Assembly: GCA_016788705.1 (NCBI GenBank)
Contig: JAEUSQ010000039.1
Coordinates: 186,001-250,000 of the forward strand
Length of the DNA: 64,000 bases
Source: Bacteroidetes Order II. bacterium
GTDB lineage: Bacteria > Bacteroidota > Rhodothermia > Rhodothermales > UBA2364
Direction: 5' to 3'
A program made the translations under genes and the position numbers. The notes below the pieces were generated by a model, which saw nothing but the letters and a program-made list of their open reading frames with translations, was not told the origin of the DNA and did not search any database. Positions 1-64,000 of this stretch are shown one piece after another. Within the stretch, counting starts at the first letter, position 1. Each line of letters opens with the position of its first letter.

Positions 1-575
1 CCAGAGCCAGAAGCACCTGTCATGGCCGTTATGTGGAAATGTGTCTCAGGCAAAGAACGAGACAAAGGATATAAAGCGAGGTTAAGCGCCGTAGCAAAAC
101 ACCCTGGATTGGCTACATAACGGCTTTCACGAATTTGCGCTTCATATATTTCCACCAATCCATACTGAAACAGCGGCAATACATCTGGTGCAGGGTGTTC
201 ATACCCAAACCAAGTGGAATAAAGAGACGCATTCTGAAATCTAAAATCTGCGGAAAGGTCAATAATTTTACCATTATACCCTTTTTCCAGTAGATTCATC
301 ACCACATACACCCCTTGTTTGTGTTCGGCTGTAATAAAGACCACATCCAACTCGTTGTAATCCACTGCTTCGGGTGCAGAAAAAAGAAGGTCCGTTTTCC
401 CAAATAATGTAGGATGCACCGAATGAATCGGACGCCCAGCCCCACTTCGACTGGTAACCCATTTTAACGATACCTCTGGATGACGCAAGAGCAGTTCAAT
501 CATCCACATCCCCACATATCCGCCCCCATGCAACACTGCTGCTTGAATAGATGGCTTCGGAGAATTAGTTTGCAT
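1..575 (-). CDS. argC: N-acetyl-gamma-glutamyl-phosphate reductase, 3' part outside window
   Basis: Reduces N-acyl-gamma-glutamyl phosphate to the semialdehyde in arginine biosynthesis, in the cytoplasm. The first 191 codons are visible. The NAD(P)-binding start reads VLHGGGYVGMWMIELL, and the catalytic cysteine lies in NPGCFAT (Cys159, codon at 99-101). TGASGSG follows at the window edge. The catalytic His and the C-terminus are outside. The ATG at 573-575 overlaps the end of the DUF1611 gene by 11 bases, so the two are probably translationally coupled. It is the third gene of a cluster with argG. Whether the acyl group is acetyl or succinyl (many Bacteroidota use succinyl) cannot be decided from this part. 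Confidence 0.9.
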   Translation of the reverse strand, partial: MQTNSPKPSIQAAVLHGGGYVGMWMIELLLRHPEVSLKWVTSRSGAGRPIHSVHPTLFGKTDLLFSAPEAVDYNELDVVFITAEHKQGVYVVMNLLEKGYNGKIIDLSADFRFQNASLYSTWFGYEHPAPDVLPLFQYGLVEIYEAQIRESRYVANPGCFATALNLALYPLSRSLPETHFHITAMTGASGS

Positions 576-1629
576 CGCCATTCCCGTTTTTCTGCATGAT
601 TTTCTTCAGCATCCCACCGATTGCGTCGCCGTCTTGTTTGGCGTTATACGCGGTAATTCCAAGGGTTTGTTGTATATACCGCTTTCCCACGGCATTGTCG
701 GTAACAGGCCCGGTTATCAAGGCAATGCTTTGGCCATAACGATTTTGGAAAATCTCGCGGGAAGCCCAAGCCCCCACCAAATCCACCGTAGCTACAATAT
801 GGGCCTTAACAAACTTTTGAATTTCTTTGTCTATTAGGATATCATCTACGCCATAATAACCGATAAAGCCATCGCCCAGTTCTGCGACAATTACATCGGG
901 TTGATAGGAATTCAGTTTCTGGATAATCCCTTTGGCGGCAGGAACAATATTATGACTAGTAGAGGTGACAATCCCTGCATCGGTAAAGGTATGTACTGCC
1001 ACCGCCCCAGCATCACGCATCGCACGGGTATCACGCATCAGCGAAGCACCCGTCAGTTTTGCCGCAGCCACCCGAAATCCCATTTGCGAAAGTTGGGCCA
1101 CAATCTGTGCACAGGCATAGGTTTTGCCTGTATTCATGCTGGTCCCACTGACCATAATAATAGGGGCAGAATGGTCTAAGGTTTCCTTAGGCTCAATGGC
1201 GTAATCTTGAATACAAACATGGCGGGCGGATTTTCCTTCCTCGTGTCGTACAACGGCCCCCAATACCCGTACCTTCAGTGGCGGCCCCAACTCCGGATGC
1301 TCCGACACACACATGCCGATAATGCCTCCCATATTCAGGACGTTGAGGGTATCCCCTACGGCAATTTGGCGCGGCAAACGACCACTGTACCCCTTTAATG
1401 CCTGTCGCTCTCCCAAAACCCCAACAAAAATATCCCCTTTATAAATTGTACGGAAAGTATGATCTGTACATTCTATCTGGTTGTAGGTTTCTTTGTCTTC
1501 CAGGGCTTCTACCACCACACAATAACCATCCTCGGCCAGAAGATAGTCCGTCATGTAGATATTGCGACCTAATCCGCAGGGAAAGGTGCTGGAACCGATA
1601 TAGGAAACAACCTGCTCTGAGTATTGCAT
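565..1629 (-). CDS. DUF1611 / DgcN-like P-loop protein in the arginine cluster
   Basis: 354 residues. An N-terminal domain of about 150 residues is followed by a P-loop NTPase-like domain with GTSMNTGKT at residues 162-170. This matches the DUF1611 family layout. From memory, one studied member, DgcN, is a D-glutamate N-acetyltransferase. The gene sits between argG and argC and overlaps the argC start by 11 bases, so it is almost certainly expressed with arginine biosynthesis. A role in N-acylating glutamate, the first arginine step, or another arginine-linked step is inference from context. No signal peptide or membrane segment is seen. The call of a DUF1611 P-loop protein is fairly secure; the function is not. 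Confidence 0.8.
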   Translation of the reverse strand: MQYSEQVVSYIGSSTFPCGLGRNIYMTDYLLAEDGYCVVVEALEDKETYNQIECTDHTFRTIYKGDIFVGVLGERQALKGYSGRLPRQIAVGDTLNVLNMGGIIGMCVSEHPELGPPLKVRVLGAVVRHEEGKSARHVCIQDYAIEPKETLDHSAPIIMVSGTSMNTGKTYACAQIVAQLSQMGFRVAAAKLTGASLMRDTRAMRDAGAVAVHTFTDAGIVTSTSHNIVPAAKGIIQKLNSYQPDVIVAELGDGFIGYYGVDDILIDKEIQKFVKAHIVATVDLVGAWASREIFQNRYGQSIALITGPVTDNAVGKRYIQQTLGITAYNAKQDGDAIGGMLKKIMQKNGNGDAN

Positions 1630-1665
1630 TTATTTCTGAGGAATAGAGATGATAGAAACTTTTAA

Positions 1666-2889
1666 TTACGAATCATGACGACTGGCTTGATCTCCAATGG
1701 CCTTTGACCGATGTGCCAGCATTGCAGGAACCGTGTAGATTTTGGTGAACCCCTCTGCATCCCTGGAATCCCATAAAGAATTAGATTCTCCATAGGTCGC
1801 TACATGGGTATTAAACATCGAGTAGTCACTTTCTGCCCCCAATACCGAGAAGTGACCTTTAAATAACCGTACCCGAACCATCCCATGTACCACCTCCTGA
1901 CTGGAGTCCATAAAGGCCTCTATGTCTCGCATAACGGGGTCATAATACTGCCCTTCATGAAGCAACATTCCATAAAAATCCGCCAAATGGTCTTTCTGGA
2001 ATCGTTGCCATTTCGTAAGCACCAATTTTTCTAATTCCTGATGGGACTTTATCAGCATCAGCGCGGCAGGCGCTTCAAAGCCAACCCGCCCTTTAATCCC
2101 CAGAATCGTGTCTCCAACGTGCATACCACGCCCTACCCCGTGTTTAGCCCCAATTTCATTTAGGCGACGTATGAGTGAGATGGGATCGAAAGACTGATTA
2201 TTCAACGCATAAGGTAAGCCATGCCTAAACAGGATAGACACGTCTTCGGGCTGCTCAGGTGCAACGGCTGGTGCAACCGTGTCAGGGTAGGCTTCGTCTG
2301 GAAGCGGTGAACGGCTATCGTGGGTTTCTCTTCCCCCAATGGTGGTTCCCCAAAGTCCTTGGTTGATTGAATAGTCTTTTCTGGCATCCGATACCGGAAA
2401 CCCTCGTTCACGCAAAAACATCGTGGAGGCTTCGCGGCTCAGTCCTAATTCCCGAATAGGGGTTAGTACCGTGATATTCTCGGCCAGAATCCGCATGGTC
2501 CCATCAAAACGTACCTGATCATTTCCAGCGCCGGTTGAGCCATGTGCAACAGCATCAGCCCCTATTTCACGCGCAAATTCCAGCACTTTCCGTGCCTGAA
2601 CCACCCGCTCCACCCCTACACACAGCGGATAGACACCGCCCCGTAACACATTGCCTTTAATGATGTAAGCAATATGCTGGTCATACATATCTTGTGTGGC
2701 ATTCATGGTTATATGGCTTGCAGCCCCCAACGCCAACGCCCGCTCCTCAATGGCCATGCGAGCGTTTTCATCCAAGCCAACGGTATCCACAAAGGCGGTA
2801 TAGACATCGGCGCCGTAGGTTTCTTTCAGATAAGGGACACAAAATGAGGTATCCAATCCGCCACTAAAGGCTAAGACTATTTTTTTCAT
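1666..2889 (-). CDS. argG: argininosuccinate synthase
   Basis: Joins citrulline and aspartate with ATP to form argininosuccinate. The N-terminal PP-loop AFSGGLDTS (residues 6-14) binds ATP, and YSINQGLWG further on is typical of the family. The length of 407 residues is normal. The reading frame is open for 36 more codons upstream to an ATG at 2997, but that stretch contains a strong terminator hairpin and the family begins at MKKIVLAFSGG, so the ATG at 2887-2889 is chosen. The start lies eight bases past a T-run, which suggests transcription attenuation. It is followed by the DUF1611 gene and argC. Confidence 0.95.
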   Translation of the reverse strand: MKKIVLAFSGGLDTSFCVPYLKETYGADVYTAFVDTVGLDENARMAIEERALALGAASHITMNATQDMYDQHIAYIIKGNVLRGGVYPLCVGVERVVQARKVLEFAREIGADAVAHGSTGAGNDQVRFDGTMRILAENITVLTPIRELGLSREASTMFLRERGFPVSDARKDYSINQGLWGTTIGGRETHDSRSPLPDEAYPDTVAPAVAPEQPEDVSILFRHGLPYALNNQSFDPISLIRRLNEIGAKHGVGRGMHVGDTILGIKGRVGFEAPAALMLIKSHQELEKLVLTKWQRFQKDHLADFYGMLLHEGQYYDPVMRDIEAFMDSSQEVVHGMVRVRLFKGHFSVLGAESDYSMFNTHVATYGESNSLWDSRDAEGFTKIYTVPAMLAHRSKAIGDQASRHDS

Positions 2890-2897
2890 AGACAGAT

Positions 2898-2935
2898 AAA
2901 AAAAGAGCACCAATCCGGTTTTTGGACTGGCGCTC
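2898..2935 (-). terminator. intrinsic terminator immediately before argG (probable attenuator)
   Basis: On the minus strand a 12-pair stem (arms 2924-2935 and 2905-2916, with G-U pairs) closes a 7-base loop (2917-2923) and is followed by seven U residues (2904-2898). It ends eight bases before the argG ATG. The nearest upstream full gene, rsmE, stops about 550 bases away, so this is unlikely to be its terminator. A terminator between promoter and first structural gene is the arrangement of a transcription attenuator. The signal that would control it is not identified. Confidence 0.7.
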
Positions 2936-3000
2936 GGTAAAATATTTATGCGCAAATCGGTAGTGCCATTACAGCATACACGACAGTCCGTCTCCATGTA

Positions 3001-3024
3001 CCACCCGTCGGATACGTCGGGTGG
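3001..3024 (-). promoter_or_regulatory. leader hairpin between small ORF and argG
   Basis: The arms CCACCCG (3001-3007) and CGGGTGG (3018-3024) are perfectly complementary, with two further G-C pairs inside after a T-T mismatch. No U-run follows on the minus strand, so it is not an obvious terminator. It lies about 65 bases before the argG terminator hairpin and about 30 bases after the stop of the small ORF at 3054-3215. It could be a leader or competitor helix in an attenuation system. Confidence 0.45.
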
Positions 3025-3053
3025 GTAAACGTCGAAATTGGACTTCGAGGGTG

Positions 3054-3215
3054 TTATGACAATAGCTGGTATTCATGGAGTGCATTATAAGGGGTTTTGG
3101 CATTCGGATTCAAGCCTAAATTATTAAGATCGTCCCCATGAATGTTTAAGATTTGATAAAGGAAACCAATAACATCACCAACGCTCATTGGACGTAGCCA
3201 CCATCTTCTTGGCAT
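3054..3215 (-). CDS. small ORF (53 aa) upstream of argG with a strong Shine-Dalgarno
   Basis: Unrecognised. It starts MPRRWWLRPMSVG and ends ALHEYQLLS, with mixed hydrophobic and polar composition, no cysteine and no clear membrane segment. An AGGGAGG sequence lies seven bases before the ATG (3213-3215), which is notable because most genes here lack such sites. A second ATG (codon 10) could also be used. The gene runs in the argG direction, with the leader hairpin and terminator between its stop and argG. It could be a leader peptide, a small regulator, or the conserved tail of a lost gene. The open frame, the ribosome site and the position are the only evidence. Confidence 0.4.
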   Translation of the reverse strand: MPRRWWLRPMSVGDVIGFLYQILNIHGDDLNNLGLNPNAKTPYNALHEYQLLS

Positions 3216-3487
3216 CCTCTATCCTCCCTAAATTTACAGTTTTGCCCACTCCCTTATTATCACCCCCCAGTTCTTCATTCCCAGCATGGAACGATTCAGG
3301 TATTCATTTTTTAGAACTAAGTAACAAAATTTAATTTTTATTTTCTGAATTTATAATTTAATTTATCAAATAAATAACAATTGAACTATTATATATTTTA
3401 ATTTTCCATATATATTAATATGTTTTTATTAAATTTAATAATGCTTTACACCCAATATTTCATTCTACGGCGACCAATAAAGAATAT
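3216..3487. other. AT-rich gap between rsmE and the arginine leader
   Basis: Very AT-rich from about 3300 to 3470. It should hold the arginine promoter and the rsmE 3' end. No convincing promoter, terminator or ORF could be picked by eye. Confidence 0.5.
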
Positions 3488-4192
3488 TTAATCCCAAATA
3501 CCAAGTCCTGCTGCCATTACGGCTGCTGTTTCGGCACGCAACCGCCTGCGTCCCAATGAGGCCATGTGCCAACCCGCTTCTAAGGCAGCCCGCACTTCCA
3601 CTTCCGAGAACCCCCCTTCTGGTCCCACCACAATCAGCGTATGATGCGGTTTAAGGACTTGCCACCGCTCGAACAAATTAGGTTCGGTTGTTTTTTCATG
3701 AAGTAGGAATCGGGCATCCACTTCCGTCGAGAGACATTTTTGGAGTTCGGTTGTAGGATGTAAAAGGGGTAAACGGGTTCTGCCACATTGTTTTAGGGCC
3801 GCAATCATCACCTTTTGGGCCCGCTCCGGTTTAAAGCGACGCATTTCCGTATGATGTGTCAACAATGGGTACACAGCCGTTACCCCCAGTTCTACCGCCT
3901 TTTCAAGGAACCACTCATACCGATCGGTACTTTTCAAGAGCGCGAGACCAATGGATAATTGGCGGGATGGTTCTCCTTTACCTATTTGTTTTTCAATGAC
4001 TTCTGCAATAATTTTATCCTTCTTTGCAAAGCGGATCACAACCCGGAACCACCCTCCAACACCATCCGTTACCACCAACTCATCCCCCACTCCATGCCGT
4101 AGGACTTGTACCACATGTCGTGCTTCTTCAGGTGGCAGGGTCACATGATTGCCTTCAAAACATGCTGGCGGGGCAAAATATTGCGTGGTCAT
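3488..4192 (-). CDS. rsmE: 16S rRNA (uracil1498-N3)-methyltransferase
   Basis: Methylates U1498 of 16S rRNA in the 30S subunit using S-adenosylmethionine. The 234-residue product has the N-terminal PUA-like part (HVTLPPEEARHVVQVLR) and the C-terminal SPOUT knot with VGPEGGFS and SLGRRRLRAETA, which are the family signatures. The frame is open upstream to 4303, but that extension is basic and unlike the family, so MTTQYF at 4192 is chosen. Its ATG overlaps, base for base, an ATG on the opposite strand for the next gene. Confidence 0.92.
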   Translation of the reverse strand: MTTQYFAPPACFEGNHVTLPPEEARHVVQVLRHGVGDELVVTDGVGGWFRVVIRFAKKDKIIAEVIEKQIGKGEPSRQLSIGLALLKSTDRYEWFLEKAVELGVTAVYPLLTHHTEMRRFKPERAQKVMIAALKQCGRTRLPLLHPTTELQKCLSTEVDARFLLHEKTTEPNLFERWQVLKPHHTLIVVGPEGGFSEVEVRAALEAGWHMASLGRRRLRAETAAVMAAGLGIWD

Positions 4193-5228
4193 GGGATTTG
4201 GGTTAAAACGTCTTACATTTAGAAAAAGAAAACCAAATAAGTTACACAAACTTTTGAGTGTCACAAAACACATCCGCCTCCTGCTTCCAGAGGAAAACCA
4301 CAAATGGATCCATGTTTTCCAAAAGGCAGCAGGGGCGCACCCCTTTACCTCCTTGCCCTTTCTGCGAGCCTACCAAGAGGCCCTTCCCCAACTTCAAGTC
4401 AAGGCCATGGGCCTTTTTGAAGACAACCAATTGGTGGGAGGGTTCCCCATTTTCGAGCGTCGCTGGGGGCCTTTTCGCCGGGCGGTAAATCCTCCATTGG
4501 TTCCTTATGGCTCGCCCTTTTGGCTACCCAACCAACACCCAAACGAGGTTTTTTATGCTACCCTGCAATACCTGCATAACACGTATCACAGTGCGGTTTT
4601 GGAGTGTACACCAGAAAGCGTAAACCACCTCCATCTTGCCCCCCAACATTGGCAACAGCATCCCCGCAAGACATTGTACCGCACCCTTGCCAACCCAGCC
4701 GAAACCCTAAAATCGGTCTCTGGCAAACGAAGGAATGCTTTTCGTCGTGCCTCAGAATCATTGGTTTTCCGGTCTATGGCCCCTATTTCAGAAAAGTTGG
4801 TTCAACTTATTGCCACCTCGTATGCCCGCCATGAACGGTCTTTACCGCTTCTCCCCACCGCGCTAACCACGTTAATCCAGCACCTACAAGCACATCAAAT
4901 GGCAACCGTATGTACAGCAGCCTTCCAATCGGAGCCTCATGAACCCGTTGCCATGGCCGTTTTTTTAACCCTCCATGAATGTTGTTACTACTGGCTTGCG
5001 GGTACAAAATCTTGCCAACCCTTAGAACCAATGACCTATTTATTACTTTCGGCATTTTCCTACTTTTATGAACAAGGCATAAAAACCATAGACTTTATCG
5101 GGGCAAATCACCCCTCCATTGCAGCCTTTAAACGCAAATTTGCAGACCGAGAGGTCCCGTATGCCTATGTTCAGTCCACCTCAAACCATGTCCTTTACGT
5201 ATTAGAATGGATGCGCAACCTACGATAA
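4191..5228 (+). CDS. FemAB/BioF2-like GNAT-family acyltransferase
   Basis: About 345 residues, cytoplasmic, no signal peptide. It resembles the peptidoglycan-bridge/CelD-like GNAT proteins: an N-terminal HPFTSLPFLRAYQEALP block, a middle segment with KRRNAFRRA, and a C-terminal YYWLAGT, IDFIGANHPSIAAFKRKF and YAYV run as in FemAB-fold enzymes. The substrate is unknown. The next two membrane genes overlap or abut it, so a role in surface-glycan or lipid modification is inferred. The start is uncertain: the ATG at 4191 shares its bases with the rsmE start on the other strand, while a TTG at 4254 would leave a normal divergent promoter gap and begins where family similarity starts. Confidence 0.72.
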   Translation: MGFGLKRLTFRKRKPNKLHKLLSVTKHIRLLLPEENHKWIHVFQKAAGAHPFTSLPFLRAYQEALPQLQVKAMGLFEDNQLVGGFPIFERRWGPFRRAVNPPLVPYGSPFWLPNQHPNEVFYATLQYLHNTYHSAVLECTPESVNHLHLAPQHWQQHPRKTLYRTLANPAETLKSVSGKRRNAFRRASESLVFRSMAPISEKLVQLIATSYARHERSLPLLPTALTTLIQHLQAHQMATVCTAAFQSEPHEPVAMAVFLTLHECCYYWLAGTKSCQPLEPMTYLLLSAFSYFYEQGIKTIDFIGANHPSIAAFKRKFADREVPYAYVQSTSNHVLYVLEWMRNLR

Positions 5229-6853
5229 AACCCTTGCCCAAATACCTACCCATTGGCATCATTGGGCTATTTTGGATCATCTACTTTATTCGTTTTGGAT
5301 ATGATTTTGGCGCATCAGACCAAGACGAGATGTTGCCTTATTTATACCGCCTGCTGGATCCAACGTTGTACTCCACCGATTGGTTTGTCCGAAACATGAC
5401 CGATCACCTGAATGTTCGAACGTATTTTATCTATGCCTTATATTTGCCTGCCCTTGTATTACCCGTCTGGTTGGTAGCAGCACTGGGCTATGCTGCTTGT
5501 TGGATCGTCATTGTGCAGTCGGTTTACCAAATCAGTTTGCGGATTCTCCGTGACGCATTCGGGGCCGTGCTGGCAACTCTGCTTGTAATCGTTTTCTTTC
5601 ATAAAGTAACACTGGGCGCAAACGACCTGGTTTATCATTTGCTGGTGCCAGAATTGGTGGCGTGGGCCTTTGTTTTGCCTGCCTTACTGATGTACTGGAA
5701 CAGAAAAATGCAGACGACGGCGCTATTATTGGGCATCGGCACTTGTTTTCACCTCATCACGGGCCTCACCACCGGATTGGTTTTGGTGCTACTTGTCCTC
5801 TGGCAAATACGGGAAAACGCATTTTCGCGGCGGTCCGGCTTGCAATTTATTGGGATTTATGGCCTTGCGGCACTCCCTATCGTAGGACCTATCGCTTTTC
5901 AACAATTAACAACCCTGCCCACTACAACCCTTACGGCTTTATTAGAAACCGGAACGCCTTATGAAATATTGGTCTATTTCAGGCTTCCTCTTCACCATTT
6001 ATCCGGCTATGCCCCAAGTCGCACCTTCGGATGGCTTTTTTTGATAATCCTTGGCATTGGAGCCTTTTACAGCCTACGGAAAAGTGGTGTTTTACGACAT
6101 CAGACCTTCTTGATCCGATTTGCACTCATCTCTTCGATTCTAATGGGCCTTTCATTTTTAGGTGTAGAAGTGTTGCACGACCTGACGTTGGCAAAGTTTC
6201 AATTCTATAAACTCGCGGTTTGGCTTAAGCTGTTTGCACTTGCATTGGTAGCTGGTACGATAAGCAACCTCCTAAAGAACCACCTTCCGAAGATTCATGA
6301 AGCAGTTGCCCACGTTATATTTCAATTACCACGGATCACGATGGCGCTATTTTTTGCGGCAATTTTTCTGCTGGCTATAGGCATATGGTCAAAAAACGAA
6401 CGCCTTTGGGAGAAGGCCGGACCTTTATCCTACGAAACCTCAGAACTGGCCAAGATGGAAAAATGGATTACCCAAAACACCCCAAAAAATGCCCTTTTTG
6501 CCATCCCACCATCCAATACCACGTTTCGGAGTCATGCCCAACGCAGTATAGTGGTTAATTGGTTATCCTTTCCGTTTAAAGAGGCAGAAATGGTTTTTTG
6601 GCGACATCAGTTACAACAAGTGGCCCCTCTGACCGATACCCCAATTCCTTTCCGCAACGCCCCAGCCACTTTAGATATTGCCTATCACGACCATCACACG
6701 GTCGCCCACCCCCCCGAATGGAGATGGGCAAACCTGCTGCCAAGCAAGCCCGATTTCATCTTGCGGCATCTTAAAAGTGAAAAAAAACCTTATACCCTAC
6801 CAGTTGCCCATCAAAACCGCGAATGGGTGTTGTATAAATGGCCAAAATGGTGA
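5207..6853 (+). CDS. polytopic membrane protein, possible GT-C-type glycosyltransferase
   Basis: 548 residues with about ten hydrophobic segments from residue 15 to about 390, then a soluble C-terminal domain of about 150 residues with little hydrophobicity. An acidic loop after the first membrane segment (GASDQDEMLPYL) recalls the first-loop acidic motif of GT-C enzymes, but I cannot assign a family. It overlaps the upstream acyltransferase by 22 bases and the downstream flippase by 16 bases, so the three are a tight translational unit. The neighbours suggest glycan assembly at the inner membrane. The function is inference only. Confidence 0.6.
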   Translation: MDAQPTIKPLPKYLPIGIIGLFWIIYFIRFGYDFGASDQDEMLPYLYRLLDPTLYSTDWFVRNMTDHLNVRTYFIYALYLPALVLPVWLVAALGYAACWIVIVQSVYQISLRILRDAFGAVLATLLVIVFFHKVTLGANDLVYHLLVPELVAWAFVLPALLMYWNRKMQTTALLLGIGTCFHLITGLTTGLVLVLLVLWQIRENAFSRRSGLQFIGIYGLAALPIVGPIAFQQLTTLPTTTLTALLETGTPYEILVYFRLPLHHLSGYAPSRTFGWLFLIILGIGAFYSLRKSGVLRHQTFLIRFALISSILMGLSFLGVEVLHDLTLAKFQFYKLAVWLKLFALALVAGTISNLLKNHLPKIHEAVAHVIFQLPRITMALFFAAIFLLAIGIWSKNERLWEKAGPLSYETSELAKMEKWITQNTPKNALFAIPPSNTTFRSHAQRSIVVNWLSFPFKEAEMVFWRHQLQQVAPLTDTPIPFRNAPATLDIAYHDHHTVAHPPEWRWANLLPSKPDFILRHLKSEKKPYTLPVAHQNREWVLYKWPKW

Positions 6854-8304
6854 ACAAAAAAGCGGAACATCCAGAAAACTTGTCTTTTGGCAGGTCGGTT
6901 ACCACCCTGTTATCCGGCTCAACCTTTGGAATGGCCATTGGTTTTTTTGCCCAACTCTTGCTCATCCACTTCTACCAGGATGCCGATTTTGGTATTTTTG
7001 CCACCTTTCAGGCACTCGCGATGTTGTTCTCCGTTATCGTAAGTTTACGGTTTGAAGATGCCATTGCCCTCCCCAAAAATATACAGGGAGCAACCAATGT
7101 CATGATTTTATCCATTCTCACCAGCCTCGCTTTTTGCACCATCTTACAAATTATTTTTTATTTTTTTTCAGCGCTTATTTCATTTTATTTCAGAACACCT
7201 CCCCTACAAGAATGGCTTTGGCTGGTTCCTTTAACTACTTTTTTATCCAATACGGTTCGTGTTTTAGAGCTATACCTGACACGCATACGGTCTTTTAGGC
7301 AGATTTCTTTATCCCGCATTATTTGGAATCTTGGCACTTCTTCTGGCCAATTAATAGGGGGTATTCTGCGGATGGGCACTCCGGGTCTCATTGGTGGCGC
7401 CTTAGCAGGACGGGCTTTTTCCTTAATTAATCTATCACTAAATGCTTTTTTTCTAAATCGTTCTTTAATTTCGAGGGCCTTTCAACCTAAGTACCTGGTA
7501 CATGCCCTCCGGCGATACCAACGTTTTGCTTTTTTTGCCATGCCTGCGGCGTTGCTTAATGCTTTACCTACTCAATTAATTATTTTGGGCCTAGCCTACT
7601 TTTTTGACGAAGCAATTGTAGGCGTTTATGACCGTGGATACCGATATCTTGTCATTCCCGCCGGACTCATCGGGAATGCCATCAGCAGCGTGTATTTGGC
7701 GAAAGCTTCTGAAGCCCTCCACCGCAACGGATTAAACGCAGTCACCGAGTTTACTTATCGCCGCATGTTATGGATAATGGCTTTTCCAACTTTGGCCGTC
7801 ATGCTTGCTGGCCCGCAACTGTATGCGTTTGTTCTACAAAATCCACACTGGGCCATATCCGGTCAATATGCCCAATGGATCGCCCCTTGGTTGCTTTTTA
7901 TTACGATTTCCTCTTCCCTAACCCCCATTTTTGACTTGCTCCAACGGCAACGCTTAGACCTTTTCTTTAGTTTAAGTGCCTTTGTCTTCCAGGTGCTGGT
8001 CCTTTGGTTTTTTGGCACACTTGGCAACCCTTTATGGGCGGTCGCAGCAATCAGTATATCGGGTATTTTCCTTCGGCTGATCCAATTAATCATTCTTTTT
8101 CGTCTTGCCGAAACATCATTACAATGTTTATTTGCTGATTGGATTCCCATCCTGCTTTCAGCAATTCCAGGGCTTGTCGTCATTCACTTGAGTTTATATC
8201 TGCCACTTTGGGGAAATGTCTTTTGGGGGTTTATTATGGGGTTCTTATTTTTTGGAATAGGATTTTATCTATATCATAAAAAATATACATCAACCATTTT
8301 GTAA
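6838..8304 (+). CDS. Wzx-like oligosaccharide flippase (MVF/MATE superfamily)
   Basis: 488 residues, with about 12-14 hydrophobic segments spread over the whole length and no signal peptide. The start (SFGRSVTTLLSGSTFGMAIGFFAQLLLIHFY) and the DADFGIFATFQALAMLFSVIVSLRFEDAIALP segment are typical of polysaccharide-biosynthesis flippases, which move undecaprenyl-linked oligosaccharides across the inner membrane. It is last in the overlapping three-gene unit that begins at 4191. No transferase cluster or polymerase is seen beside it. No terminator is evident after it. Confidence 0.82.
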   Translation: MAKMVNKKAEHPENLSFGRSVTTLLSGSTFGMAIGFFAQLLLIHFYQDADFGIFATFQALAMLFSVIVSLRFEDAIALPKNIQGATNVMILSILTSLAFCTILQIIFYFFSALISFYFRTPPLQEWLWLVPLTTFLSNTVRVLELYLTRIRSFRQISLSRIIWNLGTSSGQLIGGILRMGTPGLIGGALAGRAFSLINLSLNAFFLNRSLISRAFQPKYLVHALRRYQRFAFFAMPAALLNALPTQLIILGLAYFFDEAIVGVYDRGYRYLVIPAGLIGNAISSVYLAKASEALHRNGLNAVTEFTYRRMLWIMAFPTLAVMLAGPQLYAFVLQNPHWAISGQYAQWIAPWLLFITISSSLTPIFDLLQRQRLDLFFSLSAFVFQVLVLWFFGTLGNPLWAVAAISISGIFLRLIQLIILFRLAETSLQCLFADWIPILLSAIPGLVVIHLSLYLPLWGNVFWGFIMGFLFFGIGFYLYHKKYTSTIL

Positions 8305-8550
8305 TTAATGTTTTTTATAATTATTCATCAATCTGCAACCCTTATTCATCTTATCAAAAATATGATCTAATACCTTTATTAGGTACCCCTCCTTTAATCA
8401 AGTTAATTCTGGATTTAATGGAATAATTAAGTTCCCTTAACCATCAGACCTTGCGACTTAAATCATGTTTTCATCTTCTTTCCAATTTTCCATGAAACCC
8501 TCATTATGAGGAAACACCAACGATGCTTAATCGTTATCAAGCCCACACCA

Positions 8551-8628
8551 ACGATTAGGGGTGCCCGTTTGGGGCTGAGATCATACCCTTTGCACCTGAA
8601 CCAGATCATGCTGGCGTAGGAAAATCGT
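8551..8628 (+). promoter_or_regulatory. TPP riboswitch (THI element)
   Basis: P1 pairs ACGATT (8551-8556) with AATCGT (8623-8628). Inside are GGGGTGCCC, the CTGAGA box (8574-8579), ATACCC, CACCTGAACCAG and CTGGCGTAGGAAAA. Their order and sequence fit the thiamine-pyrophosphate aptamer. The expression platform is the terminator just downstream at 8654-8687. Binding of TPP should cut expression of the TonB receptor that follows. Confidence 0.93.
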
Positions 8629-8653
8629 GCGAACATGGCTTCGTTTCGAGCAG

Positions 8654-8687
8654 GGCATTCCAAGTGGTTGGTTGCCTTTTTTCTTTT
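8654..8687 (+). terminator. riboswitch expression-platform terminator
   Basis: GGCA-TT-CCAA pairs with TTGG-T-TGCC around the loop GTGG (8664-8667) and is followed by a U-rich run (8677-8687). It sits between the TPP aptamer and the receptor ATG, so it is the likely OFF structure formed when TPP is bound. A GTG start for the receptor at 8664 would lie inside this hairpin, which argues for the ATG at 8706. Confidence 0.8.
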
Positions 8688-8705
8688 ATCCGAAATGATA
8701 CAACC

Positions 8706-11144
8706 ATGTTACGATTTTTTGCCCTCCTCTTCCTTCTTAGTCCATCGTCATTTGCCCAAAACATTACGGGTAGGGTCTTGGACGCCAACGACCAAACACC
8801 ACTTATGGGGGCAACCCTTCAATTACGGACATATAGTGATACTATTTTAATCAGCAATACCACCACGGATACGAATGGATACTTTGTCTTCAAAAATATC
8901 CCATCAGGCGCATACCTCCTGATTACTTCGTTTGTAGGCTATGAAACAATTCAGCAAAATATCCATATACCTTCAGAAAAACTTATAGAAATAAAACTTA
9001 AAAAAGAATATATCTTATCTAAAACTATCATGATTACCGCACAACGTGCAGAAGCACAAGTTAACCCCATCACCTTCTCTAACCTAACAGCACGCGACCT
9101 TAAAGAGCGACCCCAAACCCGCGACTTACCTGCCCTGCTCTCAGAATTGCCCTCTGTAACTTATTATTCCGAAAACGGCAACAACATGGGGTATGCCTAT
9201 TTGCGAATGCGCGGATTTGATCAGAGGCGGATTGCGGTTACCGTAAATGGCATTCCACAAAACGATGCCGAAGACCACAATGTTTATTGGATTAATTTTT
9301 TCGATCAGCAAGAAGCCATTACCGATATTCAGGTGCAACGGGGAGCAGGATCCGCATTTTACGGCTCCTCCGGTATTGGAGGCGCAATCAATATCTTGGC
9401 AGATCCATATAAAAAACAAAAAGCCGCTAACTTCACGCTCGGATACGGGAATTTCAACACCCGTCGTTATGGCCTATCGCTCAATACAGGTGCCAATAAA
9501 AAGGGAACAATGGCCTTTTTTAGACTCTCTCGTGTAGCATCAGATGGATATCGCGAAGGAAGTTGGACCGATTTTTGGCGGTATTTTGCAGGGGTAAAGC
9601 AGGTTAAACCACAGTCTTCTTTAACCTTACAGGCATGGGGTGGTCCACAAAAAGATGGTTTAGCCTATTATGGAATTGATAAAAAAGATAATTCAGACAC
9701 CATAAAACGCCGTACCAATTATTCAGCCTTTTTTGATGAAAACGAGTGGTTTCATCAACCACATTTTGAGGTTTTATACGACCAATCTGTTGCGAAAAAC
9801 CAAACCATGAGCCACAAATTATACGCTTTTATTGGGCGTGGGTATTTTGATTTTGATGCCACTTGGCGAACACCTAACTATTTCCGTTTACCCAATAATT
9901 GGGGAAGCCTGAACGAATCAGAACGAAACCTTGATTTTTATACCATTTCCCCCAATACCTTCATCACCCAACGTGCACGGGTAAACAATACAGACCTCGG
10001 CTGGTTGCCTTCGTGGACCTACAAATCGGATAACACCCAAACCACTCTTGGTGGGGAAGTGCGTTGGCATCGCTCCGAGCATTGGGGCCGCATCCAAGAC
10101 GCAAGCCCAGACATCCCTGAGCACCTGATTGGGGAGGCCGATGCCCGAGTCTATAACTATCGCGGTAAAAAATGGGTGGCGGCACTTTATGCTTCTCATT
10201 TCCGAAAATATGCAGCGCGTATCCAAGTACAAAGTGATGTACAAGTGATTAAAATGGCCTATCGGTTATACAACGAATCTTTTTTTCAGAATGAGTTCTC
10301 CGTCCCTTATCTATTTGTAAATCCAAGACTTGGCTTCACTTTTAACTTAAAGCCCTCTACAACCATTTATAGTAGCATAGCACTTGCCAACCGAGAACCA
10401 CGCTTAAAAGAACTCTATGATGCCGAAGAAGCTGGTGCAGGCAGTACACCCAAATTTGAAACAAAAAACGGAAACCTTGACTTTACACGGCCAATAGTGA
10501 GACCAGAACACCTCCTCAACTCCGAACTCGGTGTGTCTTTTCGGAACGCCCACTTCCAAATGACCCTGAATGGCTACTTCATGGGGTTCCGCAACGAGAT
10601 TGTGCCGAGTGGCGGCCTCGACCAATTTGGCGTACCACGATACGGAAATGCTGCTGAAACCCGCCACCTTGGTCTTGAAGCCGAAGCCACTTATTCGCCC
10701 TCCCAAAAAGTTGAGGTTAGTGGAAATGCTGCTTGGGGAAAACATCAACTCGTCCGTTTTACAGAATATAATACCAATGGAATCGCCGAAATAAGGGATG
10801 GAAACCCAATCGCCCTTTTTCCGGACTTAACAGCCAATCTTAGGGTAACCTATCGGTACAAAGCCTTGTTTTTCGCACTCTCTGCACAACATACAGGCGC
10901 TTTTTGTGTGGACAACAGCGGTTGTAACCCATCCGACCCATCCGCGCAAAATGATGCCTTTACCATTATAAATGCCACAATTCAACTCCAACCTAAGGGG
11001 GCGATTGGCCGCAATATGCAAATCAGTATGGATATTAACAACTTGTTGAACCACAAAATTTTATTACATGGCAATGAATCTCGTACCTTCTTCCCATTAG
11101 CCACCCGTAATACTTTTGTTCAGATACGCTATACGTTGCAGTAA
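8706..11144 (+). CDS. TonB-dependent outer-membrane receptor, probable thiamine uptake
   Basis: 812 residues. A signal peptide (MLRFFALLFLLSPSSFAQ) is followed by a carboxypeptidase-D-like regulatory domain (ITGRVLDANDQTPLMGATL, to about residue 95). Next come a plug domain (LRMRGFDQRRIAVTVNGIPQ and GSGG-type SSGIGGAINIL) and a long barrel ending in an aromatic-rich strand (FVQIRYTLQ). It should move a substrate across the outer membrane with TonB-ExbBD energy. The TPP riboswitch upstream points to thiamine or a precursor as the cargo, as known for riboswitch-controlled receptors in Bacteroidota. No inner-membrane thiamine transporter is adjacent. The ATG at 8706 is chosen because it begins the signal peptide after the terminator hairpin. 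Confidence 0.88.
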   Translation: MLRFFALLFLLSPSSFAQNITGRVLDANDQTPLMGATLQLRTYSDTILISNTTTDTNGYFVFKNIPSGAYLLITSFVGYETIQQNIHIPSEKLIEIKLKKEYILSKTIMITAQRAEAQVNPITFSNLTARDLKERPQTRDLPALLSELPSVTYYSENGNNMGYAYLRMRGFDQRRIAVTVNGIPQNDAEDHNVYWINFFDQQEAITDIQVQRGAGSAFYGSSGIGGAINILADPYKKQKAANFTLGYGNFNTRRYGLSLNTGANKKGTMAFFRLSRVASDGYREGSWTDFWRYFAGVKQVKPQSSLTLQAWGGPQKDGLAYYGIDKKDNSDTIKRRTNYSAFFDENEWFHQPHFEVLYDQSVAKNQTMSHKLYAFIGRGYFDFDATWRTPNYFRLPNNWGSLNESERNLDFYTISPNTFITQRARVNNTDLGWLPSWTYKSDNTQTTLGGEVRWHRSEHWGRIQDASPDIPEHLIGEADARVYNYRGKKWVAALYASHFRKYAARIQVQSDVQVIKMAYRLYNESFFQNEFSVPYLFVNPRLGFTFNLKPSTTIYSSIALANREPRLKELYDAEEAGAGSTPKFETKNGNLDFTRPIVRPEHLLNSELGVSFRNAHFQMTLNGYFMGFRNEIVPSGGLDQFGVPRYGNAAETRHLGLEAEATYSPSQKVEVSGNAAWGKHQLVRFTEYNTNGIAEIRDGNPIALFPDLTANLRVTYRYKALFFALSAQHTGAFCVDNSGCNPSDPSAQNDAFTIINATIQLQPKGAIGRNMQISMDINNLLNHKILLHGNESRTFFPLATRNTFVQIRYTLQ

Positions 11145-11236
11145 AAGCCCTTTCACAAGCTGCCTTCACCGTTCATTCCATTATACTTCAAAAAACCTTC
11201 AATGGCAATCGGAACCTTTCCGGTTGTAAATTAGTC

Positions 11237-11263
11237 TTAGCACTCTCATTAGCCGAGTGCTAA
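11237..11263 (+). promoter_or_regulatory. CIRCE operator (HrcA binding site)
   Basis: TTAGCACTC (11237-11245), nine bases, then GAGTGCTAA (11255-11263): a perfect match to the CIRCE inverted repeat, 55 bases before the groES ATG. In other bacteria the HrcA repressor binds it and releases on heat shock. hrcA is not in the window. Confidence 0.97.
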
Positions 11264-11318
11264 TAACCCAATAGAATCATTACATTCATTCATCCATTTA
11301 ACCTAAAACGTTAATATT

Positions 11319-11609
11319 ATGGCAAGCATCAAACCGTTGAGCGACCGCGTCGTGGTCCGTCCGATGGAAGCGGAAACCAAAACCGCCAGTGGCCTTTTCA
11401 TCCCTGACACCGCAAAAGAAAAACCCCAACGGGGAACCGTTGTTGCTGCGGGTCCAGGTCGCGTAGAAAACGGAAACCACATTGAGATGGGCGTAAAAGA
11501 AGGCGATGTCGTTCTCTATGGCAAATATGCCGGAACCGAAATCCGTGTGGACGACGAAGACCTCCTCATCATGCGCGAGTCCGACATCCTCGGCATTGTT
11601 GCAGGTTAA
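11319..11609 (+). CDS. groES: co-chaperonin GroES
   Basis: The 96-residue cytoplasmic lid of the GroEL chaperonin. It shows the family start ([13 protein letters not shown]), the mobile-loop region ([19 protein letters not shown]) and the C-terminal [13 protein letters not shown]. It is 55 bases before groEL and behind a perfect CIRCE element, so heat-inducible control by HrcA is expected. Length and order are standard. Confidence 0.98.
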
Positions 11610-11646
11610 TCTTAGCCCTGAATCATTTTTAATTGTTATTAATTAA

Positions 11647-13296
<1,650 letters not shown>

Positions 13297-13318
13297 GCTA
13301 CCGCACGCTCTATATTTT

Positions 13319-13352
13319 TACAAAAGGCTCCGAAAGGGGCCTTTTGTGTTTA
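13319..13352 (+). terminator. intrinsic terminator of groESL
   Basis: ACAAAAGGCTCC (13320-13331) pairs with GGGGCCTTTTGT (13336-13347), with one wobble pair, around a GAAA tetraloop, followed by GTTTAT. It begins 23 bases after the groEL stop. The A-rich 5' side could let it work weakly on the other strand too. Confidence 0.88.
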
Positions 13353-13653
13353 TATACCAAATTTCACTTCCTGCTACAACTATGCTTAAAATTGTCTATA
13401 ATGATACACATCCTCAAAATCGCTTCAAAACCACATGCCCTAAATAGGGATTGCAGATAGAGAAAAACATTTCTTGCGGACTTGACAAAATCATCACAAT
13501 TTATTATACTTATACAAGTAATTTATTTCACTATACTTTTAAGCATAAATATCTTATGGACAAGCCACAAGCCACAAGCCACAAGCCACAAGCCACAAGC
13601 CACAAGCCACGTTGTAAATAGTTTAACAGCAACAGGTTCCCGCCTACCATTTT
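13353..13653. other. AT-rich gap opening the accessory island
   Basis: It holds the heptanucleotide repeat at 13560-13610 and presumably the promoter of the exported-protein cassette. A 77-codon frame (13482-13715) runs through the repeat, but its middle is only repeat-encoded, so it is not called. Confidence 0.5.
13560..13610 (+). repeat. heptanucleotide tandem repeat, seven copies of ACAAGCC
   Basis: Seven exact head-to-tail copies of ACAAGCC, ending about 45 bases before the first codon called for the following lipoprotein gene. The unit length is not a multiple of three, and such arrays are prone to slippage. It lies in the likely promoter or leader. The frames on each side of it have stops, so a change in copy number would more likely alter promoter spacing than join reading frames. 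Confidence 0.95.
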
Positions 13654-14910
13654 TTGCAGCCACTTCTTTTACGCTTATCATTCTGTTTGTACTCTTTTTT
13701 TTCGGCAGGATGTGATTTATTTACTTCTAAAAAGCAGCATCAAGAACAACAAACTGACTTGGTCTTTATGCCTTATCAAAAGGTAGCACTAAACAAAAGT
13801 GAAAGTTTTAATGCCTATGAAGCCGCACGCAATGGTGAATACACTTGTTTTATTAGCCAATTAGCGCCAGAAGGTTCACCCGTAAAATACTACTATGGGC
13901 AGATTAAGTTACTTTTCGCCCCCCGTTTATTGGCTGAGATATCCGATATAAAGAACATCCAAGGAATTCGGTATTCTCTGAATGACGAAACCCTTAGCAC
14001 GACCACCCGATATGCAAGATGCCTGTTCCCGACTTCAGAAAAACTGTCTATGCTCTTGTTAAAACACTTACAGTTTGATCCTTCGAAGGCCTTGCCAGAT
14101 GACCTATGGATTGACGAGGCGCCCTCGTCTGCCCCACTTTCTAAAACCTCGGTTCTTTTAAAAATAATTTGTGGTAGAACCATTAAAAGCAGCGAAGGGT
14201 ATCCAACAGTCACCATTGAAATTAATTATGATGACTGTATTGAACTCCATCTTGAATTTCTTCTTCCCCCAGATTTGCCCACACATCCCGTTTGGAATGA
14301 TGACTTCATTGGCGGCGGCGGCGGGGTCGGCGGCGATTTGGTGGACTCAGATGACAATGTGCCACCTATGTGTCCTAATAATAAGGATAAGTTGATTAAG
14401 AAGTATTATTGCGATAAAACCAGGGTTTTTGACCTAACTCCCAGTCAATATAAAGATATTAAGGAAATCATTGACCGGATAAGAAGGCGAGGTGTAACCT
14501 GTGCTAAATTAGCCGATATCGGTGATATGCTTCTGGTACAAAAGGGATTTGTTGTTTCAAAGATTGACCCAAAAGATCGAGGTGGCCATGAACCATTTGC
14601 CTTCACAGCAACAGTTCCCACACCTGCATACTTTTCTTCCGACGGTAGGTTACAAGGCGTGTCGGGCGCATGGATCACTATAGATCCCAAAAACTGGGAT
14701 ATTAGTCAGGTTAAATATCTCGGAAGTAAAAGGATTACATTAGAGTGGATTATTGTTCACGAGTTGGATCATATACTATTAGGTAGTAACGTGGAGCATA
14801 TCTCATATACATACGAATTTGATGCCCCCCCGAATACTACTTTATACACAAAAAATACAGCCGAATGTTCTTATGATGCCAAAACGCCTCACCCCAAAAC
14901 CATACTTTGA
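13654..14910 (+). CDS. putative exported lipoprotein with HExxH zincin-like domain (cassette copy 1)
   Basis: 418 residues, unrecognised family. The start is lipoprotein-like (LSFCLYSFFSAGC, Cys20), so it is probably anchored in a membrane. An N-terminal domain (about 30-210) is joined by a glycine-rich linker (GGGGGVGG, near 220-227) to a C-terminal domain (about 240-418). That domain has KYYCDK, TCAKLADIG, and HELDH (residues 369-373, codon at 14758) with a further His at 382. HExxH plus a later His suggests a zinc metallopeptidase, but no family is assigned. The only start available is TTG, in an otherwise ATG-rich genome. The TGATG junction with the next gene shows the two are coupled. 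The C-terminal domain recurs at 15688-16413. Confidence 0.62.
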   Translation: MQPLLLRLSFCLYSFFSAGCDLFTSKKQHQEQQTDLVFMPYQKVALNKSESFNAYEAARNGEYTCFISQLAPEGSPVKYYYGQIKLLFAPRLLAEISDIKNIQGIRYSLNDETLSTTTRYARCLFPTSEKLSMLLLKHLQFDPSKALPDDLWIDEAPSSAPLSKTSVLLKIICGRTIKSSEGYPTVTIEINYDDCIELHLEFLLPPDLPTHPVWNDDFIGGGGGVGGDLVDSDDNVPPMCPNNKDKLIKKYYCDKTRVFDLTPSQYKDIKEIIDRIRRRGVTCAKLADIGDMLLVQKGFVVSKIDPKDRGGHEPFAFTATVPTPAYFSSDGRLQGVSGAWITIDPKNWDISQVKYLGSKRITLEWIIVHELDHILLGSNVEHISYTYEFDAPPNTTLYTKNTAECSYDAKTPHPKTIL

Positions 14911-15602
14911 TGCCCAAATTATTGATATACTGGTTCATTGGTGCGTGTTCAATGTCTATAAATGTATATGCACAATGTGAAGACATCATCCAGCCTACCA
15001 AACAGGAAATAAACGAAGGGTATGCACAAATGTCTGCAACGTTTATTCGAATTGTATTATCGTTTTTTTTAGAAGAAGGATCACCGAATGCAGACAAGTC
15101 AGTGGGCCCTCGGTTTGTTGACCACAAACGATTAACCAAACCTGGCGACTTTTTTGGGGATAAACTCTTTCATGATACCCCACCCTGTTGGGAAGGAACC
15201 TTGCCAGCAAAGAGAAAAATCGCCAGATTGATCCATAAAGAGGCTAAAAAATTAGGTGCTTTTTACATTGATTCCCGAAACGAAGTACAAACACTTGGAA
15301 AAATAACGGTTCATACACCAGACGATCATCAAGATAATTTTTGGAATCCCATACATTTTACCTATTTGATTTTATCCATCCCCAGAAAAGGAGGTCCCTA
15401 TAGCCCTGGTTTGTACATTGACGAAAAAGATATATACCCAAATGCTTGGACGATGCGTGTGACCAGAGTTGATGAACAAGGCGTTGCTCATTATGATGTT
15501 ACACTGCAAGAAATTAAGCCTAAAACATGGGTACTTATTCGTGCAAGATGGGTTTTGGGATTTCACTATGACTTCGTTTTTAAGAAGAAAAAAACGTCAT
15601 AA
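14910..15602 (+). CDS. exported partner protein of unknown family (cassette copy 1)
   Basis: 230 residues with a signal peptide (MPKLLIYWFIGACSMSINVYAQ), so exported. The mature part starts CEDIIQPTKQEINEGYAQMS and carries DHKRLTKPG, KLFHDTP, CWEGTLP, YIDSRNE and PRKGGPYS. All of these recur in the second copy at 16438-17163, and they point to one compact domain. I recognise no known family. The stop of the HExxH gene and this ATG share a base (TGATG), so the two proteins are likely made in fixed ratio. It could be a substrate, inhibitor or chaperone of the neighbour; this is inference. Confidence 0.65.
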   Translation: MPKLLIYWFIGACSMSINVYAQCEDIIQPTKQEINEGYAQMSATFIRIVLSFFLEEGSPNADKSVGPRFVDHKRLTKPGDFFGDKLFHDTPPCWEGTLPAKRKIARLIHKEAKKLGAFYIDSRNEVQTLGKITVHTPDDHQDNFWNPIHFTYLILSIPRKGGPYSPGLYIDEKDIYPNAWTMRVTRVDEQGVAHYDVTLQEIKPKTWVLIRARWVLGFHYDFVFKKKKTS

Positions 15603-15687
15603 CTGCTTGCTTGATAAAAACGAATATAAACTCCCAACTAAAATCGTTTCAAAATCAAAAAAATATCCCTTTAAACAAAAATAACGC

Positions 15688-16413
15688 ATGCTTCTTTTAT
15701 TTAATTGCCTATTAAGTATCTTATTCATTGGTTCTACCCTAACTACACCAGAAGCCAGTGGAAAGAATCCTTATCTTGATTCGTCTTCATTTACCGGCTT
15801 TTCGTCGGACACATTGTGGGATTACGGTATGGGCTTGAGAAGCCATGCAAAAAACAAAATTAAAATAGGCAATAGCGCATATCGCCCCCCTCCCTGTCCA
15901 AATAATGATCAATTTATCCGAAAATATTATTGTGATAAATCACGTGTTTCTCACTTAAATACTGAACAATATGCTAAGCTTGAACAGATCATCGAAACAA
16001 TAAGGACACGAGGCGATACCTGTAATAAGTTAGCAGGTATTGGAAGCCTTTTACTTTCTGAAAAAGGTATTGTCGTTGCTAAGATTGACCCCACGGATAG
16101 AGTAAATCGTAAGGTATTGGCTTTCCTTAAGATACCTGAATTTACTCAGTTTTTCCCTAACGAGGGCAGATTAATGTATCTGGATAACACCTTTATTACA
16201 TTAGACCCATTGATATTAGATGACACACAAACAGGATATTACAAAGATAAAATTGCTTTAGAATGGGTATTTATACATTTATTAGATCATATTTTATTAA
16301 AGAATCAACAACATATACCTTTTTGGCTTGAGTTTGGAGTGGATTCTTATGACAAAAATTTTACATTATCAACCGAAAATATAAATACATGTATTTCCAA
16401 ATCAATCAAGTAA
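15688..16413 (+). CDS. exported zincin-like paralogue lacking the catalytic Glu (cassette copy 2)
   Basis: 241 residues. It begins with a hydrophobic signal segment (MLLLFNCLLSILFIGS) and aligns from about residue 70 with the C-terminal domain of the 13654-14910 protein: CPNN, KYYCDKSRV, IRTRGDTCNKLAGIG, KIDPTDR. The N-terminal domain and glycine linker of copy 1 are missing. The active-site motif reads HLLDH (residues 197-201), so both His are kept but the Glu is Leu, and the later His (209) is kept. It may bind metal without hydrolysis. It is 24 bases before the second partner gene. The frame is intact, so it is not an obvious pseudogene. Confidence 0.6.
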   Translation: MLLLFNCLLSILFIGSTLTTPEASGKNPYLDSSSFTGFSSDTLWDYGMGLRSHAKNKIKIGNSAYRPPPCPNNDQFIRKYYCDKSRVSHLNTEQYAKLEQIIETIRTRGDTCNKLAGIGSLLLSEKGIVVAKIDPTDRVNRKVLAFLKIPEFTQFFPNEGRLMYLDNTFITLDPLILDDTQTGYYKDKIALEWVFIHLLDHILLKNQQHIPFWLEFGVDSYDKNFTLSTENINTCISKSIK

Positions 16414-16437
16414 ATAAAAAACCTCTGAAACATAATC

Positions 16438-17163
16438 ATGATGCATAAGCACTTTATATTATTTTTAATTTTAGGCTGCACATTCCATTTGCATGTATAT
16501 GCACAATGTGAAGACGTCATCCAGCCTACCAAACAGGAAATAAACGAAGGATATGCCCAGATGTCCTCTCACTTTATTAGAACTGTTTTGACTTTATTCT
16601 TAAGGGATAGATATCCTGTATCTGGTAGGTTTACTTCAGATGAGATACGTCCCCGTTTTATTGATCATAAACGTTTAACGAAACCAGGCGGTAATTTTTA
16701 TGGATATAAACTCTTTCATGACACGCCTTCATGTTGGGAAGGAACCTTGCCAACAAAGAAAAAGACGGCGAAACGAATTCTTCGGGAGGCCAAGAGATTA
16801 GGCGCTGTTTACATTGATTCTCGGAACGAAGAACAAACAATTGAAAGAATCACAATTGTTAAGCCAAGTAATAACGGCAAAATTTTGACTACAAAACCAA
16901 ATAATATTAATGACTTCTTTGAACCTATTCAATTTGCTTATTTAATTTTAGGCATACCCCGAAAAGGAGGGCCGTATAGTACGGATCATTATTTAAATAG
17001 ACGAGACATCTATCCGAGTTCATGGACCATGCGTGTGACTGAAGTTTCCGAGCAAAGCATCGCTTATTATGATATCATGTTACATAAGATTGAGCGAAAC
17101 AAATGGGGGATTCTTGATGTGAAAAAAATTGCAGATTACCATTTTGATTTTCCATTAAAGTAG
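16438..17163 (+). CDS. exported partner protein of unknown family (cassette copy 2)
   Basis: 241 residues, beginning with a hydrophobic signal segment that ends HLHVYAQ. It is a close paralogue of the 14910-15602 protein: CEDVIQPTKQEINEGYAQMS, DHKRLTKPGG, CWEGTLP, YIDSRNE and PRKGGPYS are shared. A 71-base stretch at the start of the mature region (16495-16565) matches 14964-15034 at 67 positions, so the duplication or a later conversion is recent. The ATG at 16438 is followed at once by another ATG (16441), either of which could start. It ends about 100 bases before the convergent T9SS gene. Confidence 0.65.
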   Translation: MMHKHFILFLILGCTFHLHVYAQCEDVIQPTKQEINEGYAQMSSHFIRTVLTLFLRDRYPVSGRFTSDEIRPRFIDHKRLTKPGGNFYGYKLFHDTPSCWEGTLPTKKKTAKRILREAKRLGAVYIDSRNEEQTIERITIVKPSNNGKILTTKPNNINDFFEPIQFAYLILGIPRKGGPYSTDHYLNRRDIYPSSWTMRVTEVSEQSIAYYDIMLHKIERNKWGILDVKKIADYHFDFPLK

Positions 17164-17261
17164 CCTCTTAAGTACAAGTATGCAACCCAAGCCATAGCTG
17201 AAAAAGAAAAAGAGTAGAAACCACTTAAATTAAACCTCTTTCTTGTTGCAATACTTTTAGG

Positions 17262-19400
17262 CTACTTTACTAACATCATTTTGTTTGTTAAAACATGATT
17301 ACCTACTTGCAGGCGATAAATATATGTACCACTCGGCAAGTCTTCGGCATTAAATTGAACCTCATGTTTTCCTGCATTTTGCCACCCTGTTTTTAATACA
17401 CTAATTTTCTTTCCTAAAACATCAAATACAGTAAGATTAATTTCGCTTGATTGGGGAAGCGTAAAAGTAATGGTCGTGTTTGGGTTAAAAGGATTAGGAT
17501 AATTTTGTGAAAGTGTTATTTTAGCAGGCAACTCTACTTTTCCTTCGTTTGCGATAAGAATTTTCTCAGGTGATATAAAAATACCATTTCCTTGTGTCCC
17601 TGCTAAAACAGCACCATCCGGCATGGCAATTATTTTAGTAATGGGATCTCTATATGAGTCTATTGTTAATCGGGGTTCAAGAATTGAATTATTAATTTCT
17701 ACAAAAGGTTCGTCAAATTTTGCTGATCTATATAAGCGATCTGTTCCTACAAAAATATTGCCTTTATTGTTCACATAAAAACCAGGCATATCATGATTGA
17801 TCTTTAATCCATTAATGGGCATCCATTCCCAACGACCTTGGCTTGCATTGAGTTGGACCAAGACTCCCGCTCCTACTCCATACACCATACCATCATCTCC
17901 GGCAATCCAAGAGGTGAACGTACAGACATTATTACAAGGTCTTATTAACTTGACCCAATTTTGGTTATTTAGATCGTATCTAAAAATATCAATATCGTCC
18001 TTTATAAATATATTCCCCTCTTTATCTCGAATAATATCTCTTATACTTTTATCCTCAATGCCTGTTCTAATGGATTTAACAAGGCCACTATTCTCGACTA
18101 AAACGACATCTCCATTCTTCAATAATACCATAAATGATTTATCGGACTTAATTATTCTATGAATAGGATTAGAGAATTCAAAGTCTTTAATAATTATGGA
18201 TTTAGCAATATAGTTATACTCAAATATTTTATTCATATCCAAAGAAAAGCCATAAATAATATTGCCTTCTATGATTAGATTTCTTGGATTTATTTTTTTC
18301 AGGTGTGTATCTTCAATCCAAGTCTTTCCTTTATCTGTAGTTTTATAAAGATTATGAACTCCTGTGAATGGATCTTCCCTTCTTATACTTTCAACGTAAA
18401 TAACTTCTTTATTTTCTGAATGATACACTTCCCTTATTATAGTCTTAGGTATATTGGTATTTTCCCAGAATGAAACATCACCACTCAGTTTATAAACTCC
18501 AGAGTATGTTGCAACGAACAAGTTATTTTTTCCTTTGATAATTTTAAATGATGGCATATTTATATTCGTCTTAATCCATGTTTTTTCTTCAATTTTATAA
18601 ATATAAAGTCCTTGTTCTGAAGCAAAGGCTATTTTATTATTGTCAATCTTATATATATCATATATTTTTTTACTTGGAAAAATTATTTCCCAAGTTTCGC
18701 CATGATCATTAGAACGCATTAGCCCGACATTTTCCGCCCCAGCAAATAAATTAGAAGGTAGATAAGGCTCTTGTTGTTCATAAAGTATGGATGTGATGTT
18801 GAAATTAGGAGATATTTTTTTCCAGCTACCATTTGTCAAACGTCGAAAAACCCCATATTTTGTACCTACCACAAGACCTTTATCTTGAAGTTGTTGAATA
18901 GTGGTTACGGAAGTGTCTTGGAATGCGATTATTTCCCATTTGGTGTCATCGCCTTTTAGTCCGTCAACAGATTTCCAAAGACCTGCTGATGTTGCCCAAA
19001 TCATACTTCCAGAAGAATCTTTTATCATATCAAAAGCGCTACCCTTAGAACAGCTATAATTATAAGAATCTTTTGGACTAAGTAGCATATTATAACCAAC
19101 AATACAGGCAGCATTCATACCAGAAATAGATAAAAATAATTCATTTTCTTTTTTTATCATAGCTTCTGTTTGATCATTTGAAAATCTTTGCACTTCCCAT
19201 GATAAGCCTTCATCATTAGAGTAGTAAACAGGATCGCTATAAGCATCATGGCCAATAGAGCCTGTTATAATTGAATTTTCATGATATATAATGGTAGGAA
19301 TAAATGTCTCCGTTGGCAAATTGGAACGAGACCAAAAGGGTTGTGCATTAGCAATGTCTGTGATAATAAATATCAGTACGAATGGAAAGTATTTTTTCAT
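17262..19400 (-). CDS. T9SS-exported protein with Asp-box (BNR/sortilin-like) propeller
   Basis: 712 residues. A signal peptide (about 1-19, ending ANAQ) is followed by Asp-box motifs: SNDEGLSW, SNDHGETW, TTDKGKTW. These fit a beta-propeller. The last 80 residues are a type IX secretion sorting domain (LSQNYPNPFNPNTTI, FDVLGKKI, LPSGTYIYRLQ). It should cross the outer membrane by T9SS and be released or anchored at the surface. The ligand is unknown. Its ATG overlaps the stop of a frameshifted relic (ATGA, 19397-19400), so it was once second in a coupled pair. The whole gene is AT-rich like its neighbours. Confidence 0.8.
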   Translation of the reverse strand: MKKYFPFVLIFIITDIANAQPFWSRSNLPTETFIPTIIYHENSIITGSIGHDAYSDPVYYSNDEGLSWEVQRFSNDQTEAMIKKENELFLSISGMNAACIVGYNMLLSPKDSYNYSCSKGSAFDMIKDSSGSMIWATSAGLWKSVDGLKGDDTKWEIIAFQDTSVTTIQQLQDKGLVVGTKYGVFRRLTNGSWKKISPNFNITSILYEQQEPYLPSNLFAGAENVGLMRSNDHGETWEIIFPSKKIYDIYKIDNNKIAFASEQGLYIYKIEEKTWIKTNINMPSFKIIKGKNNLFVATYSGVYKLSGDVSFWENTNIPKTIIREVYHSENKEVIYVESIRREDPFTGVHNLYKTTDKGKTWIEDTHLKKINPRNLIIEGNIIYGFSLDMNKIFEYNYIAKSIIIKDFEFSNPIHRIIKSDKSFMVLLKNGDVVLVENSGLVKSIRTGIEDKSIRDIIRDKEGNIFIKDDIDIFRYDLNNQNWVKLIRPCNNVCTFTSWIAGDDGMVYGVGAGVLVQLNASQGRWEWMPINGLKINHDMPGFYVNNKGNIFVGTDRLYRSAKFDEPFVEINNSILEPRLTIDSYRDPITKIIAMPDGAVLAGTQGNGIFISPEKILIANEGKVELPAKITLSQNYPNPFNPNTTITFTLPQSSEINLTVFDVLGKKISVLKTGWQNAGKHEVQFNAEDLPSGTYIYRLQVGNHVLTNKMMLVK

Positions 19401-19680
19401 TTTGATAATATGGTTTTATATGTATATTCTTTTTCTTTAACACGAATCGTATAAATATATGTTCCATTAGGAACAGTATCTTTACTTTGGTCTTTTCAAT
19501 TGAAATTACATCTTTAATATAATGAGGTAATTTCAACTTAATAAACTGAAATTCGGTTAGCGTTTCACTCTTTTTGAATTCAGTAAATCGTTCTGCTTGT
19601 TTTTTGACAATTTTCCATCAAAAGGTTCGAACAGCTCATGGGTCTGCGCATATATCCTTTTTGTTATAGAACAATAAATT
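19397..19680 (-). pseudogene. frameshifted relic with a T9SS-like C-terminus
   Basis: Three overlapping reading-frame pieces read in order on the minus strand: one with IYAQTHELFEPFDGKLS, one with FIKLKLPHYIKDVISIEK, and one with VPNGTYIYTIRVKEKEYTY ending TILSK and a stop at 19397-19399. The last resembles the end of a T9SS sorting domain. At least two frameshifts separate the pieces, at about 19580 and 19490. No start is visible. It looks like the decayed 3' end of a gene upstream of and coupled to the propeller gene. Confidence 0.5.
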
Positions 19681-20113
19681 AAATTTATAATTAGCTTAAA
19701 TAGAAATCAAGTATTAGTATTTATTTGCACGTCTGAATATGTTTTAAAGAATTAAATTGCATTGTGATAGCAATATAGAGACAAACGCACTACTAAATCA
19801 ATAGTTTTTTTTAATTTTATGTAAACAAATTATTTTAACATATCTATCTACTCCGGTTTGGGGTCAAATGTGTCCATCTTGTTGTAGCTACTTTGTGTAA
19901 CGGTTTAAAATACTCCACGTTAGGCAATCCAGAGAGGCGCCCTGCCCCACTCGAATTCGGCAATAGCTGCTTGCGCTCCATGATTCACTTGAAAAACAAT
20001 CGTTGTGTATTATACAGGCCCTTCTTGATTTCTCCAAGAAAAGGGCTTCCAAATTTATAAGAATGTTGTATATTGCGTCCCACCAAATTTTAAAAGACAT
20101 GATCGGTTAATGC
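19681..20113. other. gap between accessory island and purine operon
   Basis: AT-rich until about 19860, then closer to the composition of the operon. An imperfect inverted repeat (20018-20048, GGCCCTTCTTG with CAAGAAAAGGGC) may be a decayed terminator. The promoter of the purine operon should lie here. No gene is supported. Confidence 0.4.
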
Positions 20114-20593
20114 ATGAACAACCCTCCTGACGCCCAATTTATGCACGAAGCCATCCGGTTATCGGAAGAGAACGTGGCTACTGGGCAAGGTGGGCCTTTT
20201 GGCGCGGTGGTCGTAAAAGAGGGAAAAATCATTGCCCGTGGCGTAAACAGTGTTACCCGACTTCATGACCCCACCGCCCATGCGGAAGTGATGGCGATTC
20301 GAGAGGCATGTAGTGTTTTACACACTTTTCAGCTTACGGGTTGCGAGATTTACAGCAGTTGTGAACCCTGTCCAATGTGTCTGGGTGCGATTTATTGGGC
20401 CAGACCAGATGCCTTGTATTTTGCCAACAGCAAAGAAGATGCCGCCGCCATTCAGTTCGACGATCAGTTTATCTACGAAGAGTTGGCACGTCCTTTAAGC
20501 GAACGCAAACTGTTTACCCGTCAGATGTTACGCGAAGAAGCCCTTGAAGCCTTCCGGAAATGGGCAGTCAGCACGGCCAAAATTGAGTATTGA
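20114..20593 (+). CDS. guaD: guanine deaminase
   Basis: 159 residues, cytidine-deaminase fold. The zinc site has HAEV and PCPMCLGA, as in bacterial GuaD, which hydrolyses guanine to xanthine and ammonia. GPFGAVVVKEGKI precedes it, as usual. It is the first gene of a same-strand run through 30403, and the next ATG is two bases after its stop. The operon context (xanthine oxidation next) supports guanine over other bases; another nucleobase deaminase remains possible. Confidence 0.88.
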   Translation: MNNPPDAQFMHEAIRLSEENVATGQGGPFGAVVVKEGKIIARGVNSVTRLHDPTAHAEVMAIREACSVLHTFQLTGCEIYSSCEPCPMCLGAIYWARPDALYFANSKEDAAAIQFDDQFIYEELARPLSERKLFTRQMLREEALEAFRKWAVSTAKIEY

Positions 20594-20595
20594 AC

Positions 20596-22005
20596 ATGAT
20601 TACCTTTCTTTTAAATCATCAATTGGTTCAAACGGATCATCCGGCAGGCAGTACACTTTTGGATTTTGTACGGTATCACAAGCGGCTTACGGGAACCAAA
20701 ATTGGATGCCGAGAAGGCGATTGTGGCGCTTGCACACTTTTGGTTGGGGACTTTGAGGACGGTCGGTTGGTTTACAGGAGTGTCACCTCCTGCATCATGC
20801 CACTGGGAAATGTCAATGGTCGGCATGTGGTCACCGTAGAAGGCATCAATGTGCCGCACCTTAGTCCGGTTCAGGCCGCTTTGGTAGAAGAAAATGGAAC
20901 GCAATGTGGATTTTGTACGGTTGGGTTTGTGATGTCGCTTACCGGACACATGATGACCGACCAAGCGCCAACCAAAGAAACAGGCATTACGGCAGTGGAC
21001 GGGAATATTTGCCGCTGCACGGGCTATAAATCCATCGAGCGGGCGATTTTGCGCCTAACCGACACACTGGAGACCATTTCCGGACCCGATCGTTTGGTGG
21101 AACTAACACAGCAAGGCTTTCTTCCGGCATACTTTGCCCAAATCCCAGAACGACTGCGGGATTTACAGCACATGCTCTCCGAAAAATACCGCGGAATTCC
21201 AGAGGACCATAATGTGGTTTTGGGGGGTGGGACGGATTTATTGGTACAACGACCCGAAACTGTGCGCAGTAGCAGGCCTCGCTTGGTGGCACGGGAAATA
21301 GACTTGCAAGGAATTTGGATGGAGAATGGACGTTGTTTTTTGGGCGCTTCCACCACCGTCACCCAGTTGGCCGAGTCCGATTTACTCCAAAAGATGTTGC
21401 CCGCACTCCCGAAAGTCATCAAATTAGTTTCATCCACCCAGATACGCAACAAAGCGACTTTGGCAGGGAATATTGTGAATGCCTCGCCCATTGGGGATTT
21501 TAGTATTTTCTTTTTGGGACTCAACGCAGATGTTCACCTTTCTACACGGTCTGGCCGTTCACGGACCATTCCATTACGAGATTTTTATACTGGATACAAG
21601 CAATTAGCCAAGCGCCCAGAGGAACACCTCACCGCCATTTCGTTCGTACCGCCCGAAGAAGATGTTGTGGTTAATTTTGAAAAAGTATGTAAGCGGACGC
21701 ATTTAGACATTGCTTCTGTAAACTCTGCCTGCACCATCAAAACCGATCAAGACGGAACAATCGTCCATCTCCACCTTTCGGCGGGTGGTGTGGCGCCATA
21801 CCCCAAATATCTTAAAAAAACATGCCAGTTTTTGATGGGTAAAAAGCCGCAAGAAGCACTCTTCAAGGCCGCAAACGAAATCTTGCAACAAGAAATTGCC
21901 CCCATCAGCGATGTCCGTGGGCAAGAGGCGTATAAGCGGCTATTGGTCCGGCAATTGTTCTTTGCCCATTTACAAGTGGCGCTACCCGATATTCGATTTG
22001 TATAA
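20596..22005 (+). CDS. xdhA: xanthine dehydrogenase small subunit (2Fe-2S and FAD)
   Basis: 469 residues. The N-terminus has two [2Fe-2S] domains (CREGDCGAC; then CGFC and CRCTGYKS). The FAD-binding domain follows (LGGGTDLLVQ; NKATLAGNIVNASPIGD), then the CO-dehydrogenase flavoprotein C-terminal domain. Together with XdhB it oxidises hypoxanthine and xanthine to urate in the cytoplasm. The ATG at 20596 is chosen; the frame also has a TTG two codons earlier. It ends nine bases before xdhB. No xdhC (cofactor insertion) gene is seen in the window. Confidence 0.95.
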   Translation: MITFLLNHQLVQTDHPAGSTLLDFVRYHKRLTGTKIGCREGDCGACTLLVGDFEDGRLVYRSVTSCIMPLGNVNGRHVVTVEGINVPHLSPVQAALVEENGTQCGFCTVGFVMSLTGHMMTDQAPTKETGITAVDGNICRCTGYKSIERAILRLTDTLETISGPDRLVELTQQGFLPAYFAQIPERLRDLQHMLSEKYRGIPEDHNVVLGGGTDLLVQRPETVRSSRPRLVAREIDLQGIWMENGRCFLGASTTVTQLAESDLLQKMLPALPKVIKLVSSTQIRNKATLAGNIVNASPIGDFSIFFLGLNADVHLSTRSGRSRTIPLRDFYTGYKQLAKRPEEHLTAISFVPPEEDVVVNFEKVCKRTHLDIASVNSACTIKTDQDGTIVHLHLSAGGVAPYPKYLKKTCQFLMGKKPQEALFKAANEILQQEIAPISDVRGQEAYKRLLVRQLFFAHLQVALPDIRFV

Positions 22006-22014
22006 GAGGCTCTT

Positions 22015-24303
22015 ATGAAGCAAACACCATCCGTCCCTCTCCCTTCCTTCGGCAATCCGGATGCGATAGGCCACGTTACAGGGCGTTCTTTGTATTTAGA
22101 CGACTTGCCCGTGATGCAAGAGACGTTGCATCTTTTGGTTTTGGACGCACCAATTGCACATGGCAAAATTACCCGTTTAGAGACCCAAATAGCGGCGGCA
22201 CTCCCTGATGTAGTAGCTATTCTGACCGCAAAAGACATTCCTGGCGAGAACCAAATTGGGGGAATTTTCCCCGACGAGCCCCTATTTGCCGAAAGCGAGG
22301 TGCATTTCCAGGGGCAACCTGTTTTATTGATTGTTGCAGAAACAGCAGAGGCAGCAGAAGCAGCAAAAAAGGCTATTGTACTGGAGATAGCCCCGTTGCC
22401 TGTCATTACAGATCCTCGGGAAGCTTATGCAACAGGTCACTTGCTTTCCCCTTCGCGTACTTTTAAGATGGGCGATCCTCATGCTGCCTTTGAAAAATGT
22501 GCCTATGTTTTTTCCGGCATTGCCGAAAGTGGTGGTCAGGAGCACTTGTATTTGGAAACGCAAGGTGCTTATGCCTATCCAACTGAATCCGGCGGCATCA
22601 AAGTTCACGCTTCGACACAAGGCCCAACGGCGGTTCAGCGCACCATTGCACGGGTTTTGGGCTTACCCATGAACCGGATCGAAGTGGATGTTACCCGATT
22701 GGGCGGAGGGTTTGGCGGAAAAGAAGACCAGGCATCGCTTTGGGGCGCACTTGCGGCATTGGCCGCTTGGAAGACCGGAAAAGCGGCCAAATTAGTTCCT
22801 CATCGGATGCAAGACCTACGTATGACGGGCAAGCGCCATCCTTATTCCAGTGATTATAAAATTGGATTAGATAAAGATCTACGTATACTGGCCTATGAAG
22901 CCACATACTACCAAAATGGGGGCGCAGCGGCAGATCTGTCACCCGCCATTTTAGAGCGAACACTGTTTCATGCCACCAATAGTTATGCCATTCCCCATGT
23001 ATCCGCAACGGCCCACTCGTGCAAGACCCACTTGCCCCCGAATACGGCTTTTCGCGGATTTGGCGGCCCCCAAGGCATGTTTGTCATTGAAGCAGCCATA
23101 CATCATGCCGCAACCGAACTGGGCGTTCCAGCCTTCGAGATTCAAGAAAAAAATCTGGTGCAGGATGGATACGAAATGTCTTATGGCCAAGTCCTTTCAG
23201 GTACAAAAGCCATTGAAACATGGCGTAAGGCACGGCAGGAATTTAACCTTGATCAGATGCTGGAGGCGGTGACGAACTTTAATGCCACACATCCTTATCG
23301 CAAAAAAGGGCTTGCAATAATGCCCATTTGTTTTGGCATTTCCTTTACCAATACCATGATGAACCAAGCACGGGCCTTGGTACATGTGTATTCCGATGGG
23401 AGCGTGAGTGTGAGCACAGGGGCCATAGAAATGGGGCAAGGTGTGAATGCCAAAATGGTACAAGTTGCGGCCAAAACCTTGGGAATCCATACAAAACGTA
23501 TTCGATTAGAAACCACCAATACAGGTAGGGTGGCCAATACCTCGCCCTCTGCGGCCAGTGCTACCGCCGATTTGAACGGTAAGGCAGTTTTAGATGCCTG
23601 TCAACAAATCCAATCTCGGCTTTTGACGGTCTTGGCGGAAGTAACAGGAAGCAATGAAGTATCTATTCATAATGATCAAATTTGGATTAATCAAACGCTT
23701 TCCGAATGGTCATGGGAGCAGTTAATCCAGACGTGTCATGCCAAGCGAATCAACCTAAGCGCCAAAGGACACTACGCCACCCCTGAAATACATTTTGACA
23801 AAACCCGCGAAAAAGGCCATCCTTTTGCTTACCACGTGTATGGTACCGCGATTACGCTTGCAGAAGTGGATTGTATCCGTGGAACTTATGGTTTTGATGC
23901 GGTAAAAATAATCCATGATGGCGGAAACAGCATGAACCCTGTGGTAGATATTGGACAGGTGGAAGGTGGACTGGTTCAGGGCATGGGCTGGATGACCATG
24001 GAAGAAGTGGTGTATGACCAAGAAGGGAAATTACGCGCCAATGCGCTTTCTACGTATAAAATTCCAGACATTTATGCGGTTCCCCACGAAATAGTGGTGC
24101 ATTTTTTGGAGGAAGCAGGCCCAGAACTCGCCTTATTCAAATCCAAAGCAGTAGGAGAACCGCCGCTCATGTACGGCATTGGGGCTTATTTCGCACTCAC
24201 AAATGCCATAACGGCTTTTAACCCTGACGCACATTTGGCCTATGCCGCGCCCATGACACCCGAAAAAGTACTCCTTGCCCTTTATTCGTCCTCAATGCCA
24301 TGA
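22015..24303 (+). CDS. xdhB: xanthine dehydrogenase molybdenum-binding subunit
   Basis: 762 residues of the xanthine oxidase large-subunit family: the aldehyde oxidase/xanthine dehydrogenase a/b hammerhead domain followed by the Mo-pterin domain. GGGFGGKEDQ, FRGFGGPQG and the active-site glutamate motif AVGEPP near the C-terminus are present. The substrate carrier is the paired XdhA. Its stop overlaps the allantoinase ATG by four bases (ATGA). Length is normal. Confidence 0.95.
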   Translation: MKQTPSVPLPSFGNPDAIGHVTGRSLYLDDLPVMQETLHLLVLDAPIAHGKITRLETQIAAALPDVVAILTAKDIPGENQIGGIFPDEPLFAESEVHFQGQPVLLIVAETAEAAEAAKKAIVLEIAPLPVITDPREAYATGHLLSPSRTFKMGDPHAAFEKCAYVFSGIAESGGQEHLYLETQGAYAYPTESGGIKVHASTQGPTAVQRTIARVLGLPMNRIEVDVTRLGGGFGGKEDQASLWGALAALAAWKTGKAAKLVPHRMQDLRMTGKRHPYSSDYKIGLDKDLRILAYEATYYQNGGAAADLSPAILERTLFHATNSYAIPHVSATAHSCKTHLPPNTAFRGFGGPQGMFVIEAAIHHAATELGVPAFEIQEKNLVQDGYEMSYGQVLSGTKAIETWRKARQEFNLDQMLEAVTNFNATHPYRKKGLAIMPICFGISFTNTMMNQARALVHVYSDGSVSVSTGAIEMGQGVNAKMVQVAAKTLGIHTKRIRLETTNTGRVANTSPSAASATADLNGKAVLDACQQIQSRLLTVLAEVTGSNEVSIHNDQIWINQTLSEWSWEQLIQTCHAKRINLSAKGHYATPEIHFDKTREKGHPFAYHVYGTAITLAEVDCIRGTYGFDAVKIIHDGGNSMNPVVDIGQVEGGLVQGMGWMTMEEVVYDQEGKLRANALSTYKIPDIYAVPHEIVVHFLEEAGPELALFKSKAVGEPPLMYGIGAYFALTNAITAFNPDAHLAYAAPMTPEKVLLALYSSSMP

Positions 24304-25652
24304 AAAAACGAAACGGACTATATAGCCGTCGTTGTTTTATTAACGGTCGGTTAGAGGAAGCCATTATTTTTATTGAACAAGGTAAAATAACAGAAATCCG
24401 AAAAGCGCGTAAAATCCTTCGGAACGAAGCAATTCAGGACTATGGCGAAGCGGTATTGATGCCCGGCGTAATTGATGCTCATGTACACCTCAACGAACCG
24501 GGTCGGGCAACATGGGAAGGATTTAAAACGGGCACGCTGGCTGCCGCCTATGGTGGTACTACGTCTTTGATAGACATGCCGCTGAATGCCAGCCCCGTTA
24601 CTACCCATACCAAAGCACTCAACGCCAAGTTGCAAGCTGCATCAGGCAAAATCAATGTTCATTGTGGGTTTTATGGCGGATTGATACCGGGTAACTTCCA
24701 CCAACTTCCGGACTTGATCGCAGCGGGTGTCTTGGGGATCAAAGCATTTTTGGTTCATTCGGGCATAGACGAATTCCCCAATGCGGCGTTAGAAGACCTC
24801 GACAAGGCCATGCCACTTCTAGCCAAAGCCGAAATTCCGTTGTTGGTACATTGCGAAATACCAGACGGTACAGGTGGGTTCTCGGATTATTCCGACCCAT
24901 TGCGGTACCAACACTACCTGAATAGCCGTCCCCCCTCGTGGGAAGTCAGGGCCATCGAAGCCGTGATTGATTTATGCAAGAAACACCACTGCAAGACCCA
25001 TATTGTACATGTTTCTTCTGCACAAGCGCTTGGTTTAATTGAACAAGCACGTCATGAAGGCTTGCCCCTCACAGCAGAAACCTGCGCCCATTATTTATTC
25101 TTCGCTGCGGAAGAAGTTCCAGACAGACAGCCCATATACAAATGTGCGCCGCCCATTAGAACCGAGGCCAATAATCATCAATTAAAAAAAGCGCTCAAGC
25201 AAGGGATTTTAGATTTTATTACCTCCGATCATTCCCCCGCACCGCCAGAAATAAAATCCTTGGAAAGTGGTAATTTTAAAACGGCTTGGGGAGGTATTGC
25301 TGGGTTACAATCTCTGCTTTCTGCTAGTTGGACGGCACTCAAAGGATTGCTCACCATCGAAACATTTATCCCGCTGCTAACCGAAAATCCTGCCAAGTTT
25401 TTAGCTCTTTTCCCACAAAAAGGAATCATCCAAGTGGGTTCAGATGCCGATCTGGTGGTCTGGCAACCCGAAATCCCGTTTACGCTGAAGCCAGAAGACC
25501 TACAATACCGTCATAAAATATCGCCCTACGTTGGGAAGTCTATGGCTGGAAAAGTCATTGCCACCTATGTAGCAGGCGAAAATATCCTTATTCACCGCCA
25601 AAACCCTATCAAAACAGGAACATGTATTCTCAAACCATCAAAGAAACCATAA
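24300..25652 (+). CDS. allB: allantoinase
   Basis: 450 residues of the dihydroorotase/allantoinase amidohydrolase superfamily. It opens the hydantoin ring of allantoin to allantoate. The metal site shows DAHVHLNEPGR, the lysine for carbamylation in GIKAFLVHSG, HCE, HIVHVSS and a late SDHSP Asp. The start overlaps xdhB (ATGA) and the end overlaps allantoicase by 31 bases, so it is tightly coupled. Dihydroorotase or hydantoinase are the alternatives; the neighbours favour allantoinase. Confidence 0.93.
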   Translation: MKKRNGLYSRRCFINGRLEEAIIFIEQGKITEIRKARKILRNEAIQDYGEAVLMPGVIDAHVHLNEPGRATWEGFKTGTLAAAYGGTTSLIDMPLNASPVTTHTKALNAKLQAASGKINVHCGFYGGLIPGNFHQLPDLIAAGVLGIKAFLVHSGIDEFPNAALEDLDKAMPLLAKAEIPLLVHCEIPDGTGGFSDYSDPLRYQHYLNSRPPSWEVRAIEAVIDLCKKHHCKTHIVHVSSAQALGLIEQARHEGLPLTAETCAHYLFFAAEEVPDRQPIYKCAPPIRTEANNHQLKKALKQGILDFITSDHSPAPPEIKSLESGNFKTAWGGIAGLQSLLSASWTALKGLLTIETFIPLLTENPAKFLALFPQKGIIQVGSDADLVVWQPEIPFTLKPEDLQYRHKISPYVGKSMAGKVIATYVAGENILIHRQNPIKTGTCILKPSKKP

Positions 25653-26647
25653 AAGAAGCGCCCAGTTTCACCAAACTCACCTATTTAGCCGCCGAAGCCA
25701 TGGGTGGTGAGGTTTTGTATGCAACCGACGAGTTCTTTGCCGAAAAAGAAAACCTGATCAAACCGGGTCGCGGCGAATTTATTCCAGACAAATATACCGA
25801 TCGTGGCAAGTGGATGGATGGCTGGGAATCTCGGCGGCGGCGCACACCCGGCCACGATTATGCTGTCATTCGTTTGGCTGCTACCGGAATTGTAGCAGGC
25901 TTCGACATAGATACCAACCATTTTACGGGCAATCATCCTCCTTTTGCCTCCGTAGAAGGCATCGTATTGGAACATAGACAAACCGTTACAAATTGGGATG
26001 ACTCCGCGTTGCGCTGGGAAGTTTTATTGCCCCGTGTCCCGCTCGACCCCGGTAGCCACAACTACTATATTTGCCACAAAGCAACACCCGTTAATCACGT
26101 CCGGCTGCATATTTATCCAGATGGCGGGGTTGCGCGGTTTCGGGTGTACGGAGAGGTACAAAAAGACTGGTCTTCTGTTTCTAAGGACGAATCAATAGAC
26201 TTGGCTGCAGCCTTAAACGGTGGACATGCCCTTGCCTGTAACGACATGTATTTTAGTGACATGCGGAATTTGATTCTCCCACAACGGGGCCTTAATATGG
26301 GTGATGGCTGGGAAACCAAACGCAGCCGAACGCCCAATCACCACGATTGGGTCATACTCCGGTTAGGGCATACAGGGTTGTTGCGCCAAGTACTGGTAGA
26401 TACAGCGCATTTTAAAGGCAATTACCCCGATTTTTGCACGCTGGAGGGCTGCATGGCTTCAGACGACGAGCACGTCTTGGCAGGAAAAGTGGAATGGCAA
26501 GCCCTCATGCCTCCGCTCAAGTTGCATGCCGATCATGAGCATTGGGTAGATCTATCGAAAGACTTGCCTGCCGTCTCTCACGTCCGCTTTTCGATTTATC
26601 CCGATGGAGGCGTCAGCCGCCTACGTCTATTTGGCCACATAGTTTAA
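25622..26647 (+). CDS. alc: allantoicase
   Basis: 341 residues made of two related domains, each with the DGWE and RxxxH pattern (DGWESRRRRTPGHDYAVIRL at about 67, and DGWETKRSRTPNHHDWVILR at about 222), as in allantoicase. It converts allantoate to ureidoglycolate and urea. It overlaps allB by 31 bases and precedes puuD by 12 bases. The ATG at 25622 gives the expected N-terminus (FTKLTYLAAEAMGGEVLYATD). Confidence 0.95.
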   Translation: MYSQTIKETIKEAPSFTKLTYLAAEAMGGEVLYATDEFFAEKENLIKPGRGEFIPDKYTDRGKWMDGWESRRRRTPGHDYAVIRLAATGIVAGFDIDTNHFTGNHPPFASVEGIVLEHRQTVTNWDDSALRWEVLLPRVPLDPGSHNYYICHKATPVNHVRLHIYPDGGVARFRVYGEVQKDWSSVSKDESIDLAAALNGGHALACNDMYFSDMRNLILPQRGLNMGDGWETKRSRTPNHHDWVILRLGHTGLLRQVLVDTAHFKGNYPDFCTLEGCMASDDEHVLAGKVEWQALMPPLKLHADHEHWVDLSKDLPAVSHVRFSIYPDGGVSRLRLFGHIV

Positions 26648-26659
26648 CAGGCTAAACAC

Positions 26660-28039
26660 ATGTTATTTGCGTTCATTTTTGCGGCTCTGGCCTTTTTGGG
26701 TCTTTTTGGCATAACGGTTACATTCCACTTACGGAAGAAGGCTGATGATGCCAAGCAGCCCGACGAGCGGCAAAAAGGCTGGATTTATGGTGCTCTTTTG
26801 CTGTTGCTGGCAGTGGTCTTGTTTTTGGGATACCGCCTTATATTGGGTACACCATGGGAAGCCCATCTGTTTGAATGGATGAACTTGGTGATACGGCTCA
26901 TGCACTTTACCTTTGGTATCGCATGGATTGGTGCTTCGTTTTATTTTGTCTTTTTAGAAAATGCACTTAACCGCACAGAAGGCATTCGTGAGGAGTTGGC
27001 AGGAAATCTTTGGGCCGTCCACGGTGGTGGGTTTTATTATTTAGAGAAATACAAAATAGCCCCTGCCGAGATCCCTAAAAAACTCCATTGGTTCAAGTAT
27101 GAAGCCTATTTTACGTGGTTATCGGGTTTTTGTCTCTTGTTCGTGGTGTATTACTTCAACGCCAAGTCTATGTTGATAGACCCACAAATCATGGATTTAC
27201 ACCCTTTTACGGCCATCACCATTGGTATCATCTCGTTGTTGGCAGGTTGGCTACTCTATGACGGACTTTGTCGAACGTCCCTCGTTCAAAACAGCCTATT
27301 TTTTGGCCTTGTTTTTTTGGTCGTAGCCATTGGGTTTGCCTTTTTTTATACCCATGTCTTTAGTCCAAGGGCTGCCTTCATCCATTTTGGGGCGTTTTTG
27401 GGAACCATCATGGCGGCGAATGTTTTTTTCGTGATCATTCCTTCTCAAAAGGCATTGGTTGCCGCCGCAAAAAAGGGGGAAGCCCCCGACCCACAACTGG
27501 GGAAAAAAGCCGGCTTACGTTCCTTGCACAACAACTATTTTACCTTGCCTGTGTTGTTTGTAATGATCAGTAACCACTTTCCAACAACATTCGGGCACGA
27601 ACATGCCTGGCTTATCCTTTTCGCCCTTTCGGTGGCACTGGCAGGCATTAAACATTACCTAAATGTCTTGGAGCGTCATGCATATAATGTATGGATTTTA
27701 CCCGCCTCCATATTGATTTTGCTCGGCATCGCCTTTATCACAGGTCCCAAATCAATACCCAATGCTGCTGCTTGTCGCCCAATTAAATACGAAGAAATAC
27801 ATAGTATTATACAAACAAGATGTCAGACATGTCATGCATCCAACCCCACCGATGACATTTTTAAGGTTGCCCCAAATGGTGTACGGTTTGAAACACCAGC
27901 GCAGATTATCCATGCAAAAGATAAAATCTTACAACGGGTTGTACTAACGGAATCTATGCCTTTGCTCAACAAGACCAAAATGACACAAGCAGAACGAGAG
28001 GCCATGAAGTGCTGGATTGAGCAAGGCGCTAAACCTTAA
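26660..28039 (+). CDS. puuD: urate hydroxylase PuuD with C-terminal cytochrome c domain
   Basis: 459 residues. About eight membrane segments (1-355) with the HFTFGIAWIGASFYFVFLENAL region of the PuuD/DUF989 family are followed by a c-type haem motif CQTCH (388-392). PuuD-type enzymes oxidise urate to 5-hydroxyisourate at the inner membrane, passing electrons to the respiratory chain rather than to O2 directly as soluble uricase does. It provides the step between XdhAB and the UraD-UraH fusion. The haem domain is presumably periplasmic. Confidence 0.9.
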   Translation: MLFAFIFAALAFLGLFGITVTFHLRKKADDAKQPDERQKGWIYGALLLLLAVVLFLGYRLILGTPWEAHLFEWMNLVIRLMHFTFGIAWIGASFYFVFLENALNRTEGIREELAGNLWAVHGGGFYYLEKYKIAPAEIPKKLHWFKYEAYFTWLSGFCLLFVVYYFNAKSMLIDPQIMDLHPFTAITIGIISLLAGWLLYDGLCRTSLVQNSLFFGLVFLVVAIGFAFFYTHVFSPRAAFIHFGAFLGTIMAANVFFVIIPSQKALVAAAKKGEAPDPQLGKKAGLRSLHNNYFTLPVLFVMISNHFPTTFGHEHAWLILFALSVALAGIKHYLNVLERHAYNVWILPASILILLGIAFITGPKSIPNAAACRPIKYEEIHSIIQTRCQTCHASNPTDDIFKVAPNGVRFETPAQIIHAKDKILQRVVLTESMPLLNKTKMTQAEREAMKCWIEQGAKP

Positions 28040-28055
28040 TAAACTATTATTTTAA

Positions 28056-28925
28056 ATGAATTTAGATAACCTAAATCAATTACCTATCACAGATGCACAC
28101 AATGGCTTTTTCGCTTGTTGTGGTTCCACTTCTTGGGCCGAAGGCATGACAACGGCGCGCCCATTCTCCTCTACCAAACACCTGATAGAGACCGCGACAC
28201 GCTTGTGGTATAAAGAATGTACGGAAACCGATTGGCGTGCCTCTTTTGCACACCATCCCAAAATTGGTGATTTAGCTTCGCTTCAGAAAAGATTTGCGGC
28301 CACCCGCCATCTTGCAGGCGTCGAGCAGTCCGGCGTTTTAGAGGCCGATACCGATATTTTACATGCTTTGACTCAAGCAAATAATACTTATGAACAAGCC
28401 AATGGCTTTATTTTTATTGTTTGCGCAACGGGAAAACGTGCCGATGAGATGTTGATGCGCTTAAACGAACGGCTGACGCACGAAACCACCGAGGAAGTCC
28501 GCATAGCAATGGGTGAACAACACAAAATAACCCTCATCCGGTTGCAAAAATGGCTTCACGCCGCAGATTGGTCCGTGCTAAAAGTGAGCCAACTCACCAC
28601 ACATGTTTTGGATACTTCGTTGGGCGAAACTGGAAAAGATATCGCTATACGTCTTCAAGAACGCAATGCAAGAGGACATTGGCATACCTTTGCCTTTGGC
28701 ATAACCAATCATGATGGCAGGGTTACAGATTTATTGCCTCCTAACTACCTTTTACCCCCCAAAACCTATCGCTTGGTATTTGATACCGGGCACTATTTTA
28801 CCACACGCAACCTAGTAACCTTTTACCCCGAAGTAGAAATACAATTTAATATTTGGGATGCCAGTCATTACCACGTTCCCTTGCTACTCAATCCCTTTGG
28901 TTACGCTACGTATCGCGGCAGTTAA
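28056..28925 (+). CDS. uraD-uraH: bifunctional OHCU decarboxylase / 5-hydroxyisourate hydrolase
   Basis: 289 residues with two enzymes fused. Residues about 1-170 are UraD-like (HHPKIGD near 65-71, NGFIFIVCATGK). Residues about 178-289 are the transthyretin-like HIU hydrolase (LTTHVLDTSLGETGKDI, and the terminal YRGS). HIU is hydrolysed to OHCU, which is decarboxylated to S-allantoin. Many bacteria keep these as two genes; the order here, decarboxylase first, is that of plant allantoin synthase. It follows puuD by 16 bases. Confidence 0.95.
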   Translation: MNLDNLNQLPITDAHNGFFACCGSTSWAEGMTTARPFSSTKHLIETATRLWYKECTETDWRASFAHHPKIGDLASLQKRFAATRHLAGVEQSGVLEADTDILHALTQANNTYEQANGFIFIVCATGKRADEMLMRLNERLTHETTEEVRIAMGEQHKITLIRLQKWLHAADWSVLKVSQLTTHVLDTSLGETGKDIAIRLQERNARGHWHTFAFGITNHDGRVTDLLPPNYLLPPKTYRLVFDTGHYFTTRNLVTFYPEVEIQFNIWDASHYHVPLLLNPFGYATYRGS

Positions 28926-28966
28926 AGACATCCTTCCTCATTCAATGCCATAACCCCTTAAAAAAT

Positions 28967-30403
28967 ATGTCATTATTGACTATAACTCCCGATCAGAAAG
29001 AACAAGTTTTTAGTGAGCTCAGATCCGCCAATCTGGCCTTTCAGCAAAAATATCCCGGTGACCGTCCGGACCGCCAACCCGTACACACGGTCTATGGTGG
29101 TGCAAATTTATTCCGTCGCAACTCCATCCCGGCGTTGGGCAAGCGGGCTTTAGAAACCCTACATGCTTATGCGCCTGATTTTTTGACTTTTGGTCGCGTC
29201 TTTGGCTTGGATGGCATTGAACAGGTTTCCGAAAACGAGTCGGCTCTGGAATTGGAGGCCTACCTCATCACCCTCTCCGCAAAAGAGCGGCGGGCACACC
29301 CCGCTGGGTTGGCCTTAGAGATTTACCAGAAAGTACACCAAAAACTACAAATTGAGGCCATAGAGGACTTTCGGGTAGACTTTGAGGACGGTTATGGCAA
29401 CCGTTCTAATGCAGAAGAGGACGAAACCGCCATTTTTACGGCAAAAGAAATGGCACAAGGTATGAAGGAAAATACCCTTTCGTCTTTTATCGGTATTCGG
29501 ATTAAACCCTTTACTGAAGAGATGAAAGAACGCGGATTACGCACCTTAGACTTATTCCTGACCACGCTGGTACAAGAAACCAATGGCATCTTGCCGGAGA
29601 ATTTTGTGGTTATGCTCCCAAAAGTAACCATTCCGGAACAGGTCAGTACCCTCGTCCGCTTTTTTGAATGGCTAGAAACGGCCTTGGGCCTGCCTCCCCA
29701 ATCCCTTAAAATGGAGATTATGGTAGAAACCACACAATCTATTATGGATGACGTAGGCATCAACCCATTGTTCCGCTTTATTCGTGCCAGCAAAGGACGT
29801 TGCATCGCAACCCATTTTGGAACATATGATTACACTGCTTCGTGTAGTATCACCGCCAGATACCAAGAAATGGATCACCCTGTATGCGATTTTGCCCATC
29901 ATATGACGAAAGTAGCCTTGGCCCACTCCGGTATTTGGTTATCCGATGGTGCGACCAATACCATGCCCATTGGCCCACATCGAGGCGAACACCTTACCGA
30001 GGCCCAGCTACTTGAAAACCGAACCGTGGTACACCGTGCCTGGCGAAAAGGCTACAACCATATCCGGCATTCCCTCTGGAATGGCTTTTATCAAGGCTGG
30101 GACCTAAATCCTGCTCAGTTGCCTATGCGCTATGCCGCTGTTTTTGCTTTCTTTCTGGAAAGTTATGAAGATGCCGTTGCCCGTCTTAAAACGTTTGTGG
30201 AAAAAGCCGCACGTGCCACCCTGATCGGCGATGTTTTTGACGATGCCGCAACCGGTCAAGGCTTGCTTAACTATTTCTTACGGGCACTAAACAGCGGCGC
30301 CATTACCGAGGAGGACGTTTTGGAAACAGGTCTCACCCTCGACGAAATTCGTGGCAGGTCTTTTAAGGCCATTTTGGAAAGCAGAAGAGCACAACAACTC
30401 TAA
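28967..30403 (+). CDS. CitE/HpcH-superfamily lyase-like protein (DUF6986-like) ending the purine operon
   Basis: 478 residues. The TIM-barrel superfamily residues are visible: VDFEDGYG (metal), IGIRIKPF (Arg), KMEIMVETTQSI (Glu) and HFGTYDYTASCSI. I take it to be a member of the large-subunit aldolase/lyase family labelled DUF6986, related to citrate lyase beta subunit and malate synthases. No signal peptide is present. The ATG at 28967 is chosen because the upstream extension lies inside the previous gene. As last gene of the purine operon it may act on glyoxylate or ureidoglycolate, the two-carbon product, but no reaction is proven by the sequence. It is convergent, four bases apart, with the next gene. 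Confidence 0.72.
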   Translation: MSLLTITPDQKEQVFSELRSANLAFQQKYPGDRPDRQPVHTVYGGANLFRRNSIPALGKRALETLHAYAPDFLTFGRVFGLDGIEQVSENESALELEAYLITLSAKERRAHPAGLALEIYQKVHQKLQIEAIEDFRVDFEDGYGNRSNAEEDETAIFTAKEMAQGMKENTLSSFIGIRIKPFTEEMKERGLRTLDLFLTTLVQETNGILPENFVVMLPKVTIPEQVSTLVRFFEWLETALGLPPQSLKMEIMVETTQSIMDDVGINPLFRFIRASKGRCIATHFGTYDYTASCSITARYQEMDHPVCDFAHHMTKVALAHSGIWLSDGATNTMPIGPHRGEHLTEAQLLENRTVVHRAWRKGYNHIRHSLWNGFYQGWDLNPAQLPMRYAAVFAFFLESYEDAVARLKTFVEKAARATLIGDVFDDAATGQGLLNYFLRALNSGAITEEDVLETGLTLDEIRGRSFKAILESRRAQQL

Positions 30404-30407
30404 AAAC

Positions 30408-30866
30408 TTACTGCCGACGGGTTTTGATTTCGATTACCCCATTATTGCCACGAAAACCATAAAGGGCCATGGCATCAGGGCCTTTTAATACCCGAATGTC
30501 TTCTACATCATATGGATTGACCATCAGCAGAAAAGCACCATTGGCTTCTTTGATAAGCGGGACGCCGTCTAAAACAAACAAAGGCTCGTTGTCTCCCTGA
30601 ATTGAGTTGACGCCCCGTATCCGGATTTGATACCCGCCCGCAGTTGGGATAACCTGTACGCCTGGTACGCGTCCTCGGAGCATTTCAACCACGTTCGCTA
30701 CAGGACGATCATAGACTTCCTGTCCCGACACCGTGGAAATATTCATGGTGTCGCGGCTTCTGTCACGGTTTTCTTCAGTGGCTTTGCCCGTGCTTTTACA
30801 TCCGGCAAAGGGGAGCCAAAGCAAAGGCAAAAGCGCCCATAATAAGGTGTGTTTACGATTTTTCAT
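30408..30866 (-). CDS. lipoprotein consisting of an orphan TonB-receptor plug domain
   Basis: 152 residues. Signal peptide II start with lipobox LPFAGC, so membrane-anchored. The rest reads like a TonB-dependent receptor plug (VSGQEVYDRPVANVVEMLRGRVPGV, IRIRGVNSIQGDNEPLFVLDGVPL, IRVLKGPDAMALYGFRGNNGVIEIKT) and stops where the barrel would begin. Such stand-alone plugs occur in Bacteroidota, but their role is not established. The alternative ATG four codons upstream (30878) is less likely. Nothing downstream continues the barrel, so this is not a simple frameshift. Confidence 0.82.
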   Translation of the reverse strand: MKNRKHTLLWALLPLLWLPFAGCKSTGKATEENRDRSRDTMNISTVSGQEVYDRPVANVVEMLRGRVPGVQVIPTAGGYQIRIRGVNSIQGDNEPLFVLDGVPLIKEANGAFLLMVNPYDVEDIRVLKGPDAMALYGFRGNNGVIEIKTRRQ

Positions 30867-31156
30867 GGATGACTCCATTTGGTAAAGAAGTATTTATTTT
30901 TTAACGCACCTCTTTATAAAAGGTTCAAAGAAGTGGTGGTCTAATGCTTTTCCATTGAGGCGCGTTCATAAGCAAAAAAATTACAGTACCTCTTCCCCCA
31001 TGGCACCATAAAGAGGTTTCTAAGCCCTACTTCTCACCTCTTTTGGGATACGCTTTGGCTTATATTGGTTATTGAGGCGTATATAGAGCAACACACCTTA
31101 TATTCTGGTGATATCTTACCTGCTTCCACGCCTGACATCCCAAACCCTTTTAAATC
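30867..31156. other. divergent gap with promoters for plug lipoprotein and secreted hydrolase
   Basis: It holds no supported gene or hairpin. Promoters for the two diverging genes must lie here but could not be placed. Confidence 0.4.
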
Positions 31157-33736
31157 ATGAAAAAAACCTTCTTTTTAATCCTATTTACGTCCATCTTTAC
31201 AGTTCAGGCACAAAAAATTGAGGCCGTCAGCCGGTATAGTTATTACACCCACGAAACCAAAGCCGCTATTTTGGTTTTTGGCCCCGACATCGAGTTGGTT
31301 GAGCAAGTTTATGTAGAGAACCAAGTTTTAACCCGTATTGCACAGACCTTGGAGTATCAAGAGTTTGAATGGCGTTTGGGCACCTTGCCATTGGGGACAA
31401 CACCACTTAACATTCAGGTACTGCTTAAAAATGGGCAGCGAATCACACAAAGTATTGAGATAACCCGATTAGAACCCAAGCCAAACGAGGTAAAAATTGA
31501 CCGAATTACGGGTGGGCTATTGGTAAACCAGTTACCGTTTTTTCCGTTTGGATTTTATGCCTCTTCGCCGGTTGGGGATATTGCCCAACAAGAAGTGTAT
31601 AATGCGATGAACCTGATTGGGGTTTATCAAACCAACGACGATGAAACCCTAGCCGAGCGAAAGGCTTATATGGATGAATGTGCCAGGCTGGGCATGAAAG
31701 TTAATTATGGCGTAAATGGATTGGTTGGGGGTGGGCACAATCGTCCTGACCTGAGCATATCGCCCGAAGAGGAAGCACGGCGTTGGACAATACTTCGCAA
31801 AGAGGTAGAAACCTTTCGCGACCATCCCGCCTTATTGTCATGGTATATGAACGATGAACCCGATGGGCAGAGCCGGCCACCAGCCTTATTGGAAAAAGCC
31901 TACCAAATTATTCGGGAAGTGGATCCCTACCATCCGGTTACGGTAGTATTTGTGATTCCGGAGAAAGCATCACTTTTTGCGTCATCTCACGATATCGCCA
32001 TGACCGATCCTTATCCCATTCCTGGCGATGTAGATGCCGTTCGAGCATATATGCGCCCTCTGAATGAATACTTTCGGTTCAAAAAACCACTCTGGTTGGT
32101 TCCTCAGGCGTTTGGAGGCGGTGAGTTCTGGCTCCGAGAACCTACCGCAGACGAGATTCGGGTAATGACCTACTTGGGATTGATTGAAAATGCAATGGGC
32201 GTTCAGTATTTCATCCGGCAATATCCCAACATTCGCCCCCAGTCGAGGGTCACTTGGAATGGAGCGGTTGCCGTTGCACATGAAACGGCCATGTTATATC
32301 CTTGGCTGTTTTCCACCAAACAACGGATAGCAATTGAAACCAATGTGCCAACGGTTTCCGGAAAAGTATTTGATGATGGTGAATCACTATTGGTTCTTTT
32401 GGCCAATACCCAAAATCAACCTGCCCAACTCCAATTTAAGGTTCCATCCACTCGTAACGCCACAGCCGTTCAAGTGTTGTTTGAAAATAGAAGCATTCCA
32501 GTAGTAGATGGTCAAATACAAGATGTGATCATGGGCTATGGAACGAAAGCTTACCGCATTGATTTTACCACCCCCCCAACACAAACCAAAAACCTGTTTG
32601 TCAATCCGGGTTTTGAATCTTTTTTCAGCCCTGCCGCACCGTATGGTCTGTACCTAAGTACCAGTAAACGACCAGCATATAATGGAACCACCTTGTTCCT
32701 AACCGCCGAGACATCACATACGGGACGTTATGCCCTTCGATTACGAAATCCGGACGATCAACTTTCGCAAAAACTGACGTTCTTTCGCATGATGGTTCAA
32801 CAAAATCAGTCGTATTTAATTCAGTTTTATGCAAAAGGAACCACCTCCCAAAAGCCGGCAAAGTTACAGGTCATGATCGAAGACTTGGCATGGAAACAAA
32901 CCATCGCGCTTGACTCCACTTGGAAAGCCTTTTCGTTTTGGGTTCCGGTAGATAAATCCATTGCCGAAATGCAATTAGGTTTTGAAACCATCGGTGAGGG
33001 TACAATCTGGTTAGACGATGTAACAGTGGTACAAGAGCCTTCTTTTGATGTAGCTATGCTACCCGATAAATCCGCAGCGTTGCGCATAACGGCCAACTTA
33101 CCAGATGTTTCGGTAAGAGTAACAACCCTTGCCTCCCCTAAAGACAACGACTTCCGGCCTTATAAAGGGCCTATTACCACCCGCCAAAATGTAACGTATC
33201 AGGTGGGCTTATTTAAAAACGGCCAACGCATACAGACGATCCCTGTTGAAATCCCTTTAAGCCAAGCAACCTTTGGAGAACTACAGTTAGATACGCCCAA
33301 TAGCCCCAAATATGCAGGAAGAGGCCCTAAAACCTTAACCGACGGACAATTTGCACCATTGGATTTTAAAGACAAAGGATGGTTAGGATTTGACGGGAAA
33401 GATGTGGTTTTTACCCTGAAATTAGATAAGCCAACATCTATATCAACTGCTAAAATTCACTATTTGGTGAGTGTTTCAGATGGTATTCATGCACCATTGG
33501 CCCTTCAGGTGGACACTTCTTCCGATGGACGTCGGTTTGAACCCCTTGGCGCTACCGAAAATATAACAGGTTCTAAACATGGACCTGCACATTATCAGGA
33601 ATTAGCGGTCAAAGGCACAAAACGAATGGCACACCAGCTACGGTTTACCATTAAAAGCCCTAAGATTATTGGCCCTTCTTTCCTCTTCGCCGGGACCAAT
33701 GCCTGGATTTTCTTAGACGAAGTCTTGGCTTTTTGA
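31157..33736 (+). CDS. secreted glycoside-hydrolase-like protein with carbohydrate-binding modules
   Basis: 859 residues. It has a signal peptide (MKKTFFLILFTSIFTVQAQ). A TIM-barrel-like part (about 115-380) has FFPFGFYAS, MNDEPDG (with an Asp-Glu pair in the place of a retaining-glycosidase acid/base) and PLWLVPQAFGGGEFWLREPTADEIR. This is followed by beta-rich regions resembling carbohydrate-binding domains (about 480-640, about 730-859; the last is discoidin-like). The exact glycoside-hydrolase family is not recognised. It may act on a surface or environmental glycan. No sus-type genes flank it. Confidence 0.65.
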   Translation: MKKTFFLILFTSIFTVQAQKIEAVSRYSYYTHETKAAILVFGPDIELVEQVYVENQVLTRIAQTLEYQEFEWRLGTLPLGTTPLNIQVLLKNGQRITQSIEITRLEPKPNEVKIDRITGGLLVNQLPFFPFGFYASSPVGDIAQQEVYNAMNLIGVYQTNDDETLAERKAYMDECARLGMKVNYGVNGLVGGGHNRPDLSISPEEEARRWTILRKEVETFRDHPALLSWYMNDEPDGQSRPPALLEKAYQIIREVDPYHPVTVVFVIPEKASLFASSHDIAMTDPYPIPGDVDAVRAYMRPLNEYFRFKKPLWLVPQAFGGGEFWLREPTADEIRVMTYLGLIENAMGVQYFIRQYPNIRPQSRVTWNGAVAVAHETAMLYPWLFSTKQRIAIETNVPTVSGKVFDDGESLLVLLANTQNQPAQLQFKVPSTRNATAVQVLFENRSIPVVDGQIQDVIMGYGTKAYRIDFTTPPTQTKNLFVNPGFESFFSPAAPYGLYLSTSKRPAYNGTTLFLTAETSHTGRYALRLRNPDDQLSQKLTFFRMMVQQNQSYLIQFYAKGTTSQKPAKLQVMIEDLAWKQTIALDSTWKAFSFWVPVDKSIAEMQLGFETIGEGTIWLDDVTVVQEPSFDVAMLPDKSAALRITANLPDVSVRVTTLASPKDNDFRPYKGPITTRQNVTYQVGLFKNGQRIQTIPVEIPLSQATFGELQLDTPNSPKYAGRGPKTLTDGQFAPLDFKDKGWLGFDGKDVVFTLKLDKPTSISTAKIHYLVSVSDGIHAPLALQVDTSSDGRRFEPLGATENITGSKHGPAHYQELAVKGTKRMAHQLRFTIKSPKIIGPSFLFAGTNAWIFLDEVLAF

Positions 33737-33879
33737 GTAGGGCCACTTCGGTAGCTTCAAGTTTGGAACGTATCCATCCAGTTGCCAGTGAAACCGAATG
33801 TATCAACATCAGCAAACAACCGATCGAAATTTTGCAGCATGTTTCACCATATCCTTTCTCCACTTAATCATTCATTAAC

Positions 33880-34740
33880 ATGAAAACCTTACCTACACCC
33901 GTCACCCCTCTCCTTTGTCTCCTATTCCTCGGCGTTTGGGCTGCATGCACCCCACCCAAATCCGACAAGGATTATACCGACCGGATGCATGCCGAGCATC
34001 AGCACGAAAACCCAACTGCGACCCCTGCAACCACGCATGACATCCATAAAGATGCGGGTAAAATGATCACGTTTGGAAGAGAAGACGGACAAGAATTCAA
34101 GGGGTATTATGTAAAGCGTAGCGATACCAAAGCAAATGCGCCCGGTCTGATCATGATTCATGAATGGTGGGGATTAAATGACAACATCAAGGCCATGGCC
34201 GAAAAGTATGCCGCATTAGGGTATAAAGTTCTTGCAGTGGATATGTATAACGGAACCGTAGCAACCAAGTCCGATGAAGCCATGCCCCTTATGCGGGCCG
34301 CAACGAACGATTTTCTTGGAAGCCGCAAGATACTGAAGGCAGGTTATACGTTTTTGAAGAACGAAAAAGCCGCCAAAATTGGATCCATTGGCTGGTGTAT
34401 GGGAGGTTTTTTCTCCCTTCAAGCCGCAATTGCACTGCCCCAAGCATTAAATGCCACAGTCATTTATTATGGCGATGTCTCCAAAGTCAGCCGAGACGAG
34501 CTTGCATCATTACAAATGCCCATTCTTGGACATTTTGGCGGATTAGACAAAGGAATCCCCCTTTCCTCGGTTCAGCAATTTGAAGCAACCCTGCGCGATT
34601 TAAAAAAGAACGTAACCATCAACGTATATGATCAGGCAGACCATGCATTTGCCAACCCTTCCGGCCAGCGTTATAATCCAGTTGCCGCCGAGGACGCCTG
34701 GAGCAAAACCCAATCCTTCTTTCAAAAGCATCTACAATAG
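33880..34740 (+). CDS. dienelactone hydrolase family lipoprotein
   Basis: 286 residues. A lipobox-like start (LGVWAAC, Cys22) is followed by a His-rich linker (HAEHQHENP). The DLH fold has the catalytic triad Cys173 (GWCMGG), Asp223 (GGLDKG) and His255 (DHAFANP). The cysteine nucleophile in G-x-C-x-G-G is the family signature. It hydrolyses esters; the natural substrate is unknown. Its lipidation places it in the periplasm or at the outer membrane, unlike the cytoplasmic enzymes of aromatic degradation. Confidence 0.85.
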   Translation: MKTLPTPVTPLLCLLFLGVWAACTPPKSDKDYTDRMHAEHQHENPTATPATTHDIHKDAGKMITFGREDGQEFKGYYVKRSDTKANAPGLIMIHEWWGLNDNIKAMAEKYAALGYKVLAVDMYNGTVATKSDEAMPLMRAATNDFLGSRKILKAGYTFLKNEKAAKIGSIGWCMGGFFSLQAAIALPQALNATVIYYGDVSKVSRDELASLQMPILGHFGGLDKGIPLSSVQQFEATLRDLKKNVTINVYDQADHAFANPSGQRYNPVAAEDAWSKTQSFFQKHLQ

Positions 34741-34874
34741 CGGTCATAAATTTCTGCAACACATTTTCACCAACTTTAAAGCCGAGCAATACTTATATTT
34801 AGAGGCTAAATATCCCTGCTTCCTGATTTTTTTCAGTAAGCTCATTTAAAAACCGATCCATAGGGAACATCATC

Positions 34875-35225
34875 ATGGCTCTAAACATGTACGACATGCT
34901 GTACATCCTCAACCCAGTGTTGACGGACGAGCAGCAAAAATCAGAAATTGAGCGCATCAATGCGTTCATAACCGAAAACGGTGGTACCATTCAAAAGGTG
35001 GACACTTGGGGACTTCAAAAGTTAGCCTATCCGATTCAGAAGAAGCGTAATGGGTATTATGTAAACGTGTACTTCGAGGCACCGGGTGAAATCATTGTTC
35101 GCCTTAAGCGTTTAATGGAAATCTCGGACAACCATTTACGTTATCTGGTGCTCAAATTTGATGCAAAAATGACCCGTAACTACGAAAAAACTGCTTCCAC
35201 CAGCCAAGAAGAGGCCCAGGCTTAA
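34875..35225 (+). CDS. rpsF: 30S ribosomal protein S6
   Basis: 116 residues, the first gene of the S6-S18-L9 operon. [37 protein letters not shown] and the [10 protein letters not shown] ending are typical of S6, which binds the central domain of 16S rRNA together with S18. The C-terminal extension is short. Standard context; the ssb gene often found here is absent. Confidence 0.98.
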
Positions 35226-35245
35226 CCCTTAAAACCCAAACGATC

Positions 35246-35539
35246 ATGGCACGCCGTACAGAAAAAAACAATACGCGCACAAACTCCGGCCTCGCTCCGC
35301 TTAATAGCAATACGCCGGTGACCCAACCCCGTCAAAAACGCAAAAACCGTCTCGGGGAAATTGAATTTGTAGATTACAAAAACGTGGAATTGCTCCAGCG
35401 TTTCATCAATGATCAGGGCAAATTACTCCCTCGCCGGATTACAGGCGTCACCGCCAAACAACAACGTTCGGTAGTAGAAGCGGTAAAACGCGCCCGCCAA
35501 ATGGCCCTCTTGCCCTATGTTGCCGATAACCTCAGCTAA
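35246..35539 (+). CDS. rpsR: 30S ribosomal protein S18
   Basis: 97 residues. The conserved core is [33 protein letters not shown], preceded by a longer, basic N-terminal tail of about 35 residues. It sits 20 bases after rpsF and 30 before rplI. S18 pairs with S6 on the 30S platform. Confidence 0.98.
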
Positions 35540-35569
35540 TCCATCAAGACCAGAAAAGGAGACCTGATC

Positions 35570-36016
35570 ATGAAACTGATTCTAAAACAAGATATTGATA
35601 AACTGGGCTTGGCCGGGGATATTGTAACGGTAAAAGATGGTTATGGCCGTAATTATCTGATTCCCCACGGCTTTGCGGTAATCGCTTCGCCCGGAAACAT
35701 TCGCCATGCCGAGGAAATGAAAAAGCAGGCGTCCCTCAAATTGTCGAAAGTGAAGCAAAATGCAGAAGCACTTGCAGCACGGCTTGGGGGCATCGAACTG
35801 GAAATCCCAGCAAAAGTGGGCGAAGAAGGCCGTCTCTTCGGAACCATTACGACCACGACCATCGCAGAAGCCCTGACACATAAGGGTGTGGAACTGGACC
35901 GTCGGAAGTTGGTACTGAGCGAAGATATCCGGAATGTAGGGGTTTATTCCGTTACTGTTCGTTTACACAGTGAAGTGGAAGGCACTTTCAAAGTAAAAGT
36001 GGTTCCGGAAGCCTAA
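35570..36016 (+). CDS. rplI: 50S ribosomal protein L9
   Basis: 148 residues. The N-terminal RNA-binding domain (MKLILKQDIDKLGLAGDIVTVKDGYGRNYLIP) and C-terminal domain are joined by the helical linker. AAGGAG (35556-35561) lies eight bases before the ATG, one of the few Shine-Dalgarno sites in the window. It is followed by a hairpin terminator at 36038-36070. Confidence 0.98.
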   Translation: MKLILKQDIDKLGLAGDIVTVKDGYGRNYLIPHGFAVIASPGNIRHAEEMKKQASLKLSKVKQNAEALAARLGGIELEIPAKVGEEGRLFGTITTTTIAEALTHKGVELDRRKLVLSEDIRNVGVYSVTVRLHSEVEGTFKVKVVPEA

Positions 36017-36037
36017 TTGCAGGCAACAGCATACCAT

Positions 36038-36070
36038 AATGGGGTTCTGAATTTTCAGCACCCCATTTTT
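36038..36070 (+). terminator. intrinsic terminator after rplI
   Basis: A 13-base stem (36038-36050 with 36055-36066 and one mismatch) around a four-base loop is followed by TTTTTG. It closes the rpsF-rpsR-rplI transcript. Confidence 0.85.
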
Positions 36071-36160
36071 GTTTGAGACGACGCTTTCATGGGATTTACG
36101 TTAAGACTTGCATCCCCAAGTCGAACACACGAACTTAGGCATACGACATCCCAAACATTC

Positions 36161-36634
36161 ATGAATACCAACTCCCACACTCCAAACCGCCGCCATTGGT
36201 CCATGATCGTAAAAACCGTATTATTGGCTGCATTTTTTGGTTTCCTTTTTGTACTCTGGACGGCGTTCCAATCCTCTGGCAGAAGCATTCCATCCTATTT
36301 GATAGGATTATTCGGTGCATTTATTTTCTACTTCACGGGTTCCTATGTTTTATCCTTGGTGGGTTTTCTACAAAATCGTATTAAAAATGAATCTGCATCT
36401 GGAATATTATTGGATAAAGCCGCTCTATTGATTGCTCTTTTTACAATCGGTAGTACCGCCGGAGCCCATGCCATGAGCTGGTACACCCGAATATCATTGT
36501 CGGAAAGAACGGTCTTCTGGCTTTGGATTTTGGCCGTTTTAACGATTTTCTTAATGGGACTTTCAAAGTGGGTGCAGATTTTTTATCAAAAAAGGCTGTC
36601 CCAGCATATTTCGACCGGAGAAAGCCAGACCTAA
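36161..36634 (+). CDS. small membrane protein of unknown function
   Basis: 157 residues from the ATG at 36161 (MNTNSHTP); the frame is open to 36089, but the extra 24 residues are not membrane-like and lie next to the L9 terminator. Four hydrophobic segments (about 17-38, 45-70, 88-108, 120-142) are followed by a short basic tail. No family is recognised. The neighbours are housekeeping genes and give no clue. Confidence 0.6.
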   Translation: MNTNSHTPNRRHWSMIVKTVLLAAFFGFLFVLWTAFQSSGRSIPSYLIGLFGAFIFYFTGSYVLSLVGFLQNRIKNESASGILLDKAALLIALFTIGSTAGAHAMSWYTRISLSERTVFWLWILAVLTIFLMGLSKWVQIFYQKRLSQHISTGESQT

Positions 36635-36761
36635 ACGGCTATCCTTCGGTATTTCACCTACTGAAAGGGTCAATTTGCTGTAAAAGCATTCCGCCTCTTT
36701 GCCCAAATGTCTTAGTTTGCGGCCAAAATGTTGGGGTTCATGATTTAATTTTATCAATCAT

Positions 36762-39032
36762 ATGTTCGAAAACACGCTATCTAAAGATTTTCTACGAGAC
36801 ATCGTAGGCGAAGATGTCACAAAAAAACGGTATCCAACCATCATTACCCGCTTCCCTCCAGAACCGAATGGGTATCTACATATCGGCCACGCCAAAAGTA
36901 TTGTACTAAACTTTGGCATTGCCGCCGATTTCCACGGACGCTGTCACTTGCGTATGGACGATACCAATCCAGAAACAGAAGAAACCGAATACGTAGAGAA
37001 AATTATTGAAATGATACAATGGTTGGGGTATGACTGGGGGACACACCTCTATTTTGCATCCGACTATTTTGATCAGATGTATGAATATGCGCTGACGTTG
37101 ATCCAGAAAGGGGTCGCATATGTGGACTCTCAGACCGACGAAGAAATCCGCAAAAATCGAGGATCATTAATTGAAGCGGGGGTAGAAAGCCCGTACCGCA
37201 ACCGATCTATTGCTGAAAACCACGATTTGTTTATCCGGATGAAGGACGGAGAATTTCCAGATGGGGCACATGTATTGCGGGCAAAAGGTGATATGAGCAG
37301 CCCTAATATGAAGATGCGGGATCCCATTCTGTACCGCATCAAACATGCCAGCCATTACCGGACCGGAGATAAGTGGTGTATTTATCCACTCTATGATTAT
37401 GCGCACCCCCTATCTGATGCCATTGAGCACGTTTCTCACTCGTTCTGTACGTTAGAATTTGACAACAACCGTGCCATCTACGATTGGCTAATGGAACATC
37501 TCTGGGAAGCCCCCCGTCCGTACCAATATGAATTCGCACGAATGAATCTAGATTATACAATTGTTTCCAAACGGAAATTATTGCAATTAGTGCGGGAGAA
37601 ACATGTTTCTGGCTGGGACGATCCACGGATGCCAACATTGGCGGCCTTAAGAAGACGTGGTTTTACTCCTGCTTCCATCAGGACTTTTGCCGAGAAAATT
37701 GGGGTAGCCAAAACCGAAAATCGTATTGATATTGCGCTTTTAGAGTGGGCAATCCGCAATGATCTCAACTTTTCGGCCCCACGCAGGATGGCAGTCTTAG
37801 AACCCCTAAAAGTGGTTTTGACCAACTGGGCAGAAAACCAAACCGAAGTACTCCAACTTCAGAATTTCCCTCCGGATGTCATAGAAAAAGGAGGCGGAGA
37901 CGACTCCGTCCGGGAACTGATCTTTGGAAAAACATTATACATTGAGCGGGAAGATTTTGCCGAAAACCCTCCCAAAGGCTGGAAACGCTTGGTTCCCGGC
38001 GGAGAAGTTAGATTAAAAGGAGCTTACATCATTCGTTGCGACGAAGTCATCTATGATGCTGATGGACACGTCTCGGAAATCAGGGCTACCTACGACCCTG
38101 CGACAAAATCTGGACAGGATACGACAGGTAAAAAAGCCACCGCCATCCACTGGGTTTCTATGGCAACAGGCATTCCCGCAACATTCCGTCTGTATGACCG
38201 CCTGTTTTCGGTCCCAAATCCAGAAGATGGAGTGGATGACTTTAAACAAAACCTAAATCCCCATTCCCTTGTACAATTACAAGGCTTTGTGGAACCGGCA
38301 ATGGCTTATGATCCTCCCGAAACCCGTTGGCAATTGGAACGACAAGGTTATTTCTGGCCGGATCCAGTAGATTCTACACCCGATCATTTGGTTTTGAACC
38401 GGATTGTCACGCTGCGTGATAGCTGGGAAAAGCAGGCTTCCTCCGAAAAAACCATTGTTAAACCAAAAGAGAAAAAAGCCACCACGAAGACGACCCGCGC
38501 AGAAGCAAGCGATGCCGCCAAACAGTTGGCACAACAATATGGAATAGACCTGCGTCAAGCCGAAATCATCGCCCATAGGTTGGAATTGACAACCTTATTT
38601 AGCCAGACTGTTGATCTGGGCGCAGATGCCACTTCGGTGTCTGCATGGGTTTCCAATGAGGCCAATAAGATTTTGAACGACGGGCAACCCCTCGTCTTGA
38701 ATCCAGCTCATTTATTCGCCTTGATTCAGTTGATCGCAAACGGTATAATCGGTGCAACCACTGCAAAACAGGTATTCTTGGCGGTACAAGCAAGTGGAAA
38801 AGACCCCGCTTTGGTAGTTGAAGAACAGGGATTACAACAAATTAGCGATCCTGACGTTATTCTTGGCTTTGTGCAAGATACCTTAGCCGCTTTTCCTGAA
38901 CAATTGGCACAATACAAGAGCGGAAAAACGCAGTTATTGGGTTTTTTCACGGGAAAAGTTATGCAGGTTTCCGGCGGAAAAGCCCATGCAGCCATACTCC
39001 ATCGGATATTAACCGAGGCGTTAGCATCCTAA
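36762..39032 (+). CDS. glnS: glutaminyl-tRNA synthetase fused to a YqeY domain
   Basis: 756 residues. Class I signatures HIGH (residues 40-43) and VSKRK (268-272), MDDTNPETEE and the GlnRS anticodon-binding region span about 1-565. A C-terminal YqeY/GatB-like domain (about 575-756) then carries WVSNEANKIL and VVEEQGLQQISDP. The fused form is recorded in Bacteroidota. It charges tRNA-Gln directly, and the YqeY part probably aids tRNA binding. It starts about 130 bases after the previous gene and ends convergently seven bases from the next. Confidence 0.95.
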   Translation: MFENTLSKDFLRDIVGEDVTKKRYPTIITRFPPEPNGYLHIGHAKSIVLNFGIAADFHGRCHLRMDDTNPETEETEYVEKIIEMIQWLGYDWGTHLYFASDYFDQMYEYALTLIQKGVAYVDSQTDEEIRKNRGSLIEAGVESPYRNRSIAENHDLFIRMKDGEFPDGAHVLRAKGDMSSPNMKMRDPILYRIKHASHYRTGDKWCIYPLYDYAHPLSDAIEHVSHSFCTLEFDNNRAIYDWLMEHLWEAPRPYQYEFARMNLDYTIVSKRKLLQLVREKHVSGWDDPRMPTLAALRRRGFTPASIRTFAEKIGVAKTENRIDIALLEWAIRNDLNFSAPRRMAVLEPLKVVLTNWAENQTEVLQLQNFPPDVIEKGGGDDSVRELIFGKTLYIEREDFAENPPKGWKRLVPGGEVRLKGAYIIRCDEVIYDADGHVSEIRATYDPATKSGQDTTGKKATAIHWVSMATGIPATFRLYDRLFSVPNPEDGVDDFKQNLNPHSLVQLQGFVEPAMAYDPPETRWQLERQGYFWPDPVDSTPDHLVLNRIVTLRDSWEKQASSEKTIVKPKEKKATTKTTRAEASDAAKQLAQQYGIDLRQAEIIAHRLELTTLFSQTVDLGADATSVSAWVSNEANKILNDGQPLVLNPAHLFALIQLIANGIIGATTAKQVFLAVQASGKDPALVVEEQGLQQISDPDVILGFVQDTLAAFPEQLAQYKSGKTQLLGFFTGKVMQVSGGKAHAAILHRILTEALAS

Positions 39033-39039
39033 ATACGTT

Positions 39040-39630
39040 TTACTCGCGCATGGATTTTGCCGCCGCTTCTTCCTCTTCTAAGCGACGTTTGATTTCTTCA
39101 CGAAGCCGCCGGGCCTTTTCCTCGGCGGCTTTTGTGGCTTGTAGTACCCGCTCCGCTTCTACGGTATCCAAGGCATGAAGGCGGTCCTTTGCCTGATTAA
39201 TCCGTTCGCCTGATGGTCTTAAATCTAACTGTGCCAAACAATACCGGATTAATTCTTCGCGTCGGTCTGGATCTTCGATAAACCGATTCACCTCTATCCG
39301 TTTTGCGAGCGGATCCAATCCCGTGGCAAGCAATTTGAACGTGCGATCCACAAGATGGGTTTTCCCCTGAAACCAATCATCGTGTAAGAGATAGGTCACC
39401 AAAACCATCATGCGCAATCGGTTTCGGTCTAATCCAGAATTGGACGTAAAAGGGGATAAATCTGGCCAGTATGCGCCGGGTGTCCCTTGGATAAACCGCA
39501 ACAAATCACCCACCAAGGCTGGTACCGATAAATCACCCTTGTTTTTGATTACAGGTTCGTACAAGATGACTTCGGGAGTGTCTATCAGGCGCCGGGTTAA
39601 TTTTTCCAAACGCGGACCTTCTTGGTTCAT
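39040..39630 (-). CDS. hypothetical cytoplasmic protein with a C-terminal coiled coil
   Basis: 196 residues with no signal peptide or membrane segment. The first 130 residues are globular (LVTYLLHDDWFQG, LDPLAKRIEVNRFIEDPDRREELIRYCLAQLDLRPSGE). The last 50 are a charged helix rich in Glu, Arg and Ala, ending AAKSMRE. No family is recognised. It overlaps the AlkD-like gene by four bases (ATGA), so the two are probably a unit. Confidence 0.75.
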   Translation of the reverse strand: MNQEGPRLEKLTRRLIDTPEVILYEPVIKNKGDLSVPALVGDLLRFIQGTPGAYWPDLSPFTSNSGLDRNRLRMMVLVTYLLHDDWFQGKTHLVDRTFKLLATGLDPLAKRIEVNRFIEDPDRREELIRYCLAQLDLRPSGERINQAKDRLHALDTVEAERVLQATKAAEEKARRLREEIKRRLEEEEAAAKSMRE

Positions 39631-40322
39631 GGCGTTTGTCGGTTTATACCTTTCAAGGCTTCTCGTTTGGACAGAGGCATAAGCGGATTTATTTTCAAAA
39701 ATTCCGAAACAAAGGTGGGGTCCGTCGCTGCATAGGACCGCAAGGCCCAGCCGATTGCTTTTTGGAGGAAGAATACCTCGGAGGTTGCATTTTCGGCAAT
39801 ACTACGGGCCAACAACGCCACATCCGTTTTTTCCTTTAAACGACGTTGGAAGATAATAACTGTCCTGCGAAGCCAAAGATTATCGGATGAAAGCCATCGG
39901 TTTGTAACCGCTTGTTTTTGTTCGGGATACCGTTCAAAAAATGGCGCTACCCATTCGGTTGAAATTGCATCTACGGTATCCCACCAAGATTTAGAAAGAA
40001 TACACCACTCGAACAAGCGCCATTCTTCGGGCTGCCATTGGTTTTTACATTTTGCTCCCAGTTCAATGGCATTATAGTGCCACTCACGCGGCAGTAAATC
40101 CCACATTTCGCGAACGACCACGCGGTAGTCGGCGGGAAGTCCATTCATTTTAAAAAAATCCCGTAAAACCGTTTTTCGTTCTGGACTTTTTAGTCCCAAA
40201 AACGGAAATTGATCCCGCATGTATCGGGCCATAGGCGCTGCATTGTCAGGCCGAGCCAACATTTTCATGGCCTCGGATAGGGGCCACAAATAAGACGAAG
40301 GAATCGGTACGTCTTTTCCCAT
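39627..40322 (-). CDS. DNA alkylation repair protein, AlkD family
   Basis: 231 residues, all-helical HEAT-like repeats in the AlkD pattern. GLKSPERKTVLRDF, CKNQWQPEEWRLFEWCILSKSWWDTVDAISTEWVAPFF and QKAIGWALRSYAATDP match AlkD-type glycosylases, including the aromatic WWDTVD patch and the Arg-Ser-Tyr. They remove N3- or N7-alkyl purines without base flipping. It overlaps the following gene by four bases. Activity is inferred from family membership. Confidence 0.85.
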   Translation of the reverse strand: MGKDVPIPSSYLWPLSEAMKMLARPDNAAPMARYMRDQFPFLGLKSPERKTVLRDFFKMNGLPADYRVVVREMWDLLPREWHYNAIELGAKCKNQWQPEEWRLFEWCILSKSWWDTVDAISTEWVAPFFERYPEQKQAVTNRWLSSDNLWLRRTVIIFQRRLKEKTDVALLARSIAENATSEVFFLQKAIGWALRSYAATDPTFVSEFLKINPLMPLSKREALKGINRQTP

Positions 40323-40403
40323 GTTAAACAGATGCTAATAATGGCAAGCACTTCACAATTTGCTAACAATTTAAAACCAAGATACGTATTCTGTTTATTA
40401 TTT

Positions 40404-41699
40404 TCAATAACGGATAATGGTTTGTTCTCTCGCAGGCCCTGTGGAGACCAACCTGATAGGAACACCCACAAAGGATTCTACAAATTGGAGGTAGTTTCTG
40501 GCTGTATCTGGCAAATCGTTATAGTCGGTAATATGCTCAATGTCTTCCTTCCATCCCGGATAGTCCGTAAAGACGGGCGTTACCCGTGCCAATGTTTGCA
40601 ATTCACTTGGAAAGCGAGACGAGACTTTATCATCATAACGATAAGCGACTGCCGCTTGTACGGTTTCTAAGCCAGAGAGGACGTCTAATTTTGTAATGGC
40701 CAGCTCTGTGAGTCCGTTTATCATGGCTGTATATTTCAAGGCCACCAAATCCAGCCATCCTGTTCTACGTGGACGCCCAGTGGTGGCACCGAATTCATGC
40801 CCTACACGTCGTATTTCTTCTCCCACTTCGTTTTCCAATTCAGTTGGAAAGGGTCCATTTCCCACACGAGTAGCATAGGCTTTGGCAATCCCAATAATAC
40901 GGTTGATGGCCGTTGGTGGAATACCGAGACCTGTACAACAGCCTCCAACGGTAGGATGACTAGAGGTGACATAAGGGTAGGTTCCAAAGTCCACGTCTAA
41001 TAAAGCCCCTTGCGCACCTTCTGCCAATACATTTTTCCCTTCTTTCAGGGCAAGATTCAGGTATTCGGCGGTATCTGTCACAAAAGGATCTATGAGTTTA
41101 TCAAACTCTACATACTCCTCGATGATTTGATTGACCTTTAATCCCTCAGAGCCATATAGGTGTTTTAGTAAGGCATTTTTTTCCTCGATAGCGTTTTTTA
41201 GCTTTTGCGCAAGGACATCTCGGTTCAACAAATCCACCACCCGAATACCAGAGCGGGCAAATTTATCCACATATGCAGGCCCAATCCCTCGTCCTGTGGT
41301 TCCAATGGCTGCTCCTCCGGAAGAGCGTTCCTTTGCTTGGTCTAACGCTTTATGGTAAGGCATGATGAGGTGGGCATTGTGGGATATGAAGAGGCGCCCA
41401 TCCACTTCATATCCGAGATCCCGAATCATCCGAATTTCTTCCATCACCGCTACAGGGTCTATGACCACACCATTGCCAATTACACATGCCACCCCTTCCT
41501 GAAAAATCCCACTCGGTACCAAATGTAGGACAAATTTTTGTTGGACACCCGTTTTTTCGTCGGTCCAGATGATGGTATGGCCAGCATTTGCGCCGCCCTG
41601 ATACCGTGCCACAATTTGACACTCTTTACTGAGCAAGTCCACCAATTTTCCCTTTCCTTCGTCGCCCCATTGCGCGCCAATAACAACCGAAACAGGCAT
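40404..41699 (-). CDS. purA: adenylosuccinate synthase
   Basis: 431 residues. The GTP-binding start is VVIGAQWGDEGKGKLVDLL, with the IMP-binding motifs GTTGRGIGPAY and EGAQGALLDVDFGTYPYVTSS and the late RVGNGPF..TELENE and TGRPRRTG segments. It makes adenylosuccinate from IMP, aspartate and GTP. An intrinsic terminator 32 bases before its ATG separates it from the STAS gene or attenuates it. Confidence 0.98.
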   Translation of the reverse strand: MPVSVVIGAQWGDEGKGKLVDLLSKECQIVARYQGGANAGHTIIWTDEKTGVQQKFVLHLVPSGIFQEGVACVIGNGVVIDPVAVMEEIRMIRDLGYEVDGRLFISHNAHLIMPYHKALDQAKERSSGGAAIGTTGRGIGPAYVDKFARSGIRVVDLLNRDVLAQKLKNAIEEKNALLKHLYGSEGLKVNQIIEEYVEFDKLIDPFVTDTAEYLNLALKEGKNVLAEGAQGALLDVDFGTYPYVTSSHPTVGGCCTGLGIPPTAINRIIGIAKAYATRVGNGPFPTELENEVGEEIRRVGHEFGATTGRPRRTGWLDLVALKYTAMINGLTELAITKLDVLSGLETVQAAVAYRYDDKVSSRFPSELQTLARVTPVFTDYPGWKEDIEHITDYNDLPDTARNYLQFVESFVGVPIRLVSTGPAREQTIIRY

Positions 41700-41730
41700 A
41701 TGATCATGATTTGGAAGTGACTAAAAAACA

Positions 41731-41765
41731 AAAAAGCACCACGGAATTACGCCCCGCGATGCTTT
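41731..41765 (-). terminator. intrinsic terminator between STAS gene and purA
   Basis: On the minus strand, 11 pairs (41764-41754 with 41744-41734, two wobbles) around a nine-base loop are followed by a run of U with one G (41733-41723 region). It lies about 58 bases after the STAS stop and 32 bases before the purA ATG. It probably ends the STAS transcript, but a purA attenuator like that of argG is possible. Confidence 0.8.
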
Positions 41766-41822
41766 ATACAAGATACAACTTTTTAGACAAGCCTAACTGT
41801 AAAATTTCCGTTCATCCATATC

Positions 41823-42152
41823 TCAGGCCAAGGCTTCTTCTAAGGTATCAAAACTAGTAAATACCGAATTTAGTTTTGTCAGATTGATCAAATTACGAAT
41901 TTTATCTGGCACTCGACAAAGCCTTAGATCACCTCCGCCATTGCGCATGGTAATCATACCACTGATAAGCATTCCTAAGCCACTGGAGTTCATAAAGGAA
42001 ACCTCGGCAAGATCTGCTATAACCCGTTTTTCCCCTTCATCCAACAACGTGTGCAACATTTCGTTTAAGCGGGCGCCATCCGGCCCCCCCATAGCAGGAC
42101 CGTTTAAGGAAATAACGGTTCCGCTTGCTTGTTTTTCAATTTTTAGTTCCAT
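41823..42152 (-). CDS. STAS-domain anti-sigma factor antagonist-like protein
   Basis: 109 residues, one STAS domain. The regulatory serine motif lies in FMNSSGLGMLIS, where SpoIIAA-type antagonists are phosphorylated. VISLNGPAMGG and ADLAEVSF are typical of the fold. It would bind or be phosphorylated by a partner kinase or anti-sigma factor, none of which is next to it. It is in the same direction as the antiporter gene, about 100 bases downstream. Confidence 0.85.
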   Translation of the reverse strand: MELKIEKQASGTVISLNGPAMGGPDGARLNEMLHTLLDEGEKRVIADLAEVSFMNSSGLGMLISGMITMRNGGGDLRLCRVPDKIRNLINLTKLNSVFTSFDTLEEALA

Positions 42153-42250
42153 ATTGAGTATGCGTTAAAAGCCCAACATACGGAGATTCCAACAAATAGG
42201 TTGTACCCATTTTGTTTATTTTCGGTTAAGAGACATTAGCCATCATCGTT

Positions 42251-43336
42251 TTATTGCTTTTTCTGTTGGCGAATTCCACCGATCAATAGCCAAACGAGCA
42301 TTAAGGCCGTTAAGGGCAGCGCAAAATACCACATGGCCGCTTGAAAAGAGCCAAGCCAATCATTTTCTGACCCGGTTGCCAAAATCAAGTAGAGGGTATA
42401 GGCTACGTAATACAGAAAAAACAGCGCTCCCCGCAAACGGGTAATGGTTTTACCTGCAAAGAAAATGGGAAAACAGGCCAAAGCAACGGCTATCATTACA
42501 GGAAGATCAAAAGCAAGTGCGGCATCAGAAATGTGTATGCCGTGAGGCGATACCAATCCTGATAAGCCCAATACACAAAGGATATTGAAAATATTGCTTC
42601 CAATAACATTACCCACGGCAATATCACGCTCGCCTTTAAGGGTGGCCGCCACCGAAGTCGCAACCTCTGGTAAAGAGGTACCAATGGCCACAATGGTCAG
42701 GCCAATCACCAACTCGGAGACACCGAGCGAACGGGCAATATCGGTTGCCGACGTGACGAGCCAGTTTGACCCCAGAATGAGCAGCACAAGCCCTGCCACA
42801 ATCCAACCGATGTTTACCCAAAGAGCGCCTTGTTGTGCTTTCGGGAACTCCGCCTCAATCTCCGATCCTAACGCGCTGTTTTTTTCCTTGCGGCTTTGGT
42901 ATATCTGAAACCACGTATAAGCAATTGCGCCTGCCGTTAAGACCAAGGCGTCTATCTTGCCCAATAAGCCATCAAACCCTAAAGCAAATAAAAGCAGCGA
43001 AGCTCCCATCATCACGGGAACATCTATTCGGATCAATTGGGTGTGGACAATGAGCGGCGAGATGAGGGCCGAAACGCCCAAAATAAATAACACGTTGAAG
43101 ATATTGCTTCCTACCACATTTCCGATGCTAATGTCCGCAGATCCGGCATAGGCGGCCATGGTACTGACCGTAAACTCCGGCATACTGGTTCCATAGGCCA
43201 CAATGGTTAGCCCAATGATGATTGGAGAAACGCCCAGAGACAAGGCAAGATTAGAAGCGCCTTTCACCAAATAATCTGCCCCTAGCACCAAAAGTACCAA
43301 GCCTGCGCCCAACATCAAAAAAGTTAAAAGGGTCAT
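42251..43336 (-). CDS. calcium/sodium antiporter (CaCA family)
   Basis: 361 residues. Two homologous halves, each with the alpha-repeat motif GLTIVAYGTSMPE and GLTIVAIGTSLPE and the following GNVVGSNIFN and GNVIGSNIFN, are the hallmark of YrbG-like Na/Ca exchangers. About ten membrane segments. The ATG at 43336 (MTLLTFLML) is chosen over an upstream one at 43423 because that extension overlaps a terminator hairpin. It exchanges Ca2+ or another divalent cation for Na+; the direction is not predictable. Confidence 0.9.
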   Translation of the reverse strand: MTLLTFLMLGAGLVLLVLGADYLVKGASNLALSLGVSPIIIGLTIVAYGTSMPEFTVSTMAAYAGSADISIGNVVGSNIFNVLFILGVSALISPLIVHTQLIRIDVPVMMGASLLLFALGFDGLLGKIDALVLTAGAIAYTWFQIYQSRKEKNSALGSEIEAEFPKAQQGALWVNIGWIVAGLVLLILGSNWLVTSATDIARSLGVSELVIGLTIVAIGTSLPEVATSVAATLKGERDIAVGNVIGSNIFNILCVLGLSGLVSPHGIHISDAALAFDLPVMIAVALACFPIFFAGKTITRLRGALFFLYYVAYTLYLILATGSENDWLGSFQAAMWYFALPLTALMLVWLLIGGIRQQKKQ

Positions 43337-43367
43337 TTTAAAAGGTAATTTAAGAATAAGATAAATA

Positions 43368-43413
43368 TTAAAAGCGCCGGAAGGAGGCTCTTTGGGAAAG
43401 ACTACTTCCGGCG
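43368..43413 (-). terminator. intrinsic terminator between secF and the antiporter gene
   Basis: CGCCGGAAG (43413-43405 on the minus strand) pairs perfectly with CTTCCGGCG (43383-43375) around a 21-base loop and is followed by CTTTTAAT. It lies between the secF stop and the antiporter ATG and probably ends the secDF transcript. Confidence 0.75.
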
Positions 43414-43437
43414 AAAAACACAAACCAAGGGCCGTTA

Positions 43438-44355
43438 TTATTTTGTGCTCTTGCGTAGTTTTAGATCCAAAACCAACGCAGAGGCAATATAAACGGAGGA
43501 ATACGTACCGAAAAGAATACCAACACTCATGGCAAAAGCAAAGCCACGAATGGTTTCCCCACCAAAGATAAACAATACGATAGCCGAGAATAGGGTTGTC
43601 ATAGAAGTGATAATCGTCCTGCTGAGCGTACTATTCATGGCCTTATTCATGATGTTATAGAAGGTTTCGCTTTTCAGATCGTGCATGTATTCCCGCACGC
43701 GGTCAAATACGATTACGGTATCGTTTACGGAATACCCCACAATGGTAAGAAAAGCGGCAATAATGGTTTGGTCTATCTGAAGTGGAATCGGTAGTAGGCC
43801 ATTCAGGAGCGAGAAAAGCCCCAACGTGATGGTCACATCATGAAAGGTTGCCGCCAAGGCCCCTACCCCAAACTGCCAGCCACCATAAGAATAAAAGCGT
43901 ATCAAGATATACACAAAAATCATAACGAGTGCCGCTACTACCGAGTAAATGCCCGCTTGACGCATATCTTCGGCAAAGCGCGGCCCAACGACGTCCGATC
44001 CGACCATTTTGGCCTTTGCGGTAGGATAAAGTTTATTAATGGCTGCAAGGGTGGCAGCCTCTTGAGAAGCGTTGCCTTCGGTTGATGCCGAACGCACCAG
44101 AATATCCGAACCTCCATAGGCCTTCACCTCCACTTCAGAACCCAATATCGGCGCCAGTGTGGCCTTAATCCGGTTTACATCTACCGTGCCAGAAACACCA
44201 ATCACCATTTCCTTCCCACCTTTAAAGTCAATGCCGACGGCTAATCCACGCACGACCAACGAAACAATGGCAATACTCGTCAGAATCAGCGAAAAAATGT
44301 ACGCTTGTTTCCGATACGCCATAAAATCAAAATCTAAGTTATGTAGAACTCTCAT
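43438..44355 (-). CDS. secF: protein translocase subunit SecF
   Basis: 305 residues with six membrane segments. The N-terminal FDFMAYRKQAY and GIDFKGGKEM and the C-terminal GYSVNDTVIVFDRVRE and LSRTIITSMTT are the SecF core. It works with SecD to use the proton gradient in late protein export. It follows secD by 65 bases. A fused SecDF, common in many Bacteroidota, is absent here, since secD and secF are separate. Confidence 0.97.
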   Translation of the reverse strand: MRVLHNLDFDFMAYRKQAYIFSLILTSIAIVSLVVRGLAVGIDFKGGKEMVIGVSGTVDVNRIKATLAPILGSEVEVKAYGGSDILVRSASTEGNASQEAATLAAINKLYPTAKAKMVGSDVVGPRFAEDMRQAGIYSVVAALVMIFVYILIRFYSYGGWQFGVGALAATFHDVTITLGLFSLLNGLLPIPLQIDQTIIAAFLTIVGYSVNDTVIVFDRVREYMHDLKSETFYNIMNKAMNSTLSRTIITSMTTLFSAIVLFIFGGETIRGFAFAMSVGILFGTYSSVYIASALVLDLKLRKSTK

Positions 44356-44420
44356 GGAATTAAAATCTTTGGGTCAAAAAAATTGTAAAGTCGCTCTTTT
44401 AAGCAACATCAGGAGACCGA

Positions 44421-46175
44421 TCAACCGTAAGTGACGGTGCGTTTTCCATCTCCACTATACCACTCCGAGAACATCCGTGTTACCACGAGAGCGGTAAACA
44501 AGGTGGTCGCAATACCTGCCATCAGCGTTACCGCAAACCCCTTAATGGGACCAATCCCAAAGGAGTATAAGATGGCCGCAGACAAGAATGTGGTGATGTT
44601 GGAGTCTAAAATGGCTGAGAGCGCTTTCGCGTATCCATCGTGAACGGCCATTTTATAGCCCTTTCCGTGATCCAGTTCTTCCCGAATCCGTTCAAACACC
44701 AGAACGTTGGCATCCACCGCCATCCCCATCGTCAACACAATACCTGCAATCCCTGGTAGGGTGAGGGTCGCACTAAACGAGGCCAGAATGCCAAAAAGAA
44801 ATACGATATTTAGCAACAGGGCAATCACCGCAAACACCCCACCTAAGCGATAATAGAACATCATGAAAACCCCGATCACCAAAAAGCTGATGATGAGCGA
44901 CCACTTTCCGGCTTCAATTGAAGCGGCTCCCAAACTGGGTCCAACCGTCCGTTCCTGAACAATGGTTACGGGTGCAGGTAAGGAACCAGATTGCAAAACC
45001 GTCACCAAGTCTTTTGCCTCCTCTACACTACCCATGCCATTGATAGAGGTACGGCCCCCTGGGATTTTCTCGTTGATCACCGGATAAGAGTACACCACAT
45101 TGTCCATAGTAATGGCAACCTGTTTGCCTACATTGGCTCCCGTAAGACGCGACCAAATACCAGCGCCTTCGCTGTCCATGGTAAGGGAGACTTCTGGTGC
45201 ATTGGTGAACTGATCGAACTGGGTATCGGCATTGGTAATGTAGTCTCCTTTTAGTTCCACTTTTGACCGAACGGCTAGATAGTTATACACTTCTTTTCCG
45301 GGCTCACCACTCGGCTGTACGGCCCACATCGGTACGACACCAGCCGGCATCATAGCCCGTACTTCCGGACGACGGAACATCTCTGCTACCTTGGCGGTGT
45401 CTTTTTTGGCGGCAACCCCAAACGTAGTCCCCCCAACTGGCGTAAAGATGGCCAGCAATGGGTTTTTAGCATTATCGGCTTTCGGTGTTTCCTTTTTGGT
45501 AGTGTCTGCCTTTGCGGCTTTAGAGGTATCTGCAGGCGTGTTTTTCCCACCGTCGCGGTAGAATGCCACAATTTTTTCGAGGGAAGCCGCCACCTCATTT
45601 TGCTCGGCCATCAGGTGAAACTGCAACTGTGCGGTTCCACGGAGCAGTTTCCGTACCCGATCAGCATTGGCCACCCCCGGCAACTCGACCGAAATCCGTC
45701 GGGTTCCTTGCTTCACAATGGAAGGCTCGGCCACCCCGAATCGGTCCACCCGATCACGTACAATTTTAATGGCGGCATCCATCGCCTTGTCTGCCTGTGC
45801 GTTCAAATAGGTCTGTATTTCGGCATTTGTAGATTTGCGGGTGATGCCTTCGTCGGTATTACGAAAATATCGAGACAGGCGCACATTCGCATCTCGTTTT
45901 TCAAATTCCTGAACAAAAGTGGCAATAACGTCCACGTCACTGGTTCTGGCGTTCGCTCCAGCAGTCTTAAGCACCTTATCAAACTGCTCATCGCGGTCGG
46001 TTGCCAAGTCCCGAACAAGGGCTTCCAAGCCTACTTCTAGCGTCACCTGCATCCCACCTTGCAGGTCGAGGCCCAAGTTCAGTGGGCGCTCGTTTTTGGT
46101 TGTGGGATAGATCAGATAAAACAATGCGATTACGAGAAGACCGATGGTCGCATATAGTCTAAAACCACCTTTCAT
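44421..46175 (-). CDS. secD: protein translocase subunit SecD
   Basis: 584 residues. The N-terminal anchor and LGLDLQGGMQVTLEV, a periplasmic P1 domain with a low-complexity Lys/Asp-rich linker (near 220-245, ADTTKKETPK), and a C-terminal six-helix region with MGMAVDANVLVFERIREEL and DGYAKALSAILDSNITT are present. It partners SecF, directly downstream. Between SecD's first segment and the P1 head a small insertion is present relative to the common form; this may be a lineage feature. Confidence 0.97.
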   Translation of the reverse strand: MKGGFRLYATIGLLVIALFYLIYPTTKNERPLNLGLDLQGGMQVTLEVGLEALVRDLATDRDEQFDKVLKTAGANARTSDVDVIATFVQEFEKRDANVRLSRYFRNTDEGITRKSTNAEIQTYLNAQADKAMDAAIKIVRDRVDRFGVAEPSIVKQGTRRISVELPGVANADRVRKLLRGTAQLQFHLMAEQNEVAASLEKIVAFYRDGGKNTPADTSKAAKADTTKKETPKADNAKNPLLAIFTPVGGTTFGVAAKKDTAKVAEMFRRPEVRAMMPAGVVPMWAVQPSGEPGKEVYNYLAVRSKVELKGDYITNADTQFDQFTNAPEVSLTMDSEGAGIWSRLTGANVGKQVAITMDNVVYSYPVINEKIPGGRTSINGMGSVEEAKDLVTVLQSGSLPAPVTIVQERTVGPSLGAASIEAGKWSLIISFLVIGVFMMFYYRLGGVFAVIALLLNIVFLFGILASFSATLTLPGIAGIVLTMGMAVDANVLVFERIREELDHGKGYKMAVHDGYAKALSAILDSNITTFLSAAILYSFGIGPIKGFAVTLMAGIATTLFTALVVTRMFSEWYSGDGKRTVTYG

Positions 46176-46303
46176 AAGGGTTTATTATTTATAGGTTTGT
46201 AAATAGAATAAAGACAAAGATTCAGCAGGATTGACAACTGCCATCCTGTCAGTATGGAATCCACGAAGGTACGATACGTCCTTCAAACTGACCACAAAAA
46301 CGA

Positions 46304-46852
46304 CTAGGGCCCCATCGGGCAGACGTCATGGGCGTCTAAAATAAAGGAATTGGGTAGAGAACGTGTAGCGTAGGAAAGACTTTCCTCGATTCCGGTTGCA
46401 TGTAATGCCAGTATAGACTCTGGCAAGACGGCGGTCAACGTGCGGGTTAAAGAAAGGAATTTAGCCGATCCCGCATCGGTAAGTGAAGCCTGGATAGGTG
46501 GTGGTTGTAACGAGAATCCAAATAAGCGCGCCTTGAGCTGAATCAGAAGGACTTCATCCGGCTGTGAAAATTTCAGATCAAGGAGCAATCCAACTGCCTC
46601 TGTTTTACGAATAGCACGTATAAAGCCCAACAAAAATTCGTCTGTGCTTGCGGGATGTAGGGAAACCGATGCGGAAATGGCTTCCTTAATTAGGCTTTTT
46701 CCCTCCGGATTAAGTTCCGCAGAGAGCCATTGCACCCGTTGTTGAGCACTTTGTCCTGCAACAGCAAATGGCACTCCCAATGGAGAGGTCATACCTACCA
46801 GTAGCAGGACTACACATAGTTGACGATATTTTTGGGGATACGGAAAAGACAT
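46304..46852 (-). CDS. hypothetical exported protein
   Basis: 182 residues. A hydrophobic segment (about 12-32, VVLLLVGMTSPLGVPFAVAG) ends in a likely signal-peptidase site. The mature part is a moderately charged region with VQWLSAELNPEGKSLIKEAISASVSLH and SQPDEVLLIQLKARLFG. No family is recognised. It lies about 130 bases before secD in the same direction; the gap carries nothing obvious. Confidence 0.6.
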   Translation of the reverse strand: MSFPYPQKYRQLCVVLLLVGMTSPLGVPFAVAGQSAQQRVQWLSAELNPEGKSLIKEAISASVSLHPASTDEFLLGFIRAIRKTEAVGLLLDLKFSQPDEVLLIQLKARLFGFSLQPPPIQASLTDAGSAKFLSLTRTLTAVLPESILALHATGIEESLSYATRSLPNSFILDAHDVCPMGP

Positions 46853-46960
46853 TAAGCACGATGATTGCTATAGAGCCTTTTAAGATACACAATCTTTGAC
46901 CTTATTGCAATCCCCAAAAACCTACTGTGGGTACAACATCAATAGAGGCTACCCAGTTGT

Positions 46961-47002
46961 GAATAGCCTTTTGATTAAAAGGAATAGCCTTTTGATTAAA
47001 AG
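46961..47002 (+). repeat. 21-bp tandem duplication
   Basis: GAATAGCCTTTTGATTAAAAG occurs twice head to tail (46961-46981 and 46982-47002) with no mismatch. It lies just downstream (14 bases) of the stop of the minus-strand gene at 47016 and does not hit a coding frame. Confidence 0.95.
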
Positions 47003-47015
47003 ATGGACTCCTATT

Positions 47016-47483
47016 TCAATCAAAGAAACGACCGATATTACCTATATCTATGGTTGTTTTTTGTGTGAAACCATCTTCTGAAGGGTAATAGTGATACAAA
47101 TTACTGGTTACGCCATCTTCCGTTCTCCAAAAACGAAATTTGTACTGACGGTCTATGTCGCACCCAAAATCTAAAGAAGAACTTTCCGTCATGCTTCCTT
47201 TAGCAGGCACGTAAAAAGCGTCCACATGGCTGGGCCAAATTCGTGCCCATAAACCGTTTTTGATTTTCACTTTGCTAAAAGACGTGCTCACTAGAATCTT
47301 TTGTGTGGACTTATTTTCCATTTTAATGGTAATGGCACACCCTTTTACCCAGAAAGTTTTAGAAATGGTTTGTGGTCCAGCGTGGGCCATATGGGGTGTG
47401 AGGCTACCGATTAATAGAGCAGAAGCGACCATGGCAATGGCAGCAAAGGATAACATCCAAGTTTTTTTCATGATGGTATTCAT
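47016..47483 (-). CDS. hypothetical exported small protein
   Basis: 155 residues. The signal peptide covers about 1-36 (MKKTWMLSFAAIAMVASALLIGSL..HMAHA). The mature part contains two cysteines (WVKGCAITIK, LDFGCDIDRQ) that could form one disulfide, and a set of beta-type stretches. No family recognised. It is not coupled to its neighbours. Confidence 0.65.
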   Translation of the reverse strand: MNTIMKKTWMLSFAAIAMVASALLIGSLTPHMAHAGPQTISKTFWVKGCAITIKMENKSTQKILVSTSFSKVKIKNGLWARIWPSHVDAFYVPAKGSMTESSSLDFGCDIDRQYKFRFWRTEDGVTSNLYHYYPSEDGFTQKTTIDIGNIGRFFD

Positions 47484-47576
47484 TATAACATAAATGGATT
47501 AGGAAGCAGGTATTTTTTAACAAGACGACGGAAAATCTCTTGATCCTGCTCATCCACTACAATCCCCCACGAAAAA

Positions 47577-48221
47577 TCATTCCGAAGACTCGACCCATTG
47601 CACAGCGTGTTTCATCAACTCGGCGGCAGAAGTAAGGCCCAATTTGTCCTTAATCCGGGTACGATACGATTCTACGGTTTTCGGTGATATATGCAAACGT
47701 TCTGCAATTTCGCCCGACTTGTAGCCGCGCCCGGTCATCTCAAAAATCTCCAATTCGCGATCACTGAGAATTTCTAACGGAGACTGACCAATGGGCCGTC
47801 TGCCGGGCATCATACTCTGAATCAGGCGTTCATTGATGGCGTCACTGATATAGATTCCCCCACCCAAGATTTTCCGGATGGCCTCGATAATCACTTTTCT
47901 GGCTTCCACTTTCATCACATACCCCTTTGCGCCGCTCCGAATGACCCGCTCCGCATACAATTGTTCATCATGTCGAGACATCACCAACATTTTGAGTGTT
48001 GGTTTCAGGGCAGACATATGCTTCACCAATTCAAGCCCACTCATTCCTGGTAGGGAGATGTCCACAATCAACAAATCTATATGGTGCTTATCAATAATTT
48101 CCATCGCCTCTTCTGCACTTCCAGCCATTGCAACGATGTTAAAATCCGGTTGACTTTCTAAAATCATGGCCAATCCTTCACGCATCAGCGGATGGTCATC
48201 AACAATAAAGAGATTATACAT
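47577..48221 (-). CDS. response regulator, NarL/LuxR family
   Basis: 214 residues. The receiver domain starts MYNLFIVDDHPLMREG, with phospho-acceptor Asp in LLIVDISLPGMSG and the later Lys (GAKGYVMKVE). A C-terminal LuxR-type HTH follows (LSDRELEIFEMTGRGYKSGEIAERLHISPKTVESYRTRIKDKL). It is 34 bases downstream of the histidine kinase gene, so they form a two-component pair. Targets are unknown; the divergent stress-protein cluster is a candidate. Confidence 0.95.
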   Translation of the reverse strand: MYNLFIVDDHPLMREGLAMILESQPDFNIVAMAGSAEEAMEIIDKHHIDLLIVDISLPGMSGLELVKHMSALKPTLKMLVMSRHDEQLYAERVIRSGAKGYVMKVEARKVIIEAIRKILGGGIYISDAINERLIQSMMPGRRPIGQSPLEILSDRELEIFEMTGRGYKSGEIAERLHISPKTVESYRTRIKDKLGLTSAAELMKHAVQWVESSE

Positions 48222-48255
48222 ACAACAATATATTTTGGGGGTGATGGTTTTTATT

Positions 48256-50004
48256 CTAATCTAAGTGTAAAACACCTGTTCCAAGAGGTTGTGTGCAGGT
48301 GATGATGGTTCCGCCTTTTGAGGAGTTTCGGATATCCAAGGTACCTCCAATAAGCCGCGCACGGTAGTTCATAATGTGAACCCCCATCCCCCTTGGCTTG
48401 TTAAGTGCAGGAAAGAATCCGGTGCCATTGTCTTTGATACGCAACCGGAGTTGATCACTTCCAACTGCCAGTTCTACATGTATTTGCGAGGCTTTCCCAT
48501 GTTTGACCGCATTGCTAATTGCTTCCTGTACAATGCGATACAAATGGATGGCACTGGGATCTGTATAGGTATCATACTCGCCGAATACCTCAAAAAAGCA
48601 CTTAATCCTAAAAATTTGTTCGGCTTGGTGACAAAGACGTTCGAGTGCTGAGGCCAGTCCATAGGCTTCGAGTTGGACAGGCACCAAGCCCCGGGCCAAA
48701 AAGCGGGCAAATGTATCCGCTTCTTCTAAATGGCGGACAATTTTCTGGGCTTCGTTTGCAAGGGGGTTTTTCTCCCGCTCCAGTTTCATGGCCAAGTTGT
48801 CTGCCATCAGACTGAGGGCTGTTAACATCTGACCAAGGCCATCGTGAAGATCTTGCCCAATGTTTCGACGTTCTTGCTCGCTGATTTGCAGAATCTCCTT
48901 TTCCAATTCGCGTTGTTTGGTTACATCGCGCACAATGCCGCTATAAATCCGCCGGTTTTTAAGAACCACTTCATTCACGGCCAGATCCATCGGAAAAACA
49001 GAACCATCTTTTCTCAGGCCCTGTACTTCTCGACCAATACCGATAATTTTTCGGACACCTGTAGAGTGATAGTTATTCAGATACAAGTCATGCTCACGCT
49101 TATATGGATCAGGCATTAACATGCGGATATTTTTACCAATTACCTCTTCGGGTTGGTAACCAAATATTTTGGCCGCAGCCGGATTAAAGGTTTCAATATG
49201 GCCTTGGTCATCTATGGTAATGATTCCACTGATCGTAGATTCAAGAATGGCGTTGGCGCGTGCCTCCATATCATATAGGGCGGCCTCGGTGTGCCGTTGC
49301 GATGAAACATTTTCCACCAATAGTACCCGGCTCGTACCCGGCGTTCCAATGGAAGCCTCGGAGCACGATACCGACACAATGACCTCGCTACCAGATTTAT
49401 GCTGGCCTGTCACCTCATCTCCCCTTAATCCAAAAGCACGACGGATGGCAGGGGCAGAAATCTTCGGAATAATGCACTGTATTAAACGCCCGTTCAATTC
49501 TTCTTTAGGATAGCCAAACATTTTCTCGGCCACCGTATTACACCACAAGATTTCGTCCTGTGCAGAAAGTTCAAAAATGCCTAAGGGCAATGTATTGTAA
49601 AACCTCAGATGCTCCTTTACTAACCGCTCGCGATCCAACTGCACTTCCTTAAGTTTGCGTAAGCGAAGGATTTTTTTCAATTTCACCCGAAGCATGTTCT
49701 CGGTTGTGGGCTTTATCAGGAAAGCATCCAATCCAAAATCCACCAGATTGGCCAGCATTTGATCGGTATCGGGTGGCAAAATGCCTAACATTACAACTGG
49801 CCTGAGCGCCTGGGCCTGTCGGATAATCCCTTCTGCCGCTTGCGTGTTCGGAATTTCTATTATCAGAATATCCGGTGGGGCGCCCTCCAAAGCAGCATAA
49901 GAAGGCAATCTGGAAATCACCTTCAGTTCATCGGCAGCTGAACCAAGACTTCTTTCCACCTGTTCAATAAACCCAGAAGTAGTGCTAAAGAGCCATATTT
50001 GCAT
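48256..50004 (-). CDS. NarL-type histidine kinase with receiver-like and two PAS domains
   Basis: 582 residues. An N-terminal receiver-like domain (about 1-120) has Glu50 where the phospho-acceptor Asp should be, and a conserved Lys98 (LIKPTT). Two PAS domains (about 135-240 and 250-365) follow. The HisKA_3 phospho-site is His387 (ERRNIGQDLHDGLGQM), and the HATPase domain has NAVKHGKASQI, DNGTGF and RGMGVHIMNYRARLIGGTL. No membrane segment is visible, so it is cytoplasmic. The second PAS resembles FixL-like sensory PAS (HIETFNPAAAKIFGYQPEEVIGKNIRML). The sensed signal is unknown; haem ligation is not proven. Confidence 0.9.
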   Translation of the reverse strand: MQIWLFSTTSGFIEQVERSLGSAADELKVISRLPSYAALEGAPPDILIIEIPNTQAAEGIIRQAQALRPVVMLGILPPDTDQMLANLVDFGLDAFLIKPTTENMLRVKLKKILRLRKLKEVQLDRERLVKEHLRFYNTLPLGIFELSAQDEILWCNTVAEKMFGYPKEELNGRLIQCIIPKISAPAIRRAFGLRGDEVTGQHKSGSEVIVSVSCSEASIGTPGTSRVLLVENVSSQRHTEAALYDMEARANAILESTISGIITIDDQGHIETFNPAAAKIFGYQPEEVIGKNIRMLMPDPYKREHDLYLNNYHSTGVRKIIGIGREVQGLRKDGSVFPMDLAVNEVVLKNRRIYSGIVRDVTKQRELEKEILQISEQERRNIGQDLHDGLGQMLTALSLMADNLAMKLEREKNPLANEAQKIVRHLEEADTFARFLARGLVPVQLEAYGLASALERLCHQAEQIFRIKCFFEVFGEYDTYTDPSAIHLYRIVQEAISNAVKHGKASQIHVELAVGSDQLRLRIKDNGTGFFPALNKPRGMGVHIMNYRARLIGGTLDIRNSSKGGTIITCTQPLGTGVLHLD

Positions 50005-50130
50005 GAAAATCCCAAAATGAAAAACCGCTATTGTATCACTTGTTTTAAAATAAGTTGGTGATACTTTATTCTATGTAGGCAATTCCCTTACAATCTTGCC
50101 CTAATTACCCTACACCCTGCTACCAATGAA

Positions 50131-50160
50131 GTGGGCAAGTATGCACAAGGCATTGCCCAC
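50131..50160 (+). promoter_or_regulatory. 8-bp inverted repeat in the divergent promoter region
   Basis: GTGGGCAA (50131-50138) and TTGCCCAC (50153-50160) are perfect inverted copies with a 14-base spacer. They lie between the kinase gene and the first stress-protein gene, 70 bases before the latter's ATG. The arrangement fits a dimeric regulator site, perhaps for the neighbouring response regulator. No factor is assigned. Confidence 0.45.
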
Positions 50161-50229
50161 ACCATTGTATTGATTGTTTTTTATAATTTCAAATGAGAGG
50201 AAGAACCGTTCATTATATCCGAAACCGCA

Positions 50230-51198
50230 ATGCTTTCTGCACATCAAATTTTAATTCCCTTTACAGAGATCAGTGATATCTACGCTTTAGCCGAGGTGGC
50301 TGATTCTCTTGGGAAAATGCTCAACAGCACCTCCCTGCATTTAATTTATCTGCCTCGGATGTCGGTACTGAACAGCGCGAAAGCCGCTATTACCGATTTA
50401 GACGACCTTTCTGATGCCCATCCAGCAGGACTCACCCAAGAAATAGAGCGTCGTCTAAGTGAAACAAAACATTTTCTTAAAATCCGTGGGATAGAGGTGT
50501 CTATCGAAGTAATTCCCACTGAATATCCTTCCGAGTCCATTTTAAAAGCAACCATGCGGCTACGGCCCGAAATGGTGGTCATGACTACTTCCGCTAAAGG
50601 AAAAGAACGCTTGTCAGAAGAACAACAAACCCTTAAACTTTTGTTAAGAAAGGGCGGTGTCAATGTGATGATGGTTCCTCTACGGAATGCTGAACAAGTA
50701 CTTTTTTCCAGTCCTGAACGCATTCTTGTCCCCGTTGATTTTTCCGGTTATGCTCGTGCAGCCCTTACGGTTGCCAAAGAGCTGGCTCACGAACTACCTC
50801 ATTCACGGCTAATGGTTCTTAATGTGGCGACCCAATCAGCGGGCTATTTGGCTCCCCAAGTTCATAATTGGGAGTATCAATTTGCACGGGATCGTATTCG
50901 CATGTCGCTATTCCAACGCTTAGAAGGCTTTATCCACGATACCCATGGCCCCGATGCCCAATATGATCTGGATATTTTGTTTGGCGATCCGGTTCATCAG
51001 ATCCTTACGACGGCTACCCGCTCCAGAACCGACCTCATCGTTATGTCCTCCCACGGCCTGAGTGGTATTGAACGATTGATGATGGGCAGTGTCACCGAAG
51101 GCGTGATGCGCCAAGCCTCCGTCCCCTTGTTGGTGGTGAAAGCTTCCGACGTTCCAACAGGCATGATCAATGCCCCTCTTTTGGCGGCAAGTGCATAG
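50230..51198 (+). CDS. universal stress protein, two Usp domains (1 of 4)
   Basis: 322 residues, two tandem Usp domains (about 1-150 and 155-310). The second domain has the full nucleotide motif (SSHGLSGIERLMMGSVTEGVM); the first (SAKGKERLSEEQQTLKLLL) is degenerate and may not bind ATP. It starts a run of four paralogous genes spaced by 29-52 bases. The neighbouring two-component system points to stress or redox control. Cytoplasmic; substrate unknown. Confidence 0.88.
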   Translation: MLSAHQILIPFTEISDIYALAEVADSLGKMLNSTSLHLIYLPRMSVLNSAKAAITDLDDLSDAHPAGLTQEIERRLSETKHFLKIRGIEVSIEVIPTEYPSESILKATMRLRPEMVVMTTSAKGKERLSEEQQTLKLLLRKGGVNVMMVPLRNAEQVLFSSPERILVPVDFSGYARAALTVAKELAHELPHSRLMVLNVATQSAGYLAPQVHNWEYQFARDRIRMSLFQRLEGFIHDTHGPDAQYDLDILFGDPVHQILTTATRSRTDLIVMSSHGLSGIERLMMGSVTEGVMRQASVPLLVVKASDVPTGMINAPLLAASA

Positions 51199-51227
51199 TT
51201 TTTCCGAACCCTAACCCCTGTATAACC

Positions 51228-52187
51228 ATGCTCCATATTAAACGCATCCTGATTCCACTTGATTTTTCTCCGGCATCGGTTGCCGCAGCCGAGTACGCAC
51301 TCGCTTTTGGAAAAGAACTTGATGCCCAAGAAATCCACCTGATCCACATATTGGTTCTTGGTCCCGCAAACGATTTATACACGGATGTTTTGGATGTTCA
51401 GGATCCACAACACCATCTCCAAAACCTTCCGTTAGAGTGGCAAGAAACGTGGCATCGGCTACAACACCGGGCCGAATCTACGGGTTATGTTTTTGTCCCT
51501 GGAATGTTGCAATCAGATTCTATTGCGACCCCATTGGTCAAATATGCACAAACCCATAAAATTGATTTGGTGGTAATGGCTACCCATGGCCGCACCGGGA
51601 TTGCACATCGGCTTCTGGGGAGTGTGGCAGACGGCTTAATTGAATATGCCCCTTGTCCTGTACTCACCCTCCGTGCCGATCTTGCAGAAAAACCATACCA
51701 AGATGTACGAAAAATTTTGGTTCCTTTAGATTTTTCGGAACGCTCGGCAGAAGCCCTTCGGGTGGCACGAGAATATGCACAGCGGACAGATGCGGGGTTG
51801 ACAGCCTTGAATGTGATTGCTCGTACCGAACACTCCGACCTACCCGCCTCCCCGTGGGAGAAAGCCTACAATGATAAAAACCCGGATGTCCGGCAAATTC
51901 ATAAATTAGAAGCCTTTATTCGTTATGCTGGTGGACCTAAAGTGCGCTTACAGACCGCTTTGATGTATGGAGACCCGGTAGAAGCTTCACAAATTTATTT
52001 AGAGGCGTATCCTCAAGACCTGATATTGATGTCCACCCGCGGACGTTCTGGAGACGGACTTTTCCACTACGGAAGCACCGCAGAGGAATTGGTTCGACGT
52101 GCCCCATGCCCTGTACTCACCTTTAAACAAGGAGACCGTATCCGATTTAAACACGCCCGCAAAAAAACGAGTACTGCTGAAGCTTAA
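51228..52187 (+). CDS. universal stress protein, two Usp domains (2 of 4)
   Basis: 319 residues. The first Usp domain has an intact ATP motif (ATHGRTGIAHRLLGSVADGL), the second a moderately preserved one (STRGRSGDGLFHYGSTAEEL). Both are followed by the APCPVLT strand that ends each domain. 29 bases after copy 1 and 43 before copy 3. Sequence similarity to the other copies is moderate, so the duplication is old. Confidence 0.9.
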   Translation: MLHIKRILIPLDFSPASVAAAEYALAFGKELDAQEIHLIHILVLGPANDLYTDVLDVQDPQHHLQNLPLEWQETWHRLQHRAESTGYVFVPGMLQSDSIATPLVKYAQTHKIDLVVMATHGRTGIAHRLLGSVADGLIEYAPCPVLTLRADLAEKPYQDVRKILVPLDFSERSAEALRVAREYAQRTDAGLTALNVIARTEHSDLPASPWEKAYNDKNPDVRQIHKLEAFIRYAGGPKVRLQTALMYGDPVEASQIYLEAYPQDLILMSTRGRSGDGLFHYGSTAEELVRRAPCPVLTFKQGDRIRFKHARKKTSTAEA

Positions 52188-52230
52188 GCGCCGTGTCGTT
52201 ACGATTTTGACCACCTAACTCCCCAAAATC

Positions 52231-53199
52231 ATGTTGACGAAAGCTAAATTACTGATTCCGATAGATCGGACAGATGCCTCGTATGATCTCGTTCCTTTTG
52301 CACGTGCTTTTGCGCTTGAGTATGGAATACGGGAAATTCATTTGGTACATGTATTGCCTCTCAATCCTCCTGTTGGTTCCTTAGAACCCTTGCTTCAAGC
52401 CACCCTTCCGGTATCGGACCTACCCGTTTTGCAGGAAGAATCCAAGACCTATCTGGATCAATTCGCACAAAAGGTCTTGGCAGGTGGCTTCGAAGTACAC
52501 CAAGCCGTTTTATACGATTGGGATGTGGCCAATGCCTTGATCCGTTACACCGAGGACCAGCAAATAGACTTGGTAGTAATGGGTACACACGGCCGTAAGG
52601 GCTTAAACCGCCTCTTGATGGGCAGTGTCGCCGAAAAGGTCGTCCGCGAAGCCCCGTGTCCGGTATTAACAGTCCGCCCTGACGCAAATTTGGTAAAACC
52701 CGCATTGATCCGACGGATTGTGGTCCCTACCGACTTGTCTAAGCATGCAAAGATGGCCTTTAAGGTTTCTCTGCATTTGGCCGCTCGGCATGGAGCAGCT
52801 ATCCACCTACTCCATGTGGTGAATGAGGAGGGGCTTCCACCTTTCTATGACCCATATTGGAATTATAACAAAAGCAAAGAAGCCCTACGTTCTAAGGTAT
52901 ATCGCCTCCTCACCAAGTTTATGGAAGAAACCGAAGGGCCGTCTGTTCAGGTAAATCGGGCCATTCGGTTTGGTCAACCCGAAAAAGAGATTATAGCTTT
53001 TGCTTCTGGTATTAATGCAGACCTGATCGTCATTCCAACGCATGGACTAACAGGTCTGGCACATTTTCTAATGGGAAGTATTACAGAAAAAGTTTTACGG
53101 AATGCCACCATTCCTGTTCTTACCCTTAAATCCTTTGGTAAACACATTAGCCCACTGCTTGCCGAAACCCCCTTGCCAGAGGAGTCATCCCCTGCATAA
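52231..53199 (+). CDS. universal stress protein, two Usp domains (3 of 4)
   Basis: 322 residues. Both domains have complete nucleotide motifs (GTHGRKGLNRLLMGSVAEKVV and PTHGLTGLAHFLMGSITEKVL), making this the best-preserved member of the row. It is likely ATP-binding in both domains. Same strand, 52 bases before copy 4. Confidence 0.92.
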   Translation: MLTKAKLLIPIDRTDASYDLVPFARAFALEYGIREIHLVHVLPLNPPVGSLEPLLQATLPVSDLPVLQEESKTYLDQFAQKVLAGGFEVHQAVLYDWDVANALIRYTEDQQIDLVVMGTHGRKGLNRLLMGSVAEKVVREAPCPVLTVRPDANLVKPALIRRIVVPTDLSKHAKMAFKVSLHLAARHGAAIHLLHVVNEEGLPPFYDPYWNYNKSKEALRSKVYRLLTKFMEETEGPSVQVNRAIRFGQPEKEIIAFASGINADLIVIPTHGLTGLAHFLMGSITEKVLRNATIPVLTLKSFGKHISPLLAETPLPEESSPA

Positions 53200-53251
53200 G
53201 TCATTATTAAGCAGAAGCGGTTTTTTTTATCACCCAAATTTAACGACTGCC

Positions 53252-54211
53252 ATGCTGTACGCCCGCAAATTACTGCTACCCATTGAGTTTTCTGAAATGT
53301 CTTACGTGGCTGCCTCATGGAGTCTTGGTGTAGCCCGTAAATTGGGCATTCAAGAGGTACATCTTGTTCATGTTGTTCAGATGAACCCTGCCCCATCGGT
53401 TGCATCCGTTTCCCAAAGAACCCATTCGGGGCACGAAATCCGAGATAACATTCCACCCGCCTTTATGGCCCCTTGGGAAAGTCTGACCCAACAAGTCATT
53501 CAAGAAGGCTTTCGGCTGAGGATTGAAGTCTTGGAAGCCACCGATATTACCCAAGCCCTTGTAACGTATTCCGAAAGCCACCTAATTGATCTGATTGCAC
53601 TGAATACCCATGTCCGGACGGGCTTTGCAATGGAAATTTTGGGAAGTGTTGCAAAAAGCCTTATTCGATATGCGCCTTGCCCAGTTCTGACCCTAAGGGT
53701 AAGCAATCAACAGTTATACAATACCCAGTCTGTTCAGCAAATTTTGGTTCCGATTGATTTTTCGGACCGATCCAAACAGGCCGTACGGATTGCAAGAGCC
53801 ATTGCCGAGAGAATAGGCGGCGAAATTACGGCATTCCACGTTGAACCAATGAATGGTCCACCGACACACCACTCTCAGTGGGAGCGGCAATATGATGCCA
53901 CCCACCCCCATGTTACCCAAACGCCTAAATTGGTTGAATTCCTCCATACGGCATCTGGCCCAAGGGTAACCTGTCATACCGCACCGCTCTTTGGGGACTT
54001 GGTTCCGGCAACCCTGCAATACCTCGCCCGTTATCAGCATGACCTGATCGTCATTGGCACACATGAGCACCGTCAAGAGGGGCTGGGATTCACCCAGAGT
54101 ATGACAGAAAAGCTTATCCAATTTGCCCCATGCCCTGTTATTAGCTTCCGGCCTTCCTCCCGTTCCTTGATTGAGTTTCATCGCACCGATGAGCGGCTTG
54201 CATTGAACTAA
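53252..54211 (+). CDS. universal stress protein, two Usp domains (4 of 4)
   Basis: 319 residues from the ATG at 53252 (MLYARKLLLPIEFSEMSYVA). The frame runs upstream to 53102, but that part overlaps copy 3. The first domain motif is NTHVRTGFAMEILGSVAKSL, an intermediate form; the second (GTHEHRQEGLGFTQSMTEKL) has lost most glycines, so it probably does not bind ATP. It closes the row; no terminator could be picked out after it. Confidence 0.9.
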   Translation: MLYARKLLLPIEFSEMSYVAASWSLGVARKLGIQEVHLVHVVQMNPAPSVASVSQRTHSGHEIRDNIPPAFMAPWESLTQQVIQEGFRLRIEVLEATDITQALVTYSESHLIDLIALNTHVRTGFAMEILGSVAKSLIRYAPCPVLTLRVSNQQLYNTQSVQQILVPIDFSDRSKQAVRIARAIAERIGGEITAFHVEPMNGPPTHHSQWERQYDATHPHVTQTPKLVEFLHTASGPRVTCHTAPLFGDLVPATLQYLARYQHDLIVIGTHEHRQEGLGFTQSMTEKLIQFAPCPVISFRPSSRSLIEFHRTDERLALN

Positions 54212-54893
54212 GCCGTTCATCATTTCTCCTACACTTTTCTAAGGTTTTTAAAAACAGATAGATAAGTGGTGGAATTGGTCATAAAAAAGCTTCTGTCATC
54301 CATTGGCGCATTTGTATATTTATGGCCTTGGGCTGAGTAAACTGTTTTCGTGTATAGGTTTTACACGACGGAAAAACTTCGGTAACGTAGAAAGTTAGGC
54401 TATGAAAATGACTTGCCTATTGATGATTATTTTTTGAACATACAAACCATTTTGGATACATCAGCAATTCATTTGCATTTATCTTTCTTTATGGACCTAA
54501 ACTATATAATAATTCTCTTATTCGTTTTTGCAGATGATTTTAGCTCTTAATTATCTTTAAATCTATTTTATAATCAATAATAAATTAATTAGTACCATCT
54601 TACATCCCAAAAGCGCAAATAAAATTATTAACATGACAGCACCACCTACTCAGAGAAAAATAAAAATAGAAATTTTGTATTATTTTTTATGACTTTTAAA
54701 TCATTATAATATCTGATATTTTCTTAAATGGCAAAATGTATCTTAATCGGTCATAGTTCCAAGCAAGAAGATATAACCATTAGAGCCGAAGTCACCATTG
54801 AGTCTTCAAAAATAACCGAATATGAGAGCATCCAAATATTAAAAAATAATCAAAAAAAACACAGTAAAACACCTAAATTTAGCGTTCTTCTTA

Positions 54894-55143
54894 TTAGCAA
54901 TAAAACAACCAAAATTGCTTGTGCATCGCCAATAAATACAGAACGATAGATAGTATATATATTACCGATCTTGGAGAGCGACGACCATTATCTTCATCGT
55001 TAACCCATTTAAAACCAATCCAAGAGATAGTATTGGGATCTTTATAATTTATTTAGCACTCCCCAATCGGTAAACATATTCCTCTTCAAAAGTAGGAATA
55101 CTACAAAAACGGAGAGTGTCAAAATCACAACAAATGCAACCAT
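54894..55143 (-). pseudogene. relic of a small membrane protein gene
   Basis: It starts with an intact 33-residue piece (MVAFVVILTLSVFVVFLLLKRN, a single membrane segment, then MFTDWGVLNK). That ends at a stop inside an A/T-rich tract. A second frame then continues with NYKDPNTISWIGFKWVNDEDNGRRS. After that the frame shifts again or ends (54894-54896). Two pieces of ordered protein-like sequence in different frames indicate a decayed gene. No known family is recognised. A short real membrane protein followed by chance sequence is the alternative. Confidence 0.4.
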
Positions 55144-55172
55144 TTTATCAAGTCTATAATATTTTGATCAAT

Positions 55173-55212
55173 AAGTGGTTATTACCCGTTGCAGAACGGA
55201 TAATAACCACTT
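55173..55212. other. strong hairpin of unknown role
   Basis: Twelve perfect pairs (55173-55184 with 55201-55212), a 2x2 internal loop, four more pairs and a GCAG tetraloop. No U-run follows on either strand, so it is not a simple terminator. It could be a structured RNA, a protein-binding site or a transcript-end stabiliser. Confidence 0.6.
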
Positions 55213-55303
55213 CAGAGACTACTCCAATTTTAAATGCTTACTTATGAGCTGCGCCTAATAATCCGCATAGAAAGTGTCATACAGTAACTGCTCCATTTAA
55301 TTA

Positions 55304-55750
55304 CTACTCATCAGATTGATTTGTTACATTAAACATCCAACGAATTCCAAATTTGTCAAGACAAACACCCCAATACCCCCAAAATGTATCATGGGGCGTA
55401 ACACATTGCTTGGCGTCCCCACCTTCTGAAAGTTCTGCATACAGGCGGTCGGCCTCGGCTTTGGTATCGGTATTTAAACTGATCGTCGTATTATTTCCCA
55501 CCGTTAGGCTATGACCCATGCTTTCAAGCATATCTGTTCCCATAATTTCCGTTCCTCCCAGAATCGGCAATGCAACATGCATCACTTTCTTCTTGTCTGC
55601 GTCGGAAAGTGGGGGCATGCCTGGCTGTTGAGGCATATCACCTATACGCATAAAGGGAGCAGAGAATTCTGTTTTGAAAACATGCTTGTAAAAGATAAAT
55701 GCTTCTTCGGTATTACCCATAAAGTTGAGATAGATGGATACGTTTGCCAT
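55304..55750 (-). CDS. VOC-superfamily protein, PhnB-like
   Basis: 148 residues from the ATG at 55748-55750 (MANVSIYLNFMGNTEEAFIFYKHVF). It matches the PhnB/3-demethylubiquinone-9 3-methyltransferase-like VOC proteins, with HVALPILGGTEIMGTDM and FWGYWGVCLDKFGIRWMFN. Two beta-alpha-beta-beta-beta modules are expected to form a dimer or pseudo-dimer. Function and metal are unknown. Its paralogue is directly upstream at 55804-56250. Confidence 0.85.
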   Translation of the reverse strand: MANVSIYLNFMGNTEEAFIFYKHVFKTEFSAPFMRIGDMPQQPGMPPLSDADKKKVMHVALPILGGTEIMGTDMLESMGHSLTVGNNTTISLNTDTKAEADRLYAELSEGGDAKQCVTPHDTFWGYWGVCLDKFGIRWMFNVTNQSDE

Positions 55751-55803
55751 ATTGATTACTATTTCAGGGGTTAATGATTTTTCGTGAAGGTTCAATAGAA
55801 AAT

Positions 55804-56250
55804 TTATTTCACATTCATCTTTTTTTGTTTTTTTGGATCAAAATCTACCATCCACTCAATTCCTTATTTATCTCTAAACATACCAAAATAGGAACCCCAT
55901 GGGCTATCAGAAATAGACATTTCAACTTGCCTACCTGTCGAAAGACCACTAAATAACTTACCAGCTTCTTCTTTGCTTTCTGCACTAATCACCATTTTAC
56001 TCCTGTTCTCATTTTCGTTTGTTCTTCCCAACATCTCCGGGACATCATTCGCCATTAGAATGCTGTCACCTATCGGTAAAGCAATGTGCATTATTTTATT
56101 TTCTTCATGTACTGATACGGCAAAATCTGAGCTTGCAAAGTCTTTGAAACGCATTATTATTGCAAATTCACCTCCAAACATTGATTTATAAAAATTGAAT
56201 GCTTCTTCAGCATTACCATTAAAATTTATGTGGGTATTGATAGTTGCCAT
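55804..56250 (-). pseudogene. PhnB-like VOC gene cut by an in-frame stop codon
   Basis: The first 128 codons (MATINTHINFNGNAEEAFNFY to SYFGMFRDK) are intact and match the VOC paralogue just downstream. A TAA at 55864-55866 then replaces the codon that is Phe in the paralogue (DKFGIRWM). The reading continues in the same frame with GIEWMVDFD and further to a natural stop at 55804-55806. The short product (55864-56250) would lack the last conserved strand. Read-through is possible but a nonsense mutation is the simpler view. A sequencing error is not excluded. Confidence 0.7.
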
Positions 56251-56281
56251 GATTTTTAGTATTTAGTCATTAATTAATTAT

Positions 56282-56306
56282 TTAAATGACACACTCAGTC
56301 ATTTAA
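56282..56306. promoter_or_regulatory. 9-bp inverted repeat, TetR-type operator-like, before the VOC gene
   Basis: TTAAATGAC (56282-56290) and GTCATTTAA (56298-56306) are perfect inverted copies around seven bases, 32 bases upstream of the VOC gene start. The spacing and the TGAC/GTCA core resemble operators of dimeric TetR-family repressors. No such regulator is in the window. Confidence 0.5.
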
Positions 56307-56490
56307 GGTATTTTTAGCTTTGAAGATTTTAGTAAAATAAAGGTTTTCTGCAAACAATCTTATAAAATTATTAAATGGAATATAAGGCTGGTTTCAAGTA
56401 GATACAACAACTTGTTTAGTTTGTAAATAAAATTTTGTACGTGATTTAGTTTTAAACACCTATATCGAGTAACTATAATGATTTAGCACA

Positions 56491-56753
56491 TTAACTATTT
56501 ATTGATTTTGAACACAATCGTTTGTCAAACTCTATACCCGATAAACCATAAAAACAGTTATCTGCTTCTCGGAGTAGGTTCACCAAAACCGGAATAAACC
56601 GTTCTTTTGTATCAAACCATGAAAATCATTTCACCGAACCCGCACTTCGCCTCTCCCTACCTCTTGGTCACTATTAGCGGGAAAAATTAAGTAACCTAAT
56701 CGTCTGTCTAAACCACCATGCGCTTCTGGTCTATGTGCAAAAACATCTACCAA
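56491..56753 (-). pseudogene. decayed gene, family not recognised
   Basis: Reading the minus strand, a 40-codon piece (DVFAHRPEAHGGLDRRLGYL, IFPANSDQEVGRGEVRV) is followed, after frameshifts near 56625, by another of about 46 codons (WFDTKERFIPVLVNLLREAD and CFYGLSGIEFDKRL) that ends at 56491-56493. Both pieces have the look of real protein and lie in order, which suggests one gene broken by at least two frameshifts. No start is visible and the family is not recognised. Confidence 0.4.
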
Positions 56754-56839
56754 CTAAAATTCACATTTTGTAAGCCCTTCCGGATTGCCTCCTCCGTTTG
56801 ACACTGCTTTCCGTCTCACCGTACTTTGTCTATATCATC

Positions 56840-56853
56840 TGAAAACGTTTACA
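56840..56853 (+). promoter_or_regulatory. LacI-family operator
   Basis: TGAAAACGTTTACA matches the LacI/CcpA-type consensus with the central CG pair, 57 bases before the transporter ATG. A weaker second copy (TGTAAACGCTTCAA) starts 38 bases downstream, at 56878-56891. Two sites at this spacing fit repression of the sucrose operon by a LacI-type regulator, which is not in the window. Confidence 0.65.
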
Positions 56854-56877
56854 AAAATTTTCTCCCAGCCTGTAGGG

Positions 56878-56891
56878 TGTAAACGCTTCAA
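56878..56891 (+). promoter_or_regulatory. second, weaker LacI-type operator
   Basis: TGTAAACGCTTCAA keeps the TG..AA.CG..TT core but departs from the palindrome at its end. It lies 19 bases before the transporter ATG. Taken with the first copy it may allow cooperative binding. Confidence 0.4.
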
Positions 56892-56909
56892 CACAAACTC
56901 CTGCAAGAT

Positions 56910-58229
56910 ATGAAAAATCCTCCTCGTCAGTCTTTCTGGCAAATTTGGAACATGAGCTTTGGCTTTTTGGGTATCCAATATGGCTTTGGGCTTCAACAAG
57001 CGAACATGAGTCCGATCTACCGATATTTGGGTGCAGATGAAGCCGCTATTCCGGCCCTTTGGCTTGCTGGACCTGTCACCGGATTGCTTATTCAACCATT
57101 GATAGGCGCGATGAGTGACCGAACGTGGTCGAATCGTTGGGGACGGAGGAAGCCTTACTTTTTAATAGGCGCCGTTATTACCAGTATCGCCCTGATCTTA
57201 ATGCCAAACTCCTCTTCCCTGTGGATGGCAGCGAGTTTAATGTGGATTTTGGATGCGGGTCTGAACATTGGTATGGAACCGTTCCGCGCATTTATCGGAG
57301 ATCGTCTGAATTCTGAACAACGCACCCTCGGTTTCTCGATGCAAAGTTTCTTTGTTGGGTTTGGACAAACCTTGGCTAATCTGATGCCAGCACTTCTTGG
57401 GATTTTCGGATTGGTTATGGTAGCCGATGCAGGTGCCAATCATATTCCGGATATGGTTAAATATTCGTTTTACATTGGCGCATTTGCCATTTTGGCCTCT
57501 GTACTCTGGACGGTCTATACCACCAAAGAATATCCACCAGAAGATTTGGAGGCGTTTCGGCGGGAAAATGCCGAAAAAGGCATTCTCCATGTTTTTACCG
57601 AAATATGGGATGCTTTGCGGGAAATGCCTACCACCATGAAGCAACTTTGGTGGGTAAAGTTCTTCACTTGGTTTGGCCTGCCGCTCATGTGGCAATACCT
57701 GAGCCTCGCCATTGCCCGACATGCTTTTAATGCTCCAGAAGCCAACATGCCCGGATTTGAAGCAGGGAATGCATGGGGGGGTATTACGTTTGCCGCCTTC
57801 AATGTCTCTTGTTTTATGATCTCTTTTTTCTTGCCAGCCATTGCAAAAAAAATCACCCGGCGGGGGACACATGCCCTTTTTCTTACCATAGGAGGGGTTG
57901 GGTTTTTCTCTATGCTACTTGGGAATGACAAATACGTCTTCCTTTATGGTATGATTTTGGTTGGCTTGGCGTGGGGATCTATCTTATCTATGCCTTATGT
58001 ATTGCTCTCGGACAGTGTTTCCCCAAAACGTATGGGGGTCTATATGGGTATCTTCAACGGTTTTATTGTGGTGCCCCAAATCATCAACATGATTACAATT
58101 CCCTTTTTGTACAAAACGTTGCTTGGCTCCGATCCACGAAATGCCTTAGTCTTCGCGGGCGTTTGTCTGATTTTGGCGGGTGTTTCCAGTTTCTTTGTTA
58201 CTGAAAATCAACCGCAGAAAAGCGAATAA
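56910..58229 (+). CDS. MFS sugar transporter, SLC45/sucrose-like
   Basis: 439 residues with about 12 membrane segments. The loop after the second segment reads GAMSDRTWSNRWGRRKPYFLIGA, the MFS/GPH-type motif (R-x-G-R-R) found in SLC45-like disaccharide carriers. It is 12 bases from the fructokinase gene and precedes amylosucrase, so it probably imports sucrose. The substrate is context-based. Confidence 0.85.
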   Translation: MKNPPRQSFWQIWNMSFGFLGIQYGFGLQQANMSPIYRYLGADEAAIPALWLAGPVTGLLIQPLIGAMSDRTWSNRWGRRKPYFLIGAVITSIALILMPNSSSLWMAASLMWILDAGLNIGMEPFRAFIGDRLNSEQRTLGFSMQSFFVGFGQTLANLMPALLGIFGLVMVADAGANHIPDMVKYSFYIGAFAILASVLWTVYTTKEYPPEDLEAFRRENAEKGILHVFTEIWDALREMPTTMKQLWWVKFFTWFGLPLMWQYLSLAIARHAFNAPEANMPGFEAGNAWGGITFAAFNVSCFMISFFLPAIAKKITRRGTHALFLTIGGVGFFSMLLGNDKYVFLYGMILVGLAWGSILSMPYVLLSDSVSPKRMGVYMGIFNGFIVVPQIINMITIPFLYKTLLGSDPRNALVFAGVCLILAGVSSFFVTENQPQKSE

Positions 58230-58240
58230 CAGAAAGGTAC

Positions 58241-59101
58241 ATGAACAATCACATGACCATCGTTGGTTTGGGGGAAGTGCTTTGGGATGTATTTCCGGAT
58301 GAACGTCGTCCCGGAGGTGCGCCCGCAAACGTTGCATTCCACGCTCAGCAACTAGGGAATCGCGGCATCATTGCCAGTCGGGTAGGGAACGACGAAGAAG
58401 GAACGGCCTTAACCAAATGGCTTGCCGGAAAAGGGCTAAATACCCATTATATCCAAACGGATACGACATATCCTACTGGAACCGTCCCCATTCATTTTAT
58501 AAAAGAAGAACCCCACTATACCATTACGCCCAATGTGGCATGGGATTATCTGGCATTTACTGCCGAATGGCAAGCCTTGGCCCAAAACACCGATGCCGTT
58601 TGCTTTGCGACTTTAGCCCAACGAACACCTACCTCGGCCGATACGATTCGGCGTTTCCTCTCCGAGATGCCTACCAAAAGCCTGCGTGTGATGGATGTCA
58701 ATATGCGGCTTCCGTTTTTTGGGAAAGAAGTATTGGAAATTTCTTTCCCACTGGCCGATGTGGTCAAGTTAAATATAGATGAGAAAGAAGCCATTTGTCG
58801 TTTATTCGACCTTGAAGACCCGTATGCGTGGTTGTTCCGAGAATTTGATATTCAATGGATTTGCCAGACACATGGAAAAGATGGCGCAGAATTAATCTCG
58901 CCGCAAGCGCGGTGGCGGGTTCACGGTGAAGCGGTGGATGCCTCGCAAGGGGATGCTGTTGGGGTTGGTGATGCCTTTTTGGCAGCCCTAACCACCGCCC
59001 TGCTTCGGAAGGACATCCCGGAAACCGCCCTTCATTTCGCCAACCGATATGCTGCCAAGGTCGTCACCTTCAAAGGTGCAATGCCTGTTTTTGACCCTTA
59101 A
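58241..59101 (+). CDS. PfkB-family carbohydrate kinase, probable fructokinase
   Basis: 286 residues. The N-terminal GGAPANVAFHAQQLG and the C-terminal anion-hole motif GVGDAF (catalytic Asp) match ribokinase/PfkB sugar kinases. Fructose released by amylosucrase would be phosphorylated here, which makes it a fructokinase by context. Length slightly below the usual 300. It lies 42 bases before amylosucrase. Confidence 0.88.
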   Translation: MNNHMTIVGLGEVLWDVFPDERRPGGAPANVAFHAQQLGNRGIIASRVGNDEEGTALTKWLAGKGLNTHYIQTDTTYPTGTVPIHFIKEEPHYTITPNVAWDYLAFTAEWQALAQNTDAVCFATLAQRTPTSADTIRRFLSEMPTKSLRVMDVNMRLPFFGKEVLEISFPLADVVKLNIDEKEAICRLFDLEDPYAWLFREFDIQWICQTHGKDGAELISPQARWRVHGEAVDASQGDAVGVGDAFLAALTTALLRKDIPETALHFANRYAAKVVTFKGAMPVFDP

Positions 59102-59142
59102 TTCAACCATTAAGACCGTTTAACTCCCCCAAGTGCTCCGAT

Positions 59143-61320
59143 ATGCCCCCAACAGATGTAGCCGAACCAGTAAGTTTTCTACCGGATCTGCAAGCACGTA
59201 TTCAAGCGTATTATCCCGATTTTTTTGCTTCCTACCGAACCCTGTACCCCACAGCGGGTCAAGAACGCATTGATGCCCTTTTGAAACAGGTTCAAGAAGC
59301 CTACGAACAACGCCCCAATGCACTTCGCGAGCGGGATCAACTACGGGTTCAGCACCCAAACTGGTTTACCGAAAATGGCTTGATTGGGATGATGTTGTAT
59401 GTAGATCTCTTTTCCGGAGACCTTCAGGGCCTCGCAGAACGGTTAGATTATCTTGAAGAGTTGGGCATCACCTATCTTCATCTAATGCCCCTCCTCAAAT
59501 CCAGAGAAGGCGCAAATGATGGCGGTTATGCTGTTGCCGACTACAAACAGGTTGATCCGCGTTTGGGAAGTATGAAAGACCTACGCCAACTTGCTGATAA
59601 ACTCAGGGACCGAGGCATGGTCTTAGTCATAGATTTTGTCATGAACCATACGGCAAAAGAACATGAATGGGCGCAACGAGCGATGGCAGGTGAAGCCTAT
59701 TATCAAAATTTCTATCGTATGTTCCCGGACCGTAGGCAACCGGATGCTTACGAAAAAACACTCCCCGAAGTCTTTCCCGATTTTGCACCTGGTAACTTTA
59801 CCTGGGAAGAACAACCTCAAAAATGGGTTTGGACTACCTTCAATACGTATCAGTGGGATCTCAACTACGAAAACCCCGATGTTTTTGAAGCCATGTTGGG
59901 CGAAATCTTTTTTCTGGCTAACCAAGGAGTGGACGTATTGCGCTTGGATGCGGTGCCTTTTCTTTGGAAAAAAATGGGAACCAATTCACAAAATCAACCC
60001 GAGGTGGTTCACCTTCTGGCTGCTTTTAAGGCCCTTGTCCGTATGGCCGCCCCCGGCGTACTCTTCAAGTCGGAAGCCATTGTTGCACCAGAAGAGATCA
60101 TCAAGTATTTAGGAAGTGGTGGGTTTGAAGGAAAGGCCTGCGAAATGGGGTACAATGCCACATTGATGAACCATTTATGGCACGCATTGGCATGTGAAAA
60201 TACCCAACTATTGTACACAACCCTATCTGGCCTCCCGCATTTGCCAGAAACTGCAACTTGGTTGAATTATATTCGCTGCCACGACGACATCGGTTGGGGG
60301 ATTTCTGACGAGAATGCCGCAGCAGTCCACCAAAACGGACGCAATACTAGAAATTTTTGCACCGATTTTTATGCAGGAATTCTACCTCATAGCTATGCAG
60401 AGGGTTACGCCTTTCAACGTGACCGACATACAGGAGAAGCACGTATTTCAGGAACGGCTGCCGCACTTTCGGGTCTCCAAAAAGCACAAATTGAAGCAGA
60501 CGCTGATAAAATAAACGCTGCAATTCACCGAATTAGACTACTAAACGGCGTAATCTTTTTCATGAAGGGAATTCCTTTGCTCTACTCCGGAGACGAAATA
60601 GGGCAATTAAATGATTTTACGTATCTCACCGACCCACTCAAAGCTTCCGATAACCGTTGGATTCACCGCCCGCCCATGAACTGGACCAAAGCAGGGCTAA
60701 GAAAACGACAAGGAACGGTCGAGTCGCGTCTTTTTCACCTCCATCGCTCGATAATCGAAGCACGTAAGTCGCTCGCCATCATCAATGGTCATACACCGGA
60801 GAGCTTAGTTTTTGCCCAAAATGACGCCCTTTTTCTATGTGAACGCCATGATCACAAGAACAGCCCTTGTCTCTTGGTTGCCAATTTTAGCCAAAGTACC
60901 CAAATACTGCCTCTCAATCGGCTTTCGGAAATTTGGCGTGACGGCACCTGTACCGATGTGCTTACCAGAACAGCTTTTCATTTTGGGGCTGGGCACCTCG
61001 TTATTGGCCCGTATGATGTGTATTGGTTGCAACCGGAATCCAACTTCGAGGCAGTGGATTATGTTAAAATGCCCATATCGGTCCACGTTGAGACCACTCA
61101 TGGTGAAGAAGTGATGATCGCAGGCTCTAACGGCGCTTTAGGAAATTGGGAACTTACCCATGCCAAACGGTGCAGTGCCCAAAATTATCCTTGGTGGCAT
61201 ACCGAAATCAGTGTGCCTGTGGGAGAAGCCTTTTGTTTTCGGTGGGTTAGGGTGAAAGACAACCAAATCATACAATGGGGGCCGGAATTATTTCATCGGT
61301 TGGCTGGATTTGTTGCCTAA
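59143..61320 (+). CDS. amylosucrase (GH13) with C-terminal CBM20-like domain
   Basis: 725 residues, no signal peptide, so cytoplasmic. The GH13 barrel has the nucleophile Asp269 (VLRLDAVPF), the acid/base Glu311 (LFKSEAIV) and Asp382 (CHDDIGWG), spaced as in amylosucrase. It transfers glucose from sucrose to a growing alpha-1,4-glucan and releases fructose. A C-terminal segment (about 635-725, HVETTHGEEVMIAGSNGALGNWE and WWHTEISVPVGEAFCFRWV) resembles a CBM20 starch-binding module; the enzymes I know end near 640 residues without it. It is last in the operon. Confidence 0.88.
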   Translation: MPPTDVAEPVSFLPDLQARIQAYYPDFFASYRTLYPTAGQERIDALLKQVQEAYEQRPNALRERDQLRVQHPNWFTENGLIGMMLYVDLFSGDLQGLAERLDYLEELGITYLHLMPLLKSREGANDGGYAVADYKQVDPRLGSMKDLRQLADKLRDRGMVLVIDFVMNHTAKEHEWAQRAMAGEAYYQNFYRMFPDRRQPDAYEKTLPEVFPDFAPGNFTWEEQPQKWVWTTFNTYQWDLNYENPDVFEAMLGEIFFLANQGVDVLRLDAVPFLWKKMGTNSQNQPEVVHLLAAFKALVRMAAPGVLFKSEAIVAPEEIIKYLGSGGFEGKACEMGYNATLMNHLWHALACENTQLLYTTLSGLPHLPETATWLNYIRCHDDIGWGISDENAAAVHQNGRNTRNFCTDFYAGILPHSYAEGYAFQRDRHTGEARISGTAAALSGLQKAQIEADADKINAAIHRIRLLNGVIFFMKGIPLLYSGDEIGQLNDFTYLTDPLKASDNRWIHRPPMNWTKAGLRKRQGTVESRLFHLHRSIIEARKSLAIINGHTPESLVFAQNDALFLCERHDHKNSPCLLVANFSQSTQILPLNRLSEIWRDGTCTDVLTRTAFHFGAGHLVIGPYDVYWLQPESNFEAVDYVKMPISVHVETTHGEEVMIAGSNGALGNWELTHAKRCSAQNYPWWHTEISVPVGEAFCFRWVRVKDNQIIQWGPELFHRLAGFVA

Positions 61321-61389
61321 TTAACTTGGGTTCCTGCACGGTTTCCCCTATTTTTGGCAAACCATTGTTTTGAACAAAAACACCCATTT

Positions 61390-62826
61390 GTGAACCCCGA
61401 ATCTTCTGCATCCAATGAATTAATTTGGGACCGCCGGGCGCGTTTTGCGCTCTGGCTGATGGAACACACCAAGGAACCTGTCTTTATCACCGGGCGTGCT
61501 GGAACGGGTAAATCTACGCTACTTCAATATTTCCGCAAATCCACTGCCAAACGAATTGCCATTTTGGCCCCAACAGGTCTTGCAGCAATTAATGTGAACG
61601 GGCAAACCATCCATTCGTTTTTTCGTTTTCCGTCCCGAATGATTACGGATGATGCCATCAAGCGCATTTGGGGAAATCAGGTTATCCGAAAAATTGACAC
61701 TTTGGTCATTGATGAAGTCTCGATGGTTCGTGCCGATCTGATGGACGGTATTCACAAAGCCCTTCAGGTAAACCGAAAAAATGATTTGCTCTTTGGAGGC
61801 GTGCAAGTGGTGTTCTTCGGTGATTTATTCCAATTGCCACCCGTTGTAAGTCGTGCAGAAGAATCTTTGATGCAGGCCCACTACAGTTCGCCATATTTCT
61901 TTAGCGCAAAAGTTTTTCAAGAGGTAAAACCGATTCAAATTGAACTCACGACAGTTCACCGCCAAAAAGAAGCATCGTTTCTGGAGCTTTTAAATCAGGT
62001 TAGAGAAGACCGATTAAGCGAATCGGGGCTTGGACGGCTAAACGAGCGGGCAATCAATACAAAACCGCCGGATGATTATTTGGTCCTCACCACTGTAAAT
62101 GAAAAAGCAAGACGAATTAATGAGGAACGATTAAAATCCCTTGGTGGCCCCCCTTTTACTTATGTTGCCCATACCGACGGAGACTTTAACCAACGTGACT
62201 TCCCAACCGAATCTGAACTAACCTTAAAAGTGGGGGCTAGGGTTATGTTTTTGCGAAATGATCCAGACGGATTGTTTGTCAATGGAACACTTGGAACCGT
62301 GGAATATCTACACGGGGAAATTATCCGCATCGAGACCGACGCCGGCGACCAAGTGGAAGTAAGCCCGGAGAAGTGGGAAAATATGCGGTATTACTTCGAT
62401 GCAGAAGAGAATAAAATCATGTCCGAGACCGTCGGTACATTTACACAATATCCCCTAAAATTGGCTTATGCCATTACGATTCACAAAAGCCAAGGACAAA
62501 CATTTGACAAAGTGGCGATAGATTTAGACCGTGGCGCCTTTACCCACGGCCAAACCTACGTGGCGTTAAGCCGCTGCCGTACTTTTGAAGGCATTCTGCT
62601 GACAAGGCCCATCCGCCCGTTGGATGTCTTGTTTGATCCAATTGTATATGAAGCCATTCATGCTTTTCAGCCCGGTAATCGGATTTATCAGGACTACCTT
62701 GAGCGGTTCAAAGAAGCCAAAAATCAACTCATTCAGGGCAATTCGGCCTATTTGGTCTCCAATCGCCTCCGGCTACCCCTGGCTACCGTCCAAAAAATGG
62801 CGTTAGAACTACCCACGTCCACATAA
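61390..62826 (+). CDS. PIF1/RecD-like AAA helicase
   Basis: 478 residues from the GTG at 61390. Walker A (GRAGTGKST), Walker B (VIDEVSM), QLPPV, and motifs V-VI (AITIHKSQGQTFDKV, TYVALSRCRTFEG) mark a superfamily 1B 5'-3' DNA helicase of the PIF1/RecD2 type. The C-terminus (LERFKEAKNQLIQGNSAYLVSNRL) adds a small domain. The frame also begins with a TTG at 61354; no ATG start precedes Walker A in frame. A role in replication-fork or R-loop processing is family knowledge. Confidence 0.85.
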   Translation: MNPESSASNELIWDRRARFALWLMEHTKEPVFITGRAGTGKSTLLQYFRKSTAKRIAILAPTGLAAINVNGQTIHSFFRFPSRMITDDAIKRIWGNQVIRKIDTLVIDEVSMVRADLMDGIHKALQVNRKNDLLFGGVQVVFFGDLFQLPPVVSRAEESLMQAHYSSPYFFSAKVFQEVKPIQIELTTVHRQKEASFLELLNQVREDRLSESGLGRLNERAINTKPPDDYLVLTTVNEKARRINEERLKSLGGPPFTYVAHTDGDFNQRDFPTESELTLKVGARVMFLRNDPDGLFVNGTLGTVEYLHGEIIRIETDAGDQVEVSPEKWENMRYYFDAEENKIMSETVGTFTQYPLKLAYAITIHKSQGQTFDKVAIDLDRGAFTHGQTYVALSRCRTFEGILLTRPIRPLDVLFDPIVYEAIHAFQPGNRIYQDYLERFKEAKNQLIQGNSAYLVSNRLRLPLATVQKMALELPTST

Positions 62827-62854
62827 AAAAAGCCCCCAACCCTTATGTGGAGGC
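62825..62854 (-). terminator. intrinsic terminator for the minus-strand gene at 62875
   Basis: On the minus strand GCCTCCA (62854-62848) pairs with TGGGGGC (62838-62832), one G-U pair, followed by seven U (62831-62825). It ends the gene at 62875, 20 bases from its stop, and overlaps the last bases of the helicase. Confidence 0.75.
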
Positions 62855-62874
62855 CTACTTTAGGGCACAGGTTT

Positions 62875-63366
62875 TTATTTTACAAAAGCATGTGCAATTT
62901 CTGTCACAATCTTATCGTAGGGTGTGCGTTGATTTGCAGGATAAACGATTTCAAAACTTTTGATGTAGTCATATGTCATTCCTGGGACTGTGTTGGCTTT
63001 TACCAAAATCGTTTTCCGGTAAAAAATCCGACCATCATCCTGATAACCGGAGACTACGATAAAAGTCGGTTTTACCCGTTTTAAGGTCACCCTGCGGCCT
63101 TCGGATGCCATAAAAAGTTGTTCCTGTAACACCGTATCTGTACGAATGACCACACTTCCCCAAGTCGTGTATTCGGCCAAACCATCTGCCGAGCGATAAG
63201 ATTGTCCATCTCCATTCGTCGGAGGAGGGTCAGCAATCATGGCAGCAGGATATTTGATGCTGTAGTTAAACCGGGCGTTGGCATACAATTTTGTTTGTTG
63301 GGCCATACTAACAGAGGCCCCAAAAACAGAAAACACCAACAGTAAAAAAATTCTTCTTGTCAACAT
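62875..63366 (-). CDS. hypothetical exported protein
   Basis: 163 residues from the ATG at 63364-63366 (MLTRRIFLLLVFSVFGASVSMAQQ), which begins a signal peptide; the upstream extension is not protein-like. The mature part (YANARFNYSIKYPAAMIADPPPTNGDGQSY) has the pattern of small beta-rich lipoprotein-like domains seen in peptidoglycan- or stress-associated proteins, but no family is assigned. The downstream terminator is close. Confidence 0.7.
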   Translation of the reverse strand: MLTRRIFLLLVFSVFGASVSMAQQTKLYANARFNYSIKYPAAMIADPPPTNGDGQSYRSADGLAEYTTWGSVVIRTDTVLQEQLFMASEGRRVTLKRVKPTFIVVSGYQDDGRIFYRKTILVKANTVPGMTYDYIKSFEIVYPANQRTPYDKIVTEIAHAFVK

Positions 63367-63481
63367 GGCGCTACTTATTTTTAGGTTGAGGTGAAGGTAA
63401 AAGGTTAAACAATATAACATGCAATCAGTGTGCCCGAAATAAGAAAAAACAAACTTATTTTGACAAATCAGCAAGACTTGA

Positions 63482-63889
63482 TCATTCTGGAAGCATTTTC
63501 AACTTGATAAATTCTGTTTTTTCAAATACTTGTACGCATTCGGCTAAATTCTTCGCTTTCACTAATAAATAATCGGTATTATACGTTGAAAAAGCCATAA
63601 TACTGATTCTTGCTTTCGCCAAAGGAGACAAAACCGCCGACAAAATTCCCGTTTCATTAAATGCAAATGGTCCCACAAATTCAAAAAGCCGCCAACCATG
63701 TTCTAGTAAACCGCCAACAGGGACTGCTTCTTCGGTGCAAATCAAAGACCATTCATCTGGGGTTGCGGTGAGGGAAATCACGCCTTTATTAGACCAAAGG
63801 GCGTTATCGGGCCGCCAACTTGGAGGAAACTGGGCTACTACATAATGACCAATAAGTAGCCGAAGCATAATTGGGGTACGGACTTCCAT
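63482..63889 (-). CDS. ACT-domain protein
   Basis: 135 residues with two ACT-like halves (FPPSWRPDNALWSNKGVISLTATPDEWSLICTEEAVP and GPFAFNETGILSAVLSPLAKARISIMAFSTYNTDYLLVKAKNL). This is the CASTOR/ACT_7 type that binds amino acids. No signal peptide. An alternative ATG lies seven codons in (63868). It may sense an amino acid; the ligand is unknown. Confidence 0.75.
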   Translation of the reverse strand: MEVRTPIMLRLLIGHYVVAQFPPSWRPDNALWSNKGVISLTATPDEWSLICTEEAVPVGGLLEHGWRLFEFVGPFAFNETGILSAVLSPLAKARISIMAFSTYNTDYLLVKAKNLAECVQVFEKTEFIKLKMLPE

Positions 63890-63906
63890 TAATCTCTCAA
63901 ATTCGA

Positions 63907-64000
63907 TTAATTATCTTTCAGATTGACCAGATCAAATTCATCACCGGAGTTGATAGGATCCGCCAGAATGAGGGTTCGTACTTCTCCAGCAGCAAGTGTA
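63907..64000 (-). CDS. C-terminus of an unrecognised gene, rest outside window
   Basis: Thirty codons of an open frame (ending DEFDLVNLKDN) with a stop at 63907-63909, 18 bases before the ACT gene. Too short to assign. The direction matches the ACT gene. Confidence 0.5.
   Translation of the reverse strand, partial: TLAAGEVRTLILADPINSGDEFDLVNLKDN

Follow-up and report, generated by a model that had tools for sequence, protein, structure and literature searches.

In the MafB/MafI system of Neisseria, as far as the part of the source used here describes it (PMC4287609), a conserved, genus-restricted N-terminal domain follows a signal peptide and is joined to a variable C-terminal toxin domain, with the immunity gene downstream. 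Short cassettes of a C-terminal domain and an immunity gene, some with their own start, also occur there, and recombination takes place between them. According to the same part of this source, MafB carries a type I signal peptide and DUF1020, and no heptamer switch is described for it. SitA of Myxococcus is a lipoprotein toxin with a conserved N-terminal part, a variable C-terminal domain and an adjacent downstream immunity gene, sitI; the toxin domains of SitA1 and SitA3 are cytoplasmic nucleases that are delivered by TraA outer-membrane exchange (PMC5562445). Zincin-like toxin domains such as Tox-MPTase1-5 carry a C-terminal HExxH motif in polymorphic secreted proteins, typically RHS proteins (PMC3482391). 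The same survey describes the APD1/APD2 lipobox prodomain effectors of Amoebophilus (Bacteroidota), which have a conserved domain right after the lipobox, polymorphic C-termini and a eukaryotic host as predicted target, as well as NTF2-like immunity proteins, including Imm-NTF2 and Imm-NTF2-2 (PMC3482391). In the contingency genes of Haemophilus, a simple sequence repeat (SSR) follows the start codon and its copy number sets the reading frame (PMC2651432).

The locus described here is a block of four genes located between groEL and a gene for a T9SS-type secreted propeller protein. It lies in a draft Bacteroidota assembly (G000), within a window, i.e. the whole stretch of DNA analysed, of 64,000 nucleotides (G000:C39:186001-250000). 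G001 and G002, the other sequenced members of the genus, were used for comparison. The block and its upstream region contain the following features.

13482..13510, + strand: promoter-like element TTGACA-17 bp-TATACT, in a module shared with the AraC-type regulator gene of G002
13556..13621, + strand: conserved ATG (13556) that opens the lipoprotein frame in G001; the window frame meets a TAG at 13619
13560..13610, + strand: heptanucleotide repeat (ACAAGCC), 7.3 copies, units 100% identical, a candidate phase-variation tract
13654..14910, + strand: T1, modular lipoprotein with lipobox, N-domain, linker and C-terminal zincin-like domain
13695..13702, + strand: T8 tract, net +1 base relative to the G001 region, the second frame break between ATG and lipobox
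13711-13713, + strand: lipobox Cys of T1
14365, + strand: start of the zincin-like domain of T1
14758-14772, + strand: HELDH motif of T1
14910..15602, + strand: P1, exported partner and proposed immunity protein with weak NTF2-like similarity (start in the ORF list, 14907)
15688..16413, + strand: T2, short exported zincin-like protein lacking the N-domain, its domain running from 15889
15879..15950, + strand: identity breakpoint relative to G001 at the start of the T2 zincin domain; the block is a conserved junction shared with locus L016 of G002
16276-16290, + strand: HLLDH motif of T2, catalytic Glu lost, His kept
16438..17163, + strand: P2, exported partner of T2, 57% identical to P1

A preliminary description of this DNA had presented the block as a duplicated two-gene cassette, each unit pairing an exported HExxH protein with an exported partner. 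Two tandem pairs are indeed present, T1 and T2 being 46% identical in their C-terminal domains and P1 and P2 57% identical. However, the leader of T2 is unrelated to that of T1 and the T1 N-terminal domain of about 215 residues is absent from T2, so only the C-terminal domain and the partner are duplicated rather than the whole cassette. Likewise, the HExxH assignment applies to T1 (HELDH), but not to T2, which reads HLLDH and has no catalytic Glu. The 24 bases separating the second pair were given correctly. In the first pair, the likely P1 start is ATG 14910, which overlaps the T1 TGA by one base (TGATG). The relatives use the ATG equivalent to that of P1. The TTG start at 13654 is a mechanical artefact of ORF calling; the conserved ATG lies at 13556 and is out of frame here. 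The missing Glu of T2, the modular lipoprotein nature of T1 and the heptanucleotide repeat behind the ATG had all gone unnoticed.

Both families are present in all three sequenced species of the genus. They are absent from 96 other genomes in a search of relatives (0/96) and from 391 further genomes sampled across the phylum and searched with profiles (0/391). Scans of viral contigs with both families gave no relatives, and a scan of genome contigs matched a single record, namely G001 (Bacteroidetes bacterium UBA2364). Marginal matches of the N-domain profile in two distant genomes (E 0.006-0.008) were treated as chance. Sequence searches of Pfam, NCBIfam, PHROGs, PADLOC and PDB with all parts gave nothing significant, nor did the sensitive profile and structure searches proposed in the preliminary description and run on both families. 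Its account of an exported enzyme-partner system made up of unrecognised families therefore stands. Failure of the two families to co-occur outside this genome had been named there as an argument against such a system; they are strictly paired in three genomes, but these all belong to one genus.

Each of the three genomes encodes one long protein consisting of a lipobox, the N-domain, a GGGGGVGG linker and a zincin-like C-domain, and apart from the marginal matches mentioned above, the N-domain is found only in these lipoproteins. The short proteins, i.e. T2 in the window, T2 in G001 and one each on contigs C3 and C8 of G002, have a different leader without lipobox Cys and a C-domain of the same type. 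A gene for an exported partner lies directly downstream of every zincin domain (7/7 in three genomes). With the window copy as reference, identity across the genus is 59-82% for the N-domain and 34-72% for the zincin domain, G002 having 59% and 34%, respectively. A conserved N-terminal domain followed by a variable C-terminal domain, here a putative toxin, is a feature of polymorphic toxins, as are standalone cassettes of C-domain and partner and orphan putative immunity genes, both of which occur here. Four Cys are invariant in each zincin domain, and the partners have two beyond the signal peptide plus two invariant Trp; the invariant Cys in both families fit folding outside the cytosol.

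Purifying selection acts on all parts of the locus. Relative to G001, dN/dS is 0.20 for the T1 N-domain, 0.27 for the T1 zincin domain, 0.25 for T2 and 0.23 for P2, i.e. about 0.2-0.3 for all genes, and every gene tested shows a significant excess of synonymous changes (Fisher p 2e-7 or lower). This excess, together with coding regions that are all open downstream of the leader, makes it extremely improbable that the block is a decaying mobile cassette or a pseudogene cluster in a low-GC insertion, as might be suspected from its GC content (0.33-0.43 vs 0.46 elsewhere in the window), the frame breaks in two lipoprotein genes and the IS elements nearby in G002 and on contig C51 of G000.

Several observations indicate that C-domains are exchanged. 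The short genes on C3 and C8 of G002 (L016 and L017) are 97-100% identical over a leader of about 300 bp and 37-57% thereafter, the drop coinciding with the start of the zincin domain. T2 of the window and T2 of G001 share 34% amino-acid identity in the leader and 83% in the zincin domain; at the DNA level, identity jumps at 15880 from about 50-65% to 87-100%. The block downstream of this breakpoint is 92-98% identical to G001, and much of the chromosomal flank is at 87-89%. The breakpoints sit at the conserved junction PPxCPNN...YYCDK, consistent with the C-domain replacement known from polymorphic toxins.

In G002, a new C-domain with its partner has displaced the old C-domain, and the old partner has been retained. 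The long protein of this genome ends in a divergent C-domain with HELDHLYGYQH and is followed by Px, an exported partner unrelated to the P family as far as detectable (hhalign P 0.084, not significant). The stretch aligned between Px and the P family lies at the same C-terminal position in both. The next gene after Px in L016 is an orphan of the P1 type, and directly before it (L016 14106-14145) remain the last 11 or so codons and the stop of the lost zincin; this scar is identical to G001 at 31/40 bases, compared with 24/40 for the best other site in L016. In the window genome, a Px homologue (27%, E 5.7e-13) stands alone beside a transposase (L089), and G001 contains two Px fragments, one at a contig end. 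A weak Px match in G375 was treated as chance.

The retention of the old partner, together with the orphan partners, is as expected of a toxin with a cognate antidote, since the antidote must outlive the toxin, and neither a chaperone nor an inhibitor with a housekeeping role would readily explain lone partners. The preliminary description had suggested that a protease with an inhibitor or substrate is plausible, and the pairing with an inhibitor comes close; the swapping, the scar of the displaced toxin and the orphan partners and cassettes point more specifically to a polymorphic toxin and a cognate immunity protein. An exported metalloprotease with an inhibitor or propeptide-like partner that works in the envelope or secretion biology of the cell itself, has no competitor as target and has subfunctionalised after duplication would account for the stable pairing, the TGATG overlap, the dN/dS values and, as regulatory paralogues, the selected copies without Glu. 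It is nevertheless unlikely, because housekeeping genes would hardly be expected to swap a module together with a completely unrelated partner, as in G002, or to be missing from all other genomes sampled.

Directly after the lipoprotein ATG lies an (AAGCCWC)n array, whose copy number is 7.3 in the window, 3.3 in G001 and 12 in G002. When the three genomes were searched for it, each had exactly two such array loci, the second being the start of an AraC/HTH_18 regulator gene, with 7.4, 6.6 and 8.3 copies in G000, G001 and G002, respectively. The two 245-bp upstream modules of G002 are 96% identical, so promoter, ATG and repeat are shared or were copied as one module, and window positions 13480-13608 match the AraC-regulator module of G002 (L052) at 74%. 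In G001, both genes are in frame, the lipoprotein measuring 441 aa. In G000, the regulator is in frame if read from the second ATG, and the lipoprotein is out of frame and meets the stop at 13619. In G002, a TAG at 12095 interrupts the lipoprotein and the regulator is out of frame. All of these differences in copy number and frame are between species and come from draft assemblies. Since one heptamer unit shifts the frame, phase variation is the natural reading, and the sequences suggest that the repeat probably phase-varies both the lipoprotein and the AraC-type regulator. A change in the repeat alone would not restore the lipoprotein frame in the window, where the T tract is a second frame break, nor in G002, given its TAG. 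As in contingency genes, a repeat in the 5' coding region has a copy number that sets the frame, here in comparisons between species.

Such a switch, the lipoprotein signal and the recombination at the domain boundary could also belong to a surface lipoprotein under antigenic or phase variation, its C-domain being recombined with the short cassettes and the partner acting as a chaperone or being co-displayed. This explanation is improbable: partners change with the C-domain, an old partner outlasted its C-domain, and orphan partner genes exist, although a lone chaperone or display partner would not be expected to persist. It also leaves the zincin signature unexplained.

The catalytic Glu is present in four of the seven zincin domains, including those of all three N-domain-bearing lipoproteins, which retain HELDH; the three domains that lack it belong to short cassettes only. 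HLLDH (window and G001) and HQLDH (G002 C8) form one orthologous set, and the codons at the Glu position (CAA, CTA and TTA) are a single-step series that could begin at the GAA of the intact G002 copies. Both His of the motif and a third His are retained in all copies, the spacing of the latter being variable. The dN/dS of the HLLDH/HQLDH domains is 0.20-0.30, like that of intact T1 (0.27), with a synonymous excess (p 2e-7 or below), indicating that these domains are maintained and not merely silent. Silent, decaying reserve cassettes were therefore rejected as the sole reading, and purifying selection on the three of seven zincins that lack Glu would not be predicted if they were simply toxins in reserve. 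The copies without Glu may instead act as decoys or support immunity, with metal binding as the alternative.

If metal binding were the function of the domain as a whole, it would be a His-rich, exported zinc- or metal-binding module rather than a peptidase, with a dispensable Glu and an HExxH that four copies inherited as a non-essential trait. The invariant H-x-L-D-H, the third His in all copies and the purifying selection on copies without Glu agree with this. However, HELDH in all three N-domain lipoproteins, the restriction of Glu loss to short cassettes and the metzincin-type spacing of HELDHLYGYQH in the G002 lipoprotein make it very unlikely.

The structure model of T1 has a pLDDT of 50, with C-domain residues 240-379 mostly at 61-89 and HELDH within a predicted helix (363-379); no profile or fold match was obtained for the zincin-like domain. 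The best fold matches of this model, which are PII/CutA-like, were set aside as probably belonging to the low-confidence N-domain. The partner model (pLDDT 64, pTM 0.66) has no significant PDB fold match; its best matches include several NTF2-like and cystatin-like proteins, all non-significant (E 0.04 at best).

Taken together, the locus is probably a genus-specific polymorphic toxin-immunity system with a presentation domain, an exchangeable zincin, an exported immunity partner and a repeat switch. T1 would be an envelope-anchored lipoprotein in which a conserved presentation domain and a Gly-rich linker carry an exchangeable zincin-like metallopeptidase domain, most likely attacking envelope proteins of competing relatives. 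Exported P would bind the cognate zincin in the periplasm and so protect the producer, and the short zincin-partner cassettes would provide retained immunity and serve as recombination donors at the PPxCPNN...YYCDK junction. The 7-base repeat behind the start codon probably toggles the lipoprotein by frame, as for the AraC-type regulator. That T1 is toxic and depends on zinc, that the partner confers immunity, that the toxin reaches other cells and that the switch is reversible are all predictions. The pairing, the C-domain variability, the breakpoints, the scar, the orphan Px, the invariant Cys and the repeat support this toxin-immunity reading. It is weakened by the lack of homology between the locus proteins and described toxin, immunity or presentation domains, by the weak structure models without significant PDB match, by the lipoprotein frame being broken in two of three genomes, all draft assemblies, and by there being only three carrier genomes and no identified delivery apparatus. 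A further possibility, which remains doubtful, is that the system is phase-variable, with the repeat module driving both an exchangeable lipoprotein protease-toxin and the AraC-type regulator, and that a dead toxin domain, retained under selection with its partner, is a decoy or belongs to the immunity function instead of being a silent reserve.

Compared with the described systems, the gene arrangement resembles that of MafB/MafI, but the locus has a lipobox, an unrelated N-domain, a zincin-like domain, exported partners and a heptamer repeat; the N-domain has no Pfam match to DUF1020 and is thus not MafB by sequence. It resembles SitA/SitI in being headed by a lipoprotein, but here the partners are exported, no SitB was seen, and an NCBIfam scan for SitA, whose models the library may not hold, was negative, so it is not SitA by sequence. 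The zincin-like domain recalls the Tox-MPTase domains without matching Pfam, and the domains differ from those of APD1/APD2. Like Imm-NTF2 and Imm-NTF2-2, the partner has NTF2-like fold matches and an invariant Trp near the C-terminus, yet it is exported, has no Pfam match and its NTF2 fold is only suggested. Unlike the SSR genes of Haemophilus, the putative switch here is a heptamer in a member of the Bacteroidota, and it concerns a toxin-like lipoprotein and an AraC-type regulator. Based on four anatomical features, the locus would work like a polymorphic toxin-immunity system, with putative toxicity and protection. What is new are the families within this known kind, the unusual putative repeat switch and the conserved inactive copies.

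If true, the polymorphic toxins would gain a new family of toxins, a new lipoprotein carrier domain and two immunity families that are both new and exported. Since the Tox-MPTase domains had no assigned immunity protein in the 2012 survey (PMC3482391), a zincin with a strictly linked exported partner offers a testable pair. The conserved dead toxin copies would make decoy or dead-enzyme immunity directly testable, and a repeat-switched weapon that has its type of switch in common with a regulator would allow a clean approach to the question of why clones vary the weapons they carry.

Downstream of the two cassettes lies a gene for a T9SS-sorted propeller protein:
window:17262-19400, minus strand, T9SS-sorted propeller protein.
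It is about 98% identical to its counterpart in the genus mate G001, while most of the flanking DNA reaches 87-89%, and judged by this difference the gene and the T2-P2 block were apparently exchanged together, recently. Between groEL and the cassettes, G001 carries a further T9SS gene, absent from the window, inside whose repeats its assembly is interrupted:
L081:2-1168 and L015:2-1114 (minus strand), repeat-rich kelch-like T9SS protein.

In the second genus mate, G002, an inverted repeat separates the lipoprotein gene from that of the exported partner Px:
L016:13378-13440, CATACAAGCCC...GGGCTTGTATG, candidate terminator or cassette end.
Past the last cassette, the stretch L016:16490-16945 repeats the promoter portion of the heptamer module and then, at the contig end, runs into the first part of an IS1-type, zinc-finger-like open frame.

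The lipoprotein gene's heptamer repeat also forms the 5' end of AraC/HTH_18 regulator genes:
L050:5468-5965
L051:1705-2268, minus strand
L052:5442-5947
Of the three genomes, two have the regulator in frame behind the repeat and one has it out of frame, making this a candidate phase-variable regulator.
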